64,000 bases of DNA from NCBI RefSeq assembly GCF_016863395.1, contig NZ_BOOU01000044.1, positions 62,001-126,000 on the forward strand, read 5' to 3'. Below the pieces are notes generated by a model that had not been told where the DNA came from, did not search any database, and saw only the letters and a list, made by a program, of their open reading frames with translations. This DNA is from Sphaerisporangium rufum. Its GTDB lineage: Bacteria; Actinomycetota; Actinomycetes; Streptosporangiales; Streptosporangiaceae. The translations under genes were made by a program, and so were the position numbers. Positions 1 through 64,000 of the stretch are shown one piece after another (positions within the stretch are counted from its first letter, which is position 1; every line of letters starts with the position of its first letter).

Positions 1-1952
1 TGCAGGGCATCCAGCGCTATCTGGGGTCGGGGCTGATCAAGGGCATCGGCCCGAAGATGGCCGAGCGGATCGTCGACCACTTCGGCCTGGACACCCTGGA
101 GGTGATCGAGAAGGAACCCGGCCGGCTGGTGGAGGTGCCGGGCCTTGGCCCCAAGCGCACCAAGATGATCGCGGCCGCCTGGGAGGAACAGAAGATCATC
201 AAAGAGGTGATGATCTTCCTGCAGGGGGTCGGGGTGTCCACCTCGATCGCGGTGCGCATCTTCAAGCAGTACGGCGACACCTCCATCACCGTGGTGCGCA
301 CCGAGCCCTACCGGCTGGCCGACGACGTGTGGGGCATCGGGTTCAAGACCGCCGACACCATCGCCCAGGCGGTGGGCATCCCGCACGACAGCCCCGAGCG
401 GATCAAGGCCGGCCTGCGCTACACCCTGTCGCAGGCCGCCGACGCCGGCCACTGCTACCTGCCGGCCCCCAACCTGGTCACCGAGGCGGTGAAGATCCTC
501 GGAGTGGAGTCCGAGCAGGTCACCGCGTGCCTGGCCGAGCTGGCCGCCGCCGAGGGGGTGGTGGCCGAGGACGTCCCGGCCGAGCAGGGCGAGGTTCCGG
601 CGGTCTACCTGCCGCCCTTCCACCGCGCCGAGCAGTCGCTGGCCGGGACGCTGCGCCGCCTGCTGGCCGGCGGGCACGACCGGCTGGCCGCCTTCACCGG
701 CGTCGACTGGCCGGCGGCGCTGAGCTGGCTGCGCGGCCGCACCGGCGCCGACCTGGCGCCCGAGCAGTCGCAGGCGGTGCGGCTGGCGCTCACCAGCAAG
801 GTGGCGGTGCTGACCGGCGGTCCGGGCTGCGGCAAGAGCTTCACCGTGCGCTCGATCGTCGAGCTGGCGCGGGCCAAGAAGGCCAAGGTGGTGCTGGCCG
901 CCCCCACCGGCCGGGCCGCCAAGCGGCTGGCCGAGCTCACCGGGCACGAGGCCACCACCGTGCACCGGCTGCTGCAGCTGCGCCCGGGCGGCGATCCCAC
1001 CTTCGACCGCGACAATCCGCTGGACGCCGACCTGCTGGTGGTCGACGAGGCCTCCATGCTGGACCTGCTGCTGGCCAACAAGCTGGCCAAGTCGGTGCCG
1101 CCCGGCGCGCACGTGCTGTTCGTCGGGGATGTCGACCAGCTCCCCTCGGTGGGGGCGGGGGAGGTGCTGCGCGACCTGCTGGCCGCCGAGCAGATCCCCC
1201 GGGTACGGCTCACCCAGATCTTCCGCCAGGCCGGGCAGTCGGGGGTGGTGGTCAACGCCCACCGCATCAACGCCGGCCGCCACCCGCTGCTTGCGGGCAT
1301 GGACGACTTCTTCCTGTTCCCCTGCGAGGAACCCGAGGAGATCGCCGCGCTCACCGTGGACGTGGTGGCCCGGCGCATCCCCCGCCGCTTCGGGATGGAC
1401 CCGCGCCGCGACGTTCAGGTGCTGGCGCCGATGCACCGCGGCGCGGCCGGCGCCGGCAACCTCAACACCGAGCTGCAGCAGACCCTCACCCCCTCCCGCG
1501 AGGGGATGCCCGAGCGGCGCTACGGCGGCCGCGTCTTCCGGATCGGCGACAAGGTCACCCAGCTGCGCAACAACTACGACAAGGGCGCCGCCGGAGTGTT
1601 CAACGGGACGGTCGGCGTGGTGGTCGACCTGCGGCCCGAGGACGGCCGGCTCACCGTGCGCACCGACGAGGACGAGGACGTCGACTACGCGTTCGACGAG
1701 CTGGACGAGCTGGCCCACGCCTACGCGGTGTCCATCCACCGCTCCCAGGGCAGCGAGTACCCGGCCGTGGTCGTCCCGCTGGCCACCAGCGCCTGGACGA
1801 TGCTGCAGCGCAACCTGCTCTACACCGCGGTGACCAGGGCCAAGAAACTGGTGGTGCTGGTGGGTTCGCGGCGCGCGCTGGCCCAGGCGGTGCGCACCCG
1901 CGGCGCCGGCCGCCGGCATACCGGGCTCACCCACCGCCTGCGCCAGGACTGA
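1..1952 (+). CDS. recD2: RecD2-like 5'-3' DNA helicase, 5' end outside window
   Basis: The reading frame is already open at base 3 and runs to a TGA at 1950, so the N-terminus lies outside the window. The visible part starts with the helix-hairpin-helix repeats of RecD2 ([18 protein letters not shown]). It then has a superfamily 1 helicase core: Walker A GGPGCGKS near base 814, Walker B LLVVDEAS near 1033, an IFRQ motif near 1215, and the C-terminal UvrD-like part with [14 protein letters not shown] and [11 protein letters not shown]. RecD2 unwinds DNA 5' to 3' using ATP and works in repair and recombination independently of RecBC. The Met at base 57 is internal. Confidence 0.93.
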
Positions 1953-2186
1953 CGGGGCCGCCCTCCCCTCGCCGCGCTCACCGTGCGCGGCGCGAGACCG
2001 TCACGGGGCCTGACCGGCGGCGCCGCCGTCATCCGGCACGCGCCCCTCCCGCGCGCTTTCGCCGATCACCCGGCGGCCGGCAGGCCTGAGCGGCCGCGCC
2101 GGGCGGACTCTTTTCGGGGCGCGTACCCAGGCTCGTTGTCGAAATGTGCTCTAAGTCGGACGAAACCTGCGCGACCAGGTGCCAAT

Positions 2187-2204
2187 CCCTATTAGGGTTT
2201 TTTT
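2187..2204 (+). terminator. Short hairpin followed by seven T, ahead of the transpeptidase gene
   Basis: The arms CCCTA and TAGGG sit around a single T and are followed by seven T residues. This is the layout of a weak intrinsic terminator, but the loop is too tight to fold without opening a pair. It lies about 235 bases after recD2 and about 30 before the transpeptidase start. It could end recD2 transcripts or act in the 5' leader of the next gene. Confidence 0.3.
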
Positions 2205-2235
2205 AATGCACTTTGCCGCTGTGGGGGAGAGGTCT

Positions 2236-3456
2236 GTGCGGGACAACCGTCAGCGTCTGAGGACTCCGATCGCCGCCCTGGCCGTCGCGACGGCCGCCGC
2301 GCTGACCGCGTCATGCTCGGGCTCCACCGGCGGCACGGGCACGCCGCCGGGCGCCGCGGGGGAGACCCAGGCGCCCCCGACGCCCGCCCCCGCCATCACC
2401 GTCACCCCCGCCAAGGGCGCCGCCAAGGTCCGCCCCGACAAGGGCGTCGAGGTCACCGCCGGCGGCGGCACCCTGCAGGAGGTCACCCTGCAGGCCGGCG
2501 GCAAGACCGTCGCCGCCGAGGGCACCTATGACGCCGAGCGCACCCGCTGGGTCTTCAAGGGCCCGCTCAAGCCGGCCACCAAGTACACCGTCACCGCCAA
2601 GGCCGAAGGCGCCGGAGGACCGGCCACGGTGACCAGCACCTTCACCACCCTCAAACCCGCCCAGGAACTCCGCATCGCCGACATCACCCCCAACGTCAAG
2701 GGCGAGACCGTCGGCGTCGGCATGCCGATCATGGTGCGGTTCACCCGGCCGGTCGGCGACCGCAAGGCGGTGGAGAAGTCCCTCACCGTCACCGCCGAGA
2801 AGAAGACCACCGGCGCCTGGCGGTGGATCGACGACTCCCTGGCCATCTACCGGCCCGCCAAATACTGGCCCGCCCACCAGAAGGTGAAGTTCACCGCCCG
2901 CCTGCAGGGCGTCAAATCCGGCAAGGACACCTGGGGCGTGAAGAACTACACCGCCACCATGAAGATCGGCGCCGCCTGGATCAGCACCGCCGACACCCGC
3001 ACCCACACCATGGTCGTCCGCCGGGACGGCAAGGTCGTCAAGCGGATGCCGATCAGCGCCGGCAAGGCCACCACCCGCGAGTACACCACCACCTCCGGGG
3101 TCCACCTCACCATGGAGCGCGGCAACCCGGTCACCATGATCTCCCCGGGCAAGAAGGAGGGCGACCCCGGCTACTACAAGGAGGTCGTCAACCACGCGGT
3201 GCGCATCTCCAACAGCGGCGAGTACGTGCACAGCGCCCCCTGGTCGGTCGGCTCCCAGGGCCGGGCCAACGTCAGCCACGGCTGCCTCAACGCCCGCCCC
3301 GACCAGGCCCGCTGGTACTACGAGAACTTCCACCGCGGCGACGTGGTCGTCATCAAGGGCACCAACCGGGCCCTTGAATGGAACAACGGCTGGGGCTTTT
3401 GGCAGATGCCCTTCAAGCAGTGGAAGAAGGGCAGCGCCCTGAAGGTCACCGGCTGA
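2236..3456 (+). CDS. L,D-transpeptidase, secreted lipoprotein
   Basis: The GTG at 2236 is chosen because GGGGGAGAGG lies 5-6 bases upstream and because it gives a clean lipoprotein signal: charged RQRLR, a hydrophobic run, then a lipobox ending at TASC near residue 23. After a Pro/Gly/Thr linker come Ig-like domains (about residues 60-240) and a C-terminal YkuD domain. The catalytic set is visible: His332 in HSAPWS and Cys350 in SHGCLN. Enzymes of this type (LdtMt2-like) make 3-3 cross-links in actinobacterial peptidoglycan from outside the membrane. About 406 residues, normal for the family. No operon partner is visible. Confidence 0.92.
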   Translation: MRDNRQRLRTPIAALAVATAAALTASCSGSTGGTGTPPGAAGETQAPPTPAPAITVTPAKGAAKVRPDKGVEVTAGGGTLQEVTLQAGGKTVAAEGTYDAERTRWVFKGPLKPATKYTVTAKAEGAGGPATVTSTFTTLKPAQELRIADITPNVKGETVGVGMPIMVRFTRPVGDRKAVEKSLTVTAEKKTTGAWRWIDDSLAIYRPAKYWPAHQKVKFTARLQGVKSGKDTWGVKNYTATMKIGAAWISTADTRTHTMVVRRDGKVVKRMPISAGKATTREYTTTSGVHLTMERGNPVTMISPGKKEGDPGYYKEVVNHAVRISNSGEYVHSAPWSVGSQGRANVSHGCLNARPDQARWYYENFHRGDVVVIKGTNRALEWNNGWGFWQMPFKQWKKGSALKVTG

Positions 3457-3474
3457 CCCACTCCGCCCGGCCGC

Positions 3475-3488
3475 CTCGCCCCGGCGAG
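3475..3488. terminator. Possible hairpin between convergent genes
   Basis: CTCGC and GCGAG can pair around a CCCG loop, 19 bases after the transpeptidase stop and about 95 before the end of the convergent OmpA-like gene. There is no T run. The position suits a two-way terminator but the stem is short. Confidence 0.25.
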
Positions 3489-3583
3489 CCGGACCGGTGC
3501 GGCGACGCCCACCGGACCCGCACCGCCGCCACCGAGCGGCCCGCCGGCGGCCCGTGGACGTGGCCGCCGGCCTCAGACCACGC

Positions 3584-5188
3584 TCAGGAGACGGGCACCT
3601 CGGCGACCGGCTGGAATCCCGGGATGTGGACCGTGACCCTGGCCGTCTGCGAGGGAAGCTTGAACATCGCCCACAGGGTGTACTCCTCCCCCTTTTCCAC
3701 CAGGTACTGGTCGCGGTCGGTGCTGTGCAGGTTGGGGCCGAGGGCGAGGCGAATGCGATCGTCGCGCAGCGCGCGGTAACGCCGGTCCCCGTCGGCCAGG
3801 AAGGCGGCGCTGGTGCTCGTGGTCACCTCGGCGTAAAGGCCGCTGTGGTCGTGGGAGGAGCTCCAGACGTTGAGCGGCCGCTCGTCATCGTTGCGGACCG
3901 TCCAGGTGAGAGCCACATATCCGTACATGTCACGCTTGAGCTCATTGATACGGACCTCAGCGCGTTTCGGCCAGTACTCCGGGCCGATGATCCAGGGCGC
4001 CGAGCCGGCCGGGGCGGTGCCGATGACGGGCAGGCCCGCCTGTCCGGTGCGGCCCGACGATCGCGTCGGGGGGACCGGTACGGGGGTGGCGGCGGGCCGG
4101 GGACGGGCGAAGATGACGCTCACGCGGCGGTTGACGCGGCGGCCTTCGGCGTTGTCGTTGTCGGCGATGGGGCGGTGTGAGCCGTAGCCGCGCACCCGGT
4201 AGTCCAGACCGGATCGCGTCACCAACCGGCCCAGTGCCGCCCGCACGCTGCGGGCGCGGCGGGTGGACAGCGGATCGTTGATGGCGTCGGTGCCGGTGCT
4301 GTCGGCATGGCCCTCGATGGTGACCCGATCACCGGGAGAGCGGTCGATCTCGGCCGCCACCTGCTGCAGCGCCTGCCGCGCCCGCGCGGTGAGCTTGGCC
4401 TTGTTCACCGCGAACAGCACGTCCGTCGACAGCCGCACGGTCAGCCGCTCGCCGTCGTCATCGCGTGACTTGACCGCGTCGTCCACCTGCTCGACCAGGG
4501 ACAGCACTTCAGGCGCGCCGGCCCGGGCGGAGTCGGGATCGACCGGGTCATTCCCGGAGTCGTCGACGGTCAGCGGTTCGGGCCTGGCGCTGCCCAGCGG
4601 GATGTCAAGGAAGGGGGGCGCGGGCGGGAAGAGCACGTCCAGGTGCGTCACGTCGGCGGCCGGCGCGGGGAAGACGGCCACCAGATCAACCGAGGCATGG
4701 GGTTTGATCCGCGGCCAGCCGCGCGTGCACAGGCACGACAGGTCACGGTATCCGAGCGGGAAGTACCGCTTGCCGTTCTTGCCGTCCACCAGCGAGACGC
4801 CGCCGATGTTGTTGGAGTTCACCCGCGTGCTGTTCCACGGGATGCTCAGCGACGCGCCGAAGACGTACTCCTCGTCCTGGTCGTTGCGCACCCGCAGGCG
4901 GGCCACGACCCGCCGCGGCGAGACGCGGTCCAGCGCCGTCAGCTCCACCCTCACCCGCTCGCCCACCGCCAGCGGCCGAACCCCCAGCGCCGTGCCCACT
5001 CCCGGCGAGGAGGCCGGTGACGGCGTACCCGCCGTGGAGTCCGGCCCCGCTCCCGCACCCTTCCCGGCACCGGCCCCGGCGGAGGAACCGGTCGGGGAGG
5101 GCCCGGGCGGCCGCTCACCGGTCGCGCATCCTTGGACCGATAACAGGCCGGCCAGGATTCCCGCCATGGCGCCCGTCGCCTTGTTCAT
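3584..5188 (-). CDS. OmpA-family lipoprotein
   Basis: Start ATG at 5188 with AGGAGAG about 11 bases upstream. The N-terminus is a lipoprotein signal with lipobox VQGC near residue 21, then a Pro/Ser/Gly-rich stretch. Residues about 60-230 resemble the secreted beta-sandwich domains of actinobacterial lipoproteins. An OmpA/MotB-type peptidoglycan-binding domain follows at about 250-365 (DVLFAVNKAKL, IEGHADSTGTD, NRRVSVIF). A second beta-rich domain occupies about 395-534 and repeats features of the first, such as a conserved YGYVALTWTVRNDDE stretch. It probably anchors membrane lipid to the wall; its precise role is unknown. About 534 residues. Confidence 0.85.
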   Translation of the reverse strand: MNKATGAMAGILAGLLSVQGCATGERPPGPSPTGSSAGAGAGKGAGAGPDSTAGTPSPASSPGVGTALGVRPLAVGERVRVELTALDRVSPRRVVARLRVRNDQDEEYVFGASLSIPWNSTRVNSNNIGGVSLVDGKNGKRYFPLGYRDLSCLCTRGWPRIKPHASVDLVAVFPAPAADVTHLDVLFPPAPPFLDIPLGSARPEPLTVDDSGNDPVDPDSARAGAPEVLSLVEQVDDAVKSRDDDGERLTVRLSTDVLFAVNKAKLTARARQALQQVAAEIDRSPGDRVTIEGHADSTGTDAINDPLSTRRARSVRAALGRLVTRSGLDYRVRGYGSHRPIADNDNAEGRRVNRRVSVIFARPRPAATPVPVPPTRSSGRTGQAGLPVIGTAPAGSAPWIIGPEYWPKRAEVRINELKRDMYGYVALTWTVRNDDERPLNVWSSSHDHSGLYAEVTTSTSAAFLADGDRRYRALRDDRIRLALGPNLHSTDRDQYLVEKGEEYTLWAMFKLPSQTARVTVHIPGFQPVAEVPVS

Positions 5189-5328
5189 GTCGAACCCCGC
5201 TCTCCTGACGTAGTGATCACGATGACAGGCCGGGCGGTGGCGACCCCGGCGCCCGCCGCCCGGCCTGTGCACCAACCCTGACCGCCCGCCCGCATCGCCC
5301 GCGTCGCCGGTCGGGGGCGCGGCACCGC

Positions 5329-6114
5329 TCAGGGGGTCATGTCCCACAACAGCCGGTAGTAGGCGATCCGCTCGGGGTCGGCCGCCACCCCGTAGGACTC
5401 CAGCAGCAGCGGCTCCCACCCCGGCCCGTAGTTCCAGTCCAGACTCCAGCTCGCCACCGCCAGATCCGCCCACCGGTCGGCCACCCCGAGCTCGCCCAGG
5501 TCCACGTGCCCCACCCACCGCCCGGCGCCGTCCACCAGCGTGTTGGGCGCGCACGCGTCGCCGTGGCACACCACCGCCCGGTCCACCGGCGGCACCCGCT
5601 CCAGCGCCGCCAGCGCCTCGGCCGGCGAAAGCCCCCCGTAGCCGACCCGCTCGGCGTCCTGCGGCCCGGCGGCCCGGGCCCGGGCCACCCGCTCGGGCAC
5701 GCCCCAGGAGAACGGGCAGGACGCCACCGGCAGCGCCTCGTGCAACGCCCGCAGCCCGTGCCCGATCGCGGCCACGACCGGCGCCGGATCGGCCGGCCAG
5801 CGCCCCGACACCGCGCTGTCACCCGGCAGCGCCGCGGTCACCAGCCACTCACCGCCCTGCCCCGACCCCCACTCCAGCACCCGCGGCACCGCAGTGAACT
5901 CCACCGCCCACGCCAGCCGCTCCCGCTCGGCGGCCAGGTCAAGCCCGCTGCCCGCCGGCGCCCACTTGGCGAACCGACGCCGGTGCGGCCCGGTGAGCTC
6001 GAACGTCAGCCCGTCCCGCTCGTTGCGCCACACCGCGCGCACCTCGTCCCCGCCGGCGATCGCGGCGATCGGCCCGGGAACCGGCACCTCGGTGAGCGGT
6101 CTGTGCGCGATCAC
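5329..6114 (-). CDS. Aminoglycoside 3'-phosphotransferase-like kinase
   Basis: 261 residues from a GTG at 6114; no good ribosome site is visible there, and the divergent sigma-factor promoter limits any extension. The C-terminal half has the APH(3') pattern: catalytic HGDACAPN, then the metal-binding [18 protein letters not shown], and an ending close to [11 protein letters not shown]. The N-terminal half keeps [14 protein letters not shown], also typical of APH(3'). Known members phosphorylate kanamycin/neomycin-class drugs. Many chromosomal actinomycete copies have untested substrates, so resistance is an inference. It shares a 60-base intergenic region with the sigma gene. Confidence 0.85.
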
Positions 6115-6164
6115 CCCGACACTCTGGCACGCCCCCTCCCGGCCCGGCAACGCCCGGGCGGACC

Positions 6165-6170
6165 TAGGAT
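6165..6170 (+). promoter_or_regulatory. Leaderless -10 box of the sigma-factor gene
   Basis: TAGGAT lies exactly seven bases before the ATG at 6178, the usual spacing for leaderless actinobacterial transcripts. The same layout recurs before several genes in this window. Confidence 0.5.
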
Positions 6171-6177
6171 GTCCGCC

Positions 6178-7158
6178 ATGGCCGGACCGGCACACCTTCG
6201 CCTCCCCGACCCGCCCGCCGCGCGCCCCGGCGACCGCGACGCCTTCGAGGCGCTGGTCGGACCCTTCCTGGCCGAACTGCACGCCCACTGCTACCGGATG
6301 CTCGGCTCGGCGCACGACGCCGACGACGCCCTGCAGGAGACGCTGCTGCGCGCCTGGCGCGGCCTGGACGGCTACGACGAGCGCGGCACGGCCCGCGCCT
6401 GGCTCTACCGGATCGCCACCAACCGGTGCCTGACCATGATCGAGCGGCGGCGCCGGCGGGAGCTGCCCACCGGCCTGGCCGCCGGCGCCGATGCCGCCGA
6501 GATCAGCTGGCTGGAGCCCTACCCGCCCCGCCCCCCTGCCGCCGAGGGCGCCCCGGAGGACACGCTGGTGGCCCGCGAGGGCCTGGAGCTGGCCTTCGTC
6601 GCCGCCGTGCAGCACCTGCCCGCCCGCCAGCGCGCGGTGCTGCTGCTACGCGAGGTGATCGGCTTCACCGCCGCCGAGGTCGCCGGCCTGCTGGACACCA
6701 CCGTGCCGGCCGTCAACAGCGCCCTGCAGCGGGCCCGCCGCGCGCTGCCCGGCCCGCCGGCGAGCGGTCCGGCACCATCGCCCGCCGACCCGCGCGTCAA
6801 GGAGCTGGCCCGCCGATACGCCGCCGCCTGGCAGGCCGGCGACCTGGACGCCATCGTCACGCTGCTGGCCGCCGACGCCCGGTACTCCATGCCGCCGCTA
6901 CCCGCATGGTTCCGCGGCCGCGCCGCCATCAGGGCGTTCCTCGCGGACGGGCCGCTGCGGTGGCGGTGGCGGTTCCGCCCGGCCGTTGCCAACGGCCAGC
7001 CGGCGTTCGCCACCTACCGGTGGGACGGCGAGCGCGGCCACTACATCCCGGGCGGGGTGGACGTGCTGACCGTGCGCGGCGACCACATCGCCGAGGTCGT
7101 CTCGTTCCTGTCGGCCGACCCGGCCGCGTTCGGCCTACCGGCCAACCTGCCCGCCTGA
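6178..7158 (+). CDS. ECF-type RNA polymerase sigma factor with C-terminal SnoaL-like domain
   Basis: ATG 6178 is preferred over the in-frame ATG at 6169 because TAGGAT sits seven bases before it. Region 2 is clear ([38 protein letters not shown]), as is region 4 ([41 protein letters not shown]). After about residue 205 comes a SnoaL/NTF2-like domain ([27 protein letters not shown]), which in SigG/SigJ-type factors replaces an anti-sigma factor in control. 326 residues. No anti-sigma gene is next to it. The target promoters cannot be read from the window. Confidence 0.9.
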
Positions 7159-7506
7159 CCGGCCGCGCACGTCCCCGCCCGCCGTCCGCCGCACCGGACC
7201 TGACGGGCCCCGTGGGACCGGAGGACACCGCCGGCGGATCCCCGCGGCCGCCTGGCCGAGGCCGCGTGCCGGCCGCGCGGAAGGCGCTCGACCGGCACGC
7301 GGCCTGGCCGCGCCGCACCACCGGCCGGTACGGGCGGTGGTGCGGCCCGTCGTACGGGCGGTGGTGCGGCCCGCGCGCACATCCCGGACCGGCCCGGGGC
7401 GAAGCCGGGTGGAGTCCGGCGATGAGTCGGCACCCCCGCCGGGGGTTGTAGGGGTGAGCGCGGCATCCACCGCGGCGACCGCCCCCGGCAACCTCCTGGA
7501 GGACCC
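7159..7506. other. Intergenic region with a 24-base tandem repeat
   Basis: No gene is supported in these 348 bases. They hold two perfect 22-base direct repeats at 7328-7349 and 7352-7373, a GC-rich CCCCC/GGGGG inverted repeat near 7432, and the GGAGG ribosome site of the next gene. The promoter of that gene is probably here but no clear -10 can be assigned. Confidence 0.5.
7328..7373. repeat. Two 22-base perfect direct repeats, 24-base period
   Basis: Each copy starts GTACGGGCGGTGG and ends GCGGCCCG; the copies are separated by two bases. They lie between the sigma-factor gene and the SnoaL gene. They could be a double protein-binding site or a replication-slippage duplication. Confidence 0.8.
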
Positions 7507-8535
7507 ATGACCACGCCACCCGGCCACACCACGGCCCCCGGCGTTACCGCCGCCGACACCGAGCGGCACATCACCGAACTGATCCACCGGTGGGTCGCGG
7601 CGGTGGACGCCGGCGACCTGGCCGGCGTGCTGGCCGGCCGCGACGACGACATCGTGATGTTCGACGTGCCGCCCCCCGACCAGGGCGTGCGCGGCATCGA
7701 CGCCTACCGCGCCGCCTGGCCGGCGTTCCTGGCCTGGCAGCGCGGCGGCGCCCGGTTCGAACTGGCGGACCTGACCGTCACCGCCGGCCAGGACGTCGCC
7801 TTCGCCCACGCCCTGCTGCGCTGCGGCACCGAGGGCGGACTTGCCGAGGCCCCCGGGGTCCGGCTGCGGCTGACGCTGGGCCTGCGCCGCCGCTCGGGCC
7901 GCTGGGTCGTCACCCACGAGCACCACTCCTTCCCGCTGCGCGACGCCCCCGCCACCCCCGGCCCGGATGCCGGCACCGATCACCACCCCGGCCGTGACGC
8001 CGGCCGAGACGCCGACACCGGCGGCGACACCGGCGGCGACACCGGCGGCGACACAGAAAAGCGGCGGCCGGCCGGCCGGACCGCCGGCACGGAACAGGCC
8101 CACCGCCAGATCCGCGCCCTGTTCGACCGCTGGTTCGAGCGCACCACCGCCGGCGACCTGGACGGCCTGATGGAACCCATCGCCGCCGAGGTCGTCTCCT
8201 ACGAGCACGACGGCCCGCTGGAGTACCGCGGCGCGGCCGCCGTCCGGGAGGTCTGCGCACGCAACCTGCCCGCCGCCCCGCGCAGCGCCGAATGGACGGT
8301 GCCACAGATGACCGTGGTCAGCGACGGGGACCTGGCCGTTGCCTGGGGCCTGGACCGGGTACGCCTGCCGGGCCCGGACGGCACCACCCAGGAGATGTGG
8401 TCACGCGGCACGCGGGTGCTGCGCCGCACCGGCGGCTCCTGGTCGATGATCCACCAGCACCTGTCCAGCCCTCGTGACCCCGCCACCGGCCAGGCCGCCA
8501 CCACCCTGCGCCCCGGCACCCCGCCCACCGGCTGA
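7507..8535 (+). CDS. Tandem SnoaL-like (NTF2-fold) protein
   Basis: ATG 7507 follows GGAGG at 7497. Two SnoaL/ketosteroid-isomerase-like domains are joined head to tail: residues about 18-145 (LIHRWVAAVDAGDLAGVLAG..DDIVMFDVPPP) and about 200-335 (LFDRWFERTTAGDLDGLMEPIAAEVVSYEHDGPL). The linker is acidic and repetitive, with DTGG units encoded by near-identical 12-base repeats around 8028-8060. Single-domain relatives are often stand-alone proteins of unknown substrate. The tandem form may act as an internal dimer. It lies after a sigma factor that itself carries a SnoaL tail, so a link in regulation or ligand is possible but unproven. Confidence 0.8.
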   Translation: MTTPPGHTTAPGVTAADTERHITELIHRWVAAVDAGDLAGVLAGRDDDIVMFDVPPPDQGVRGIDAYRAAWPAFLAWQRGGARFELADLTVTAGQDVAFAHALLRCGTEGGLAEAPGVRLRLTLGLRRRSGRWVVTHEHHSFPLRDAPATPGPDAGTDHHPGRDAGRDADTGGDTGGDTGGDTEKRRPAGRTAGTEQAHRQIRALFDRWFERTTAGDLDGLMEPIAAEVVSYEHDGPLEYRGAAAVREVCARNLPAAPRSAEWTVPQMTVVSDGDLAVAWGLDRVRLPGPDGTTQEMWSRGTRVLRRTGGSWSMIHQHLSSPRDPATGQAATTLRPGTPPTG

Positions 8536-8584
8536 CCGGTGCCCGAGCCCGGGCCGGTGCGGACCGCCCCGTACCGGGCAGGGC

Positions 8585-9571
8585 TCACATCAGCGAGAGC
8601 TGGTGGTCGGCCGACCGGCGCGCCCGCCAGGCACGCCGGCGCGCGCCGATGCCGTACAACCGGGCCAGCTCGGCCACCTGCGCCACCACCCGTGCCCGGT
8701 AGGACTCCGCCGCCAGCGGCCCCTGCCCGTACAGCTCCTCATAGCGTCCCACCAGCCCGGGATGCTCGGCCGCCAGCCACCCCAGATACCACTCGCGGGT
8801 GCCCGGCGGCAGCGCCAGCACCACCGGGGTGACCGCCACCGCACCGGTCTCGGCCACCCGCCGCACCACCGCCCGCAACTGGTCGGCCGAGTCGGTCAGG
8901 CACGGCAGCACCGGCGCCATCACCACGGCGCACGCCACCCCCCGCTCGCCCAGCTCGGCGCACAGCTCCAGCCGCTTCTGCGCCGGCGGCGCCCCCGGCT
9001 CCACCGCCCGGCGCAACCGGTCGTCCACGAACCCCACCGACACCCGCACCTGCACCTCGGCCACCTCGGCGGCCTCGGCCAGCAACTCGGCGTCCCGCAA
9101 CACCAGCGGGCTCTTGGTCAGCACCTGGAACGGATTGCCCGCGTCCCGCAGCGCCGCCACGATGCCCGGCATCAACCGGTAGGTCTGCTCGGCCTGCTGG
9201 TAGCAGTCCCCGCTCAACCCGATACCGACCATCTCGCCGCGCCAGCGCGGCGCGGCCAGCTCGGCCCGCAGCCGCCGCGCGGCATCGGTCTTGACCACGA
9301 TCGAGGTGCCGAAGTCGCGCGCACCGTCCAGGCCCAGCGCCCGGTGCCCGGGCCGCGCCGAGCAGTACAGGCACGAATGCCCGCACCCCCGGTAGGGGCT
9401 GACCCCGTGCCGCAGGCCGAGCTCGGCCAGGTCGCGCACCGGCTCGATCACCGTGCGGGCCGGCACCTCGTAGAAGGTGGTGGCGCCGTCGACGCGCCGC
9501 ACCGCGCGCCTGGCCACCCGCGGCAGCGGCGGCGGCGCCGGTCCGGCGAGAGGAAGGGCGTCGAAACGCAT
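8585..9571 (-). CDS. Rv2578c-family radical SAM protein
   Basis: ATG 9571 (MRFDALPL) is the likely start; an in-frame ATG at 9592 would add seven residues. The cluster-binding motif CGHSCLYC (CX3CX2C) is near residue 75, followed by a TIM-barrel-like core with GEMVGIGLSGDCYQ and FQVLTKSPLVLRDAELL. About 328 residues. The family is close to SplB-like and Rv2578c proteins that bind a 4Fe-4S cluster and S-adenosylmethionine; the substrate is not known. It is convergent with the SnoaL gene and divergent from the DUF952 gene. Confidence 0.87.
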   Translation of the reverse strand: MRFDALPLAGPAPPPLPRVARRAVRRVDGATTFYEVPARTVIEPVRDLAELGLRHGVSPYRGCGHSCLYCSARPGHRALGLDGARDFGTSIVVKTDAARRLRAELAAPRWRGEMVGIGLSGDCYQQAEQTYRLMPGIVAALRDAGNPFQVLTKSPLVLRDAELLAEAAEVAEVQVRVSVGFVDDRLRRAVEPGAPPAQKRLELCAELGERGVACAVVMAPVLPCLTDSADQLRAVVRRVAETGAVAVTPVVLALPPGTREWYLGWLAAEHPGLVGRYEELYGQGPLAAESYRARVVAQVAELARLYGIGARRRAWRARRSADHQLSLM

Positions 9572-9843
9572 GACCAACAGTGGAACACGCATTCGATACC
9601 GGTGGCAACCCGAACACCGCACCGCCCCGATCCGCCTTTCCCGTCCCGGACCGACCGGAATCGGCCCGGTCGGGCCCATCCGCGGGGCGGGGGAGCGGCG
9701 GGCGCGGCGCGCCCGCGGCGACCGGCACCCCCGCCCCCTCCGGCCGCCCTCTCCGGCCGCCACCGCCGGTGTCGCGCAGGCCGGGGCCTACCGGCGGGCA
9801 CAGGGCCTGGGCCGGCCGCGACATCACCCCTAGGCTGGGCGGA

Positions 9844-10179
9844 GTGACGATCCTTCATCTGGCGCTGGCCGCCGACTGGCGGGCCGCGGTGGCGGCGGGG
9901 GAGTACCGCGTCTCCACCCTGGGCCGCACCCTGGCACAAGAGGGCTTCATCCACGCCTGCGCCGACGAGCGGCAACTGCACGGCGTGGCCGGCCGCTACT
10001 ACGCCGGGGTGAGCGAGCCGCTGGTGGTGCTGGCCATCGACCCCGGCCGGCTGGGCTGCCCGGTGGTGACCGAGGTCCCGCCCGGCGCCGCCGAGGCCTT
10101 CCCGCACATCTACGGCCCCGTCCCGGTCGCCGCCGTGACCACCGTCACCCCCTACACCCCCGCCGGCCCGCCGCGCTGA
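9844..10179 (+). CDS. DUF952 family protein
   Basis: Starts at GTG 9844, seven bases after TAGGCT (9831), so probably leaderless. 111 residues covering the whole DUF952 domain: ILHLALAADWRAA, then GFIHACADERQLHGVAGRYY and LVVLAIDPGRLG. The fold is related to ADP-ribosyl-transfer/RES-like proteins in some analyses. The conserved HLA and GFIHA motifs are present. The function is unknown. It is convergent with the ABC exporter. Confidence 0.85.
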   Translation: MTILHLALAADWRAAVAAGEYRVSTLGRTLAQEGFIHACADERQLHGVAGRYYAGVSEPLVVLAIDPGRLGCPVVTEVPPGAAEAFPHIYGPVPVAAVTTVTPYTPAGPPR

Positions 10180-10353
10180 CCCGCCGCGCCCGGCCCTCCC
10201 GCACCCGATTTCTCCGCGCCCGGCCGGCCCGTGCTCGGTTCACCCCGGCGCCGGCGGCCCGCCCCCGCGCCCGGGTCACGGCCTCACCGGCCCGCCCGCC
10301 CCCGGGCTGCGAGCCCGACCCGCGGCACCTTTCCCGGCCGCGGCGGCGGCCGC

Positions 10354-11172
10354 TCACCGGCACAGCAGCCGCTCCAGCCGCCGCGCCGCCACCGCCAGGC
10401 ACCCCGCCGCCAGCACCACCAGGTAGCCGGCGTGCCCCGCCAGCGCCCAGCCGCCGGGCCCCACCGTCAGGCCGCGCACCAGCTCCACCGCGTGATACAG
10501 CGGCAGCGCCTCCACCAGCGCCCGCACCGCCGCCGGATAGTCACCCACCGGAGAGAAGGTGCCCGAGAACAGGAACAACGCGAACTGCCCCGCAGCCATC
10601 AGATCGAAGTCCTGCCAGCCGCGCATCAGCGTGCTCGCCGCCATGCCCAGCGCCCCGAAAGCCACCCCCACCAGCATCGTCGCCGGAAACGCCAGCAGGC
10701 CACCCGCCACCGACGACAGCCCGGTGGCGACCAGCAGCACGATGAACGCCCCGGTGTACACCGAGCCACGGATCATCGCCCAGCCCAGCTCGCCCAGCGC
10801 GATCTCCACCGGCCGCACCGGCGTGGCCAGCACCGCCTCGAACGTCCGGCCGTACTTGACCTTGAAGAAGAAGTTGAACGTCGTCTCGGCCAGCGCCCCC
10901 GACATCGCCGCCACCGCCAGCATCGCCGGTGCCACGAACGCCGCGTACGACATCACCCGCCCGCCCGCCTCGATGGTCCCGACCATCGCGCCCACCCCGA
11001 CCCCGATGGACAGCAGGTACAGCACCGGCTCGAAGAACCCCGACAGCAGCACCCACCAGTACGCCGGCCCCGAGCGCAACGCCCCCACGTTGCGGGCGAT
11101 CACCGCCCCGACCCGCCCGGGCGACACCCCGGCCGCCCGGCCCGCCACCCTCGCGGCGGCCATCATCGTCAT
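10354..11172 (-). CDS. ABC-2 type exporter permease (second)
   Basis: Starts at ATG 11172, seven bases after the upstream permease stop; an ATG six bases further in is also possible. About 272 residues with six predicted membrane segments and the ABC-2 domain (RSGPAYWWVLLSGFFEPVLYLLSIGVGVG, GELGWAMIRGSVYTGAFIV). Closest in type to NodJ/DrrB permeases of lipo-oligosaccharide or drug exporters. It pairs with the next-upstream permease and the ATPase in one operon. Confidence 0.88.
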   Translation of the reverse strand: MTMMAAARVAGRAAGVSPGRVGAVIARNVGALRSGPAYWWVLLSGFFEPVLYLLSIGVGVGAMVGTIEAGGRVMSYAAFVAPAMLAVAAMSGALAETTFNFFFKVKYGRTFEAVLATPVRPVEIALGELGWAMIRGSVYTGAFIVLLVATGLSSVAGGLLAFPATMLVGVAFGALGMAASTLMRGWQDFDLMAAGQFALFLFSGTFSPVGDYPAAVRALVEALPLYHAVELVRGLTVGPGGWALAGHAGYLVVLAAGCLAVAARRLERLLCR

Positions 11173-11178
11173 CAACGG

Positions 11179-11976
11179 TCAGTCCTCCAGCCGCCGGGAG
11201 AAGCAACGCCACGCCAACACCGCGCCGGCCGCCGCGAAGGCCACAAGGACGCCCAGATGCGCGGCCACCGGCCACGGCGGCACGCCGCCCAGCGTCGCGG
11301 CCCGGTTCAGCTCCGCCCCGTGCCACAGCGGTGACAGCCACGCCAGCGGCCGCACCACCGCCGGCAGCCGCTCCACCGGGAAGAACACCCCGCCGAACAG
11401 CGTCGAGGGGATCACCACGAACCGGAACACCAGCGCGAACCACCCGTCGTGCTCCACCCGGGCCGCCACCCCCATCATCGGCGCCGCCGCCGCCAGCGCC
11501 ACCAGCGCGCACACCAGCGGGGTGAGCGGCGCCCACGGGGAGCGCAACGCACCGAACAGCGCACTGACCAGCAGGAACGCCGCCGTGGCGATCTCCACCC
11601 GCACCACGATGTACAGCAGCCACCCGGCCACCATGTCACCGACCCGCACCGGGGTGGCCCGCATGGCGTGGTAGGCGCGCGTCCAGCGGAAGTCACCGAA
11701 CACCGGGAAGGCGCACTCGCCGACCGCCGTCTGGAACGCGGTGGCCGCCAGCACCCCCGGCACGATCCACGCCAGGTAGTCCACCCCGCCGACCTGCCCG
11801 ACCCGGCCGCCCACCCCGATGCCGAACGCCACCAGGAACATCACCGGGAACAGGAACCCCGAGAACACCGACCCCCGCCACACCCGGCGGTACACCGTCA
11901 ACGCCCGCTCCAGCACCGCCAGCGTCGAGGCCGGCGACACCGGCCGCGCGCCGCGCGCATCCCCGACCGCCGCCAT
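11179..11976 (-). CDS. ABC-2 type exporter permease (first)
   Basis: ATG 11976 overlaps the ATPase stop as TGATG, so it is translationally coupled. 265 residues, about six membrane segments, with an ABC-2 core (YRRVWRGSVFSGFLFPVMFLVAFGIGVGG, EHDGWFALVFRFVVIPSTLFGGVFFPVERLP). It is paralogous to the other permease of the operon, so the transporter would be ATPase2-permease1-permease2. The cargo is not evident. Confidence 0.88.
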   Translation of the reverse strand: MAAVGDARGARPVSPASTLAVLERALTVYRRVWRGSVFSGFLFPVMFLVAFGIGVGGRVGQVGGVDYLAWIVPGVLAATAFQTAVGECAFPVFGDFRWTRAYHAMRATPVRVGDMVAGWLLYIVVRVEIATAAFLLVSALFGALRSPWAPLTPLVCALVALAAAAPMMGVAARVEHDGWFALVFRFVVIPSTLFGGVFFPVERLPAVVRPLAWLSPLWHGAELNRAATLGGVPPWPVAAHLGVLVAFAAAGAVLAWRCFSRRLED

Positions 11977-12905
11977 CAGTCCACCAGCGTCCGGCCGGTC
12001 AGGTGCAAGAACACGTCCTCCAGCGTGGAGCGGCGCACCAGCACGCTGGCCGGCGCCGGCCCCCGCTCATGCGCCTGCGCCGCCGCGGCGTCGCCGTCCT
12101 CGGCGTACACCAGCACCCGGTCGGGCAACGCGTCCACCCGCCGCCCCACCCCGGCCAGCTTCACCGCCACCTCCGCCGGCGACTCCTGCCCGTACCGCAG
12201 CTCCACCACCTCCGGGGTCGAATGCTCGGCGATCAGCGCCCGCGGCGACCCCTGCGCCACGATCCGCCCGCCGTCCATCACCACCAGCCGGTCGCACAAC
12301 TGCTCGGCCTCGTCCATGTAGTGCGTGGTCAACACCAGCGTCACCCCGCGGCGCTTCAGCTGGAACAGCCGCTCCCACAGCAGGTGCCGCGCCTGCGGGT
12401 CCAGCCCGGTCGTCGGCTCGTCCAGCAGCACGATGTCGGGCTCGTTGACCAGCGCCCGCGCGATGGTCAGCCGCCGCTTCATCCCGCCCGACAGCGGCTC
12501 CACCTTCCCGCCGGCCCGGTCGGCCAGCCGCACGAACTCCAGCAACTCCGCCGCGCGGCGCCGCGCCAGCCCGCGCGGCATGCCGAAATAGCGGGCATAG
12601 GTGATGAGGTTCTCCTCGACCGTCAGATCGGGATCCAGATTGTCCAGCTGCGGGCACACCCCAAGGCGCGCCCGGATCGCCGGCCCCTGCCGCGCCGGAT
12701 CCATGCCGAGGATGCGCAGCTCACCGGCGGTCGGCAGCGACACACAGCCGATCATCCGCATCGTGGAGGACTTGCCCGCCCCGTTCGGCCCGAGGAACCC
12801 GAACGCCTCCCCGGGGGCGACCGACAGATCGATGCCGTCCACCGCGGTGAAGTCACCGAACCGCTTCACCAGGCCACGGGCGAAGATCAAGGGTTGCTCA
12901 GCCAC
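11976..12905 (-). CDS. ABC exporter ATPase, NodI/DrrA type
   Basis: GTG 12905 ([16 protein letters not shown]) is chosen because it removes an unlikely upstream extension and has TAGGGT eight bases before it. It has Walker [11 protein letters not shown], signature LSGGMKRRL, Walker [14 protein letters not shown] and the switch His in [10 protein letters not shown], then a DrrA-type C-terminal tail. 309 residues. It powers export of lipids, saccharides or drugs in NodIJ and DrrAB systems. First gene of a three-gene operon. Confidence 0.92.
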
Positions 12906-13041
12906 GGCGCCCCACCCTAGCCGCCGCCACCGACACTCCGGCAACCCCTTTTCCCCGCCCGCCGCCCAGGGCGCAACGGCGCCGCCGCGCGGGACCAAGG
13001 TCTCTGGAATAACCCCCGCCGCCCGGGGGACCCTGGCAGGC

Positions 13042-15357
13042 ATGGATGAGCTGGAGCGAATCGATGCCTACTGGCGGGCCGCCAATTACCTGTCGGCCGG
13101 GCAGATCTACCTGCTGGACAACCCGCTGCTGACCGAACCCCTGCGCCCCGAGCACGTCAAACCCCGCCTGCTCGGCCACTGGGGCACCACGCCGGGGCTG
13201 AACTTCTGCTTCGCCCACCTCAACCGGATCATCCGGGAACGCGACCAGGACATGATCTACATCGCCGGCCCCGGGCACGGCGGACCGGCCACCGTCGCGC
13301 ACTCCTGGCTGGAGGGCAGCTACTCGCAGGTCTACCCGCACGTCTCCCAGGACGCCGCCGGCATGCGCCGGCTGTTCCGCCAGTTCTCCTTCCCCGGCGG
13401 CATCCCCAGCCACGCCGCCCCCGAGACCCCCGGCTCGATCCACGAGGGCGGCGAGCTCGGCTACTCCCTGGCCCACGCCTACGGCGCCGCGTTCGACAAC
13501 CCCGGCCTGGTGGTGGCGTGCATCATCGGCGACGGCGAGGCCGAGACCGGCCCGCTGGCCACCAGCTGGCACGCCAACAAGTTCGTCGACCCGCGCCGCG
13601 ACGGCGCCGTCCTGCCCATCCTGCACCTCAACGGCTACAAGATCGCCAACCCGACGGTGCTGGCCCGCATCCCCGAAGCCGAACTGATCAAGCTCATGGA
13701 GGGCTACGGCTACCGCCCCCACGTGGTCGCCGGCCACGACCCGGCCACCGTCCACCACCTGATGGCCGAGACCCTGGACACCGTCTTCACCCAGATCGAC
13801 GAGGTCAAGAGCGGATCCTCCGACCACTGGCCCATGATCATCCTGCGCACCCCGAAGGGATGGACCGGCCCGGCCACCGTCGGCGGCCTGCCCGTCGAGG
13901 GCACCTGGCGCTCCCACCAGGTGCCGCTGGCCCACGTGCACGACGATCCCGAGGCGCTGGCCGAGCTGGAACGCTGGATGCGCTCCTACCGCCCCGAAGA
14001 ACTGTTCGACGACACCGGCCGCCCGGTGCCCGACGTCCGCGCCACCGTGCCGGCCGGGCGGCGCCGGATGAGCGACAGCCCGCACGCCAACGGCGGCGAA
14101 CTCCTCAAACCGCTGGTGCTGCCCGACTATCGGGACTACGCCGCCAAGGTCGAGGCCCCGGCCACCACCACCACCGAACCCACCCGGGTGCTGGGCGCCC
14201 TGCTGCGCGACGTCATCGCCGAAAACCCCGACACCTTCCGCCTGCTCGGCCCGGACGAGGTCGCCTCCAACCGCCTGGGCGCCGTCTTCGAGGTCACCTC
14301 CCGCGCCTGGAACGCCGAGCGCCTGCCCACCGACGAGAACCTCGCCCCCGGCGGCCGCGTCATGGAGGTCCTCAGCGAGCACCTGTGCCAGGGCTGGCTG
14401 GAGGGCTACCTGCTCACCGGCCGCCACGGCCTGTTCACCTCCTACGAGGCGTTCATCCACATCGTCGACTCCATGTTCAACCAGCACGCCAAATGGCTGG
14501 AATCCGCGCGCAAGATCCCCTGGCGGCGGCCGGTCGCCTCGCTGAACTACCTGCTCAGCTCGCACGTCTGGCGCCAGGACCACAACGGCTTCTCCCACCA
14601 GGACCCCGGCTTCCTGGACGTGGTGGTCAACAAGAAGGCCACCGTCACCCGCGTCTACCTGCCGCCCGACACCAACACCCTGCTGTCCACCGCCGACCAC
14701 TGCCTGCGCTCACGCGACTACGTCAACGTCATCGTCGCCGGCAAGCAGCCCGTCCTGGACCTGATGACCATGGACCAGGCCCAGGCCCACTGCGCCCGCG
14801 GCCTGGGCATCCTGCCCTGGGCCTCCACCGACGAGGGCGCCGAACCCGACGTCGTGCTGGCCTGCGCCGGCGACATCCCCACCCTGGAGACCCTGGCCGC
14901 CGCCGACCTGCTGCGCCGCCACCTGCCCGACCTGCGGGTCCGCGTCGTCAACATCGTCGACCTGATGCGCCTGCAGCCCCCCTCCGAACACCCCCACGGC
15001 ATGCCCGACGTCGCCTACGACGCCCTGTTCACCACCGACAAGCCCGTCATCTTCAACTTCCACGGCTACCCCTGGCTCATCCACCGCCTCACCTACCGCC
15101 GCAACGGCCACGACAACCTGCACGTACGCGGCTACAAGGAGGAGGGCACCACCACCACGCCCTTCGACATGGCCATGCTCAACGACATCGACCGCTTCCA
15201 CCTGGTCATGGACGTCATCGACCGGGTCCCCGGCCTCGGCGAGCGCTGCGCCCACCTGCGCCAGCACATGGCCGACGAGCGGATGCGCGCCCGCGCCCAT
15301 ACCCGCGAGCACGGCGAGGACCTGCCCGAGATCAGCGACTGGACCTGGCGGCACTGA
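13042..15357 (+). CDS. xfp: Xylulose-5-phosphate/fructose-6-phosphate phosphoketolase
   Basis: ATG 13042; 771 residues, close to the 790-825 usual for the family. It splits xylulose 5-phosphate (or fructose 6-phosphate) with phosphate into acetyl phosphate and an aldose phosphate, using thiamine diphosphate. Family hallmarks visible: [53 protein letters not shown], the cofactor motif GDGEAETGP and the C-terminal [17 protein letters not shown]. No acetate kinase or phosphotransacetylase is adjacent, so the acetyl phosphate must be used by genes elsewhere. Gluconate uptake genes lie 2 kb away. Confidence 0.95.
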
Positions 15358-15373
15358 CGCGGCCCCGTCCCGC

Positions 15374-15405
15374 CCCCCGGCCCGCGCCCGAGCGCCGGCC
15401 GGGGG
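15374..15405. terminator. Two-way GC-rich terminator hairpin
   Basis: A perfect nine-base stem (CCCCCGGCC with GGCCGGGGG) around a 14-base loop that itself can form a short GCG/CGC stem. It lies between the convergent phosphoketolase and antiporter genes. There is no T run, as is common in actinomycetes. Confidence 0.6.
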
Positions 15406-15412
15406 AGCGGGG

Positions 15413-16573
15413 CTAGGCGGCCCGCCGCCCCACCGCGGTGATCAGCGGCTGCAGCAACCGCGCCGCCAGCGGCCCGAACGCCGCCAGGATCAGCACATAC
15501 CCCGCCGCCAGCGGCCCCAGCTGCGGATGCGCCCCCGCCGACACAGCCAGCCCCGCGATCACGATGTTGAACTCCCCGCGCGGGATCAGCGCGATCCCCG
15601 CCCGCGCCTGCCCGGCCCGGCCGATCCCGGCCCGCCGCGCCGCGAACACCCCTGTCGCCAGCTTGGTCACCATGCTCACCACCGCCAGCAGCGCCGCCAG
15701 CCCCGCCATCGGCCAGATCGCCGTCGGATCGGTCTGCAACCCGAAGAACACGAAGAACACCGCCGCGAACAGGTCCCGCAGCGGAATCAGCAGCGCCCTC
15801 GCCTCGTGCGCGAGCTCACCCGACAGTGCGATGCCCACCAGGAACGCGCCCACCGCCGCCGACACCTGCAACTGCTGGGCGACCCCCGCCACCAGCAGCG
15901 CCAGCCCCACCACCTTGAGCAGCAGCACCTCAGAGTTCGGGCTGGCCACGAACGAGGCGATCACCCCGCCGAACCGCAGCGCGACCACCAGCACCACCCC
16001 GGCGGTGCCCAGCGCGATCGCCACCGTCGTCGCCCCCGCCGCCAGGCTCACCCCGGCCAGGATCGCCGTCAGCACCGGCAGGTACAGCGCCATCGTCAGA
16101 TCCTCGAACACCAGCAGCGACAGCACCACCGGGGTCTCCCGGTTGCCGATCCACCCCAGATCAGACAGCACCTTGGCGGTGATCCCGGAGGAGGTGGCGT
16201 AGGTCACCCCGGCCATCGCCACCGCCGCCACCGGCCCCCACCCCAGCAGCAGCGCCACCGCCGCGCCCGGTGCCGCGTTCAGCACCAGGTCCACCAGCCC
16301 GCCGCCGGCGTTGCCGCGCAGGCTCGCCACCAGCTCGTCGGCGTTGTACTCAAGGCCCAAGGTGAGCAGCAGCAGCACCACGCCGAGCTCGGCGCCGACC
16401 GCCACGAACTCCTCGCTGGTCGCCAGCGGCAGGATGCCGCCCTGCCCGAACGCCAGCCCCGCCACCAGATACAACGGGATGGGGGAGATGCCCGCCCGCA
16501 GCGCCAGCGCCCCGAGCACGCCGAGCACCAGGACGATCCCGCCGAGCTCTATGAAAAGTTCCGCAGTGTGCAC
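15413..16573 (-). CDS. CPA2-type cation/proton antiporter (KhtU-like)
   Basis: GTG 16573; 386 residues, about 12 membrane segments and no cytosolic KTN domain. Na/H-exchanger domain motifs: LGLEYNADELVASLRGN, GVTYATSSGITAKVL, VVLSLLVFEDLTMALYLPVL, VGAFLVGIALSGELAHEARALLIPLRDLFAAVFFVFFG, and PRGEFNIVIAGLA. It lies seven bases downstream of a TrkA-C protein in the order of Bacillus khtT-khtU, where the pair exports potassium under alkaline or methylglyoxal stress. Operation with the upstream protein is inferred from this arrangement. Confidence 0.85.
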   Translation of the reverse strand: MHTAELFIELGGIVLVLGVLGALALRAGISPIPLYLVAGLAFGQGGILPLATSEEFVAVGAELGVVLLLLTLGLEYNADELVASLRGNAGGGLVDLVLNAAPGAAVALLLGWGPVAAVAMAGVTYATSSGITAKVLSDLGWIGNRETPVVLSLLVFEDLTMALYLPVLTAILAGVSLAAGATTVAIALGTAGVVLVVALRFGGVIASFVASPNSEVLLLKVVGLALLVAGVAQQLQVSAAVGAFLVGIALSGELAHEARALLIPLRDLFAAVFFVFFGLQTDPTAIWPMAGLAALLAVVSMVTKLATGVFAARRAGIGRAGQARAGIALIPRGEFNIVIAGLAVSAGAHPQLGPLAAGYVLILAAFGPLAARLLQPLITAVGRRAA

Positions 16574-16580
16574 GCGCGGC

Positions 16581-17063
16581 CTAACCGTCGGACAGGATGT
16601 CGGCGACGGCGGCGGTGTTCTCCGGGTCGCCCACCACGACCACCACGTCCCCGGCGGCCAGCGCGAAGTCCGGCGTGGGACTGGTGTGCACCTGCCCGGC
16701 GCGCACCACCGCGACCACCGAGGCCCCGGTCCGGGTGCGTACCCGCGCGTCGCCCATCGGCCGGCCGGCGTAGGGGGAGGAGGCGGTGACCGGCAGCTGC
16801 ACGCTGACCAGCCCCTCCACCTCCCTGTGCAGCTCGTTGAGCCGCTGCACGATGCGCGGCGCGCCCAGCAGCTCCACCAGCGCGTCGGCCTCCTCGTCGT
16901 TGAGCTGGATGGCCTCGCACGCCCGGTCGGGATCGCCCCGATCGTAGATCACCAGATCGCGGCGGCCACCACGGTGCGACACCACCGCCAGCCGCCGGCC
17001 GGTGTGCGTGGTGAACTCGTGCTTGAGCCCGATACCCGGCAGCGCCGTCTGCTCGATGTCCAC
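16581..17063 (-). CDS. TrkA-C domain regulatory subunit (KhtT-like)
   Basis: GTG 17063; 160 residues, the length of KhtT. The N-terminal half is the KhtT-specific domain (LPGIGLKHEFTTHTGRRLAVVSHRGGRRDLVIY). The C-terminal RCK_C half (about 85-158) ends DFALAAGDVVVVVGDPENTAAV. In known pairs this soluble subunit gates the antiporter in response to nucleotide and pH. No KhtS-like third gene is present. The two genes form an operon. Confidence 0.85.
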   Translation of the reverse strand: MDIEQTALPGIGLKHEFTTHTGRRLAVVSHRGGRRDLVIYDRGDPDRACEAIQLNDEEADALVELLGAPRIVQRLNELHREVEGLVSVQLPVTASSPYAGRPMGDARVRTRTGASVVAVVRAGQVHTSPTPDFALAAGDVVVVVGDPENTAAVADILSDG

Positions 17064-17207
17064 CCGGCCCGGCCTCCATCCGCCGTCGTCCCGTCAACGC
17101 CCCCGATCCTCCCAACAACCGCGAAAACCTCCAAATCGCGGCAGCAGGGTCGTGAAGGGCACCATCCATCACCCTGCGGGCCGCTCCACGACGCGGCCCC
17201 GCGGGGC

Positions 17208-18707
17208 TCACAACACCAGGCTCAACGCCAGCACCAGCACCAGCCCGACCACCGAGATCACCGTCTCCATCAACGACCACGTCTTGAGGTTCTGGCCCAC
17301 GGTCAACCCGAAGTACTCCTTCACCAGCCAGAACCCCGCGTCGTTGACATGGGAGAAGAACAGCGACCCCGCGCCGATCGCCAGCACCAGCAGCGACGTC
17401 TGCGCGGTGTCCATGCCCGACACCAGCGGCGCCAAGATGCCCGAGGCGGTCACCGTCGCCACCGTCGCCGACCCGGTCGCCAGCCGGATCGCCACCGCCA
17501 CCAGCCACGCCAGCAGCAGCACCGACAACCCGCTGTCCTGCACCCACCCGGCCACCAGCTTGCCGATCCCGGTGTCCACCAGCGTCTGCTTGAACCCGCC
17601 GCCCGCCGCCACGATCAGCAGGATCCCCGCGATCGGCGGCAACGACGACTCCAGCGACCCGGCGATCCCCTTGCCGCCCATCCCGCCGCCCACACCGAGG
17701 GTGAAGATGGCCACCACCACGGCGATCAGCAGCGCCACCAGCGGCGTCCCGACGAAGTCCAGCGCCGAGCGCACCACCGTGCCCTCGGCCGCCACCAGGT
17801 CGGCCACCGCCTTGCCCATCATCAAGACCACCGGCAGCAGCACCGTGGCCAGCGTCACCGCGAACGACGGCCGCCGCCCGGCCTCCCGGCCCGCCGCGGC
17901 CCTGCCGTCAGCCTGGTCACCGGTCCTGTCATCGGTCCTGTCGTCGGCGCCGTCGCCGGCTCCGGCGTTCCGTGCCTCCCCGGGACCGGCCGCCTCCACC
18001 TCACCCCCGCGCCCCTGGTACATCCGCGGCGCCGGCACGTCCACCCACCGCGCGGCCAGCCGCGCGAACAGCGGCCCGGCCAGCACCACCGTCGGCACCG
18101 CCACCGCCACCCCGAGCGCCAGCGTCACCCCAAGGTCGGCGTTCAACGCGTCGATCGCCACCAGCGGCCCCGGATGCGGCGGCACCAGGCCGTGCATCAC
18201 CGACAACCCCGCCAGCGCCGGAACACCGACCTGGATCAGCGACAGCCCTGAGCGCCGCGCCACCAGGAAGATGACCGGCATCAGCAGCACCAGGCCGATC
18301 TCGAAGAACATCGGCAGCCCGATCACCGCGCCCACCGCCGCCATCGTCCACGGCAGGCTGCGCGGCCCCGACCGGCCGACCATCGTGTCCACGATCGAGT
18401 CGGCGCCACCGGAGTCGGCCAGCAGCTTGCCGAACATCGCACCCAGCGCGATCAGCGTCCCCACCCCGGCCGCCGTCGAACCGAACCCGTCCCCGAACGA
18501 CTCGATCGTGTCGGCCATCGGCAGCCCGGCCACCGCGCCCACCAGCAACGACCCCAGCGTCAACGCCAGGAACGGATGCAACCGGAACCGGGTGATCAGC
18601 ACCACGATCAGCGCGATCCCCAGCAACGCGGCCACCACCAGCCGCCCGCCCGCCTGCTGCGCCGCCGGAGCCGCCGCCGCCAGCAGCGCCCCGCCCGCCG
18701 GGCTCAC
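17208..18707 (-). CDS. gntP: Gluconate:H+ symporter, GntP family
   Basis: GTG 18707 overlaps the gluconokinase stop by GTGA, so the two are coupled. 499 residues, longer than the usual 440-460 because of a charged cytoplasmic insert near residues 235-275 rich in DDRT/GDQ repeats. About 12-14 membrane segments; typical GntP stretches are HGLVPPHPGPLVAIDALNADLG, GNxLFFSHVNDAGFWLVKEYFGL (seen as GSLFFSHVNDAGFW) and SATVATVTASGILAPL. It takes up gluconate with protons and works with the upstream kinase. Confidence 0.92.
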   Translation of the reverse strand: MSPAGGALLAAAAPAAQQAGGRLVVAALLGIALIVVLITRFRLHPFLALTLGSLLVGAVAGLPMADTIESFGDGFGSTAAGVGTLIALGAMFGKLLADSGGADSIVDTMVGRSGPRSLPWTMAAVGAVIGLPMFFEIGLVLLMPVIFLVARRSGLSLIQVGVPALAGLSVMHGLVPPHPGPLVAIDALNADLGVTLALGVAVAVPTVVLAGPLFARLAARWVDVPAPRMYQGRGGEVEAAGPGEARNAGAGDGADDRTDDRTGDQADGRAAAGREAGRRPSFAVTLATVLLPVVLMMGKAVADLVAAEGTVVRSALDFVGTPLVALLIAVVVAIFTLGVGGGMGGKGIAGSLESSLPPIAGILLIVAAGGGFKQTLVDTGIGKLVAGWVQDSGLSVLLLAWLVAVAIRLATGSATVATVTASGILAPLVSGMDTAQTSLLVLAIGAGSLFFSHVNDAGFWLVKEYFGLTVGQNLKTWSLMETVISVVGLVLVLALSLVL

Positions 18708-19261
18708 CGCACACCCCCGCGCGCCGGGGGAGCGGCGGCCAGGTAATCGTCCACCAGCTCCGGCACGCCACGGGTCACATCCAGCACCACCCCGTGCTCG
18801 TCACCGCCCAGCGGCTCCAACGTCTCGTACTGCGAGGCCAGCAACGACGCCGGCATGAAGTGCCCCGCCCGGCCGGTGACCCGCTCGCGGACCACCTCCT
18901 GCGGCCCGTGCAGATGCACGAACCCCACCTGCGGCGCCGCCTCCCGCAGCACGTCCCGATAGGCCCGCCGCAACGCCGAACAGCTCACCACCCCGCCGCC
19001 CGTCGAATGGTCGGCCAGCCACGCGCCGATCGACCGCAGCCACGGCCACCGATCGTCGTCCACCAGCGGCACCCCGGCCGACATCTTCGCCACGTTCGCC
19101 GGACTGTGGAAGTCGTCGGCGTCGGCGTACGGCACCCCGAGCCGCTTCGCCAGCGCCGTGCCGACGGTGGACTTGCCCGAGCCGCTCACCCCCATCACCA
19201 CCAGCAGCGGCGCCGGCGCGGGCAACAACGGGGCGGGACCAGAGGACTCCTCGGAACTCAT
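18704..19261 (-). CDS. gntK: Gluconokinase
   Basis: ATG 19261 has GGAGAGG about six bases upstream, which decides the start. 185 residues, P-loop kinase of the GntK family: MGVSGSGKSTVGTALAKRLG, YADADDFHSPANVAKMSAGVPLVDDDRWPWL, CSALRRAYRDVLR and GHFMPASLLASQYETLEPL. It phosphorylates gluconate to 6-phosphogluconate. First gene of a two-gene operon with the permease. No GntR regulator is next to it. Confidence 0.95.
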   Translation of the reverse strand: MSSEESSGPAPLLPAPAPLLVVMGVSGSGKSTVGTALAKRLGVPYADADDFHSPANVAKMSAGVPLVDDDRWPWLRSIGAWLADHSTGGGVVSCSALRRAYRDVLREAAPQVGFVHLHGPQEVVRERVTGRAGHFMPASLLASQYETLEPLGGDEHGVVLDVTRGVPELVDDYLAAAPPARGGVR

Positions 19262-19552
19262 CAGCGACCTCTCCGGGGGACGGGAACTGCCTGCCCATTT
19301 CTCCCAAAAAAGCCGACATAAACCGGATTCATCCGCAGGGGTCGTCCCGCCGCCACCCCCGACCCCACCCGCCCCCCACCAGGGGCGCACCACCCACCCC
19401 ACCCCCGCCACCCGCACACGCCCGCCCACCCCCACCCGCAGGCACCGCCCGCCGCACCCCGGCACCCCCAGACCCGGCCACTTCTTACGACGTGCGAACG
19501 AAACCACCACCCACCGGCCCCCACCGCCCCCGCCCCGCCTACCCTCACCGGC
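19262..19552. other. C-rich divergent intergenic region
   Basis: 291 bases between gntK and the epimerase, running almost purely C and A on the plus strand between about 19340 and 19540. No gene is supported. TACCCT at 19540, seven bases before the GTG at 19553, is the likely leaderless -10 of the epimerase. The gntK ribosome site lies at the left end. Confidence 0.5.
19540..19545 (+). promoter_or_regulatory. Leaderless -10 box of the epimerase gene
   Basis: TACCCT is followed by exactly seven bases and then the GTG start at 19553. No ribosome site is present, which fits leaderless translation. Confidence 0.45.
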
Positions 19553-20542
19553 GTGAAGATCCTCCTCACCGGCGCCGCCGGCTTCATCGGCCGCCACATC
19601 GCCACCGCGCTCACCGACGCCGGCCACCACGTCACCCCCCTCGACATCCGCACCGGCACCGACGTCCGCGACCCCACCGCCCTCGACCGCCTCCTGCCCG
19701 GCACCGACGCCGTCTGCCACCAGGCCGCCAAGGTCGGCCTCGGCGTCAGCCTGGCCGACCTGCCCGACTACACCTCCACCAACGCCCACGGCACCGCCGT
19801 CCTGCTCGCCGCCATGGCCCGCCACCACACCCCCCGGCTGGTACTGGCCTCATCCATGGTCGTCTACGGCGAAGGCGCCTACACCTGCCCCGACCACGGC
19901 CCCGTCCGCCCCCGCCCCCGCGACCCCGACGACCTCGCCCGCGGCGCCTTCGACCCCCGCTGCCCCCACGGCGACCACCACCTGAACCCCGCCACCATCA
20001 ACGAAGACGCCCCCACCGACCCCCGCAACGCCTACGCCACCACCAAACTCACCCAAGAACACCTCGCCGCCACCTGGGCCCGCGAGACCGGCGGCACCGC
20101 CATCGCCCTGCGCTACCACAACGTCTACGGCCCCCACATGCCCGCCGACACCCCCTACGCCGGCGTCGCCGCCCTGTTCCGCTCCGCCCTGCACGCCGGC
20201 CGCCCACCCCGCGTCTTCGAAGACGGCGCCCAGCGCCGCGACTTCATCCACGTCCGCGACGTCGCCGCCGCCAACCTCGCCGCCCTCACCCGCGGCGGCC
20301 ACCCCGCCACCCTCACCGCCTACAACATCGCCACCGGCCACCCCCACACCGTCGGCGAGATGGCCACCGCCCTGGCCACCGCACACGGCGGACCCCACCC
20401 CATCACCACCGGCGAATACCGCCTCGGCGACGTCCGCCACATCGTCGCCGCACCCGACCGCGCCCGCACCCACCTCGGCTTCACCGCCACCATCCCCTTC
20501 ACCGACGGCATCACCGAGTTCGCCACCGCCCCCCTCGCCTGA
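19553..20542 (+). CDS. NAD-dependent sugar-nucleotide epimerase/dehydratase (extended SDR)
   Basis: GTG 19553; 329 residues. Rossmann motif TGAAGFIG at the N-terminus, then SSMVVYGEGAY, YATTKLTQEHL (Tyr-x-x-x-Lys) and RYHNVYGPHMPADTPYAGVAALF with GAQRRDFIHVRDVAAAN, all typical of UDP-glucose-4-epimerase-like extended SDRs. It probably interconverts an NDP-sugar. It leads a cluster with a polytopic membrane protein, a GT2 enzyme, a DUF2064 protein and a methyltransferase. Substrate unknown. Codons end in C almost throughout, as in the neighbouring cluster genes. Confidence 0.87.
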   Translation: MKILLTGAAGFIGRHIATALTDAGHHVTPLDIRTGTDVRDPTALDRLLPGTDAVCHQAAKVGLGVSLADLPDYTSTNAHGTAVLLAAMARHHTPRLVLASSMVVYGEGAYTCPDHGPVRPRPRDPDDLARGAFDPRCPHGDHHLNPATINEDAPTDPRNAYATTKLTQEHLAATWARETGGTAIALRYHNVYGPHMPADTPYAGVAALFRSALHAGRPPRVFEDGAQRRDFIHVRDVAAANLAALTRGGHPATLTAYNIATGHPHTVGEMATALATAHGGPHPITTGEYRLGDVRHIVAAPDRARTHLGFTATIPFTDGITEFATAPLA

Positions 20543-20653
20543 CAAAGGAACCCCACGGCCGGCCCGCCGCCGGGGCCGCCACCCGCACCGGGGACAAGTG
20601 CACAGGTCGAACCGACCGCCGGCCAGGCCGCAACGGCGGTCCGGCCGGTCGCA

Positions 20654-22258
20654 TCACCACGGCGACACCACCACCCCCTGCACCAGCAACGCCCACCCCA
20701 CCTGAGCCCACCACCACCGCCGCCCCGGCGCCCACCCCGCCGCCACCCCCACCCACACCGCGTACGGCAACCAGATCCGCTCCACCTCGCCCCGCGTCAC
20801 CCCCGCCACATCCAACGCCGCCACCGCCACCAGCACCGCTGCCACCACCACCGCCACCGGCCGCCCCGCCACCCACCCGGCCACGACCTCCCGAACCACC
20901 CCGACCACCCGAACCACCCGAACCACACCGGCACCCCGCCACCGACCGACCGGCCCCGCCGCCCCATCGCCGCCCGCCGCCCCGACCCGGCGAAACAACT
21001 CCGCAAGACCCGCCACCGCACCCGGACCCGCCACCAACCCCAGCACCGCCACGTTCGCCACCACGAAATACCAGTACGGCCGCGCCGCCCCCGGATCCGC
21101 CGCCCACTCCACCCCCGTGGCCGCCACCCCCGCCGGCCACCAAAAACCCGCCACCGCGAACACCCCCACCACCCCGGCCACCCCCGCCACCGCCACGACC
21201 GCCCGCCACCGGCCCACCCCCGCCACCCACCCGGCGGCCACCACCACCAGCAAGAACGGCACCAGCCCATAACTCAGGAACGGCAACACCCCCGCCGCCA
21301 CCCCGCCCGCCGACACCGCCACCCACCCGGCCACCCCGCGCCGCCGCCCCAGCACCACCAACGCCACCGCCCACGCCGCCACCCCCGCGAACAACGCGTC
21401 CATACTCGTCGCCACCCACACCGCCGCCGGCGTCACCACCGCCACCGCCACCACCCGGCGGGCCACCGCCTCCCCGGCCAGCTCCCGCACCACCACCCCG
21501 ACCGCCACCACCGACGAACACCCCACCGCCACCACCAGACACCCCGCCCAGCCCCCACCGGGCAGACCCACCACCGCCAGCACCCACACCACCAGCACCG
21601 GCAGCGGCGGATGCCCCCGCACATGCGTCGGATAACCCGGCAGATCCACCACGAACCCCGAAAGCCACCCCAGCGGATCACCCCCCACCGCCGGCAACAC
21701 CGCCAGATACTCCTCCGGCCGCGCCAGCGGACCCGCCACCCCCGCCACCCCGCCGGCCCCCACCGCCAACGCCACCGCCCACACCACCGCACACCCGTAG
21801 GCCGCCCCCAGCAACACCCCGAACCGCCACCGCGCCGACACCCGCGGCAAAAACCCCACCACCAGCGCCCCCACCACCACCGCCGCCCACAACCCCACCG
21901 GCGGCACCCGCGCATGCCCGTGCAGCGGCGGCAGATGATCGATCCGCAACACCCCCCGCGCATGCAGCACCGCCCCCACCACGGCCACCACCACCAGCAG
22001 CCCGGCCCACCCCGCCACCGCGGCCACCCCCGTCCGGCCGCCCAGACCAGAGGAGCGGCCGGCCCCGGACAAACCCCGGGAGCCGGGGGAGCCGGTCACC
22101 CCCACCCGGCCGGCAGACCCCGGCAGATCAGCGGAACCGCTCACCCCAGCACCCACCCCGGCAGCACCAGCCACCCCGCCACCCGGCCCCGACCACCGCG
22201 CCACCGGCCCACGGCCACCACCGGCACGTCCCGCCACCCGCCCACCATCACCGATCAC
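20654..22258 (-). CDS. Polytopic membrane protein, GT-C-like
   Basis: GTG 22258, supported by TAGCGT six bases upstream (leaderless layout). 534 residues. The first 75 or so are low-complexity Gly/Ser/Arg, then about 11-13 hydrophobic segments. A loop after the second or third segment reads LPGYPTHVRGHPPLPVLV, like the extracytoplasmic loop of polyprenyl-phosphate-dependent GT-C/GT87 glycosyltransferases; a second conserved patch is GEVERIWLPY near the C-terminus. It lies between, and opposite to, the epimerase and the GT2 gene, so a role in lipid-linked sugar transfer is likely but inferred. Confidence 0.75.
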   Translation of the reverse strand: MIGDGGRVAGRAGGGRGPVARWSGPGGGVAGAAGVGAGVSGSADLPGSAGRVGVTGSPGSRGLSGAGRSSGLGGRTGVAAVAGWAGLLVVVAVVGAVLHARGVLRIDHLPPLHGHARVPPVGLWAAVVVGALVVGFLPRVSARWRFGVLLGAAYGCAVVWAVALAVGAGGVAGVAGPLARPEEYLAVLPAVGGDPLGWLSGFVVDLPGYPTHVRGHPPLPVLVVWVLAVVGLPGGGWAGCLVVAVGCSSVVAVGVVVRELAGEAVARRVVAVAVVTPAAVWVATSMDALFAGVAAWAVALVVLGRRRGVAGWVAVSAGGVAAGVLPFLSYGLVPFLLVVVAAGWVAGVGRWRAVVAVAGVAGVVGVFAVAGFWWPAGVAATGVEWAADPGAARPYWYFVVANVAVLGLVAGPGAVAGLAELFRRVGAAGGDGAAGPVGRWRGAGVVRVVRVVGVVREVVAGWVAGRPVAVVVAAVLVAVAALDVAGVTRGEVERIWLPYAVWVGVAAGWAPGRRWWWAQVGWALLVQGVVVSPW

Positions 22259-22347
22259 GCCGTCACGCTAAGGCGCCCCCGCACACCCCCGCACACCCGG
22301 TGAACACACGTCACCACTTCGTAAGAGCCGCCCACCCACCCCCGCAC

Positions 22348-22353
22348 TACCGT
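22348..22353 (+). promoter_or_regulatory. Leaderless -10 box of the GT2 operon
   Basis: TACCGT stands seven bases before the ATG at 22361. No ribosome-binding sequence is present. A GGTGAAC/GTTCACC inverted repeat with arms near 22299 and 22352 brackets the region and could be an operator. Confidence 0.45.
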
Positions 22354-22360
22354 TCACCCC

Positions 22361-23008
22361 ATGAAGATCGACGTCATCCTGCCCTGCCTCAACGAACAAG
22401 ACGCCCTCCCATGGGTCCTGCAACGCATCCCCCCAGGCCACCGCGCCATCGTCGTCGACAACGGCTCCACCGACGACTCCGCCCGCATCGCCGCCGACCA
22501 CGGCGCCCACCTCGTCACCGAACCCCACCGCGGCTTCGGCGCCGCCTGCCACGCCGGCCTCCTCGCCGCCACCGCCGACATCATCTGCTTCATGGACGCC
22601 GACGCCACCCTGGACCCCGGCCAACTCCCACACCTCACCTGGCCCATCGCCACCGGCGCCGCCGACCTCGTCCTCGGCCGCCGCACCCCACCACCCCGCC
22701 CACCCCACGCCCGCCTCGCCAACGCCGCCCTCGCCGCCCACCTGCGCCGCCACACCGGCGCCCCCCTCCACGACCTCGGCCCCATGCGCGCCTGCCGCCG
22801 CACCGCCCTCCTCGACCTCAACCTCACCGACCGCCGCTTCGGCTACCCCCTCGAAATGGTCCTCAAAGCCGCCCGCGCCGGCTGGCGCATCACCGAGACC
22901 CCCGTCCGCCACCTGCCCCGCCGTGGCCGCTCCAAGGTCACCGGCACCGTGCGCGGCACCATGCGCGCCATCGCCGACATGCGCCGCGTCATGACGGAGA
23001 CCGCATGA
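22361..23008 (+). CDS. Family 2 glycosyltransferase, dolichyl/polyprenyl-phosphate sugar synthase type
   Basis: 215 residues. GT-A fold with IDVILPCLNEQDALPWVLQRIP, VVDNGSTDDSARIAADHGA, FMDADATLDP (the DXD metal site) and the late FGYPLEMVLKAARAGWRITETPV block. Short, soluble and without C-terminal membrane helices, like actinobacterial DPM1-like enzymes that charge a polyprenyl phosphate. The stop overlaps the next start by ATGA, so it is coupled to the DUF2064 gene. The divergent membrane protein could use its product. Confidence 0.9.
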   Translation: MKIDVILPCLNEQDALPWVLQRIPPGHRAIVVDNGSTDDSARIAADHGAHLVTEPHRGFGAACHAGLLAATADIICFMDADATLDPGQLPHLTWPIATGAADLVLGRRTPPPRPPHARLANAALAAHLRRHTGAPLHDLGPMRACRRTALLDLNLTDRRFGYPLEMVLKAARAGWRITETPVRHLPRRGRSKVTGTVRGTMRAIADMRRVMTETA

Positions 23009-23724
23009 CCCCCACCCAGATCATCGTCATCGCCAAAGAACCCCTCCCCGGCCGCGTCAAGACCCGCCTCACCCCGCCCTACCTCCCCGCCCAGGCCGCC
23101 CAACTGGCCACCGCCGCCCTCACCGACACCCTCCACACCGTCACCGCCACCCCCGCCGCCCACCGCGTCCTCGCCCTCGACGGACTACCCGGCCCCTGGC
23201 TGCCCCCCGGCATCACCGTCATCGCCCAGCGCGGTCACACCCTCGACCAGCGCCTCGCCGCCGCCTTCACCGACGCCCACCGCCTGCACCCCGCCCCCGC
23301 CGTCCTCATCGGCATGGACACCCCCCAGATCACCCCCCACCTGCTCACCACCGCCACCACCCTGCTCCACGACCACGACGCGGTCTACGGCCCGGCCACC
23401 GACGGCGGCTTCTGGCTCCTCGGCCTGCGCCACCCCGACCCCCGCCTCCTGCTCGGCGTCCCCATGTCCACCCCCACCACCGGCGCCGCGCTGCTCCACC
23501 GCCTCACCGAGGCCGGCCTCACCGCCGCCCACCTCCCCGAACTCACCGACATCGACACCGCCGACGACGCCGCCCACGTCGCCGCACACGCCCCCGGCAC
23601 CCGCTTCGCCGCCGCCCACACCGCCCTCACCTCCACCGGCACCTCCACCGGTCCGGGCACGGGCACCAGCCCCCATGACCGCCCCATCACCCGCCGCCCG
23701 GCCGGCACCCCCACCCCGCGATGA
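23005..23724 (+). CDS. DUF2064 (TIGR04282-type) nucleotidyl/glycosyltransferase-like protein
   Basis: ATG 23005 within the ATGA overlap; 239 residues. GT-A-like fold with IIVIAKEPLPGRVKTRLTPP, VLIGMDTPQI, DAVYGPATDGGFWLLGL and GVPMSTPTTG. Some family members are called arsenosugar biosynthesis glycosyltransferases, but most actinobacterial copies sit, as here, next to a GT2 and a methyltransferase and have no arsenic genes nearby. Coupled to the methyltransferase by another ATGA. Confidence 0.87.
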   Translation: MTPTQIIVIAKEPLPGRVKTRLTPPYLPAQAAQLATAALTDTLHTVTATPAAHRVLALDGLPGPWLPPGITVIAQRGHTLDQRLAAAFTDAHRLHPAPAVLIGMDTPQITPHLLTTATTLLHDHDAVYGPATDGGFWLLGLRHPDPRLLLGVPMSTPTTGAALLHRLTEAGLTAAHLPELTDIDTADDAAHVAAHAPGTRFAAAHTALTSTGTSTGPGTGTSPHDRPITRRPAGTPTPR

Positions 23725-24341
23725 TCGGCGACCTCTACACCGGATCCCTCACCGGAACCACCACCGAGATCGAACACCTCGACGGCACCACCCACCCCCT
23801 GGACGCCCACCGCTGGCTCCACCCCATCGACGGCGACCACACCATCCTCGACCGCTGCACCGGCCCCACCCTCGACATCGGATCCGGCCCCGGCCGCCTC
23901 ACCATCGCCCTCACCCGCCGCGCCGTCCCGGCCCTCGGCATCGACATCACCCCGCACGCCGTCCGGCTCACCCGCCGCGCCGGCGGCCTCGCCCTGTGCC
24001 GCGACATCTTCGACCGCATCCCCGGCAGCGGACGCTGGGCCACCGCCCTGCTCGCCGACGGCAACATCGGCATCGGCGGCCACCCCACCGCACTGCTCCA
24101 CCGAACCGCCCAACTCCTTCGCCCCGGCGGCGACCTCATCACCGAACTCCACCCGCCCGGCACTCCCAGCCGAGCCGGCCAGGTACGGCTGCGCACCGCC
24201 ACCACCACCGGCCCCTGGTTCCCCTGGGCCAGCGTCTCGGCCGACGACATCACCCGCCTGGCCCACCCCGCCGGCTACACCGTCACCGACGTCTGGCACC
24301 ACGCCCGCCGCTGGTTCGCCGCCCTGCGCCGCACCCGCTGA
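23721..24341 (+). CDS. Class I SAM-dependent methyltransferase
   Basis: ATG 23721 overlaps the previous stop (ATGA). 206 residues with motif I LDIGSGPGRLTIAL, a post-motif acidic GIDITPHAV, and LLRPGGDLITELHPPG. Last gene of a three-gene coupled unit with the GT2 and DUF2064 genes. It may methylate the sugar or lipid made by the cluster; this is an inference from context only. Confidence 0.85.
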   Translation: MIGDLYTGSLTGTTTEIEHLDGTTHPLDAHRWLHPIDGDHTILDRCTGPTLDIGSGPGRLTIALTRRAVPALGIDITPHAVRLTRRAGGLALCRDIFDRIPGSGRWATALLADGNIGIGGHPTALLHRTAQLLRPGGDLITELHPPGTPSRAGQVRLRTATTTGPWFPWASVSADDITRLAHPAGYTVTDVWHHARRWFAALRRTR

Positions 24342-24352
24342 CCACACACGGG

Positions 24353-24376
24353 GAACACCAGAACACCGGAACACCG
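24353..24376. repeat. Three tandem 8-base repeats (GAACACCR)
   Basis: GAACACCA, GAACACCG and GAACACCG follow one another 12 bases after the methyltransferase stop. Too short for any named element; it may be slippage. Confidence 0.7.
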
Positions 24377-24534
24377 AAAGCACGGCACCGCCGCAGCCAC
24401 CCGGGGCCCCGCCGGCCGAAGACGCCGCCACCACCCCGGCCCTCACCAGGGCTCACGCCGGACTACCCGGCCACCCGGCGGCACCGACCGCCCGGCCCGG
24501 TGGACCGGGCACCGCCCCCGCGCAGCGAGCGCCG

Positions 24535-25014
24535 TCACCGGCCCCCGTGGAACCGCCGATGCAACTCCCGCACCCGATCCACCAACTCCGGCACCGGCCC
24601 CTCCACCACCGCGCCCGGAACCACCTCGCGCACCGGCAGCGCCCGCACCGGGGGAGCGGGCACCCCCCACCCGGCCAGCCACTCCACCAGCTGCGCCGAG
24701 GAGCACACGTACACGATCCGCCCCAGCCCCGCCCACCCGTGCGCCGCCGCGCACATCGGGCAGTGCTCACCCGAGGTGTACACCGTCGCCGCCGCCCGCT
24801 CGGCGGGGGACAGGCGCGCCGCCGCCCACCGCGCCAGTTCCAGCTCCGGATGCCGCGTCCCGTCGCCCCCCGCCACCCGGTTGTGGTCCTCGCCCAGCAC
24901 CGTGCCGTCCCCGCCGACCAGTACCGACCCGAACGGCTCGTCACCCGCCGCCAGCGCCTCCTCGGCCAGCTCCACACACCGCCGCAGGTACCGCATCTCG
25001 GACTCTTCCACCAT
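24535..25014 (-). CDS. Cytidine/deoxycytidylate deaminase-fold nucleoside deaminase
   Basis: ATG 25014 with AAGGGGG four bases upstream decides the start. 159 residues. Zinc site: HPELE (the H-x-E motif) near residue 57 and CPMC near residue 82, inside GEHCPMCAAAHGWAGLGRIVYV. It is of the guanine deaminase/TadA superfamily type, but the HPE form and short C-terminus do not let one name the base. It stands alone. Confidence 0.82.
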   Translation of the reverse strand: MVEESEMRYLRRCVELAEEALAAGDEPFGSVLVGGDGTVLGEDHNRVAGGDGTRHPELELARWAAARLSPAERAAATVYTSGEHCPMCAAAHGWAGLGRIVYVCSSAQLVEWLAGWGVPAPPVRALPVREVVPGAVVEGPVPELVDRVRELHRRFHGGR

Positions 25015-25461
25015 CGGCCCCCTTGTCACCCGTCATCCATCCTGATCCTGCGCGACGATCCTGGCCCTGCGTGACGATGCCGTCCACGTATCCGCACCAT
25101 GCATCCGGCCGCCCCACCTCATGGTCGGCCCGATTCACCCGGCGAAGGGGGAGTGGTGCCGGACGACCGGCCTCCGGGCGAGCGCCGCGCCGGGGGAGGA
25201 GGGCTCACGCGGCCCTCACACGGGCGGTTCCGCCCGCCGGCCACTCAGCCGGCACATCCCGTCAACTCGATCAGCGACCAGACCGCGGCCCGGCCGCGAT
25301 TCGCACGCGCACCGAGAATCCCCGGCAAGGGTGCTCGTCCTGCCCGCGCGTGCCTCGCGGGGGAGACCTGAACGCCGTTGATCACGGCCGTTCAGCGCGT
25401 CTGATGACGGCCGTTCAGCGCGACCTTGCGCATTCGCAGGCCGCGAGCCGCACCCAGGCGT
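25015..25461. other. Intergenic region with short direct repeats
   Basis: 447 bases without a convincing gene. It contains a 14-base direct repeat (CCTGCGYGACGAT at 25047 and 25066) and a 20-base direct repeat, one mismatch, at 25380-25399 and 25403-25422 (core ACGGCCGTTCAGCGCG). The region may be a decayed gene. Confidence 0.45.
25380..25422. repeat. 20-base direct repeat, 23-base period
   Basis: Two copies of GATSACGGCCGTTCAGCGCG separated by three bases, in a gene-free stretch just downstream of the APH-like gene end at 25462. Confidence 0.75.
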
Positions 25462-26232
25462 TCATTCATCCGGGAAGTCGGCCAGCTCCTTCATGGCCGT
25501 TTCCAGTGCGCTGTCGACTCCGTGGGCCACCATGGCCTGATAGGCGGGGTCCCCTTCCGCCGCGATGCGCCGGATGCCTTCGGCCGAGGCGCTCACCCGC
25601 CGGCGGACGATGTCGATGAACGGCCCGACCGGTCCGCTCCAACCGTAGGTGTCGAGAAACAGCCGCAGCCTTCTGGGCCGGTCGGCGAACGCGGTGAAGC
25701 CTTCGGCGGCCACGACGTCCCGGGCGTGCAGCGGCACCCAGGCGAAGGCGGTGAAGGCCAGGTCCCACTCCGGTGTGACGGGAGCGGCGAAGTCCCAGTC
25801 GAAGAAGCCGACAAGGCGTCCATCGGTCCAGGCCGCGTTGTAGGGCGCGGCGTCGTTGTGCCCGACGATCATGCCCGGCCGCCACGTCCCACCCTCGCGC
25901 CAGACCGCGTTCGCCGGAGGGACGAAACCCGCCACGGCGGTGTGGTAGTCGCGGAGCCAGCGGCCCACCTGGCGAAGCGCGTCATCGCTGTGCACCCAGC
26001 CGGGCCATGGCCGTGCGGTCCCGACCGTTTCACCGGGCACGAAGGAGAGCACCTCTCGGCCTTGATCGTCGAATCCGAGTGCCCGTGGAGCCCCATCGAA
26101 GCCGACGTCCTCCAGGTGCCGGAGCAGTGCGTGCACCGAGGGCGTCCATCGGCCGGGGACACGGCGGACGGTGTCACCGACGCGGACCGCTCCGCCGGCG
26201 TTCCCCCCGGGAAGGCGCTGTTCTTCGATCAT
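25462..26232 (-). CDS. APH-fold phosphotransferase
   Basis: ATG 26232 (MIEEQRLPGG) is the likely start; an open frame extends 26 codons further but looks unlike family N-termini. 256 residues. Kinase features: VLSFVPGETVG hinge region, catalytic VGHNDAAPYN (HxDxxxxN with Asn-Asp in place of Gly-Asp) and metal-binding FFDWDFAAPVTPEWDLAFTAF. Members of this Pfam APH family phosphorylate small hydroxyl compounds; this subgroup is common in actinomycetes without a known substrate. Not closely similar to the APH(3')-like gene at 5.3 kb. Confidence 0.82.
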   Translation of the reverse strand: MIEEQRLPGGNAGGAVRVGDTVRRVPGRWTPSVHALLRHLEDVGFDGAPRALGFDDQGREVLSFVPGETVGTARPWPGWVHSDDALRQVGRWLRDYHTAVAGFVPPANAVWREGGTWRPGMIVGHNDAAPYNAAWTDGRLVGFFDWDFAAPVTPEWDLAFTAFAWVPLHARDVVAAEGFTAFADRPRRLRLFLDTYGWSGPVGPFIDIVRRRVSASAEGIRRIAAEGDPAYQAMVAHGVDSALETAMKELADFPDE

Positions 26233-26603
26233 GGTTCCATTCTGGCGTACATAGACACCGGGCTCGCGCTCGGACGGGACGGCTCGGGACGGCGGCGCGA
26301 CCGGCTCCACGACCCGGCGGAACCGCCGAATGTAACCAAACAGAATTCAGCTTCTGTCCGGTTAAAGATGATTTGCCCAGGTAAAGCCCTGTCAGACGGA
26401 GATGTCGATCTTGCTGCCGACCCCGCATCGTCCCGCGCCCCGGGCGCCGGAACATCATCGTGCAGCCCCGCGACCCCGCGGTCCGGCCGACGGACGGCCG
26501 CGCGGGGCGCGCGTCACCGGTGGGCCCCGAAGGGCTTGATCATTTCAGCTGTTCGATCATTCCGGGCCGCAGACCGCGTCATCACCGGACGCCGGCCGGA
26601 TCG

Positions 26604-26629
26604 GCCGGGTCCGGCCCGCCGGACCCGGC
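26604..26629. terminator. 11-base-stem GC hairpin
   Basis: GCCGGGTCCGG pairs perfectly with CCGGACCCGGC around a CCCG loop. No T run. It may be a factor-independent terminator isolating the recombinase genes, or a protein site. Confidence 0.45.
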
Positions 26630-26692
26630 GCCTGGCAGGCACGCCTGCACCCTGTGCCGGCCGCGCGCGCCAGGTACAGGCCGCAAGCCGGC

Positions 26693-26714
26693 GCCGCCGG
26701 ATCGATCCGGCGGC
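26693..26714. repeat. 22-base perfect palindrome
   Basis: The two arms GCCGCCGGATC and GATCCGGCGGC meet without a spacer. It lies 53 bases before the dif-like palindrome and 193 before the recombinase start. Possible binding site of a dimeric protein. Confidence 0.6.
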
Positions 26715-26766
26715 CCGCGCGGGCCGGCCATGCGGTGACGCCCTTCTCCGACCCCTCCGATCACGC

Positions 26767-26798
26767 GATTGATGCATAATCGCACTTATGCAGCAATC
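26767..26798. other. dif-like recombination site or operator (13-base arms, 6-base spacer)
   Basis: Left arm GATTGATGCATAA, spacer TCGCAC, right arm TTATGCAGCAATC; the arms match at 12 of 13 positions. The pattern ATAA-six bases-TTATG is that of bacterial dif sites, where XerC and XerD each bind one 11-base arm and exchange strands at the edges of a six-base centre. It lies 109 bases upstream of the first of two adjacent tyrosine recombinase genes. A second copy of the left core and centre (GCATAATCACAC) occurs at 26849-26860 without a matching right arm. It could instead be an operator of the recombinase. Confidence 0.5.
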
Positions 26799-26906
26799 AT
26801 CCGGCTCCTTCCCCGGTGTGTCGGCGGGCCAGGCCGCACCGGTTCGCCGCATAATCACACCGAATCGGCGGGTCAAGGGTGCTACGGCACCGGTGCGGAG
26901 GCCGCG

Positions 26907-27929
26907 GTGGACGATCGCGCACCTTTGGTGCTGATGCGCGTGCCACAGGCCGCGTCGGAGTTCCTGTCCGCGCTGCGCGCCAAGAAACTGTCCCCGCACA
27001 CCCTGGCCGGCTACCAGCGCGACCTGCGGCTGGTGGCCGAGCTGGCCGCGGGCCTGGCCGGGGTCCCGCCGCAGGAGCTGCCGGTGCGCGACCTGACCGG
27101 CCGGCTGGTGCGCGGCGCGTTCGCCGAGTTCGCCGGGCCGCGTTCGCCGGCGAGCGTGAACCGGGCGTGGAGCGCCTGGAACCAGTTCCTCACCTTCTGC
27201 GTCGCCGAGCAGATGCTGGAGGGCAACCCGATGGCGGCGGTCCCCCGGCCCAAGCAGCCGGCCAAGGCGCCCAAGCCGCTGCTCGGCGACGGGTCGGCGT
27301 CGGCGACGCTGCTGGAGCGGATCGCCGCCGGCGCGCGGCAGGCGCGCGATCCGTGGGTGGAGCGCGACCTGGTGGTGCTGGCGCTGGCGCTGGTCACCGG
27401 GATGCGGTCGGCGGAGTTGCTGAGCCTGACGGCGGGGGCGATCGGCGGATCGAGTGGTGACCGGCGGATCCAGGTGGTGGGCAAGGGCGGGCGGACGCGG
27501 TCGCTGCCGATCGAGCCGCCGGTGGAGCACCTGGTGGACGCCTATCTGGCCAGCCGGCTGAGCCGGTTCGGCCTGGCCTCCCTCCCCCGGTCGGCGCCGC
27601 TGCTGGTGGACAACCGGGGTGAGCCGCTGCGGCGCGGCGGGCTGCAGTATCTGGTGCGGCAGTGTTACCGGTACGCCGGGGTGCACGACCGGGTGCAGAA
27701 GGGCACGCTGGTGCACGCGCTGCGGCACGAGTTCGCGACCCGGCTGGCCGAGCGGGGCGCCTCGGCGCACGAGTTGATGGAGTTGCTCGGGCACTCCTCG
27801 ATCGTGACGGGGCAGGCGTATGTGGCGTCCACCGCGCGGGAGGTGCGCGCGGCGGCGCGGGCGAACCCGGCGTACGCGGTGCTGGACCGGCTGGGTGCCG
27901 GTGGCGGGGAGCGCGACGCGGAGCGGTGA
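26907..27929 (+). CDS. Tyrosine recombinase, XerC/D type (first of two)
   Basis: GTG 26907 is chosen for GCGGAG six bases upstream; the frame is open further 5' but looks non-coding. 340 residues. An N-terminal core-binding SAM-like domain (FLSALRAKKLSPHTLAGYQRDLRLV) precedes the catalytic domain. The active-site set is complete: Arg about 167 (GMRSAE), Lys about 193 (GKGGRTR), His-x-x-Arg about 270 (HALRHE), His about 295 (LGHSS) and Tyr 305 (QAYVAS). It should be an active integrase/recombinase. It sits just right of a dif-like palindrome and left of a second recombinase. Confidence 0.9.
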   Translation: MDDRAPLVLMRVPQAASEFLSALRAKKLSPHTLAGYQRDLRLVAELAAGLAGVPPQELPVRDLTGRLVRGAFAEFAGPRSPASVNRAWSAWNQFLTFCVAEQMLEGNPMAAVPRPKQPAKAPKPLLGDGSASATLLERIAAGARQARDPWVERDLVVLALALVTGMRSAELLSLTAGAIGGSSGDRRIQVVGKGGRTRSLPIEPPVEHLVDAYLASRLSRFGLASLPRSAPLLVDNRGEPLRRGGLQYLVRQCYRYAGVHDRVQKGTLVHALRHEFATRLAERGASAHELMELLGHSSIVTGQAYVASTAREVRAAARANPAYAVLDRLGAGGGERDAER

Positions 27930-28225
27930 GCGGTGTCGCCGTGCGTATGGCGTGGGATGTGCGCCCTGGAGGGATGTCGTGGGCGCCGGGGTGGTCAGGC
28001 CGGTTGAAAGTGGATGTCACCGGTCGTGACGTGCGCCTCTCCCCCGTCCTGTGGTCGAGCGGGCCGCTCTCCCCTCTCGCGCGGCGGCCGGGTGACCGCC
28101 GCATGCGCGGGCCGGTGGCGGGGGGGCGGGCGGTCCGGGTGGTCGGCGGGCCTGGTGCGCCGTGGATTTGTCGGTGCGGGCCGGTACGGTCGGCGGGTCA
28201 CCGGGTGAAGGGATGGTGCTGGGCG
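27930..28225. other. Spacer between the two recombinase genes
   Basis: 296 bases without a supported gene or clear repeat; it probably carries the promoter of the second recombinase. Confidence 0.4.
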
Positions 28226-29269
28226 ATGCGGCCGGCCGAGCTGACGCGACTGACCGTCGAGGAGTCCACCGACCGTTATGTGGAGTTGGTGGCGGCCAAG
28301 ACGGTGACGGGGGCGTTGTCGGCGTCGACGGCGGAGGTGTACGCGCGGGACGTGGCGACGTTCGCGCGGCTGGCCGGGCCGGGGCGGGTGCTGGACGATT
28401 TGACGGGTGAGGATGTGGACGCGGTGCTGCTGGCGTTCGCCCGTAAGCCGGACGGGCGGCGGGCGGTGCCGGAGGCGGGCGGCGGCGCGGTGCAGAGTCC
28501 GTGGTCGCAGGCGCGGTTCCGCCGGTCGGTGTCGGCGTTCTTCAAGCATGCGGCGCTGGCGGGGTGGGTGCAGGTCGATCCGATGACGGCGTCGACGGTG
28601 ACGGCGCGGGAGCGGGGCGGGTTGCGGGCCGAGCGGCGGGCGTTGACGCGGGAGCAGGCGCGCGGGCTGGTGGGGGCGGCGCGGGCGCTTTCGGAGTCGG
28701 GGCCGCAGGGCGGGCGGCGGGACCAGCGGACCGAGGTGCGGGATGCGTTGATCGTGTTGTTGCTGTCGACGCTGGGGCCGCGGGTGTCGGAGCTGGTGCG
28801 GGCGAATGTGGAGGATTTCTATACCGACGGCGGGGTGCGGTACTGGCGGATCTTCGGTAAGGGCGGGCGGACGCGTGATGTGCCGTTGCCGGTGGATGTG
28901 GCCGAGGTGCTTCAGGTGTACCTGTCGGGTCATCGGCCGGTGACGCAGGAGAAGGCGTTGCTGTTGTCGTGGCGGGGGCGGCGGCTGGCGCGGGGGGATG
29001 TGCAGGCGGTGATCGACCGGGTGCAGCGGCGGGTGGATCCGGCTCAGCGGCGTTCGGTGACGCCGCACGGGTTGCGGCATACCACGGCGACGCATCTGCT
29101 GGCCGACGCGGTGGACATGGACGCGGTGCGGCGGGTGCTGGGGCACAGCGATCTGGCGACGCTGGGGCGTTACCGGGACGAGTTGCCGGGTGAGCTGGAG
29201 GTGGCGATGCGGGTGCATCCGCTGTTGCGCCCGGGTGAGGGTGGCCGCTCCCCCGCCACCGAGGATTGA
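28226..29269 (+). CDS. Tyrosine recombinase, XerC/D type (second of two)
   Basis: ATG 28226 (MRPAELTRL) is the likely start; GTG 28205 is possible. 347 residues. Core-binding domain about 10-130 (SASTAEVYARDVATFARLAG, RRSVSAFFKHAALAGWVQVDPM), then a full catalytic set: Arg about 184 (GPRVSEL), Lys (GKGGRTRDVPL), HGLRH, LGHSD and Tyr 316 (LGRYRDE). It is only distantly like the first recombinase, so this is not a recent duplication. The two could act as a XerC/XerD-like pair on the nearby palindrome; that is inference from position. Confidence 0.9.
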   Translation: MRPAELTRLTVEESTDRYVELVAAKTVTGALSASTAEVYARDVATFARLAGPGRVLDDLTGEDVDAVLLAFARKPDGRRAVPEAGGGAVQSPWSQARFRRSVSAFFKHAALAGWVQVDPMTASTVTARERGGLRAERRALTREQARGLVGAARALSESGPQGGRRDQRTEVRDALIVLLLSTLGPRVSELVRANVEDFYTDGGVRYWRIFGKGGRTRDVPLPVDVAEVLQVYLSGHRPVTQEKALLLSWRGRRLARGDVQAVIDRVQRRVDPAQRRSVTPHGLRHTTATHLLADAVDMDAVRRVLGHSDLATLGRYRDELPGELEVAMRVHPLLRPGEGGRSPATED

Positions 29270-29328
29270 GTCGTCGCAGGTGGTGGTGTGCCGTGGCCGG
29301 CTCGGCGGGGTCGGTGCGGTCGCGGTCG

Positions 29329-29409
29329 GGTGTGGTGCCCGATCACCGTTCAAGCGGATTCAAGGGTCGTGGTCCGGTGTGGTGCCGGACCGTCGTTCAA
29401 GGAGATTCA
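29329..29409. repeat. Two 34-base direct repeats before the DHFR-like gene
   Basis: 29329-29362 and 29376-29409 match at 28 of 34 bases (GGTGTGGTGCC, CGTTCAAG and GATTCA are shared). The second copy contains the ribosome site AAGGAG of the next gene. Either a duplicated leader or a pair of operators. Confidence 0.65.
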
Positions 29410-29410
29410 T

Positions 29411-29947
29411 ATGCGTGATGTCGTGCTTTACCATCTGATGTCGCTGGACGCGGTCGCCTTCGAGGACGACGAGTGGTTCGTCGATGAGGGCCCGCAGCTG
29501 GTGGGTTATCTCGGCCGGGTGATCGGCACGCAGGATGACGTGTTGCTCGGGCGGGGCACCTACGACTATTGGGCCGGGCACTGGCCGAAGTCGGATTTTC
29601 AGCCGTTCGCCGATTTCATCAACGGCACGCCCAAGCACGTCTTCGCCTCCCGGCCGTTCACGCCGGAGTGGGCGAACACCTCGGTGGTGACCGCGCCGGC
29701 CGGTGAGCATGTGGCGGAGCTGAAGCGGCGGCCCGGTGGTGACATCGGGGTGCACGGGAGCATGGAGCTGGCGCGGTCGCTGCTGGCCGATGGGCTGGTG
29801 GACAAGTTGCGGCTGGTCGTGTCGCCGGCCACGGTGGGCCGTGGCCGGCGGGTGTTCGACGGCGGGGCGCTGGGGTCGTGGCGGCTGGAAGAGATGGCGC
29901 GGGCGGCGAACGGGACGCTGTTCCTGGACTATGAGCGGGCGGTCTGA
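29411..29947 (+). CDS. Dihydrofolate-reductase-fold (RibD C-terminal domain) protein
   Basis: ATG 29411 with AAGGAG seven bases upstream. 178 residues. RibD-C/YyaP-type reductase fold: VVLYHLMSLDAVAF, DDVLLGRGTYDYWAGHWP, KHVFASRPF, GDIGVHGSMELARSLLADGLVDKLRLVVSP and VGRGRRVF. The family binds NADPH; its members are mostly of unknown substrate and common in actinomycetes. It has its own leader with a duplicated sequence. Confidence 0.87.
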   Translation: MRDVVLYHLMSLDAVAFEDDEWFVDEGPQLVGYLGRVIGTQDDVLLGRGTYDYWAGHWPKSDFQPFADFINGTPKHVFASRPFTPEWANTSVVTAPAGEHVAELKRRPGGDIGVHGSMELARSLLADGLVDKLRLVVSPATVGRGRRVFDGGALGSWRLEEMARAANGTLFLDYERAV

Positions 29948-30088
29948 CGGCCACCGGGCCGCACCGCGGCGGTGCCGTCGCTGCCTGACGGTTTCGGCTG
30001 CCGCCGCCGTCCCCCGGCTCCCCTCACCATCCGCCTTTTCGGGTGATCGGGTGGAGCGGTGGCGCCGTGGCACCACTGCTCCACCCGC

Positions 30089-30137
30089 GCCTCGCTGTAG
30101 TTCTGGGGAAATTTCCAACGGATTTGCCTGACCTGCG
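30089..30137 (+). repeat. Left 49-base inverted repeat of the 5.2-kb segment
   Basis: Begins GCCTCGCTGTAGT, has the internal palindrome GGAAATTTCC and ends CCTGCG. It matches the reverse complement of 35285-35333 at 45 of 49 positions, with weaker likeness continuing inward (GATGCA, then CGCTTACGGT against CCGCTACGGT). Confidence 0.9.
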
Positions 30138-30361
30138 ACGATGCACGGCTCTGTGACTATGGTGTCGATTCGCTTACGGTGAAGGCGTGAGCGACGACAA
30201 GCCGGAGTTTGGGTAAGGCGCGGGCGGTCGGCCGCTGTGGACTGTGCGGGATCGGGACGCCGAGTTCACATTACCTGTCACATCCAACCCGGCTCGAATT
30301 GGCCGCCAAGGTCTTACGTGACATTGTCCTGCTTCGCGTAGCGGCTGCGGAGGAGGCTGCA

Positions 30362-30520
30362 GTGCGCGTTGATCAGACCTGCGCCGGCGGGCGCGGCTGC
30401 GGGACAGGTGAGGCGTGTGTGGCCCGTGCCCGGTCGACAGGGGTTGGCCACGGGTGGTCGGAATGGTCGGGAGTAGGGTGGAATTGGTTCTGGCACAGAA
30501 GTAGTCCGGGGGGATCATGA
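30362..30520 (+). CDS. Small open frame, Trp/Gly-rich, 52 codons
   Basis: GTG 30362 follows the strong ribosome site GGAGGAGG by five bases. The product (VRVDQTCAGG at its start, SGVGWNWFWHRSSPGGS at its end) has three Cys and four Trp and resembles nothing I recognise. Its stop overlaps the next small frame by ATGA. Ribosome site and coupling support translation; composition does not. Confidence 0.3.
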   Translation: MRVDQTCAGGRGCGTGEACVARARSTGVGHGWSEWSGVGWNWFWHRSSPGGS

Positions 30521-30618
30521 ATGTGCCACCGACGGGGATATGTGCTGTTCGGAAGCGGTCAGGGGCTGCGCTCCGGCGGTTGGGGACGACGCCGCTTTCG
30601 CCTGCTGCCGAAACGTAG
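30517..30618 (+). CDS. Small open frame, 33 codons, coupled to the previous one
   Basis: ATG 30517 lies in an ATGA overlap with a GGGGGG stretch just upstream. Product starts MNVPPTGICAV and ends TTPLSPAAET. Unknown. Could be a leader peptide for the MFS gene 60 bases downstream. Confidence 0.25.
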   Translation: MNVPPTGICAVRKRSGAALRRLGTTPLSPAAET

Positions 30619-30678
30619 GAGAGTACGGCTTCGGGTTGGTCGATTCGGCTGGCTGATTTGCGAGTTGCGGGTCGAGTG

Positions 30679-32118
30679 ATGAACGCGCGGAGCCGTCGCG
30701 GGCTTCCTGACCTGCTCGGGGAGTCCCGCCGGCCACTGCGGGTGCGCGAGCACCCCAACGCGGCGTGGTTCGCGGTGGGGGCGGTGTGCATCGGCGCGTT
30801 CATGGGGCAGTTGGACGCGAGCATCGTCACGCTGGCCTTCCCGGCGCTGCAAGGGGAGTTCGCCTCCTCGCTGGCGGCGGTTCAGTGGGTGTCGCTGGGG
30901 TACCTGCTCACGCTTGTGGCCTTGCTGGCCGGGGCGGGCAGGGTGGCCGATACGGCGGGTCGCAAGCTGGTCTATCTGTATGGATTTGTCGTGTTCACGG
31001 CGGCGTCCGCGGCGTGCGGGCTGGCGCCGTCGCTGGCGGCGCTGGCGGGTTTTCGCGTGGTGCAGGCGGTCGGGGCGGCGATGCTTCAGGCCAACAGCGT
31101 GGCGCTGGTGGTCTCCAGCCTCCCCCGAACGCGGGCGCGGGCGGGGCTGGGGTTGCAGGCGGCGGCTCAGGCGCTCGGTCTCGCCTTGGGCCCGGCGCTG
31201 GGCGGGCTGCTGGTGGGGACGCTCGGCTGGCGATGGGTGTTCTGGATCAACGTGCCGGTCGGCTTGGCCGCCATCGCCGCGGGCCATTACCTGCTGCCGC
31301 GTACCCGCCGGCGCAGGCGCGCACGCCGCTTCGACCTGGTCGGGCTGGCGCTGCTCGCCGGCACGACCACCGGCCTGCTGCTGGCCGCGTCGATGATCTC
31401 CGGCCTGGCGTTGCCGCCATGGTCGCTGCCCACCCTGCTTACTGTCGCCGCCGCGTCCGGGGCCGCCTTCTGGCTGTGGGAGCGGAAAACGCCGTCCGCG
31501 CTGATCGACGTCGGATTGCTGCACAGGCGGGCGGTGGCGTCCGGGCTGGCGGGTGCGTCGGGCGGCTATCTGGTGCTGTTCGGCCCGCTGGTGCTGGTCC
31601 CCCAGGTGCTGGTGGCCGGCGGCATGGGTGAGCTTGGCGCAGGTTTGATCCTGACGGCGTTGCCAGCCGGGTTCGCGCTGGCCGCGTTGGGCGCGGAGCA
31701 GGTGCTGCCCGCGCGGTGGAGCAACCGGCTGCGGTGCGCGACGGGTGCCGTGCTGGCCGCGGTAGGGGCTGGGCTGCTGGTCCTGTCGCCGGGCCAGGTA
31801 GGACTTCTGGTGGTGTGTCTGCTGGTGATGGGTGCCGGGCTGGGCACGTTCATTCCCGCCAACAACAGCGTCGTCATGGTCGCGGTTCCGGAACAGGTGT
31901 CGGGCACGGCCGGGGGCATGGTGAACATGGCCCGCGGCATCGGCACGGCGTTCGGCATCGCGGCGGTGACCTTGGCGCTGCATCTGGCCGGCGCCTCCTA
32001 CTTGGTGGGGGCACGGGCCGCGCTGGTCGTGCTCGCGGTGGTCGCCGTACTGGCCGCGCTCACCTCATTCGGCGCGCCGCCCGGCCACGATCATCACCAC
32101 ACGGCACCGGATCTTTGA
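30679..32118 (+). CDS. MFS drug:H+ antiporter, DHA2 (14-helix) type
   Basis: ATG 30679 (MNARSRRGLPD); no clear ribosome site. 479 residues with about 14 membrane segments. DHA2 motifs: GAFMGQLDASIVTLAFPAL, WVSLGYLLTLVALLAGAGRVADTAGRK and motif C-like GPALGGLLVGTLGWRWVFWINVPVG. The C-terminus is His-rich (HDHHHTAPDL). It is followed 24 bases later by a MarR gene, which likely controls it. Substrate unknown. It lies inside the inverted-repeat segment. Confidence 0.9.
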   Translation: MNARSRRGLPDLLGESRRPLRVREHPNAAWFAVGAVCIGAFMGQLDASIVTLAFPALQGEFASSLAAVQWVSLGYLLTLVALLAGAGRVADTAGRKLVYLYGFVVFTAASAACGLAPSLAALAGFRVVQAVGAAMLQANSVALVVSSLPRTRARAGLGLQAAAQALGLALGPALGGLLVGTLGWRWVFWINVPVGLAAIAAGHYLLPRTRRRRRARRFDLVGLALLAGTTTGLLLAASMISGLALPPWSLPTLLTVAAASGAAFWLWERKTPSALIDVGLLHRRAVASGLAGASGGYLVLFGPLVLVPQVLVAGGMGELGAGLILTALPAGFALAALGAEQVLPARWSNRLRCATGAVLAAVGAGLLVLSPGQVGLLVVCLLVMGAGLGTFIPANNSVVMVAVPEQVSGTAGGMVNMARGIGTAFGIAAVTLALHLAGASYLVGARAALVVLAVVAVLAALTSFGAPPGHDHHHTAPDL

Positions 32119-32142
32119 CGATTGCGAGGAGGGAGGAACACG

Positions 32143-32649
32143 ATGACGACGAGCGCGACGCCGTACGGTCTTGCCGGGCCGGTGGCTTCCCCCGGGCTGG
32201 TGCTGGCCGACACCGTCGCCCGGCTACGGCGGGCGATGCGCCGCGCTGCCCGCGCCGCCGATCCCGACTGCCCGTTGACGGTCGCGCAGCTTGAGGTGCT
32301 GTCCTGCCTGGCAGCAGTACCGGGTGCCCGTCCCAGCCAGGTGGCCCGCCACATGAGGTTGTCCCCGAACTCGGTCACGACGCTGGTGAACGCCCTGTAC
32401 ACGCGTGGCCTGGTCACCCGGTCACGGGCGGCGGGTGACGCACGCGCGTTCGCGCTGTCTCTGACCGCCGACGGACATAGCGTACTGGCGCGCTGGATGC
32501 GTACCAATGCCGTCCTCGTCCACACCGCACTGGCCGGGCTCGGCCCGCACCACCAGCGTGTGCTGGCCAAGGCGCTACCCGCGCTGGACGCGCTGGCCCG
32601 CGGCATCGACACGCTCGCGGACGCGCCGCCCCAATATCTCGGAGGCTGA
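32143..32649 (+). CDS. MarR family transcriptional regulator
   Basis: ATG 32143 with GGAGG about seven bases upstream. 168 residues with a winged helix (LTVAQLEVLSCLAAVPGARPSQVARHMRLSPNSVTTLVNALYTRGLVTRSRAAGDARAFALSLT). Follows the MFS exporter and overlaps the next small gene by TGATG, so probably one operon. Likely represses the exporter; no palindrome was identified in the upstream region. Confidence 0.88.
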   Translation: MTTSATPYGLAGPVASPGLVLADTVARLRRAMRRAARAADPDCPLTVAQLEVLSCLAAVPGARPSQVARHMRLSPNSVTTLVNALYTRGLVTRSRAAGDARAFALSLTADGHSVLARWMRTNAVLVHTALAGLGPHHQRVLAKALPALDALARGIDTLADAPPQYLGG

Positions 32650-32978
32650 TGATGGCGACACCATGGCTGCCGGCCGATGACGCTCAGAACCGGGCACGTC
32701 AGGCGACCCAGAACCGGTGTCTGGCGGCCGCCACCGCGCTGGTGGCCGGCCTGGTGATGTTGACGACCGGCCGCAATGACGCCCAGCTGGCGGCGGGGGC
32801 GCTCAGTCTGGCCATCGCCGTGCTACTCGGCGTGCACGCCTACCGACATCGCTACCAGGCGCACGGAGGGTCACCGCGTCGCCATCTGACCGTACCCGAC
32901 CCACGCTTCTTCTTGATGATCGCGGCGCTCGCCCTCACCGTGGCCATCCTGGCGGGAGTCGGCCTGCTCATCCAGTGA
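32649..32978 (+). CDS. Small membrane protein, three predicted helices
   Basis: ATG 32649 overlaps the MarR stop (TGATG); a second ATG follows directly. 109 residues with hydrophobic segments at about 23-41, 47-64 and 85-107 and a basic loop YRHRYQAHGGSPRRH between the last two. No family recognised. Its stop is followed within 30 bases by the truncated ATPase in the frame beginning at 32979. Confidence 0.6.
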   Translation: MMATPWLPADDAQNRARQATQNRCLAAATALVAGLVMLTTGRNDAQLAAGALSLAIAVLLGVHAYRHRYQAHGGSPRRHLTVPDPRFFLMIAALALTVAILAGVGLLIQ

Positions 32979-33008
32979 ACAGCCGCCCCGGCCGCCGACG
33001 GAGGAGAG

Positions 33009-34628
33009 CCGGCGGCGTTCGCGCTGGCCGGAGCGCTCGGCGCGCAGCACCTGGCCGGGCTGGGCATCCTCACCACCCGGCTGGCCACCGTGCAGGACGC
33101 CGCCGGCATAGACGTGTTGTGCGTGGACAAGACCGGGACCATCACCTGCAACCGGCTCACCGTCACCGCGGTCACCGCGCGCCCCCCTTACCGCGACACC
33201 GACGTTCTCGCGTGGGCCGCCGCCGCCTCCGATGCGGCCACCCAGGACCCTATCGACCTGGCCATCCTGCACGCCGACAACAGCCACACCCCCGACCAGG
33301 CCGAGCGGACCGCGTTCGTGCCTTTCGACCCGGCGACAAAACGCTCCGAAGCGACCCTGCACGCGGGCGGCGGATTCCTGCGGGTGGCCAAAGGCGCCCC
33401 CCAGGTCATCGCCGACCTCGCGGCCGAAGCCCTCAACCCGAACCTCGGCACACTGGCAGCCAGCGGCGCCCGCGTCCTGGCCATCGCCATCAGCAGCGAC
33501 GGCCGCTCCTGGCATCAGGCCGGGCTGGTGGCGTTGGCCGACCGTCCCCGCCCGGAAGCGGGCGAACTCGTCCACCAACTCACCGATCTCGGCGTGCGGG
33601 TGGTGATGGTCACCGGCGACAGCCTCGCCACCGCCCAAGCCATCGCCACCCGGGTAGGCATCACTGGAACCGCCTGCACGGCCGGCGCCCTGCGCGAGCA
33701 CCAAGCAGACCTTTCCGCACTCGGCGTGGTGGCCGAGGTCCTGCCCGAGGACAAACACCGCCTCGTCCGCGGCCTTCAGGCCGCCGGGCACGTCGTCGGC
33801 ATGACCGGTGACGGGGTCAACGACGCACCCGCGCTGCGCCAGGCTGAAGTCGGGATCGCTGTGGCCGCAGCCACCGACGTCGCCAAGTCCGACGTCGCCA
33901 AGTCCGCCGCCGGTGTCGTCCTGCCCCAGGAAGGCCTCATCGGCATCGTCGGCCTCATCAAGGAGAGCCGCAGAACCTACCAGCGATCCCTCACCTACGC
34001 CCTCAACGTCAGCGTCAAGAAGCTGGAAGTCCCCGTCCTGCTGGCCGTCAGCGTCTTCGCCTGGCACCAGTTCGTCTTCACCCCCCTGCTCATGGCGCTG
34101 CTCCTGCTCGGTAACGACGTCGTCAGCATGGCCATCGTCACCGACCGCGCCCAGGCCTCTCGCCGACCGGACCGCTGGGACGTGCGCAAGATCATCATCG
34201 GTGCCACCGTGGTCGCCACCCCTTTGCTGGCGGCCTCCATCGGCGTGCTGTGGATCGGACGCGACCTGTGGCCACGCATCGACCTCGATCACCTGCGCAC
34301 ACTCATCTTCGTCACCCTCGTGGCCAGCAGCCAGTTGAGCATCTACCTGGTGCGCACCCGCAACCACGCCTGGATGAGCGCGCCGGGACGATGGCTGCTC
34401 ACGGCCTCCGCCCTCGCCCTAACTGGAACGCTGATGGCGCCGTTGCTACCTATCGCTCTGGTAGCCGCGCTGGCAGCGGTTCTCGCCGGAGCGCTTGCCG
34501 CCGACCTCATCAAGGTGCAGGTGTTCAAGGCGCTTGGCTTGCACCGGCTGTGGCGCTTCGACGGCAACGCGCCAGCCGACAGCGCCAGGACCCCATTTCC
34601 GCCGCTGCGCCCACCACATGATTGGTAA
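33009..34628 (+). pseudogene. N-terminally truncated plasma-membrane proton P-type ATPase
   Basis: The likeness to H+-ATPases begins abruptly at PAAFALAGALGAQHLAGLGILTTRLATVQDAAG, which belongs to membrane helix 4. Helices 1-4 and the actuator domain with its TGES loop are absent. The rest is complete: phosphorylation site CVDKTGTIT, MVTGD, MTGDGVNDAPALRQAEVGIAVA and about six C-terminal helices. About 540 residues remain of some 800. A GTG at 33090 could start a soluble fragment, but it could not pump. The region just upstream is the tail of an unrelated small gene, so this is a deletion junction. Confidence 0.8.
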
Positions 34629-34666
34629 CGGACGCTACCTACCCCGCACCTCTGAAGGGGCAGACC

Positions 34667-35140
34667 ATGACCGAGATATCGCAGACCATCGTCATCGTCG
34701 GTGTAGACGGGGCCGAAGCCAGCACAGACGCGCCGCGCTGGGCCGCCCAGCAGGCGCACCTCACAGGCGCGAGCTTGAAGGTCATCCGTGCTTGGCGGCT
34801 TCCACCCCAGTAAGGCTTCCCGGTGGACTACAGCGACGCGGACTTCGATGAAGAAGAACGCCAGCAGACCCAGCAGGCCATCGTGGAGGTCCTGGGCGCT
34901 GACCCGCAGGTCTACGTTGTCACCGAAGTGATTCAGAGCCCTCCCGCACCCGCCCTGATCGACGCCTCCGCCACTGCAGACCTGCTGGTGGTCGAAAGTC
35001 ACGGACGCGGCGCGTTCGCCCTGATGCTCCTGGGCTCCGTCAGTCTGCACTGTGTCCAGCACGCGATCTGCCCCGTGGTGGCCGTCCGGCCTCGGCGCCC
35101 ACCCGCTTTGAGTCCAGCGATGGGACTTGGCCAAGGCTGA
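34667..35140 (+). pseudogene. Universal stress protein gene broken by an in-frame TAA
   Basis: ATG 34667 with GAAGGGG upstream opens a UspA fold (IVIVGVDGAEASTDAPRWAAQQAHLTGASLKVIRAW) that hits TAA at 34811. The same frame continues at once with GFPVDYSDADFDEEER and finishes the domain (DLLVVESHGRGAFALMLLGSVSLHCVQHAICPVVAVRP). The ATP-binding GSHGRG pattern is changed to ESHGRG. Reading through would give about 157 residues, normal for a one-domain USP. The 3' part could be translated from GTG 34823, but would lack the first strand. Confidence 0.75.
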
Positions 35141-35284
35141 GCGGCGGCTTCGACACCGGGAGGAGCGCGCATGGCCGACAACGACGGCACGGGCCGGACG
35201 GTTCGAGACGAACGTAGCGATGAGGACCGGCGAACCGACGAACCGTAGCGGAAGTGATCAACAAACGGAGCAGGCCTGCATCAG

Positions 35285-35333
35285 CGCAGGCCAGGGACAT
35301 CCGTTGGAAATTTCCCCAGGACTACAGCGAGGC
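35285..35333 (-). repeat. Right 49-base inverted repeat of the 5.2-kb segment
   Basis: Reverse complement of the left repeat at 45 of 49 positions, including the GGAAATTTCC palindrome. It ends 60 bases before the aldo/keto reductase start, just upstream of that gene's promoter. Confidence 0.9.
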
Positions 35334-35392
35334 CACCCCCGGGTGCGTTGGCGGGGGCGGGGCGGTGGCGGGGTGGGCCTACGATCGGTGTC

Positions 35393-36370
35393 GTGGAACA
35401 CCGGGAATTGGGCAGGACGGGCAGGCAGGTCGGGGTCGTCGGGCTGGGCGCGTGGCAGCTGGGCGGCGACTGGGGCGAGGTGGGCGAGGACGCGGCGCTG
35501 GCGGTGCTGGACGCGGCGGTGGAGTCGGGGGTGGACTTCGTCGACACCGCCGACGTGTACGGCGACGGGCGCAGCGAGCGGCTGGTGGGCCGGTTGCTGG
35601 CCCGGCGGGCCGGGGTGACGGTGGCCACCAAGATGGGCCGGCGGGTGGCGCAGGAGCCGTCGGCGTACAACGCGGCGAACTTCCGGGCGTGGAACGACCG
35701 GTCGCGGCGCAACCTGGGCGTGGACACCATCGACCTGGTGCAGTTGCACTGCCCGCCGGATGCGGTGTTCGCCGACGACGCGGTGTTCGACGCGTTGGAC
35801 GCGATGGTGGCCGAGGGTCGGATGGCCGCCTACGGGGTGAGCGTGGAGACCTGCGAGCAGGCGCTGAGCGCGATCGCCCGGCCTGGGGTGGCGAGCGTGC
35901 AGATCATCTTCAACGCGTTGCGGCTCAAGCCGCTGGAGCGGGTGCTGCCGGCCGCGGCGCGGGCGGGGGTGGGCATCATCGCGCGGGTGCCGCTGGCCAG
36001 CGGGCTGCTGTCGGGGCGCTACGACTCCGGCACCCGGTTCGCCGCCGACGATCACCGGGCGTTCAACCGGCACGGCGAGTCGTTCGACGTGGGCGAGACG
36101 TTCTCGGGGGTGGACTATGAGACGGGGCTGGCGGCGGTGGAGCGGTTGCGGCCGCTGGTGCCGCAGGGCATGACGACGGCGCAGTTCGCGCTGCGGTGGA
36201 TCATCGACCATCCGGCGGTGAGCGTGGTGATCCCGGGTGCCCGCGACGCCGGGCAGGCGCGGGCGAACGCCGCGGTGGCCGGGTTGCCTCCGCTGGGCGA
36301 GGCGGCGCACCAGGCGGTGGCCGGGGTGTACGACGAGTTGGTCCGCCCGCTGGTGCACCACCGCTGGTGA
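35393..36370 (+). CDS. Aldo/keto reductase
   Basis: GTG 35393, seven bases after TACGAT (35380), so probably leaderless. 325 residues, TIM-barrel AKR: MEHRELGRTGRQVGVVGLGAWQLGG, FVDTADVYGDGRSE (catalytic Asp and Tyr), ATKMGRRV (Lys), LVQLHCPP (His), and the late cofactor-binding VVIPGARDAGQARANAAVAGLPPL. It reduces carbonyl compounds with NADPH; the substrate is not inferable. Its promoter begins right after the inverted-repeat segment. Confidence 0.92.
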   Translation: MEHRELGRTGRQVGVVGLGAWQLGGDWGEVGEDAALAVLDAAVESGVDFVDTADVYGDGRSERLVGRLLARRAGVTVATKMGRRVAQEPSAYNAANFRAWNDRSRRNLGVDTIDLVQLHCPPDAVFADDAVFDALDAMVAEGRMAAYGVSVETCEQALSAIARPGVASVQIIFNALRLKPLERVLPAAARAGVGIIARVPLASGLLSGRYDSGTRFAADDHRAFNRHGESFDVGETFSGVDYETGLAAVERLRPLVPQGMTTAQFALRWIIDHPAVSVVIPGARDAGQARANAAVAGLPPLGEAAHQAVAGVYDELVRPLVHHRW

Positions 36371-36421
36371 GCCGGCCGCCGGATCCTGCGGCGGCCGGTG
36401 TCTCGGACCGGTTGTCGCCTC

Positions 36422-37417
36422 CTATCGGATCTTGAGGGCCAGTTTCCCGACGTAGTGATCGTTCAGGGCGCGGTGCGCGTCTTCGACCCGCTCCATCGGG
36501 AAGGTTCGGGCGAGGTGGACCTCGAAGGGGCTCGCGTCGATGATCGCGTTCAGCCGATCGGTGGCGATGCGGCCTCGATCTCCGTCGTAGTAGGACACCG
36601 GTGCGCCCGGCGAGGTGACCGGTACCGGCAGGACACCGTTCGGCCAGGCGATCCGTCCCGAGTTCTTGATCGCGCGCAGAGACCGTTCGGCGGTCCGGCC
36701 TCCCGCGGTGACCAGGGCCGCGTCAAGCCCGCCTGGCGCGAACTCCGACGCCGCGGCCGGCACGTCGTCCTTGCGGCCGTCGATGGCGTGGTCGGCGCCC
36801 AGTCGTCGGGCGAGGGCGACACCGTCGTCGCCGGAGGCCACGGCCAGCACCCGGATGCCGCTGTGCCGCGCCAGCTGTACGGCCATGTGCCCGATGCCTC
36901 CGCTGGCTCCGAAGACCATGAGCGTCTGGTCCGGCCGTAGGTCGAGCAGATCGAGGCCGCTCAGTGCGGTCAGGGCGTCCCATGCCATCGCGCCGGCCTG
37001 TTCGGTCGGCACCCGGTCGGGTACGCGGGCCACGAACTCCGCCTCGACGACGCTGTAATCGGCGTAGAAGCCGCCGCGCGGTACCGGCATCGTCGCGGCG
37101 TAGACGCGCTCGCCCACCTCGAACCGGGTGACGTTGCGTCCGAGCGCGGCCACCGTGCCCGCGCCATCCCAGCCAAGGATGTAGGGGAAGGTCGACGCGC
37201 CATCGAAATAGCCGTCGAACTCCCCTGCCCGTTCGCCCGCGTCCCAGGACCCGACGCCTGCGAACTCCACCTGAATGAGGACGTCGTCGTCGCCGACCTG
37301 CGGGAGCGGTATCCGGCGTGCGGAGAGTTCGTCGATTCCGCCGAACCGGTCGATGACGATCGCGTTCATCTGCGGCGTCACGATCGTGCCGGTTGTGGGG
37401 GTGCCTGTGCCGTCCAT
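36422..37417 (-). CDS. NADP-dependent quinone-type oxidoreductase (MDR superfamily, zinc-free)
   Basis: ATG 37417 with GGAGG four bases upstream. 331 residues. GroES-like N-terminus (VLIQVEFAGVGSWDAGERAG, PYILGWDGAGTVAALG) then a Rossmann fold with GASGGIGHMAVQLARHSG. Zinc ligands of alcohol dehydrogenases are lacking, as in quinone reductases. Divergent from a MarR regulator, with two 17-base palindromes between them; expression is probably de-repressed by an electrophile or quinone. Confidence 0.9.
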   Translation of the reverse strand: MDGTGTPTTGTIVTPQMNAIVIDRFGGIDELSARRIPLPQVGDDDVLIQVEFAGVGSWDAGERAGEFDGYFDGASTFPYILGWDGAGTVAALGRNVTRFEVGERVYAATMPVPRGGFYADYSVVEAEFVARVPDRVPTEQAGAMAWDALTALSGLDLLDLRPDQTLMVFGASGGIGHMAVQLARHSGIRVLAVASGDDGVALARRLGADHAIDGRKDDVPAAASEFAPGGLDAALVTAGGRTAERSLRAIKNSGRIAWPNGVLPVPVTSPGAPVSYYDGDRGRIATDRLNAIIDASPFEVHLARTFPMERVEDAHRALNDHYVGKLALKIR

Positions 37418-37431
37418 CGGTCCTCCGTGTT

Positions 37432-37482
37432 ACTTGAGTGAATCAAGTGGTAGTGGACCATAATTATTTGAGTGAATCAAGT
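37432..37482. promoter_or_regulatory. Two MarR-type operators in the divergent promoter
   Basis: ACTTGA-GTGAA-TCAAGT at 37432-37448 is a perfect 6-base inverted repeat with a 5-base centre. ATTTGA-GTGAA-TCAAGT at 37466-37482 is the same with one change. Their centres are 34 bases apart, about three helical turns, on the same face. The second ends four bases before the MarR ATG at 37487, so the regulator probably represses both genes. Confidence 0.8.
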
Positions 37483-37486
37483 AATC

Positions 37487-37930
37487 ATGTGTTCTAAGCT
37501 GGGAGCCGTGGCACTGCCGAACGGACCCGTAGCCGCCTCCTCCGAGGCCGAGGCCGTCTTGTTCGACCTGGTCGACGTCTATGACCGCGCCTACCAGGCG
37601 GCCGCCGCCGAGCTGTCGCTCAGCTCGGCGCAGGCATGTGTGCTCGGGCGGCTCGATGAGCGACGCGGCATGGGCGCCCTGGCCGAGGAACTCGGCTGCG
37701 ATGCCTCGAACATCACCCAGATCGTCGCGCGCCTCGAAACGATCGGCCTGGTGACCCGCGAGCCGGATCCCCAGGACCGTCGCGCACGCCTGGTCGCGCG
37801 AACGTCTCGAGGAGACGAGATCAACGACCGGTTCGCGAACGCCTTCACCTTCGCCCGCACGGCGATCGGACGACTCTCACCCGACGAGCAGGATCAGTTG
37901 ACCGCGCTGCTGCGCAAAGCCCTGGGCTGA
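37487..37930 (+). CDS. MarR family regulator of the quinone oxidoreductase
   Basis: ATG 37487 (MCSKLGAVALPNG); GTG 37508 is an alternative with GGGAG just upstream. 147 residues, winged-helix MarR: LSLSSAQACVLGRLDERRGMGALAEELGCDASNITQIVARLETIGLVTREPDPQDRRARLVART. One Cys near the N-terminus would be lost with the later start, and one (GCDAS) lies in the DNA-reading region. Divergently transcribed from the oxidoreductase and flanked by matching operators. Confidence 0.9.
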   Translation: MCSKLGAVALPNGPVAASSEAEAVLFDLVDVYDRAYQAAAAELSLSSAQACVLGRLDERRGMGALAEELGCDASNITQIVARLETIGLVTREPDPQDRRARLVARTSRGDEINDRFANAFTFARTAIGRLSPDEQDQLTALLRKALG

Positions 37931-38047
37931 CACGCACCCACGATCCACCCGGCCAAGGTGCGACCCGCCCGCATCCAGCCGAGCATCCCGGCGCGCCGTC
38001 GCCTCGATCGACCATCGGCGCCTCCTCTCGCCACCTCGCCGGAGGCG

Positions 38048-39010
38048 TCAGGCAACGGGCGGGACCGGCGGGTAGCGGCCGGTGAGTTCGGCGCCGATCC
38101 GGGCGAGTTCGGCGCGGACCTGCGGCGGGTCGAGCACCTCGACGGCCGAGCCCCAGCCGGCCAGCTGGCGGGCGATGTCCAGCGGGGTGGGGGCGCCGAG
38201 GCGGACCCGGGCGCGGCCGCCCGGGCCCGGCCGGTCGTCGGGCCGGCAATGGCGGCCGAAGTGGTCGCGCAAGATCGGCACGTGCCGGGGGTCGATGAGC
38301 ACGGTGGCCCAGGTGGCGGCGCGGCGCTGCTCGACCTCGCCGACGACCTGCTGCCAGGTGCCGGGCAGGGTGAAGTCGTCGGGGCGTTCGGCGGGCAGGG
38401 CGGTCGGTTCGGCCGACAGGACACGGTCCAGCCGGAAGGTGCGCCGGCCGTGTTCGGTGCCGGCGACCAGGTACCAGACGCCGTCCTTGTCGACCAGGCC
38501 CCAGGGGTCGACGAGCCGTTCGGTGCGGGTGCGGTCGCGGGCGGCGTAGGCCAGGCGGACCTTGCGGCGGGCGACCACGGCGGCCTGCAGCGGCCCGGCG
38601 ATCGGCGGCCGGTCGCGGCCGGTCTCGCCCCAGCGGGCCGGGTCGACCAGCATGGCACCGGCGGCGGCCTGGGCGTCGGCGCGGAACGTCGCCGGCAGGG
38701 CGCGCACCAGCTTGCGCAGCGCGGCACGGACGTCGGCGGAGCCGGCGGCGGCCGGTCCGGCCAGCAGGAACAGCGCCTGCGCCTCGGTGGCGGTCAGGCC
38801 GCTGAGGTCGGTACGGGCGCCGCCGACCAGTGACCAGCCGCCGCCGCGGCCGGGCTGCGCGTAGACCGGCACGCCGGCGGCCGCCAGGGCTTCCAGGTCA
38901 CGGCGGGCGGTGGCCACCGAGACCTCCAGCTCGGCGGCCAACTCGGCGGCGGTGGCCCGGCCCCGGGACTGCATGAGCAGCAGGACGGCCACCAGCCGGT
39001 CGGCGCGCAT
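38048..39010 (-). CDS. HTH/WYL-domain transcriptional regulator
   Basis: ATG 39010 with GGGGGAGGGG upstream. 320 residues. DeoR-type HTH (RLVAVLLLMQSRGRATAAELAAELEVSVATARRDLEALAAAGVPVYAQPGRGGGW), WYL domain about 130-225 (VRLAYAARDRTRTERLVDPWGLVDKDGVWYLVAG) and a WCX-like C-terminus. Such proteins sense nucleotide-like ligands. It is divergent from the VOC/YdeI pair, which it may control. Confidence 0.92.
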   Translation of the reverse strand: MRADRLVAVLLLMQSRGRATAAELAAELEVSVATARRDLEALAAAGVPVYAQPGRGGGWSLVGGARTDLSGLTATEAQALFLLAGPAAAGSADVRAALRKLVRALPATFRADAQAAAGAMLVDPARWGETGRDRPPIAGPLQAAVVARRKVRLAYAARDRTRTERLVDPWGLVDKDGVWYLVAGTEHGRRTFRLDRVLSAEPTALPAERPDDFTLPGTWQQVVGEVEQRRAATWATVLIDPRHVPILRDHFGRHCRPDDRPGPGGRARVRLGAPTPLDIARQLAGWGSAVEVLDPPQVRAELARIGAELTGRYPPVPPVA

Positions 39011-39136
39011 CGCCCCTCCCCCTTCCGGGCGGTGGAAAACCCCGCGGAAAAGTGCTCAGAAGGTGAGCAGTTTACGGCGGAGCATGGGTGATGACCACCA
39101 AGAGGTGGCCGCGGAACAAGGAGAAGGAGACCGCCG

Positions 39137-39544
39137 ATGCTGCGCGGATTCGCCACGCTGAACTTCTGGGCCGACGATGTGGCGGCGGCCGGCACGTGGT
39201 ACGCCGACCTGCTGGGCGTCGAGCCGTACTTCGAGCGGCCCGGCCAGGGCCTGCCGCCCGCCTACCTGGAGTTCCGGCTGGGCGACCACCAGGCGGAGTT
39301 CGGGCTGATCGACCGCCGCTACGGCCCGCCCGGTGCCGCGCAGCCCGCGGGAGGAGCGGTGATGCACTGGCACGTCGACGACGTCAAGGCCGCGCTGGAC
39401 CGGCTACTGGAGCTGGGCGCCACCCCCTACCAGCCGCTCACCGAGCACGGCCCCGGGTTCGTCACCGCCTCGGTCATCGACCCGTTCGGCAACGTGCTCG
39501 GCGTCATGTACAACGAGCACTACCTGGAGATGCTGCAGCGATGA
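39137..39544 (+). CDS. VOC family (glyoxalase/bleomycin-resistance fold) protein
   Basis: ATG 39137 after AAGGAGAAGGAGACC. 135 residues with two beta-alpha-beta-beta-beta modules: FATLNFWADDVAAAGTWYADLLGVEPYF and MHWHVDDVKAALDRLLELGATPYQPLTEHGPGFVTASVIDPFGNVLGVMYN. Metal-ligand positions (His/Glu) are partly kept. Substrate unknown. Coupled to the next gene by ATGA. Confidence 0.9.
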   Translation: MLRGFATLNFWADDVAAAGTWYADLLGVEPYFERPGQGLPPAYLEFRLGDHQAEFGLIDRRYGPPGAAQPAGGAVMHWHVDDVKAALDRLLELGATPYQPLTEHGPGFVTASVIDPFGNVLGVMYNEHYLEMLQR

Positions 39545-40080
39545 TGCGGTTCACCGACGCGGCCCACTTCGAGGCATGGCTGGCCGGCCACCACGACACC
39601 GCCGGCGAGATCTGGCTGGCGATCGCCAGGCGGGGGGCGACCGCCGGGACGGTCACCATCGAGCAGGCGCTGGAGGTGGCGCTGTGCTACGGCTGGATCG
39701 ACAGCCATCGCAAGGCCGGCGACCAGGACACCTACCTGCAGCGGTACTCCCCCCGCCGCGCCGGAAGCCGGTGGTCGCGGGTCAACGTCGAACGCGCCGA
39801 GTCGCTGATCGCCGCGGGCCGGATGCGCCCGCCCGGCCTGGCGCAGATCGCCGCGGCGCGGGCCGACGGCCGCTGGGCGGCCGCCTACGCCGCGCAGCGG
39901 GACGCCCCCCTCCCACCCGACCTGGCCGCGGCGCTGGCCGCCGACCCGGTGGCGGCCACCCGCTTCCAGGCACTCGGCAAGACCGCCCGGTACCGGCTGG
40001 TCCTGCCGCTGCTGACCGCCCGGACGGCGCGGGGCCGCGCGGCGCGGCTGGACCGGGCGGTCGGCGAGCTGTCGCGGTGA
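39541..40080 (+). CDS. YdeI/OmpD-associated family protein
   Basis: ATG 39541 overlaps the VOC stop. 179 residues: FTDAAHFEAWLAGHHDTAGEIWLAIARRG, ALEVALCYGWIDSHRKAGDQDTYLQRYSPRRAGSRWSRVNVERAESLIAAGRM and the C-terminal helical repeat of the family. Function unknown in actinomycetes; it often stands next to VOC proteins. Confidence 0.88.
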   Translation: MMRFTDAAHFEAWLAGHHDTAGEIWLAIARRGATAGTVTIEQALEVALCYGWIDSHRKAGDQDTYLQRYSPRRAGSRWSRVNVERAESLIAAGRMRPPGLAQIAAARADGRWAAAYAAQRDAPLPPDLAAALAADPVAATRFQALGKTARYRLVLPLLTARTARGRAARLDRAVGELSR

Positions 40081-40113
40081 ACGTGCCCGTCCCCGCGCGG
40101 TAGGGCGCCGGGG

Positions 40114-41157
40114 TCACCGGGCCGGGTGCAGGGCGCGGGTGACGGCCCGGGAACGGGTGGCGTCGGTGAGGACCTCGACGGCGTCACTGACCTGGTCGAC
40201 GCTGCCGGCCGGGGACCGGGCGCCGGGGACCGGGCCGGCGGCGGCCAGCAGGGCGTCGGCGAACCGGTCGGCGCCGATCACCTGGAACGGCCGGTCGTGG
40301 AAGGGGCGAACCGCCGGGTCCAGCGGCTCGGTCAGGGCCAGGCGGTTGTGCAGGGCGGCCAGCCGCTCGTAGGCGCGGCACAGGTGACGTTCGCGGTCCC
40401 GCCAGGTGCGGCCGCCGAGCGCGCCGGCCAACGCCTCGCCGATCTCCGCCGAGCCCGGCAGCCGGGCGAAGGCGCTGCCCAGCCATTTGGTGTACGGCGG
40501 GTAGCGGCGGCGCATCAGCAGGCACAGCTTCATGACGTCCTCGGCGATGCGCGCGGTGACCAGCCGGGAACCGAGGTCGTCGCCGACCTCGCCGCACCGG
40601 CCGGGGAAGGCCTCCACCTGGCCGATGCGCCGCCACTGGCAGGCCAGCACGTACCGCCACAGCGGGACGGGGTACCAGCGCAGCGCGGCGCGGGCGGGAG
40701 CCAGCTCGCCCAAGCCGTCGTGGAAGACCTCGCCGCTGGTGAACTCGGCCAGGCGCTGCCAGGAGGCGCCGAGCCAGTCGGCGGTGGTGATCTGGCCGCG
40801 CGGGTCGAAGCCGAGATGGGCGCGGGCGAAGGACGCCAGATCGGTGACCTGGACGCCGTGGTGCAGGGGGTGGCGGTCGGAGCCGAAGGCGGTGGGGTAG
40901 CCGCCGAACCGGTCGGGCAGGTGCGCAGCGATCCGGTCGGCCAGCGGGCGGGCCGCGGCCGGGTCGGTGAAGATCAGGACGCGGGGGCCCCAGTCGTGGT
41001 CGGTGGAGCGTTCGGTATCGAAGGCCAGGACCTCCGACCCCGGGCCGATCAGCGCCGCGCCGTGCGGGACGGCGCCGGCCAGCGGGGCGACGACCTGGTG
41101 GTAGAAGGCGCGGGACAGCTCCCGGCCGGGGACGAACCCGGCAGCGAAATCGGACAT
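40114..41157 (-). CDS. DUF4037 nucleotidyltransferase-like protein
   Basis: ATG 41157 (MSDFAAGFVPG); a GTG one codon earlier is possible. 347 residues. Nucleotidyltransferase-like start with ALIGPGSEVLAFDTERSTDHDWGPRVLIF, then the DUF4037 region with WRYVLACQWRRIGQVEAFPGRCGEVGDDLGSRLVTARI. The acidic catalytic pair is plausible at D-D of TDHDW. Actual substrate unknown. Confidence 0.85.
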   Translation of the reverse strand: MSDFAAGFVPGRELSRAFYHQVVAPLAGAVPHGAALIGPGSEVLAFDTERSTDHDWGPRVLIFTDPAAARPLADRIAAHLPDRFGGYPTAFGSDRHPLHHGVQVTDLASFARAHLGFDPRGQITTADWLGASWQRLAEFTSGEVFHDGLGELAPARAALRWYPVPLWRYVLACQWRRIGQVEAFPGRCGEVGDDLGSRLVTARIAEDVMKLCLLMRRRYPPYTKWLGSAFARLPGSAEIGEALAGALGGRTWRDRERHLCRAYERLAALHNRLALTEPLDPAVRPFHDRPFQVIGADRFADALLAAAGPVPGARSPAGSVDQVSDAVEVLTDATRSRAVTRALHPAR

Positions 41158-41346
41158 CACTCGATAACTGTGCCTCCCCGGCCGCCGCCGTTCACCTGGT
41201 TTTCCACCCGGCCGCCTGTCGGGCCGCGGATGGGCGGGCACACCCGGCCCTCCGGGGCACACGCCGGGCGGCGCGGGTGTGACCGGCACGCCCCATGACC
41301 GGCAGTCCCGCGGAGCCGTCCGCCGCGGCCGCACCGGCCCGGGGTT

Positions 41347-42174
41347 TCAGTGGCCGCTCACCCGGGCGGCGGCGACGGTGACCGGGTGCAGGCCCAGCCG
41401 CGCGTACAGCGCGATGGCGGTGGCGTTCCACTGGTCGACCATCAGCGCGACGCGGCCGTGCTCGGCCCGCAGCGTCTCCACCAGGAACCGGCACACCGCC
41501 GTCCCGTGGCCGCGGCCACGATGCCCCGGCCGGGTGGCCACCCCGGCGATGAACCCGACCGGCGGCGCCGACCAGGCGTCCGCGCCGACCGCCAGCAGCC
41601 GCCGGTCGCCGTCGCGCACTCCCGACCAGCGCCGTACCCCGGGCAGGCCGGGCACCGCGTAGGAGCCGGGGTTGGCCTCCGCCAGCAGCGCCGCCACCGG
41701 TTCGGCGTCCCGCTCCCTGAGCCATCCCGCCGGGCGGTGCTCCCCCGCCGGAACCGGCCGCGCCGCCGGAAGCGGCGGCACCAGCGGGTCCGGGGCCGGG
41801 GCGGCCGCGGCGCGCGGTGCGGCGGGGATACCGGTCACGCCCCCAGGGCCGGCCGAGTCCATCCAGACGAACGCCGCGGAGAACTCCAGACCCGGGATCC
41901 GCGCGGCCAGCTCGCGCACCAGCGGCTCCACCGCCATCGGCCGGTAGGACGGCCCCACCTCGGCCAGCGCGTGCGCCACCAGCGGCACCGCCTCACCGGC
42001 CGGCCCGCACACCACCAGCCGGTCGCGGCGGGCCAGCGCCGGGCAGGCCACCGCGACCGCCTCACCGGAGGCGAACACCCGCACCCCGGCGGGCAGGCCC
42101 TGCATCGCCCACAACGGCAGCAGCCGGCCACCGGCCGCCGCCTGCCGCGCCGGCCCCGACAGCTCCCGGATCAC
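41347..42174 (-). CDS. GNAT family acetyltransferase
   Basis: GTG 42174 overlaps the purB stop (GTGA), so it is translated with purB. 275 residues. The N-terminal half (to about 120) is a degenerate GNAT-like region; the C-terminal half is a full GNAT domain with VGFIAGVATRPGHRGRGHGTAVCRFLVETL (acetyl-CoA loop) and NATAIALYARLGL. A Pro/Ala-rich linker (about 112-150) joins them. Substrate unknown. Confidence 0.85.
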   Translation of the reverse strand: MIRELSGPARQAAAGGRLLPLWAMQGLPAGVRVFASGEAVAVACPALARRDRLVVCGPAGEAVPLVAHALAEVGPSYRPMAVEPLVRELAARIPGLEFSAAFVWMDSAGPGGVTGIPAAPRAAAAPAPDPLVPPLPAARPVPAGEHRPAGWLRERDAEPVAALLAEANPGSYAVPGLPGVRRWSGVRDGDRRLLAVGADAWSAPPVGFIAGVATRPGHRGRGHGTAVCRFLVETLRAEHGRVALMVDQWNATAIALYARLGLHPVTVAAARVSGH

Positions 42175-43601
42175 AGAATGGCGCCCGGGCGGTAGGCCGC
42201 CGCCTCCGGGTGCCGCGCCACCACGGCCGCCACCTTGCCGGCCACGGCCGCCACCTGCGCGCCGGCCGCCCCGGTGAACGGTGCCGGATCGGCCAGCAGC
42301 GCCGCCAGCGCCGCCCGGTCCAGCGGGAAGCGCTCGTCGCCGGCCAACCGGTCCAGCAGCGGATTGGCCGAGCCGCTCTCCCGCATCGCCAGCGCCGACG
42401 CCACCGCGTGCTCCTTGATCAACTCATGGGCGGTCTCCCGGCCCACCCCGGCGCGCACCGCCGCCATCAGCATCTTGGTGGTCGCCAGGAACGGCAGGTA
42501 CCGCTCCAGCTCGGCGGCGATCACCGCGGGGAACGCGCCGAACTCTGCCAGCACCGTCAGCATGGTCTCGCACAGCCCGTCGAAGGCGAAGAACGCGTCC
42601 GGCAGCGCCACCCGGCGCACCACCGAGCACGACACATCGCCCTCGTTCCACTGGTCGCCGGCCAGCTCCCCCACCATGGAGGCGTACCCGCGCAGCACCA
42701 CCGCCAGGCCGTTGACCCGCTCGCAGGAGCGGGTGTTCATCTTGTGCGGCATCGCGCTGGACCCCACCTGGCCGGGCTGGAACCCCTCGGTGACCAGCTC
42801 GTGCCCGGCCATCAGCCGCACCGACCGGGCCAGGCTGGAGGGCGCCGCGGCCAGCTGCACCAGCGCCGTCACCGCCTCGAAGTCCAGCGACCGCGGATAC
42901 ACCTGCCCCACGCTGGTCAGCGTCGAGGAGAACCCAAGGTGCGCCGCGACCCGGCCTTCCAGCTCCGCCAGCCGGCCGTGGTCGGCGCCCAGCAGGTCCA
43001 GCATGTCCTGGGCGGTGCCCACCGGCCCCTTGATCCCGCGCAGCGGGTAGCGGGCCAGCAGTTCCTCCAGCCGGGCGAAGGCGACCAGCAGCTCGTCGGC
43101 CGCGGTGGCGAACCTCTTGCCCAGCGTGGTCGCCTGCGCGGCGACGTTGTGCGACCGGCCCGCCACCACCAGGTCCTGGTACCGCACCGCCTGCTCACCC
43201 AGCCGGGCCAGCAGCGCCACGCACCGGTCACGGGCCAGGGCCAGCGCGTCGCGGACCTGCATCTGCTCGACGTTCTCGGTCAGGTCACGCGAGGTCATCC
43301 CCTTGTGCACGTGCTCGTGCCCGGCCAGCGCGTTGAACTCCTCGATGCGGGCCTTGACGTCGTGGCGGGTCACCCGCTCCCGCGCGGCGATCGACGCCAG
43401 GTCGACCTTGTCCACCACGGCCTGGTAGTCGCCCACCACCCCGGCCGGCACCTCGACGCCCAGGTCGGCCTGCGCGCGCAGCACGGCCAGCCACAGCCGG
43501 CGCTCGGCGATCACCTTGTGCTCAGGAGACCACACCCGCGCCATCTGCGGCGAGGCGTAGCGGGCGGCCAGGACGTCGGGGATGTGCGGCTTGACGGTCA
43601 C
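42171..43601 (-). CDS. purB: Adenylosuccinate lyase
   Basis: GTG 43601; 476 residues, full length. Fumarase/aspartase superfamily: ARVWSPEHKVIAERRLWLAVLRAQADLG, HEHVHKGMTSRDLTENVEQ, the signature GSSAMPHKMNTRSCERVNG, and GDQWNEGDVSCSVVRR. It cleaves adenylosuccinate and SAICAR in purine synthesis. The acetyltransferase gene is coupled downstream, and the RND gene upstream is separated by a strong hairpin. Confidence 0.96.
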   Translation of the reverse strand: MTVKPHIPDVLAARYASPQMARVWSPEHKVIAERRLWLAVLRAQADLGVEVPAGVVGDYQAVVDKVDLASIAARERVTRHDVKARIEEFNALAGHEHVHKGMTSRDLTENVEQMQVRDALALARDRCVALLARLGEQAVRYQDLVVAGRSHNVAAQATTLGKRFATAADELLVAFARLEELLARYPLRGIKGPVGTAQDMLDLLGADHGRLAELEGRVAAHLGFSSTLTSVGQVYPRSLDFEAVTALVQLAAAPSSLARSVRLMAGHELVTEGFQPGQVGSSAMPHKMNTRSCERVNGLAVVLRGYASMVGELAGDQWNEGDVSCSVVRRVALPDAFFAFDGLCETMLTVLAEFGAFPAVIAAELERYLPFLATTKMLMAAVRAGVGRETAHELIKEHAVASALAMRESGSANPLLDRLAGDERFPLDRAALAALLADPAPFTGAAGAQVAAVAGKVAAVVARHPEAAAYRPGAIL

Positions 43602-43647
43602 GTCGGCCCAGTCTATGGCCCGCCGCCCGGCCCCCGCCCACCCGGGC

Positions 43648-43696
43648 CCGCTCGGCCCGCCCGCGCGAGGCGGCCGGACCGGGCGGGGCCGAGCGG
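43648..43696 (-). terminator. Long GC hairpin after the RND permease gene
   Basis: CCGCTCGGCCC pairs with GGGCCGAGCGG, an 11-base perfect stem, extended by GCCC/GGGC after a one-base bulge. It lies six bases after the RND stop and 47 before the purB start, so it should end RND transcription before purB. Confidence 0.65.
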
Positions 43697-43701
43697 CGGG
43701 C

Positions 43702-46700
43702 TCAGCGGGCGCCGAGGGCCTCGGCGTCGTACACCGTCGGCTCGGGGTCGGGGGTGCGGCGCGCCCGGCGGCGCGCCACCCGCCCCTTGATCCCCTCCAC
43801 GATCGAATACAGCGTCGGCACCAACACCAACGTCAGCAGCGTGGAAGACACCAGCCCGCCGATCACCACGATGGCCAGCGGCTGGGAGATGAACCCGCCC
43901 GACCCGGTGAGGCCCACCGCCATCGGGGTGAGCGCGCAGATCGTCGCGATCGCCGTCATCAGAATCGGCCGCAGCCGCCGCCGGCCGCCCTCGATCACCG
44001 CCTCCCGCACGCCCATCCCCTGCGCCCGGTACTGGTTGATCAAATCGATCAGCACGATCGCGTTGGTCACCACGATGCCGATCAGCATCAGCATGCCGAT
44101 CAGCGCCGGCACGCCCAGCGGCGTGTCGGTCACCCGCAGCAGCCCGATCGCGCCGGTCGCCGCGAACGGGATCGACACCAGCAGGATCAGCGGCTGGGCG
44201 AAGCTGCGGAACGTCGCCACCATGATCATGAAGACGATCGCGACCGCCGCCAGCATCGCCATGCCCAGCTGCGCGAACGCCTCCTCCTGGTCGGCGCTCA
44301 CCCCGCCGATCGTGTAACTCACCCCGGCCGGCAGCCCCAGCGTCCGCATCCGATCGGTGATCTTCGCGGTCACCGCGCCCAGATCCCCCGCATCCGCGGC
44401 CGCCGACACCGACGCCGTCCGATCCCCGTCCCGGCGGGTGATCTGCGTCGGCCCCTCCACCTGCCGCACCGACGCCACCTGCGACAGCTTCACCGTGCCC
44501 GTCGCCACCGGCAACCGCAGCCCGCGCACCGCCGCCACATCATCGGGCGCGTCCCCACCCGCGCGCAGCACGATGTCGCTCTCCCGGCCGTCCACGGTGA
44601 TCCGCCCGACCGGCGCGCCGCGGAACGCCTGCGCCACCGTCTGCCCGATCCCGGCCTCGGTCAGGCCGCGCGCCGCCGCCTTCTCCCGGTCCACCCGCAC
44701 CTCCAGGCGCGGCGCGCTCGCCTCCAGATTGGAGCTCACGTCCCGCAACCCCTCGATGCCGCGCAGCGCCGTGGTCACCGAATCCGCCGCCGTCTCCAGC
44801 GCCGAAAGGTCCGGCCCCTGCAAGATCACCTCGGCGCGGTCGGAGGCGAACCCCCCGCCCTGCTGCCCGCCGACGGTCACCTCGCCGACGTCCCGCAGCG
44901 CCGCCAGCCGCTGCCGCAGCCGCTCCTCCAGCGCCGGGGTCTCCACCCCCTCGGCCACCGTCACCGAGTACGACGCCCGGTCGGCCGCGCCGCCCACCCC
45001 GCCGGAGAACGTACCGCCCGACCCGACGTTCACCTGGTAGGAGGCGATGTCCTTGGTGCCCGACAGGACCTGCTCGACCTTCTTGGCCGCCGCGTCGGTG
45101 GCCGACAGGTCGGTACCCGGCGGCATCTTCTGGGTGATGGAGATCGTGTCGTTGCCCGAGGAGTCGATGAAGTTGGTCTTCAGCCCCGGCGCCAGCGCCA
45201 GCGTCCCCACGAAGATCACCAGGCCGGCCAGCAGCGTCACCAGCCGCCGCCTGGTCGCGAACCGCAGCACCGGCAGGTACGCGCGCTGCAACGGGCTGCG
45301 CAACTCCTTGGCCTCGGCCTGCCGGCGCACCTGCCGCGCCTCCTCCGGTGACAGCGCCGGCGACTTCAAGAACCAGTACGCCAGCACCGGGATCACCGTC
45401 AGCGACACCAGCAGCGACGCCAGCAACGCCACCGTCACGGTGATCGCGAACGGCGCGAACAGCTGCCCCACCATCCCGCCCACGAACGCGATCGGCAGGA
45501 ACACCGCCACCGTGGTCAGCGTCGAGGCCGTCACCGCGCCGCTCACCTCGCGCACCGCGGTCAGCACGGCCTGCCGCTTGCCCTCGCCGTAGCCGAGGTG
45601 ACGCTTGATGTTCTCCAGCACCACGATCGAGTCGTCCACCACCCGGCCGATCGCGATGGTCAGCGCGCCCAGCGTCAGCAGGTTCAGCGAGTAGTCGCCC
45701 AGCCACAGCGCCAGCAGCGCGATCACCACCGACAGCGGGATCGACACCGCGGTCACCAGCGTGGAACGCAGCGACAGCAGGAAGATCAGGATCACCAGGA
45801 CCGCGAACACCAGGCCCAGCAGCCCTTCGGTGGACAGGTCCTCGATCGACCGCTCCACGTACGGAGCCTGGTCGAACACCACGGTGATCTCCGCGGCGTC
45901 GCCCAGCGCCCGGGTCAGCCCGGCCAGCTCGTCCCGCACGTCGTGGGAGATCTGCACCGCGTTGCCGTCCGGGGTCATCGTGATCGACAGCCCCAGGCTG
46001 CTCGCCCCGTTGGTCCTGGTGATCGTCGTCGCCTCGGCCGGCTCGGCCTCGACCGTCGCCACATCGCCCAGCCGGACCGGCTTGGGCGCCGCCGCTGCCA
46101 CGGCATCGGCACCGGCGCCCGTGGCCCGGCCGGCCGCCTGGCCCTGCTGTGCCTGTGCCTGGGCCTGACCGGCGGGCCGGCCCTGCGCGGCGGCGCCGGA
46201 CGGCGCCTGCGGCGTCAGGTACAACCCGCGCAGATCCTCTACCGACGCCAGCCGCCGGCCCACCTGCACCGACAGCGATCGGCCGTCCTGCACCAGGCTG
46301 CCCGCCGGCACCGGCGTGCCGTTGGCCTGCAGCACCTGCGGGATCGTCGCCGGCGACACCCCGGCCAGCAGCATCTTGCCAAGATCCGGCGTGATCACGA
46401 CCCGCTGCTCGCGGGCCCCGGTCACCGACACCTCCCGCACCCCGGTCACACCCTGCAGCGTCGGCACCGCCACCCGCTCCAGCCGGTCCAGCATCCCCCG
46501 CTGGTCCCCGTCGTCACCGACCGCCAGCACCATCACCGGGATATCGTCGGTGTTGCCCGCCACCACCGTCGGCTCCACCCCGGCCGGCAGCCGCTGCCCG
46601 AGCCGGGCCACCGCCTGCTGCAGCCGGCCCACCGCCGCCTCCACGTCGGTGCCGTACTCGAAGGACACCTGCACCTGCGCCAGGCCCTCCTGCGAGGTCG

Positions 46701-46947
46701 AGGTCACCTCGGTGACCCCCTCCAGCCCTTCGAACGCCCCCTCGATCGGCCGGGTGACCTGCTCCTCCACGATCCCGGGCGCCGCACCGGCGTACGGGGC
46801 GACCACGAACGCCCCCGGGAACGACAGCGACGGCAGCAACTGCTGTTTCAGCGAGGGGATCGCGAACACGCCGAACGCGCTGATCACCAGCGCCGCCAGC
46901 ACGACAAGGCTGCGATTGGCGAGGCTCAGCCTGGCCAGAGCGGTCAT
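43702..46947 (-). CDS. RND efflux permease (AcrB/CusA-type, actinobacterial)
   Basis: ATG 46947 (MTALARLSLANRSLVV); 1081 residues. RND layout: helix 1, a periplasmic loop (SLKQQLLPSLSFPGAFVVAPYAGAAPGIVEEQVTRPIEGAFEGLEGV), helices 2-6 with the IGRVVDDSIVVLENIKRHL motif, a second loop, and helices 8-12 with the GIVVTNAIVLIDLINQYRAQGMG motif. An Ala/Gln-rich low-complexity insert lies near residues 265-300. No membrane-fusion or outer-membrane partner is present, as expected in a monoderm. Cargo unknown. It is divergent from a MarR gene. Confidence 0.92.
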   Translation of the reverse strand: MTALARLSLANRSLVVLAALVISAFGVFAIPSLKQQLLPSLSFPGAFVVAPYAGAAPGIVEEQVTRPIEGAFEGLEGVTEVTSTSQEGLAQVQVSFEYGTDVEAAVGRLQQAVARLGQRLPAGVEPTVVAGNTDDIPVMVLAVGDDGDQRGMLDRLERVAVPTLQGVTGVREVSVTGAREQRVVITPDLGKMLLAGVSPATIPQVLQANGTPVPAGSLVQDGRSLSVQVGRRLASVEDLRGLYLTPQAPSGAAAQGRPAGQAQAQAQQGQAAGRATGAGADAVAAAAPKPVRLGDVATVEAEPAEATTITRTNGASSLGLSITMTPDGNAVQISHDVRDELAGLTRALGDAAEITVVFDQAPYVERSIEDLSTEGLLGLVFAVLVILIFLLSLRSTLVTAVSIPLSVVIALLALWLGDYSLNLLTLGALTIAIGRVVDDSIVVLENIKRHLGYGEGKRQAVLTAVREVSGAVTASTLTTVAVFLPIAFVGGMVGQLFAPFAITVTVALLASLLVSLTVIPVLAYWFLKSPALSPEEARQVRRQAEAKELRSPLQRAYLPVLRFATRRRLVTLLAGLVIFVGTLALAPGLKTNFIDSSGNDTISITQKMPPGTDLSATDAAAKKVEQVLSGTKDIASYQVNVGSGGTFSGGVGGAADRASYSVTVAEGVETPALEERLRQRLAALRDVGEVTVGGQQGGGFASDRAEVILQGPDLSALETAADSVTTALRGIEGLRDVSSNLEASAPRLEVRVDREKAAARGLTEAGIGQTVAQAFRGAPVGRITVDGRESDIVLRAGGDAPDDVAAVRGLRLPVATGTVKLSQVASVRQVEGPTQITRRDGDRTASVSAAADAGDLGAVTAKITDRMRTLGLPAGVSYTIGGVSADQEEAFAQLGMAMLAAVAIVFMIMVATFRSFAQPLILLVSIPFAATGAIGLLRVTDTPLGVPALIGMLMLIGIVVTNAIVLIDLINQYRAQGMGVREAVIEGGRRRLRPILMTAIATICALTPMAVGLTGSGGFISQPLAIVVIGGLVSSTLLTLVLVPTLYSIVEGIKGRVARRRARRTPDPEPTVYDAEALGAR

Positions 46948-46998
46948 AAGGGGAACCGGACCTTCCGGGGGTATGTCCGTCAAGAAAGAATTCTCGCC

Positions 46999-47004
46999 AT
47001 GCTA
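46999..47004 (-). promoter_or_regulatory. Likely -10 box of the RND gene
   Basis: Read on the minus strand this is TAGCAT, 52 bases upstream of the RND start. It directly abuts the 35-base palindrome that would cover the -35 region, which fits repression by the divergent MarR protein. Confidence 0.4.
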
Positions 47005-47039
47005 ACACTTCATCTGATACGAACATTCAGCGCCAGTGT
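47005..47039. promoter_or_regulatory. 35-base palindromic operator between RND and MarR genes
   Basis: ACACT-TCAT-CTGA and TCAG-CGCC-AGTGT face each other around TACGAACAT; the outer ACACT/AGTGT and inner CTGA/TCAG pairs are perfect (9 of 13 positions overall). A likely MarR-type binding site controlling both directions. Confidence 0.55.
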
Positions 47040-47081
47040 GAACTCCTGATAACCTGACGGCGCCCCCGGCGGAAGGTCAAC

Positions 47082-47531
47082 GTGGACGAGCGAGAACAAC
47101 TGATCGCGCGCATCGGCGAGGTCCAGCACGCGCTCGCCCGCGCCTTCGCCCACGACCGCTCCACGCCACTGCTCGCGCTCAACCTCACCATGCAGCAGCT
47201 CAAGGTGACCCTCATCCTCGCCGCCCACGACTCGGCCTCCGGCCAGGAACTCGCCGCCGCCCTCGGCACCGGCCTCGGCACCGTCACCGGCATCGTCGAC
47301 CGCCTCGTCGCCCAAGGACTCGTCACCCGCCGCGAGGACCCCGACGACCGCCGCGTCCGCCGCGTCCACCTCACCGACGCCGGCCGCCGCATGACCCGGG
47401 AACTCGCCGAAGCCGGCCTGGCCGGCTACCGCCGCCTGCTCGACCGCCTCGACCTCGACACCCTGCGCCGCATGGACGACGTCATGACCGCGCTGCACCG
47501 CGCCGCCACCGACCTGTACGGCCCCTGCTGA
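47082..47531 (+). CDS. MarR family regulator
   Basis: GTG 47082 with GGAAGG about seven bases upstream. 149 residues: LNLTMQQLKVTLILAAHDSASGQELAAALGTGLGTVTGIVDRLVAQGLVTRREDPDDRRVRRVHLTDAGRRMT is the winged helix. Divergent from the RND permease and next to a palindrome, so probably its repressor. Confidence 0.9.
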   Translation: MDEREQLIARIGEVQHALARAFAHDRSTPLLALNLTMQQLKVTLILAAHDSASGQELAAALGTGLGTVTGIVDRLVAQGLVTRREDPDDRRVRRVHLTDAGRRMTRELAEAGLAGYRRLLDRLDLDTLRRMDDVMTALHRAATDLYGPC

Positions 47532-47575
47532 CCTCCCCGCCGCCCGCACCCCCCGCGGTGATACCGTCCACTGCC

Positions 47576-48373
47576 ATGCGATCGACGGACGCGCCCGGCC
47601 CCGCCGCCTACCTGGAACGGCTGTTCTCCCTGGCGGGCCGCACCGCCCTGGTCACCGGCGGCAGCTCCGGCATCGGCCGCGCCATGGCCGAGGCCCTCGG
47701 CCGCGCCGGCGCCGCCCTGGTACTGGTCGCCCGCCGCCCCGCCGAGCTGGACACCGCGGTGCGCGAGCTACGCGACCAGGGCGTCCGCGCCACCGCGCTG
47801 CCCGCCGACCTGGCCGACCCGGCCGAGGTGCGGCGGGTGTGCGACCAGGCCGCCGGGCATCTCGGCGACATCGACATCCTCGCCAACGTCGCCGCCGGCA
47901 ACATTCGCCGCCCGATGGGCGAGCTCACCACCGCCGACTACGAACAGACCATGGCGGTCAACCTCACCGCCCCCTACCTGCTCGGCCAGCACTTCGGCCC
48001 GCTGATGGCGGCGCGCGGATGGGGCCGCATCATCAACGTCGGGTCCCAGCAGTCCGTGCGCGCCTTCGGCGACAGCGGCGTCTACGGCGTCAGCAAGGCC
48101 GCCCTCGCCGGGCTCACCCGCTCCCAGGCCGAGGCCTGGTCCGCCCGCGGCGTGTGCTGCAACACGATCATCCCCGGGTTCGTGCTCACCCCGCTCACCG
48201 CACCCGCCCAGGCCGTTCCCGGCCGGGTGGAGGCCATGGCCGCCCGTACCATGATCGGGCGTAACGCCGTGCCCGGCGACTTCATCGGCCAGGCCATCCT
48301 GCTCGCCGGGGACGCCGGCGCCTACATCACCGGCCAGACGGTCTACGTGGACGGCGGCTTCGCCGTCCACTGA
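47576..48373 (+). CDS. Short-chain dehydrogenase/reductase
   Basis: ATG 47576; TACCGT eight bases upstream suggests a leaderless message. 265 residues. Classical SDR: TGGSSGIGRAMAEALGRAGA, NVAAGN, GSQQSVRAFGDSGVYGVSKAAL (Ser-Tyr-Lys set) and C-terminal GAYITGQTVYVDGGFAVH. Closest in pattern to gluconate 5-dehydrogenase/3-oxoacyl-ACP-reductase-like enzymes. Substrate unknown. It starts 42 bases after the MarR gene. Confidence 0.92.
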   Translation: MRSTDAPGPAAYLERLFSLAGRTALVTGGSSGIGRAMAEALGRAGAALVLVARRPAELDTAVRELRDQGVRATALPADLADPAEVRRVCDQAAGHLGDIDILANVAAGNIRRPMGELTTADYEQTMAVNLTAPYLLGQHFGPLMAARGWGRIINVGSQQSVRAFGDSGVYGVSKAALAGLTRSQAEAWSARGVCCNTIIPGFVLTPLTAPAQAVPGRVEAMAARTMIGRNAVPGDFIGQAILLAGDAGAYITGQTVYVDGGFAVH

Positions 48374-48513
48374 CGACATCTCCCCCGCGCCTCGAACGGC
48401 GTGACGGGTGTCGCCGGCCATCGCTGCCGACGCCTGCGGTCTTGGCGTCGTAGCGGATTTTGATGTTCAGGTGTTTTGGTTTTTCATCAACCCAGCGGCT
48501 TTACAAAGTAAGT

Positions 48514-49059
48514 TCATTGTCCGGTCGCCGGCGACCGCGCCGGAGCCGTGGCGGTGCCCGTGCGCAGGCGGTACCAGCGCAGAAACCCGGTGAACGCCAG
48601 GCCCGAGGTCAGCGCCCCGCCCGCCACCCGCACCCAGTGCCCCGCGTTGAACTCCGCGGCCACCTGCCGCAGGTAGTCCGCCGAGTGCGTCCCCACCGGG
48701 TCGACGAACATGATGGTGTTGCGCGGCCAGAAGAACCACGCGGAGAACAGGAACTCCGCGAGCACGAACACCACCGTGGCCGCGGCGATCCACCAGCGCG
48801 CAGGCGACCGCCAGGCCAGCAGCGTGCCCACCGCGGCGCTGAGCGAGATGCTCAGCCCGAGCGGCGGGAAGAAGTCCGACGGGCTGCCCGCCACCATGAA
48901 CTCCCTGGTCAGCTCCAGTGACGCCGGCGGGTCCCGGAAGATGTTCGGGTACAACATCACCGTCTCCCCGAGCACCCCGCCGAACGAGATCATCGCCGTG
49001 ACCACCAGGTACAGCAGCACCACCGTGGTCACCCGCGGCAGGTTCGGCGGCTTCACCAT
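48514..49059 (-). CDS. Four-helix membrane protein, DUF1772-like
   Basis: ATG 49059; 181 residues with hydrophobic segments near 10-30, 68-85, 90-110 and 140-157. Conserved-looking LYPNIFRDPPASLELTREFMVAGSPSDFFPPLG and FFWPRNTIMFVD. Function unknown. The region to its left (48,450-48,515) is unusually A/T-rich. Divergent from the histidine kinase gene. Confidence 0.7.
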   Translation of the reverse strand: MVKPPNLPRVTTVVLLYLVVTAMISFGGVLGETVMLYPNIFRDPPASLELTREFMVAGSPSDFFPPLGLSISLSAAVGTLLAWRSPARWWIAAATVVFVLAEFLFSAWFFWPRNTIMFVDPVGTHSADYLRQVAAEFNAGHWVRVAGGALTSGLAFTGFLRWYRLRTGTATAPARSPATGQ

Positions 49060-49312
49060 GACAACTCCAGTCCACCAGGCGCGCCCCCGGGGCGTGCGGA
49101 TCGGCGGCGACCGCGGCCGGCATTGCGGTGCCCGCCGCGGTCGCCCCGCACCGGATCCGGTCGGCGCGGAACCACGACGCTAGGGGCGACCCCTCCCCCG
49201 GCGCGTCCGCCCCCCGTCCCGGACCGCTGTCGCCTTTCGACGTACCGGGCCGCCCGGCGATGACGTCGCCAGGCGGCCGACCACCGGCCGGCCGGTTCCA
49301 TACACTGCCGGA

Positions 49313-50500
49313 ATGAGAAGGGTGCGGCCATCGGCCGGCGTGGTGGACGCCGGCATCGCGGCGGCCGTCACGGCGGTGATCGCCGTGGCGGTGACCGCCG
49401 ACGTGGGCGGCCGGTCGGCGCCGCCGGTCGCCGCCTACCTGTTCGCGGTCGGCTGCGGCGCGCTGATGCTGCTGCGGCGCCGGCTGCCGGTCGCGATGCT
49501 GCTGGTCACCGCCACCGGGCTGATGGTGTACTACGCCGCCGGGCTGCCGCCGATCGGCCTGGCCGTGCCGGTGGCCGGCGCGCTGTTCTCCGCCGCCGAG
49601 GCCGGGCGGCAGTGGTGGGCGGCCGGCGTGGCCACCGCGATGCTCGCCCTGTCGGGGTACTTCCGGCTGGCCGAGGGCGACGACCCCGCCTACCTGTTCG
49701 GCCTGGAACTCACCTCCGAGCTCGGCCTCATGGTCGCCATGATCGCGCTCGGTGACGGGCTGCGCAGCCGCCGGCTGCTGCGCGCCGAGATGCGCCACCG
49801 GGAGGCCCGCGCCGCCGCCGAACGTGAGGAGATCGCCATGCGGCGCATGCAGGAGGAACGGCTCGGCATCGCTCGCGAGCTGCACGACGTGCTCGCCCAC
49901 ACCGTCACCGTCATCTCGCTGCAGGCCTCGGTCGGCGCCGAGGCGCTGCCCGGCGACCCGGTCGCCGCCCGCTCCTCGCTGGAGGCGATCCGGCAGGCCG
50001 GCGACGAGGCGATGGGCGAGCTGCGCGCCACCCTCGGCCTGCTGCGCCGGGACGCCGGCGCGCCCACTCCCGAACCGCCGGCCGGAGCGGCCGGCCTGGC
50101 CGCCCTGGACCGCCTGATCGCCGCCACCGGCGCGCTCCCGGTGACGCTGCGGGTGTCCGGGCGGCCGGCGCCGCTCCCCCACGTCGTCGACGCCACCGCC
50201 TACCGGGTGGTCCAGGAGGCCCTGACCAACACCCTGCGCCACGCCGGCGCGACCCGCGCGTGGATCGACCTGGACTACCGGGCCGGGCTGCGGATCACCG
50301 TGACCGACGACGGCCGCGGCGGTGACCCGGCCGCCGCGGGCGCCGGCCACGGGCTGCGCGGCATGGCCGAACGGGTCGAGCTGCTGGGCGGGATGATGCA
50401 CGCCGGCCCCCGGCAGGGCGGCGGCTTCCAGGTCCAGGTCACCCTGCCGACGGCCGCGCCGGCCGGCGGGTCCGCCGGCCGGACGGCGGCCCTGCGATGA
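49313..50500 (+). CDS. Sensor histidine kinase, NarL/DesK-type (HisKA_3)
   Basis: ATG 49313, six bases after TACACT (leaderless layout). 395 residues. About five N-terminal helices with no large outside domain, a coiled stretch (REARAAAEREEIAMRRMQEE), then HisKA_3 RLGIARELHDVLAHTVTVISLQA (phosphorylated His) and HATPase with AYRVVQEALTNTLRHAGA and VTDDGRGGDPAAAGAGHGLRGMAERVELLGG. Coupled to the response regulator by ATGA. Probably senses a membrane signal. Confidence 0.93.
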   Translation: MRRVRPSAGVVDAGIAAAVTAVIAVAVTADVGGRSAPPVAAYLFAVGCGALMLLRRRLPVAMLLVTATGLMVYYAAGLPPIGLAVPVAGALFSAAEAGRQWWAAGVATAMLALSGYFRLAEGDDPAYLFGLELTSELGLMVAMIALGDGLRSRRLLRAEMRHREARAAAEREEIAMRRMQEERLGIARELHDVLAHTVTVISLQASVGAEALPGDPVAARSSLEAIRQAGDEAMGELRATLGLLRRDAGAPTPEPPAGAAGLAALDRLIAATGALPVTLRVSGRPAPLPHVVDATAYRVVQEALTNTLRHAGATRAWIDLDYRAGLRITVTDDGRGGDPAAAGAGHGLRGMAERVELLGGMMHAGPRQGGGFQVQVTLPTAAPAGGSAGRTAALR

Positions 50501-51180
50501 GCGCCCCGCCCGCCATCCGGGTCGTGATCGTCGACGACCAGCATCTGGTGCGCGCCGGGCTGCGCGCCCTGCTGGACCGGGCCCCGGACATCACGGTCGC
50601 CGGGGACGCCGCCGACGGCGAGGGCGGCCTGGCCATGGTGCGCGCCGAACGGCCCGACGTGGTGCTCATGGACGTGCGGATGCCCGGCATGGACGGTATC
50701 GAGGCGACCCGGCGGATCGTCGCCGACCCGCACCTGCACCAGGTGCAGGTGGTGATGCTCACCACCTTCGACACCGACGAGCACCTGTTCGCCGCCATCC
50801 GCGCGGGGGCGGCCGGGTTCCTGCTCAAGGACACCCGGCCCGACGAGCTGCGCGAGGCGGTGCGCACCGTGGCCTCCGGCGAGGCGCTGCTGTCCCCGGC
50901 GGTGACCCGGCGGGTCATGGACGCCGTCGCCGCCGTGCCGGGCCGGCTCGACCCGGGCCGCGTCGCCGCGCTGACCGACCGCGAGCGCGAGGTCCTCGCC
51001 CAGATCGCCACCGGCCGCTCCAACGCCGAGATCGGCGCCGCGCTCTACATCAGCCCGGCCACCGCGCGCACCTACGTCAGCCGCCTGCTGACCAAGCTCG
51101 ACGCCCGCGACCGCACCCAGCTGGTCGTCATCGCCTACGAAAGCGGCCTGGTCCGCCCCGGCACCTGCCCCGATCCCTAG
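50497..51180 (+). CDS. NarL/FixJ-type response regulator
   Basis: ATG 50497 in the ATGA overlap; 227 residues. Receiver domain with VVIVDDQHLVRAGLRALL, phosphoacceptor Asp near residue 59 in VLMDVRMPGMDG, and LLKDTRPDEL. LuxR-type HTH at 160-220 (LTDREREVLAQIATGRSNAEIGAALYISPATARTYVSRLLTKLDARDR). Its stop codon touches the first TetR operator, so read-through into the TetR gene is possible. Partner of the upstream kinase. Confidence 0.94.
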   Translation: MSAPPAIRVVIVDDQHLVRAGLRALLDRAPDITVAGDAADGEGGLAMVRAERPDVVLMDVRMPGMDGIEATRRIVADPHLHQVQVVMLTTFDTDEHLFAAIRAGAAGFLLKDTRPDELREAVRTVASGEALLSPAVTRRVMDAVAAVPGRLDPGRVAALTDREREVLAQIATGRSNAEIGAALYISPATARTYVSRLLTKLDARDRTQLVVIAYESGLVRPGTCPDP

Positions 51181-51217
51181 TAGACAGTGTCTACGTCCTC
51201 TGGTAGACACTGTCTAT
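51180..51217. promoter_or_regulatory. Two TetR operators, one covering the start codon
   Basis: GTAGACA-G-TGTCTAC (51180-51194) is a perfect 7-base inverted repeat. GTAGACA-C-TGTCTAT (51203-51217) is the same with one change and covers the first two bases of the ATG at 51216. TAGACA at 51204 may also be the -10 of a leaderless message, so bound repressor would block the promoter and start together. Confidence 0.85.
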
Positions 51218-51842
51218 GCAGCCGGAGGATTCACTGCGCGAACGGCTCGTCGAGGCCGGCGTGCAACTCGTGCAGGCCGAGGGCGTCTCCGCGCTGGGCT
51301 TGCGCGAGATCGCCCGCCGGGCCGGAGTGTCGCACGGCGCCCCGCGCCGGTACTTCCCCACCCACGCGGCACTGCTGTCCGCGATCGCCCGCCGAGGTTT
51401 CATCGACCTGGCCCGGCGGTTCACCGAGGCGACCGGCCAGACGGCGCCGCCACGACAACGACTGCGGGCGATGGCCCACGCCTACCTGCGGTTCGCCGGC
51501 GAACACCGCGGCATGTTCGAATTGATGTTCCGTCACGACCTACTGCGCGGCCAGGCACGCGCCACCGGAGAGCCACCGCTGCGCGACGCGAGCCTGCCGC
51601 TGTTCGCCCGCATCGTCGAACTGGTCGATCTGTGCCCGCCGGGCGCCGGCGCCCGGCGGCGAGTCCCGGCCCAGGTGACCGCGGTCGCGCTGTGGGCGAA
51701 CGTGCACGGCCTGGCCGAGCTGTCGGGGTGGGGCAGTGTCGAGCTGATGCTGGGTGAACCGGACCCGCCGCCGACCGGCGACCGGCTCGACCGGCTCATC
51801 ACCGAGATCCTGGACGCCCACCTGGGTCAGGAGGCCCGGTGA
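51216..51842 (+). CDS. TetR family repressor
   Basis: ATG 51216; no ribosome site, probably leaderless. 208 residues. HTH: DSLRERLVEAGVQLVQAEGVSALGLREIARRAGVSHGAPRRYFPTHAALLSAIARRGF; the C-terminal ligand domain is of the WHG type (MFRHDLL, WANVHGLAEL). Its stop overlaps the MFS start (GTGA), giving a TetR-MFS operon that likely represses itself. Confidence 0.92.
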   Translation: MQPEDSLRERLVEAGVQLVQAEGVSALGLREIARRAGVSHGAPRRYFPTHAALLSAIARRGFIDLARRFTEATGQTAPPRQRLRAMAHAYLRFAGEHRGMFELMFRHDLLRGQARATGEPPLRDASLPLFARIVELVDLCPPGAGARRRVPAQVTAVALWANVHGLAELSGWGSVELMLGEPDPPPTGDRLDRLITEILDAHLGQEAR

Positions 51843-53278
51843 GCGGCACGGCCCGGCGCCGGTCGGCCCTGACCGTCAGCGCGGCCGGAGCCATGCTGGT
51901 CGCCCTGGACGGCACGGTCCTGCTCATGGTCCAGCCCTCGCTGCGGCGCGACCTGGCCGCGAGCGTGACGCAGACCCAGTGGGCCAGCACGGGTTATCTG
52001 CTGTCGGTGGCGGCGCTGCTGGTCATCGCCGGACGGCTCGGTGACCGGTACGGCCATCGGCGGCTGCTGCTGTGCGGCCTGTGCGGCTTCGCCGCGGCCT
52101 CGGCCGGGATCGCACTCGCTCCCGGCATCGGCGTGTTGATCACCCTGCGCGTACTCCAGGGCCTGTTCGCCGCCCTGCTGCAGCCGGCGACGCTGGCGCT
52201 GCTGCGGCTGACCCACCCGGCCGACCGGCTCGGCCGCGCCATCGCCGTCCGCACCGGCGCGATCGGGCTGGCCGGCGCGGCCGGGCCGATCCTCGGCGGC
52301 CTGCTTGTGGCACAGCTGGGCTGGCGCAGCGTGTTCGCCGTCCAAGCCCCCATCGCGCTGGCCGTCGCCGCGCTGGCCATGGCCACCCCGGCGCCCCCGC
52401 CGCGGCACCGGCCGGCGAAACGGTTCGCGATCACCGGGACGCTGCTGATCGCCGGAGTGCTATCGGCGTCGGTGTACGCCCTGGCCGGGGTGCCGGCGCA
52501 CGGCTGGACAGGCGGGCCGACGCTGGCGGCCCTGGCGTGTGCCGTCGGCGGCGCGGTGATCCTGCTCGCCTGGGAACGCCGGACCGCCTACCCGATCGTG
52601 CCGGCGGCGGTGGCCCGGTCGAGGCCGGTGACGGCCGCGATGGCGATCCTCCTGCTCACCAGCGGCGGCATGTTCGGCGCCCTGTTCGTCGCGACATTCC
52701 TGCTGCAGGATCTGCTGCGCCTCGACCCGCTCGCCGCGGGCCTGCGTGTCATCCCGCTGACCATCCTGATGGTCCTCGGCGCGCCGTTGGCGGACGCGGC
52801 ACTGCGCCGGTACGGGCCGCGCCGTACCGCCGTTGCCGGCTTGGTGCCGGTCGTCCTGGGCATCCTCGGCCTGACCTCGCTCGACCAGACCGGAGCGTGG
52901 AGCGCGACAGCCGGGTCCATCACGGCCTTCGCCCTGCTCGGGCTCGGCTTCGCCACGGTGATGGTCACGGCCACCGGGACGGTCGTCGGGGACGCGCCGG
53001 CCGGACACGCAGGGATCGTCGGCGGGCTCAAGCAGACCGCCATGAACATCGGGCCCACCCTCGGGATCGCGATCGCCGCCGGCCTGATGCCGGTCACCCC
53101 CTCCGGCGCGGCCACCCGGTTCGCGCTGCCTGCCATGGCCGCGCTCGCCGCTCTAGGGACGCTGCCCGCGCTACTGCTGCCCGCCAGGCCGGTCTCCACC
53201 TCAAGGGCATCCCCCGCCGACGGCGGCGGCTCCCTCCGCCGGGGTTCACCGGCCGAGGCGCGAGCGTCCGGCCGGTGA
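51839..53278 (+). CDS. MFS drug exporter, DHA2 (14-helix) type
   Basis: GTG 51839 overlaps the TetR stop. 479 residues, about 14 helices. Motifs: GAMLVALDGTVLLMVQPSLRRDL, GRLGDRYGHRRLLLCGL, LAGAAGPILGGLLVAQLGWRSVFAVQAP (motif C). Exporter of unknown drugs, induced when the TetR protein lets go of its operators. The C-terminal 30 residues are polar and low complexity. Confidence 0.92.
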   Translation: MSGTARRRSALTVSAAGAMLVALDGTVLLMVQPSLRRDLAASVTQTQWASTGYLLSVAALLVIAGRLGDRYGHRRLLLCGLCGFAAASAGIALAPGIGVLITLRVLQGLFAALLQPATLALLRLTHPADRLGRAIAVRTGAIGLAGAAGPILGGLLVAQLGWRSVFAVQAPIALAVAALAMATPAPPPRHRPAKRFAITGTLLIAGVLSASVYALAGVPAHGWTGGPTLAALACAVGGAVILLAWERRTAYPIVPAAVARSRPVTAAMAILLLTSGGMFGALFVATFLLQDLLRLDPLAAGLRVIPLTILMVLGAPLADAALRRYGPRRTAVAGLVPVVLGILGLTSLDQTGAWSATAGSITAFALLGLGFATVMVTATGTVVGDAPAGHAGIVGGLKQTAMNIGPTLGIAIAAGLMPVTPSGAATRFALPAMAALAALGTLPALLLPARPVSTSRASPADGGGSLRRGSPAEARASGR

Positions 53279-53298
53279 ACCCCGGCGGCCAGCGAACT

Positions 53299-53312
53299 TC
53301 AACCATTGTTGA
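53299..53312. promoter_or_regulatory. SoxR-type palindrome in the soxR promoter
   Basis: TCAAC-CATT-GTTGA lies between the MFS gene and soxR. TAGCCT (53322) six bases before the soxR ATG is the likely -10, so the palindrome would fall in the -35/-10 spacer, where MerR-family proteins bind. Confidence 0.5.
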
Positions 53313-53333
53313 GCTATGCGCTAGCCTGGCGGC

Positions 53334-53873
53334 ATGACGCGACTGTCGTGGAAGGCCACCGAACTGACCGTCGGCGAGCTGTCCGAGCGCAGCGGAGTAC
53401 CCCCTTCCGCGCTGCGCTTCTACGAGCGCGAAGGGCTGATCACCAGCCGGCGCACCCCCGGCAACCAGCGCCGCTACACCCGCGACACGCTGCGCCGGGT
53501 GGCGTTCGTCCGGGTCTCCCAGCGGGTCGGCATCCCGCTGGCCACCATTCGCACCGTGCTCGGCCTGCTCCCCGAAGGGCGCACCCCCACCCGGCAGGAC
53601 TGGGCGCGGGTCTCCCAGCACTGGCGCGAGGACCTGCAGGGCCGGATCCGCCAGCTGGAACGGCTGCGCGATGACCTGGACGACTGCATCGGCTGCGGCT
53701 GCCTGTCGCTGGACCGCTGCGGCCTGGCCAACCCCAAGGACGCCCTCGGCGAGCAGGGTCCCGGCGCCCGCCGCCTCCCCGACCCGCCCTCCGCGGCGAA
53801 GGCCGGCGCCGCCGGGCCCGGCCAGGGCGGCGAGCGGCCCGTCCCGGTGCCGGACGCCGGCTGCTGCGCCTGA
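53334..53873 (+). CDS. soxR: Redox-sensing regulator SoxR
   Basis: ATG 53334, six bases after TAGCCT. 179 residues. MerR HTH (LTVGELSERSGVPPSALRFYEREGLITSRRTPGNQRRYTRDTLRRVAFVRVSQRVGIPLATI), a dimer helix, and the [2Fe-2S] site CIGCGCLSLDRC at about 118-129. It responds to redox-active compounds by distorting promoter DNA. The C-terminal 40 residues are a Pro/Gly/Ala tail with an extra CC, longer than in most homologues. It may control itself or the exporter genes. Confidence 0.94.
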   Translation: MTRLSWKATELTVGELSERSGVPPSALRFYEREGLITSRRTPGNQRRYTRDTLRRVAFVRVSQRVGIPLATIRTVLGLLPEGRTPTRQDWARVSQHWREDLQGRIRQLERLRDDLDDCIGCGCLSLDRCGLANPKDALGEQGPGARRLPDPPSAAKAGAAGPGQGGERPVPVPDAGCCA

Positions 53874-54045
53874 ACCCTGCCTGAACTCTGCCTGGATTCC
53901 GGCCGGGCACCCGCGAGGCGGCCGGCAGGACAGGGCGACCGGAACAGGGCCCCCGCGCCGGGAGCGGACGGCGGCGCGGTCCCGCCGCCGGCGTCCCGGC
54001 CCGGCCGGAGCACCCAAGGATCGGGCGGGGCCCACGGGGCCGCGG

Positions 54046-54924
54046 TCAGCGGCCGGACACCCGCCGGGCGGCGGCCCGGCGGCGTGGTGCCGCAGCTCGG
54101 GGGACGTCCGCACGATCGCCGCCACCGCCAGCACGGTCAGCAGCCCGCCGGCGCAGATCACGACCCGCGGCCCGTACCCCGCCGCGGCCGCACCGTGCAG
54201 CAGGCCGGCCAGCTGCGGGCCTCCGATGAGCACGATGCTCAACGCGCCCTGGATCCGGCCGCGCAGCGCGTCGTCGGTGTGCGCCTGGGTGATTGCGTTG
54301 CGGAAGGTGCTCAGCACGCAGTTGAGCGCGCCGCCCAGCGCCAGCGCCGCCAGCGCCGCCCACAGGCGGGTGGCCAGCCCGAGCGCCACCACGGTGATCC
54401 CCCACCCGGCGGCGGCGGCCGCCATCAGCGCGCCGTGCCGGGCGGCCCGGGTGAACGTGCCCGACAGCAGGCCGGCCAGCACCACGCCGGCCGGATAGGC
54501 GGCGTACAGCAGGCCCAGTTCCAGGCCGCCGCCCGGGGGGGCCGCCGAAGGCGTGGCGGGCCAGCTCGGGGAACAGCGCCACCGGCATGCCGAACACCAT
54601 CGCCGCCAGGTCCACCGCCAGCACCGCCACCAGCAGCCGCTCGCCGGCCAGGTACCGCACCCCCGACAACAGGCGGACGGCCACCCCGCCCCGAACGAGC
54701 CGCCCGGTGGACGGGCGCGGCGGCAGCGCCGGCAGCCGGGCCACCGCCCCGACGACGGCCAGCAACGCGACCGCGTCCGCCAGGTACAGGGTGGCCAGCC
54801 CCACCATAGGGATCAGCGCGCCAGCCAGCAGCGGCCCGAGGATCGCGCCGGTGTACCGGGTCAGCGAGCTCAGGCTCGCGGCGGCCGGCACCAGGCCCGG
54901 CACCACTGCGCCCATCGTGGTCAT
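54046..54924 (-). pseudogene. MFS transporter gene, N-terminally truncated and frameshifted
   Basis: The readable product begins mid-protein at ASLSSLTRYTGAILGPLLAGALIPMVGLATLYLADAVALLAVVGAVARLP, so the first four or so helices are missing. The frame is lost at a run of seven G (54534-54540, plus strand); removing one base restores GGGLELGLLYAAYPAGVVLAGLLSGTFTRAARHGALM and then NAITQAHTDDALRGRIQGALSIVLIGGPQLAGLL in the next frame. The last residues also seem shifted. Sequencing error could explain the G run but not the missing 5' end. Confidence 0.75.
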
Positions 54925-54950
54925 GATCGGGGGTTGGTACTGGTGGAGTC

Positions 54951-55020
54951 ACCTATTCAACTATCGCGAGTTCTCGATGCCGTGGGCCGCGGTAGTGACT
55001 TTCCGTGATTCCGGCGGCAA
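54951..55020. repeat. 70-base direct repeat, left copy
   Basis: Matches 55821-55890 at about 53 of 70 bases without gaps (CTATTCAACT, TCGCGAGTT, CCGTGGG, GGTGAC/AGTGAC, TCCGTG). On the minus strand both copies can be read as the last 20 residues of a protein (ending ELAIVE and QLATVE before TAG). The two may be the remains of two related genes or a mobile repeat around the gene between them. Confidence 0.6.
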
Positions 55021-55104
55021 CAGGTCGACTCTCGAACAGCCGGTGCGCGCGCGGAGGGGTGAAGTGGGACCGAGTATGTCGGTAGGGCCTGCCAAGATCG
55101 CGAC

Positions 55105-55782
55105 ATGACAATCGAGGGGCTGACGCCGTTTCGCTGGCTGCAACCACCGTATGGCGATCGGGGCAACCTACTCGGCGAGATCTACTGCGTGACCTTGCTG
55201 CGCGGGCTCGACCCGGCCGAGGTGCTGCGGCGGTTCGGCGCCCGCACGAGCACGGAGATGAGCTTCGCCGAGCTGGGGCTGGCGGTCTCCGACTTCACGA
55301 TGGTGACCGGCGGCGGTGACGGAGGTGGTCATGTCGGAGTGGTCGCAACCGGCGATGGGTGCGCGGCGGTGGAGCTGTGCGGCTGGTCGGGGACGGGCAC
55401 CCCGACGCTGTCGCGGCTGTCGGCCGGCACCGACGTGGTGTCCGTCTTACGGCATGACTACGCCTGCGACTACTTCCACTACGCCGCCGACGGTATGGTG
55501 ATCACAGCTTTCGACCCGACCGCTCCCGAGCATCGCTCCGGTGCCGACACGGACCGGCTCGCCGTCCTCATGCGCGAGTTCGGTCTGCCTTTGAAGGAGG
55601 GCTCGGACGAGGAGTGGGACCAGCGGTACGACGACCTGTCCGAGCACGGCCTCGCGTGGATGTTCGCGATGGCGGCCCGCCTCACCGGCGTGACGTTCAC
55701 CGCCGACCTGCTGAACGGACCACTCCTGGTGGGTACGATCGCCGATCTGCCGCAGAAGGATCTTCAGCGTGAGGCACTCTGA
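55105..55782 (+). CDS. DUF6461-like protein
   Basis: ATG 55105; 225 residues. Pattern of the actinobacterial DUF6461 family: an early FRWLQPPYGDRGNLLGEIYCVTLLRGLDPAEVLRRFGA, a middle GWSGTGTPTLSRLSAGTDVVSVLRHDYACDYFHYAADGMVITAFDP, and a late helical part (LAWMFAMAARLTGVTFTADLLNGPLLVGTI). Function unknown; members are often in accessory regions beside immunity-like genes. Flanked by two related 70-base repeats. Confidence 0.75.
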   Translation: MTIEGLTPFRWLQPPYGDRGNLLGEIYCVTLLRGLDPAEVLRRFGARTSTEMSFAELGLAVSDFTMVTGGGDGGGHVGVVATGDGCAAVELCGWSGTGTPTLSRLSAGTDVVSVLRHDYACDYFHYAADGMVITAFDPTAPEHRSGADTDRLAVLMREFGLPLKEGSDEEWDQRYDDLSEHGLAWMFAMAARLTGVTFTADLLNGPLLVGTIADLPQKDLQREAL

Positions 55783-55820
55783 TACGGCGAACGGCGTACT
55801 TTCCGGGGAACTGGTCTCTC

Positions 55821-55890
55821 GTCTATTCAACTGTCGCGAGTTGTCGGCTCCGTGGGGCTCGATGGTGACCGTCCGTGTTGCCGCCGGCCA
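55821..55890. repeat. 70-base direct repeat, right copy
   Basis: Partner of 54951-55020, same orientation, about 76 % identical. It starts 39 bases after the DUF6461-like gene; the left copy ends 84 bases before it. Confidence 0.6.
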
Positions 55891-56044
55891 AGGTCTCCAG
55901 CAGAGGGTCGGCGTGCAGCAGCCAGCCGTTGGGGGTGTGCTGCTGGAGGTAGGTGCGCCATTCGGTGTCGTCGGCGGCTAGGCCGGGCGCGGCCGGTGGC
56001 CGGGGCGTAGGCCAGGAGGTCAAGCAGCAGCCGCAGTGCGATCT
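55823..56044 (-). pseudogene. Protein-coding remnant, C-terminal part
   Basis: Minus-strand frame ending at TAG 55823. The last 50 residues (AADDTEWRTYLQQHTPNG, then WLLHADPLLETLAGGN and RSRQLATVE) have protein-like composition, and the last 20 are matched by a second remnant ending at TAG 54953 (12 of 21 identical). The upstream part is low complexity. Family not recognised. Confidence 0.35.
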
Positions 56045-56135
56045 CCCCGCCGTACATGCCTGAGTGGCGAAGTGCCGCGTTGAGCTCACCGACGAGGTGG
56101 GCGCGGATCTGCGCGCGAGCGTGGCCCGGATGCCG

Positions 56136-56345
56136 TCATGCCTCTATCTTCGCCGCAGTAGAGGAAGCGGGGTCGGCGGGTGAGCGGCGCAGCAGCAGGG
56201 TGAGGGTGGCGCGGGCGTCGCGGCGGCGGGCCGGGGTGCGGGCGAACACCGACGCGGCGGCTAAGGCGGTGATGGTGAGGCCGTACAGCAGGCCTCCGGC
56301 TCCGACCGCGGTCGCGGCGGGCAGCAAGCCGGTCAGGACGTTCAC
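56136..56345 (-). CDS. Small two-helix membrane protein
   Basis: GTG 56345 with GGGAG about eight bases upstream. 69 residues: VNVLTGLLPAATAVGAGGLLYGLTITALAAASVFARTPARRRDARATLTLLLRRSP. One or two membrane segments followed by a basic Arg-rich tail. Proteins of this shape are common in Streptosporangiales beside HTH genes; no function is known. Divergent from the HTH/NTPase gene. Confidence 0.65.
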   Translation of the reverse strand: MNVLTGLLPAATAVGAGGLLYGLTITALAAASVFARTPARRRDARATLTLLLRRSPADPASSTAAKIEA

Positions 56346-56565
56346 GTGAGACGCTCCCAAGGGGTTGGGCCCTGGCTGGGTAAGCGAGCCGGGGCGGATA
56401 GGGAGAACCGCAGCGGTCCGGCCGGTTTCCGGCGATCACTCCGCCCAGGTGCGGACGGGCCTCTAGGCTTGTGAACATCGGGGAAGCGAGTATTCCGGTG
56501 GGCGTCCGGTCCGGACCGCTCACCGGACGTCCGACGTCCACGCACGCGCTTGCAGGAGCCGCTCG

Positions 56566-58663
56566 GTGCCAGCCACTACCCCCGCCCCGCCTGTGACCGG
56601 TGAGAAGCCGGAATTCTCCCGGGCACTGGCACAGCTATATGAACAGGCTGGCGAGCCGACCTACGCCGAGCTGATCCGCCAGGCCGCCGCTCAGCAGCCG
56701 CCGGTGACGATCGGGAAGTCCTCGTTGGGCGACTGGCTGAGCGGGAAGAGCATCCCTTCCTCACCCCGGGTGGTGGAGGTGCTGATCGCCTGCCTGCAGG
56801 CCAAAGCCACCCGCTACGGCCACTCACCGATGGCGCCAGGCTGGTGGGAAGCGCAACGGACGCGAGCGCATCGGGCGCGCCACGCCAACCGTGGCGGACG
56901 CCCCGCCCGCAATCCGGTGTCTGGCGACGACCCGCGCGCTGCAGGAGAGGCTTCGGCGCCGGGAGGGCTGGGGTGGCCGATTGGGCAGGTGGATCCGATC
57001 GCGCTGGACCTGGGGGTGCATCCGGCGATCGATGCTGGGGCGGCCGCCGCCGGGCTGAGCGCGCTGCCCGCCTACATTCCCCGCGCCCACGACGCGGCGC
57101 TGGCCGCCGTGGTGGACGAGGTACAGGCTCGCGGACGCAGCCGGATGGTGGTGCTGGTCGGCGGGTCCTCAACGGGCAAGACCCGCGCCTGCTGGGAAGC
57201 GATCCGTAGCCTTCCGGCACCGTGGCGGTTGTGGCATCCGATCAATCCCGGGTGGGCGCAGGCCACGCTGGCCGGCTTAGAGGAGGTGAAGCCGTACACG
57301 GTGGTGTGGCTGAATGAGACCCAGCACTACCTCACCACCCCCGGCGAGCCGGCCGGAGAACAGGTCGCGGCCGGGTTACGTGAGCTGTTGCGCAGCCCAG
57401 AGCGGGGCCCGGTGCTGGTGTTGGGCACCTTGTGGGAGTCCTACTGGGAGAAGCTGACCGCCGTCCCTCGTCCGGACGCCCCGGACCCGCACGCCGGAGC
57501 GCGGGTGCTGCTGGCCGGGACCGCGATGGAGCTCCCGGCGGCGTTCACCGACGACGACCTCGCAACCGCGGCCGCAGCCGGACTGCTGGCGGATCCACGG
57601 ACAGCCGAAGCGGTGAAGCGGGCAACTGACCCAATATCTGGCGGGTGGGCCCGCACTGATCGAGCGCTACCGCACCGCGAGCGTCGAAGCCCGCGCGGTA
57701 CTGGAAGCGGCGATCGACGCCCGCCGCCTGGGCCACAGCCTGAAGTTGCCGCGCCTGTTTCTGGAAGAGGCCGCCGCCGGATACCTCAGCGACGAACAAC
57801 ACGACCTGCTGGCCGACAACTGGCTGGAGCAAGCGTTCGCCTACCTCACCGACCCGTTGCCCTGCCGGGGCGCCCGCGCTCCGCTGACTCGCATTAAAAA
57901 CCGGCCCGGCCCCTCGACTGCGGCGGGGCAGCATGAGGACGAGCCGTCCTACCAGCTGGCCGACTACCTCGAACAACATGGCGCTCATGCACGCCGTCGG
58001 AAGTGCCCTCCTGCCGGATTCTGGGAGAGCGCCGCCCGCCACGCCAGCGCCACAGATCAAACCGCTTTGGCTAAGGCCGCACACAGCCGGGGCCGCTACC
58101 GCCAGGCAGCGATCCTTTGGCACCGTGCCGCCGACGCCGGAGACACTTTCGCCCTGGACTGCCTTGCTCAGATGCGGGCGCAGGCCGGGGACTGGGAGGA
58201 GGCAGGGGATCATCAGGAGGCCGAGCGGCTTTATCAGCTGGCCGCCGATGCTGGAGATACCTTCGCGCTGAGCAACGTGGCCGAGATACGGGAGCAGGCC
58301 GGGGACCGACAAGGCGCCGAGCAGTTCTATCAGCTGGCCGCCGATGCTGGAGACACCTCCGCGTTGTGGGCCCTGGCGCGGATGCGAGAGCAGGTAGGCG
58401 ATGGGGCGCAAGCCGAGCGACTGGCCCGCATCGCCGCCGACGCCGAAGATCCCTCCGCACTGCACAAACTGGCCCACATGCGGGAGGTGGCTGGGGACCG
58501 TCGAGAAGCCGAGCGACTTTACCGGCTGACCGCCGACGCCGGAGCTCCCCTCGCGCTGAAGGAATTGGCTGGCCTGCGACAGCGAGCCGGAGACGAAGAG
58601 GCAGGGGCACACCTGGTGAGGTTCGGGCTGGAGGCGGACGGCCGAATCGCCGATCCCTGGTGA
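56566..58663 (+). pseudogene. HTH / P-loop NTPase / 32-residue-repeat protein, frameshifted
   Basis: GTG 56566 with AGGAG eight bases upstream. Residues 1-90 form an XRE-like HTH (SRALAQLYEQAGEPTYAELIRQAAAQ, SKSSLGDWLSGKSIPSSPRVVEVLIACL). A P-loop follows near residue 200 (VLVGGSSTGKTRACWEAI) with a Walker-B-like TVVWLNETQHYL. Near 57620 the frame is lost; one base over, the protein continues GQLTQYLAGGPALIERYR, LPRLFLEEAAAGYLSDEQHDLL and then at least five 32-residue repeats (AERLYQLAADAGDTFALSNVAEIREQAGDRQG) to 58663. The layout resembles STAND-type signalling NTPases with Sel1/TPR-like sensors, some of which act in phage defence; that role is inference. Confidence 0.7.
58220..58603 (+). 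repeat. Four 96-base coding repeats
   Basis: Units start at 58220, 58316, 58412 and 58508, each 96 bases and encoding a 32-residue Sel1/TPR-like unit with the pattern AER-YQLAADAGD-(S/T)AL--LA-MRE-AGDR. A longer 38-residue unit precedes them (58106-58219) and a partial one follows. Equal unit length shows expansion by duplication. Confidence 0.85.
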
Positions 58664-59053
58664 AACAGTCGGCCTCCTCCCCTGGTGCGGGAGCCAGTCG
58701 AGCATGCCACAGGAGAAGACGAACAATGTTGAGGCAGCTGAGCGCCCTTACTGAGAGAGCACGGAGGCCGGTTACGGCTTCGCACTCCTAAAGCTCGCTG
58801 AGATGCGAGATGCGGCGGGGGATCGTGAGGGAGCCGAGCGGTGTATCGGCAGGTGGCCGAGCAGAGGAGACCCCACCGCGCTGAAAGGGGTGAGGTGGCT
58901 GTGGGAGAAGGCCAGTGACCTAGGAGGCCGAGCTGCTGGTGACCGACACGGCGGCCGGGAAGAGCTCCGGCAACCTGCGGGCCGGTTCGGGCCCGGTCCG
59001 GCGCGGCCACTCGACGCGCCGACCGCTGGGAAGCGGCGACCCCGTCGAAAGCA
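58664..59053 (+). other. Decayed continuation of the repeat array
   Basis: After the stop at 58663 the same repeat pattern reappears: near 58771 the plus strand reads GYGFALLKLAEMRDAAGDREGAER, the next unit begins at 58833, and after a one-base shift it continues RGDPTALKGVRWLWEKA to about 58920. Stops and shifts break it. So the gene once had more repeats, or a neighbouring paralogue was lost here. The last 100 bases hold nothing recognisable. Confidence 0.6.
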
Positions 59054-59752
59054 TCACTTCCGCAGATGCGGATCAATCCGCTGCCAGATGGTGAGGTTGT
59101 CCTCCCGCGTCGACCAGTGCGGCAACTCGATCAGTTCGCTCTGCCGCCAGCCGTCGGCCAGCGTGGGGTAGAAGTCCCCGGGGCCTGCGTTGCCCAGGGC
59201 CCCGGTGATGAGGGCGACCGTGGCCGGTCAGTACGGCGCAGAATGTCGCTCAGATATTCGGTTCCGGGTCGCGGTGGCCAGCAGACGAACAGCGCCCGGC
59301 CGGGATGCTGGGCCACCAGAGTGTGGTCCCCGGTCTGCACCGTGGTCCAGTTCGGTGCGACCGCAGCCGGGTGCCCCGGCACTGCTCCGGTCAGCCAGTG
59401 GTTACGCTCCGGGGGGTGCTCGTCGTAGGCCAGCACGTCGGCGTCCAAGTCGCGCAGCAGCCGGGCCCAGTATCCGGCGCCCGCGCCGACCTCGATCAGC
59501 GGCCCCAGCCGCAGCAGGTGCTCCAGCGCGGTCCGGGTGGGGATGGCGTGGGCATACAGGGTGAGCAGGTCATCCCTGCCGAGTTCAGTGATGACCTTTC
59601 CACAGCGGTCATCGAAGTCGGCCTTTCGGGTGAAGTGCTGCCACCACCGGAAATAAGACGGCTCGTCACCGTCCCGCGCCGCGCCGCGGTGCGGTGCGGT
59701 CCAGCGGATCGGGCAAGCCATCGGGTACGAGAGGCGCGAACACAGCAGGCAT
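59054..59752 (-). pseudogene. Class I methyltransferase-like gene with two frameshifts
   Basis: Probable start ATG 59752 (MPAVFAPLVPDGLPD). A one-base shift near 59690 joins it to DGDEPSYFRWWQHF, then HAIPTRTALEHLLRLGPLIEVGAGAGYWARLLRDLDADVLAYDEHPP, a Rossmann-like SAM motif, and ALFVCWPPRPGTEYLSDILRR. A second shift near 59220 is needed to reach VALITGALGNAGPGDFYPTLADGW and the end LTIWQRIDPHLRK at TGA 59054. Each of these parts reads well, but not in one frame. Function not known beyond the fold. Confidence 0.6.
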
Positions 59753-60349
59753 CGGGTCCTCCATCAACGGATCGATAAGCCGAGCAGCATGCCAGCGGCA
59801 AAAGCTCAGGTCCACCTCCAAGGGGCCTCCCCCACCGACCAGTGTGCTCCAGCCGTCCGACCCGATCGGCATGACGATTTCACCGACGCGAACAGCGTCG
59901 ACGCGGGTGGGCGAGCGATCAGCTGCCCGCTCCCCTGCAGGTCCTCGCGCACCTCCAGCGTCATGACCTTCCCGGTCAGCGAGGAGCTTCAGGCGATCAG
60001 GTCGCGCAGAAGTTCAGCGTGCTTGGTTGTGGTGACGGCGCCGGTCCGCGTCACCGCCCGCACCCGCGGTCCGGGAGCCGCGATCGCTTGGTCCTCGATA
60101 TCGTCGACCATACTCCCGCGATCATCTCCGGCCCGTCGTCGAGCGGCTGGGCAGGGCCGAACAATGGAACCGCCATCCGCGCAACAGTTCCTTGAATCCA
60201 TCGGCCCAGACGCGCGGGTCGAACTGCACTACCGTGGCTGCCACGGCCACCGCCGATCGTATGGTTTCCACACGCCCACATGATCACTGCGGTGGCCGCC
60301 TCACGTCCCAGCCTCGACCGGATCGAGATCTCGAAGTGCGACTGGAGTG
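59753..60349. other. Degraded region with minus-strand gene pieces
   Basis: 597 bases with no intact gene. Minus-strand pieces read like protein: MTLEVREDLQGSGQLIAR from ATG 59965, continuing after a one-base shift as RVDAVRVGEIVMPIGSDGW and LEVDLSFCRWHAARLI; and a C-terminal piece ending TKHAELLRDLIA at TGA 59989. They appear to be remnants of one or two small genes. Confidence 0.4.
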
Positions 60350-60778
60350 CTAGGGATAACTAATCGGTGGGCTTTCGAGGCTGAGGATCGACTCGTTCCT
60401 GCTGTTATAGGCTTGGATCTTTGACCGGTAAGGAGTTCCGGAAATGAGCGAGTAAGTTACCACGTCCGAGTGCCATCGGTTACACGGCTGCCTGGACGAA
60501 CTTGCGCGCACCGTATCGTAGTTGCCCCAGATGATTCTTACGATGTAGTAAGAGCAGCTAGGTGCTGCGCCACCGACATAGGCATCGGCTCGAAGGCCGG
60601 CGGAGGTTTTAGAGATGCACGGATAAACGTTGGTCCAGCCGCCGCCGTTGTAGGCCGCCCGGCACCCGCCATCATCCATCATGCTTGCTGAGGACGCCTG
60701 TGCCGCTTGCGCCGAGCTGTGGGCAGTGAGGAGAGATGCACCAAGCGCGGCTGCCAGAAGTAAATTGATGCGTCGCAT
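60350..60778 (-). CDS. Small secreted protein with four cysteines
   Basis: ATG 60778 with AGGGGA six bases upstream. 142 residues with a typical signal peptide (MRRINLLLAAALGASLLTA, cleavage likely after AQA near residue 25). The mature part has Cys in GGCRAAY, VYPCISK, PSCSYY and QPCNRW, enough for two disulphides, and is rich in Ser, Tyr and Asn. G+C is clearly lower than in the rest of the window, suggesting recent gain. Family not recognised. Confidence 0.7.
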   Translation of the reverse strand: MRRINLLLAAALGASLLTAHSSAQAAQASSASMMDDGGCRAAYNGGGWTNVYPCISKTSAGLRADAYVGGAAPSCSYYIVRIIWGNYDTVRASSSRQPCNRWHSDVVTYSLISGTPYRSKIQAYNSRNESILSLESPPISYP

Positions 60779-61150
60779 TACTTTCCCCTATTCAGTATCA
60801 TCGAAATTGTCGCACCGCTCCGCCGCACGCAGGGTAATCGATGTGCAGATCGTTGCAGCAATAGTGCAATGAGCCGTAAATTCACCACATCAATCACATG
60901 GATTTATTTATCACCCCTCTCATTTACTCTTTCGCTTCCCGGTTCATCGGCAGTGGCCTGCAGGATCCTGGTTGCACGTCAGGCCTTGCCTGACATCTGA
61001 TTGCATACGCCATTCCAGGCTTCAACTTGTTTCCCACACCCCCTTTTATACTTTCGTGCGATTTGTTCAGCCGGCCTGGACGTCTGATTCAGAATCGACG
61101 AATTCTGATAACTCGGCAAGGGTGTTTCGTTGAGGACCGAAAGACCGACG
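60779..61150. other. A/T-rich intergenic region
   Basis: 372 bases, the most A/T-rich stretch of the window (around 60880-60940). No gene is supported. It should contain the promoter of the secreted-protein gene and the 3' end of the ArsR-type transcript. Confidence 0.45.
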
Positions 61151-62206
61151 TCAACGCTTATCCTGCTCCCATCCCCGTGAGCGCGCAGCCCCCGCATCCG
61201 GCGATCCGATGAGAAGCCCGGCACCCAGCCGGGTCGTGTGGTGGAGCATTTGGTTGGCTTGTCGGACGCTGGCGATCAGGTTAGCTCGGCGGAGTATTTG
61301 CGCATGCTCACTGGCTGTGGATAACGAGATGCCCACACTGCCGGCCAGTTCGCTGGTGGTGCAGCCCGGTGCCCGGTCGATAGAGCTGAGGACCTCGGCT
61401 CGCGTCTGGCCTAGCAGTGCTGCCAAAGCATTGCCTCCTGTGGCGTTCTCCGCGGCCCCGCGGGGGGCGGGGTAGGTCAGCACAGGAGGTAGGGCCGGGT
61501 CCACCAGAGCGACCGGGTTGGCCCGGCAGAAGTAGGACGGGATCAGTGTCAGGCCGCGTCCGCGGAGATGGATCTCGCGGGTGATTCCTGCCGGGTAGTC
61601 GACCTCGAGGACGGAAGAGCGCCAGCGCATCGGCGGCGGCAGATGGGCGAGCATGTGTTCGCCGCCGCAGGTGAGGAGGTGACGGAGTCGGAGGGCACGC
61701 TCTTCGGCGAGGACACGGTCGATCGTGGCCCAGTGAGGAGTGAGAACGGCCTGGCAGTAGGCGCCCGCGAGTTGTCCAAGTTCCCGGGTGGTTTGCGGGT
61801 TGCCGCGTGCGAGATCGTCCAGGGCGGCGGAGGGTAGGCCAGTGCTGCGGCGCAGGCGCTCCACCTCGTCCCGGACACGCTTGCCGGGTGTGTCGGCAAG
61901 CGCCTGGAGGGCGCGCTCGTTGCCAAGTTGGGCTTCGATCGGGGTGAGGAAATCAGGGAAGTACGGACCCCGGGGAACAAGCGGCAGAAGCAAGGTGCGC
62001 ACGGAGGTTAGCAGGCCGCTTTCGGTGAGGCGGGTGTGGGCTTGCTTGCGCCAGGTTGCGGTGGATTTGTCGCCGTCGCGGGTTTGCAGGCGGTGCAGGC
62101 TGCCCACCATCTCCCACAGAAGGTCGGGGAGGGGCGCCACTCGGGTAAGTGCGACATCTTCTGAGGTGAAGACAATTCTCAGCGTGCCCTTGAGGTAAGG
62201 CTTCAT
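61151..62206 (-). CDS. DUF5937/ArsR-type winged-helix regulator
   Basis: ATG 62206; 351 residues. The N-terminal two-thirds match the DUF5937 pattern (GTLRIVFTSEDVALTRVAPLPDLLWEMVGSLHRLQ, LPPPMRWRSSVLEVDYP, GRGLTLIPSYFCRANPVALVDPALPPVLTYPA). The C-terminal ArsR-like HTH is RAEVLSSIDRAPGCTTSELAGSVGISLSTASEHAQILRRANLIASVRQANQMLHHTTRLG. Such regulators are common in Streptomyces relatives and lack metal-binding Cys. Target unknown. A perfect 8-base-arm palindrome lies 130 bases upstream. Confidence 0.88.
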   Translation of the reverse strand: MKPYLKGTLRIVFTSEDVALTRVAPLPDLLWEMVGSLHRLQTRDGDKSTATWRKQAHTRLTESGLLTSVRTLLLPLVPRGPYFPDFLTPIEAQLGNERALQALADTPGKRVRDEVERLRRSTGLPSAALDDLARGNPQTTRELGQLAGAYCQAVLTPHWATIDRVLAEERALRLRHLLTCGGEHMLAHLPPPMRWRSSVLEVDYPAGITREIHLRGRGLTLIPSYFCRANPVALVDPALPPVLTYPAPRGAAENATGGNALAALLGQTRAEVLSSIDRAPGCTTSELAGSVGISLSTASEHAQILRRANLIASVRQANQMLHHTTRLGAGLLIGSPDAGAARSRGWEQDKR

Positions 62207-62335
62207 GTCCGATGCTTCCCTCTCGATGGGTGGGGAGGGCGACAGTATGGGGACGCGGCGCGATGCGAGAGTGGTCGCAAGGAGATCGGGCCGCGCGTGG
62301 TTCAGGTCGATGGCGCAGGGAAGTCACGGAACCCT

Positions 62336-62355
62336 CATCTGACTAGAGTCAGATG
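62336..62355. promoter_or_regulatory. Palindrome with 8-base arms
   Basis: CATCTGAC-TAGA-GTCAGATG, perfect arms with a 4-base centre. It lies 130 bases upstream of the ArsR-type gene and 10 after the stop of the small frame to its right. It could be an operator of the regulator or a terminator hairpin of the small frame (no T run). Confidence 0.5.
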
Positions 62356-62365
62356 CTGACCTCGG

Positions 62366-62671
62366 TTACTTGGACGGCCCGCTCCAACATGGGGCCGATA
62401 TGCCCTGGTTGCCATATTTGCAGCCATGAGGATTCCGACGCGACCGATAGACAGTCAGGCATGATGACTGCTCAGTGGCGGCACCAAAGAAGAGTCCGTA
62501 CGGAAACGCTGTAGCCTCCCACCCGGTATTGGGAAGAAACGGTCCGGCCGAAGCGGGAGTGCCACCTGACACATCGTGAGCAATCATCCACCCAGTGGCA
62601 GTTTGACGCGCCCGCCAGGCAGGCTGTTCAGAGGCCGGGAGGTTGCTTGTTCCCATCGAACACGCGTTCAT
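62366..62671 (-). CDS. Hypothetical small protein between two regulators
   Basis: ATG 62671 (MNACSMGTSN) or ATG 62656; 101 residues or fewer. No strong ribosome site. The product has GWMIAHDVSGGTPASAGPFLPNTGWEATAFPYGLFFG, three C-terminal-half Cys and low codon bias. Nothing recognised. It may be a real small gene or chance; only 30 bases separate it from the LysR gene end. Confidence 0.3.
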   Translation of the reverse strand: MNACSMGTSNLPASEQPAWRARQTATGWMIAHDVSGGTPASAGPFLPNTGWEATAFPYGLFFGAATEQSSCLTVYRSRRNPHGCKYGNQGISAPCWSGPSK

Positions 62672-62701
62672 ATTCGCCACACGCTCGTTGATCGGCAGGA
62701 C

Positions 62702-63697
62702 CTACAGGGAAGAGGTCTTGAGCCATGTCGCCGCCGCCTCACGTACCGCCTGGACGACCGGACGGCTACGGTGCCGGGTAAGCCATGCCAGTGCGGATAC
62801 GCACGGAGATATGTCGATCACGTTGAGGTAGCGTATGCCTGGGCGCGGGTAGAAGTGGCGTGCCGCTTCCGGCATGAAGACCACCACCTCGCCCTGGGCA
62901 ATGGCGAGCAGGAGCTCTTCCAAGTCGTGGAACACCGGCCCGTACCGCACTACGGACCCGTCCGGGCGGGGGTCTTCCGCCCAGTATTTCGTCCACTGCC
63001 TCGGCACCTGCGGCGGGTGCTGGGGGAATAGATAGCCAGCGAGGTCAGCAAGAGATACGGCGTTTCGACTGGTCAGGGGGTTATCGGCTGAGACGCAGGC
63101 AACGCGAGGCTCGCTGGACAGCTCCAGCATCTCGATGCCGGACGGGACCGGTGGACGCAAGAAGGCGACGTCCACCCTGCCTTCGAGCAGCTGCGTCATT
63201 TGATCGGCCAGGTTCGAGGTGCGTACTTCGACGGTCAGATGCGGATGCCGGGCACGCAAATCTTGAAGGATCGGCTGGGTGTAAGGCATGGCCGATTCGG
63301 CGGCAAATGTTCCAACGACCAGATGGTCGGTGAGAGTCCGAGCCCACTGGTCCGCCTTGTCGCGCAACCACTGCATTGCGTCAACGACCGCCTGCGCCTC
63401 ACCCCGCAGGGCGTGGCCTGCGTCGCTGAGTCGGACCGTACGACCCGCACGCACGAACAGCTGCACCCCTAGCCGCTTCTCCAACACCTGGATTTGGCGG
63501 CTCAGCGCTGGCTGAGTCATGAACAATCTCAATGCAGCCTTGCCGAAATGTAATTCCTCAGCTGTCACGAGGAACAGACGTAGCTGGTGTGGAGTAATCC
63601 CAATTTTGGATGGCCCGAAACTAAGGTCCTCCTTGGGGGTGGAGCTTATGGCAGCACGATTTGGACGGTGCCGCGGTGGGAACGGAGCAGCCATCAT
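62702..63697 (-). CDS. LysR family transcriptional regulator
   Basis: ATG 63697 (MMAAPFPPRH) gives 331 residues; GTG 63769 is also open. Winged HTH ITPHQLRLFLVTAEELHFGKAALRLFMTQPALSRQIQVLEKRLGVQLFVRAGRTVRLSDAG, then a periplasmic-binding-like effector domain (VVGTFAAESAMPYTQPILQDLRARHPHLTVEV, LLEGRVDVAFLRPPV). The 30-residue tail before the HTH is unusual, so a start nearer the HTH is possible. No divergent target gene is intact beside it; the IS element at the window edge follows. Confidence 0.88.
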   Translation of the reverse strand: MMAAPFPPRHRPNRAAISSTPKEDLSFGPSKIGITPHQLRLFLVTAEELHFGKAALRLFMTQPALSRQIQVLEKRLGVQLFVRAGRTVRLSDAGHALRGEAQAVVDAMQWLRDKADQWARTLTDHLVVGTFAAESAMPYTQPILQDLRARHPHLTVEVRTSNLADQMTQLLEGRVDVAFLRPPVPSGIEMLELSSEPRVACVSADNPLTSRNAVSLADLAGYLFPQHPPQVPRQWTKYWAEDPRPDGSVVRYGPVFHDLEELLLAIAQGEVVVFMPEAARHFYPRPGIRYLNVIDISPCVSALAWLTRHRSRPVVQAVREAAATWLKTSSL

Positions 63698-63846
63698 GCC
63701 CAGTAGGTTATCGAACGAGTCAACATTGTCATATATGCAGAAATGGCGCCTTGCGGTTCGAAACGACACACTGAGCCCATTCCAACCGGATCTTGCAGGT
63801 CACAGCCTTGTTGCGGATCGCTGATCTGACCTGAGACATAGAGAAA

Positions 63847-63893
63847 CCCCTGGTAGAAGGATTGTCGACCAAGATCAACCATTGCACCAGGGG
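63847..63893. repeat. 8-base inverted repeat in the IS leader
   Basis: CCCCTGGT and ACCAGGGG are separated by 31 bases and end five bases before the transposase start. Probably part of the end or translational control region of the insertion sequence. Confidence 0.5.
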
Positions 63894-63898
63894 CTCGT

Positions 63899-64000
63899 GT
63901 GCGTTTCTACCGTGCGGCGCTGCCGTTGTCACATCGGACGCTGACCTACCTGGCAGGCGTGATCCGGCGCCACCGGATCGCGATCGGCTCCACCTGGCGC
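63899..64000 (+). mobile_element. Start of an IS transposase gene (cut by window edge)
   Basis: GTG 63899 opens a frame that runs off the window after 34 codons: YRAALPLSHRTLTYLAGVI followed by RRHRIAIGSTWR. This matches my memory of N-termini of IS5-like actinobacterial transposases that begin with a short HTH_Tnp segment; only the start is visible, so the family is tentative. The IS left end should lie between the LysR gene and about 63850. Confidence 0.6.

Follow-up and report, generated by a model that had tools for sequence, protein, structure and literature searches.

The 32-base palindrome at positions 26767-26798 (+ strand) of the analysed window, a stretch of 64,000 nucleotides from Sphaerisporangium rufum, is very probably the chromosomal dif of its lineage and not the standard actinobacterial dif. 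It is also highly likely that the tyrosine recombinase encoded next to it (gene 1) is the recombinase of this dif, and that the two have replaced the standard actinobacterial dif and XerC. The elements of this view that were computed from the genomes are the site itself, its position at the terminus, the convergence of a polar motif on it, its co-occurrence with gene 1 and, in the 11 genomes of the genus, the presence of one canonical Xer gene, of the XerD type.

The palindromic site and its constant partner

The site, GATTGATGCATAA-TCGCAC-TTATGCAGCAATC, is composed of two arms (26767-26779 and 26786-26798) flanking an asymmetric 6-base centre (TCGCAC, 26780-26785), with the core GCATAA-N6-TTATGC lying at 26774-26791 (+ strand). 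Its length of 32 bases, the ATAA-6-TTATG geometry and the mirroring of the arms in 12/13 positions are as described in the original prediction. Palindromicity of 12/13 is not rare by itself, being reached by four stretches within the window. The AT-rich core is rare, with GCATAATCGCACTTATGC at up to three mismatches occurring once in the window (0.02 expected) and once in the entire 7.8 Mb assembly, meaning that the site is unique in the genome. Among 249 genomes of the order, the core was found in 99 (91 with one copy, seven with two and one with three), compared to four genomes for a reversed-pattern control; this occurrence, together with the rarity of the core in the window and the assembly, ruled out a chance palindrome. 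A search for further copies returned none elsewhere in the genome of origin and mostly single copies in relatives (91/99). The three core copies are found in G216, which shares with two other genomes of one genus (G210 and G232) the centre TATAAA, located up to 2.3 kb from a gene 1 relative of 67-68% identity.

When 53 sites (43 distinct) were compared, the two arms proved near-identical, not of two kinds, and their outer positions mirrored each other in 142 of 215 cells, against a mean of 122 and a maximum of 139 in 2000 shuffles (kinship ignored). The centre is palindromic in none of the 43 distinct sites, and the site therefore has a direction, as needed for dimer resolution.

Gene 1 (P0001; 26907-27929, + strand, GTG start, 340 aa) begins 108 bases past the site. 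The palindrome is conserved beside orthologous recombinases, a point on which the original prediction depended: the perfect core GCATAA-N6-TTATGC is present in 46 of the 54 named loci encoding a gene 1 relative, with a single mismatch in two more (L059 and L062), and is absent from the examined stretch in six (L050, L078, L082, L086, L093 and L099). Contig coordinates place those of L078 and L082 just outside that stretch. Where the full site precedes gene 1, the distance is 52 to 4,521 bases; in L073 and L080 the site follows the gene. The one-mismatch sites of L059 and L062 (Planobispora), which precede gene 1 by 94 and 70 bases, respectively, are without GGGGGAG convergence and look like a decaying former dif. 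In one locus from Nocardiopsis eucommiae (L102, 6001-6947) gene 1 was matched in two pieces, perhaps owing to a frameshift or a sequencing error.

At a threshold of E up to 1e-40, gene 1 is present in 92 of the 249 genomes of the order, with 88 genomes carrying both site and gene, four gene 1 only (G066, G082, G095 and G107, which are without the exact core), 11 the site only and 146 neither (Fisher p 3e-49, relatedness not corrected). Three of the 11 genomes with the core and no gene 1 at this threshold are drafts of a Nocardiopsis-like genus (g3), and the remaining ones may represent chance occurrences. Distances could be computed in 68 of the 88 co-bearing genomes, the other 20 having no listed coordinates. 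Site and gene 1 are on one contig in 62 of these 68 genomes and within 10 kb of each other in 61 (median 1.8 kb), that is, they are linked. The distance is 306 kb in G008, and six genomes have the two on separate contigs, clearly so in G001 and G004; in G043, G056, G118 and G122 the site is less than 1 kb from a contig start, with gene 1 on another contig. A second palindrome, GCATAA(A/G)TCAGGTTATGC, with nearly the same centre, was observed away from dif in two genomes (G002:C152:77381 and G004:C1:1295336), perhaps carried by a dif-copying mobile element.

The pair of site and gene 1 occurs across Streptosporangiaceae, Nocardiopsaceae and a small number of other actinomycetes. The self-contained recombination module of the original prediction holds in that a site of the dif type has a recombinase gene of its own linked to it; the constant unit is the site plus gene 1, not two recombinases.

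Terminus position and convergence of GGGGGAG

The location of the site was determined in ten chromosomes assembled into one to four contigs; the main contig was treated as circular, and the distance from dnaA was expressed as a fraction of its length. In nine of the ten, which are related and not independent, the site lies at 0.455-0.4995 of the circle (G007 0.4995, G008 0.485, G034 0.472, G124 0.489, G033 0.481, G038 0.455, G053 0.461, G246 0.498 and G059 0.499), the exception being G094 at 0.343. Counted outside this set were G067 (three contigs, 0.438), G076 (dnaA on another contig), and G027 and G215 (site coordinates not listed). A single-copy site near the point opposite the origin is what characterizes a chromosomal dif. 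GC skew was a weak and uninformative terminus marker in G007 and G008, and its change in the window probably stems from the genes.

A second indication comes from the heptamer GGGGGAG, a motif that has already served to locate dif in Corynebacterium (PMC2830990). To the left of the site in the window (1157-25359, first to last occurrence) it appears 14 times on the + strand and once on the - strand, and to the right (27582-59827) 12 times, all on the - strand, so that polarity switches between 25,359 and 27,582. No heptamer is more polar around the site in G007 (22 sampled stretches), and GGGGGAG also ranks first of 6,330 heptamers over 428 kb of G008, with counts of 94:6 and 2:26. The best switch in the latter genome (5,923,072-5,929,334) encloses the site at 5,928,852, and no GGGGGAG switch is seen at the recombinase genes 306 kb away. 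The site of G038, at 2,626,141, likewise falls within its switch (2,625,973 to 2,627,018). Pooled counts over the 52 of 60 stretches that hold exactly one perfect site are 214:6 and 15:295. With best switch intervals covering on average 12.5% of a stretch, the site is inside them in 39 of 42 scorable stretches, the misses being L072, L084 and L100.

Of seven other G-rich heptamers, five show the opposite polarity, GGGGAGG the same but weaker, and GGGGGAC hardly any; the E. coli-type GGGNAGGG, tried as polar motif, gave no clear switch. Six stretches without a perfect site (L050, L059, L062, L078, L082 and L093) contain 5 to 11 motifs each, of which no more than one points against the others, the pattern to be expected with dif outside them; L086 has two motifs and L099 none. 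The architecture-imparting sequences reported for Corynebacterium aurimucosum, G(A/T/C)GGGGGA and (T/C)GGGGGAG (PMC2830990), include the same heptamer converging on dif, but the dif of that species resembles the standard actinobacterial consensus, according to the same source.

Other features of the window were also recorded. Two copies of a 47-base tandem repeat (29318-29409) lie between gene 2, the second recombinase gene described below, and a RibD_C-domain gene (29411-29947). A reading frame of 1410 aa (19492-23724) is full of CCACC-type repeats with strong strand skew and matches only a C-terminal DUF2064, so that it may not be one gene. The inverted repeat GACAGTGTCTAC-N8-GTAGACACTGTC (51183-51214), right after a frame ending at 51180, is perhaps an operator. 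The segment 59001-64000 has a G+C of 0.61-0.64, against 0.68-0.78 in the remainder, and may be acquired DNA; its frames match Pfam regulators (LysR type, winged helix).

Recombinases, the standard Xer system and alternative readings

Gene 1 is accompanied in the window by gene 2 (P0002; 28226-29269, + strand, 347 aa). The two are about 27% identical, and in both R-K-H-R-H-Y is retained at the positions equivalent to the E. coli XerD residues, which bears out the original prediction of two complete, non-duplicate recombinases by the site; the six catalytic residues of gene 1 are invariant in 18/18 aligned sequences. XerC and XerD models match both proteins far below their curated cut-offs, the XerC cut-off being also missed by canonical actinobacterial Xer proteins. 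Scores on the XerS model (60.4 and 49.9 bits, against a cut-off of 267) place neither of them in XerS. The match of gene 1 to the XerH structure 5jjv (E 3.3e-7) is weaker than that to E. coli XerD (1.1e-18), and no XerH model with a cut-off was among the profile-model matches of the two recombinases. The AlphaFold model of gene 1 (mean pLDDT 78.3, pTM 0.57) was recognized in fold searches as a tyrosine recombinase, its closest folds including phage integrases and Xer proteins with no decision between Xer kinds.

A tree of 41 rows resolved four separate clades, corresponding to gene 1 (11 rows, 100/99), gene 2 (7, 100/100), XerD-type (10, 100/99, including five of the genus proteins) and XerC-type (8, 100/99) sequences. 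Gene 1 groups with neither of the last two. E. coli XerC and XerD were weakly placed, and the type names therefore rest on similarity and on the synteny of xerD, the XerD-type gene of the window's genome adjoining a gene that we take to be parA. Each of the 11 genus genomes has one canonical Xer gene (248-284 bits, next best in any 176), whose products resemble one another and the XerD-type actinobacterial proteins much more closely than they do the XerC-type ones. No XerC-type gene was found in these 11 genomes, so that none of them showed both types, nor in G015. The comparison with canonical Xer genes suggested along with the original prediction leaves the genus with one XerD-type gene and gene 1 in a clade apart. 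Among 40 genomes of the class, 31 show at least two canonical Xer genes at E 1e-60, six show one and three show none; G013, a member of the same family without the new site, has two, and the site-bearing G000 and G015 have one each.

Two genomes of the same family, G026 and G061, are without gene 1 and without the new site. Their GGGGGAG switch points (6,775,133-6,778,549 and 3,288,475-3,289,366, respectively) carry TTGCTCGATAATGAACATTATGTCAAGT and ATGGTCGATAATGTACATTATGTCAAGT, each one mismatch from the standard dif core. The best match to the standard actinobacterial dif has 7 of 20 set positions mismatched in the window and 6 of 20 in the 428 kb around the G008 terminus; the competing standard dif that would have spoken against the original prediction was thus found in neither stretch. 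A dif has been reported for 66/66 actinobacteria, that suggested for Frankia alni being CACGCCGATAATGCACATTATGTCAAGT (PMC3025954), and the list in this source may include some of the new sites.

These data bear on which proteins act at the site. It is conceivable, though unlikely, that gene 1 replaced XerC only and partners the retained XerD-type recombinase on the new site. The XerD-type gene kept in 11/11 genus genomes without any XerC-type found, as well as the FtsK gamma domain present in 6/6 genomes tested, would fit such a pairing, but the standard right arm is TTATGTCAAGT in G026 and G061 while both new arms are TTATGCATCAA or close to it, and the XerD-type genes may serve another role. 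The gamma domain, moreover, only permits control by FtsK. The FtsK-gamma contact residues of E. coli XerD (Table 1 of PMC5052618) are absent from gene 1 and likewise from actinobacterial XerD-type proteins, so their absence in gene 1 says nothing.

A heterotetramer of the gene 1 and gene 2 proteins, one on each arm in the manner of XerC/XerD, is a comparably doubtful version of the same explanation. Gene 2, which keeps all its catalytic residues just as gene 1 does, is found in 11/11 genus genomes and in 12 of the 54 named loci, about 6 kb or less from gene 1. It follows gene 1 in six of these loci (Sphaerisporangium) and is divergent, with the site between the genes, in the other six (Streptosporangium, Thermocatellispora and a MAG); the tree also groups their clades together (95/87), with a caution about long branches. 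Against this, gene 2 is missing from the examined stretch (up to 6 kb a side, some shorter) in 42 of the 54 named loci, where site and gene 1 stay, and from 60 kb around the dif of G038; in the genome of L053 it lies 10 kb off. Gene 2 is therefore no constant neighbour of the site, being near dif in part of the family, and the arms are alike, not of two kinds. A third tyrosine recombinase (L186, 9148-10161, - strand, 337 aa) is encoded in the window's genome, with orthologues 78-87% identical in the other ten genus genomes (L165, L167, L170, L172, L174, L177, L179, L181, L182 and L185), and lies on the dif contig in nine of the 11, about 18-137 kb away.

The original prediction had favoured a module for plasmid or element resolution, excision or inversion over the chromosomal dif, a reading taken here to cover resolution or integration by plasmids, phages and other mobile elements. 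Recombinase clades apart from XerC and XerD, and closest folds that include phage integrases, could be taken in its favour, and a mobile element may have been the evolutionary origin of the system. As an account of its present role, this reading is very improbable: the site is mostly single-copy and conserved across families, it holds a constant position near the point opposite dnaA in 9/10 chromosomes, GGGGGAG converges on it, and six of the ten frames around it match Pfam families, none of phage, plasmid or transposon type (the four unmatched may not be genes).

A last alternative concerns the promoter of gene 1, upstream of which the window has a lone half-site, GCATAAT (26849-26855, + strand), a possible operator or -10 element, besides the full site. 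In a set of 57 loci (the 54 named ones less L099, plus the window, G004, G007 and G008), 13 have a lone GCATAAT no more than 160 bases upstream of gene 1, these being related loci with kinship ignored, against a chance expectation of 0.00 (GCATAAT) to 0.11 (GCATAA). It persists in L050, G004 and G008, where dif sits elsewhere. Judging from the sequence, the half-site could allow the gene 1 protein to bind at the promoter of its own gene, or be a -10 element left over from an earlier dif. The full site, too, is at most 160 bases ahead of gene 1 in 13 of the 57 loci, which would suit a palindrome that is a mere operator or promoter of the recombinase gene. This reading is barely credible: the full site is as far as 4,521 bases away or downstream in other loci, and in G008 it stands 306 kb from the genes at the convergence of GGGGGAG, a terminus location that an operator role does not explain.

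A proposed lineage-specific pathway for dimer resolution

In the proposed model for the chromosomal dif and gene 1, crossing-over would fuse sister chromosomes into a dimer, whose two dif copies would be brought together at the septum, with GGGGGAG orienting DNA translocation towards dif, probably through FtsK. The gene 1 protein would then bind the near-identical arms and exchange strands across the asymmetric 6-base centre, yielding two monomers. Binding, strand exchange, FtsK dependence and autoregulation through the half-site are the steps that we infer. The near-identical arms agree with one recombinase being sufficient, with gene 2 and XerD as other possible participants; given that the XerD-type gene has been kept, gene 1 may need a partner.

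This arrangement shares with XerC/XerD-dif the 11+6+11 geometry, the terminus position, the convergence of a polar motif and the R-K-H-R-H-Y tyrosine recombinases. It differs in having other arms, nearly alike on both sides, in that no XerC-type gene was found in the genus, and in a recombinase of another clade encoded no more than 10 kb from the site in 61 of the 68 genomes with both coordinates. Lineage-specific chromosomal dif sites with a divergent recombinase are also described for XerS/difSL and XerH/difH, where the gene is beside the site (PMC5357621), and for XerL/dif of Legionellales (PMC9765430). Unlike these systems, a canonical XerD-type gene is still present here and a second recombinase is linked in some genera; in addition, the difSL centre is given as 11 bases (PMC5357621) versus 6 here, and gene 1 reaches 60 bits with the XerS model, far from its cut-off. 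In these sources, few replacements of XerCD/dif are described (PMC5357621, PMC9765430). The matches listed in a literature search included no description of a non-standard dif/Xer system from these organisms.

In a stronger form, to which somewhat less than even chances are given, dimer resolution would have been swapped whole within one actinomycete family, with a new palindromic dif and a recombinase acting alone, and controlling itself via the half-site, displacing the standard dif and XerC but leaving FtsK and the polar GGGGGAG code in place. Systems for dimer resolution occur very widely among bacteria whose chromosomes are circular. The site marks the terminus in actinomycetes where GC skew fails, and the old and new systems coexist in one family with the same polar motif, making the exchange of site, recombinase and FtsK guidance testable. 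If such a swap did take place, genera with the old and the new system would represent the states before and after it.
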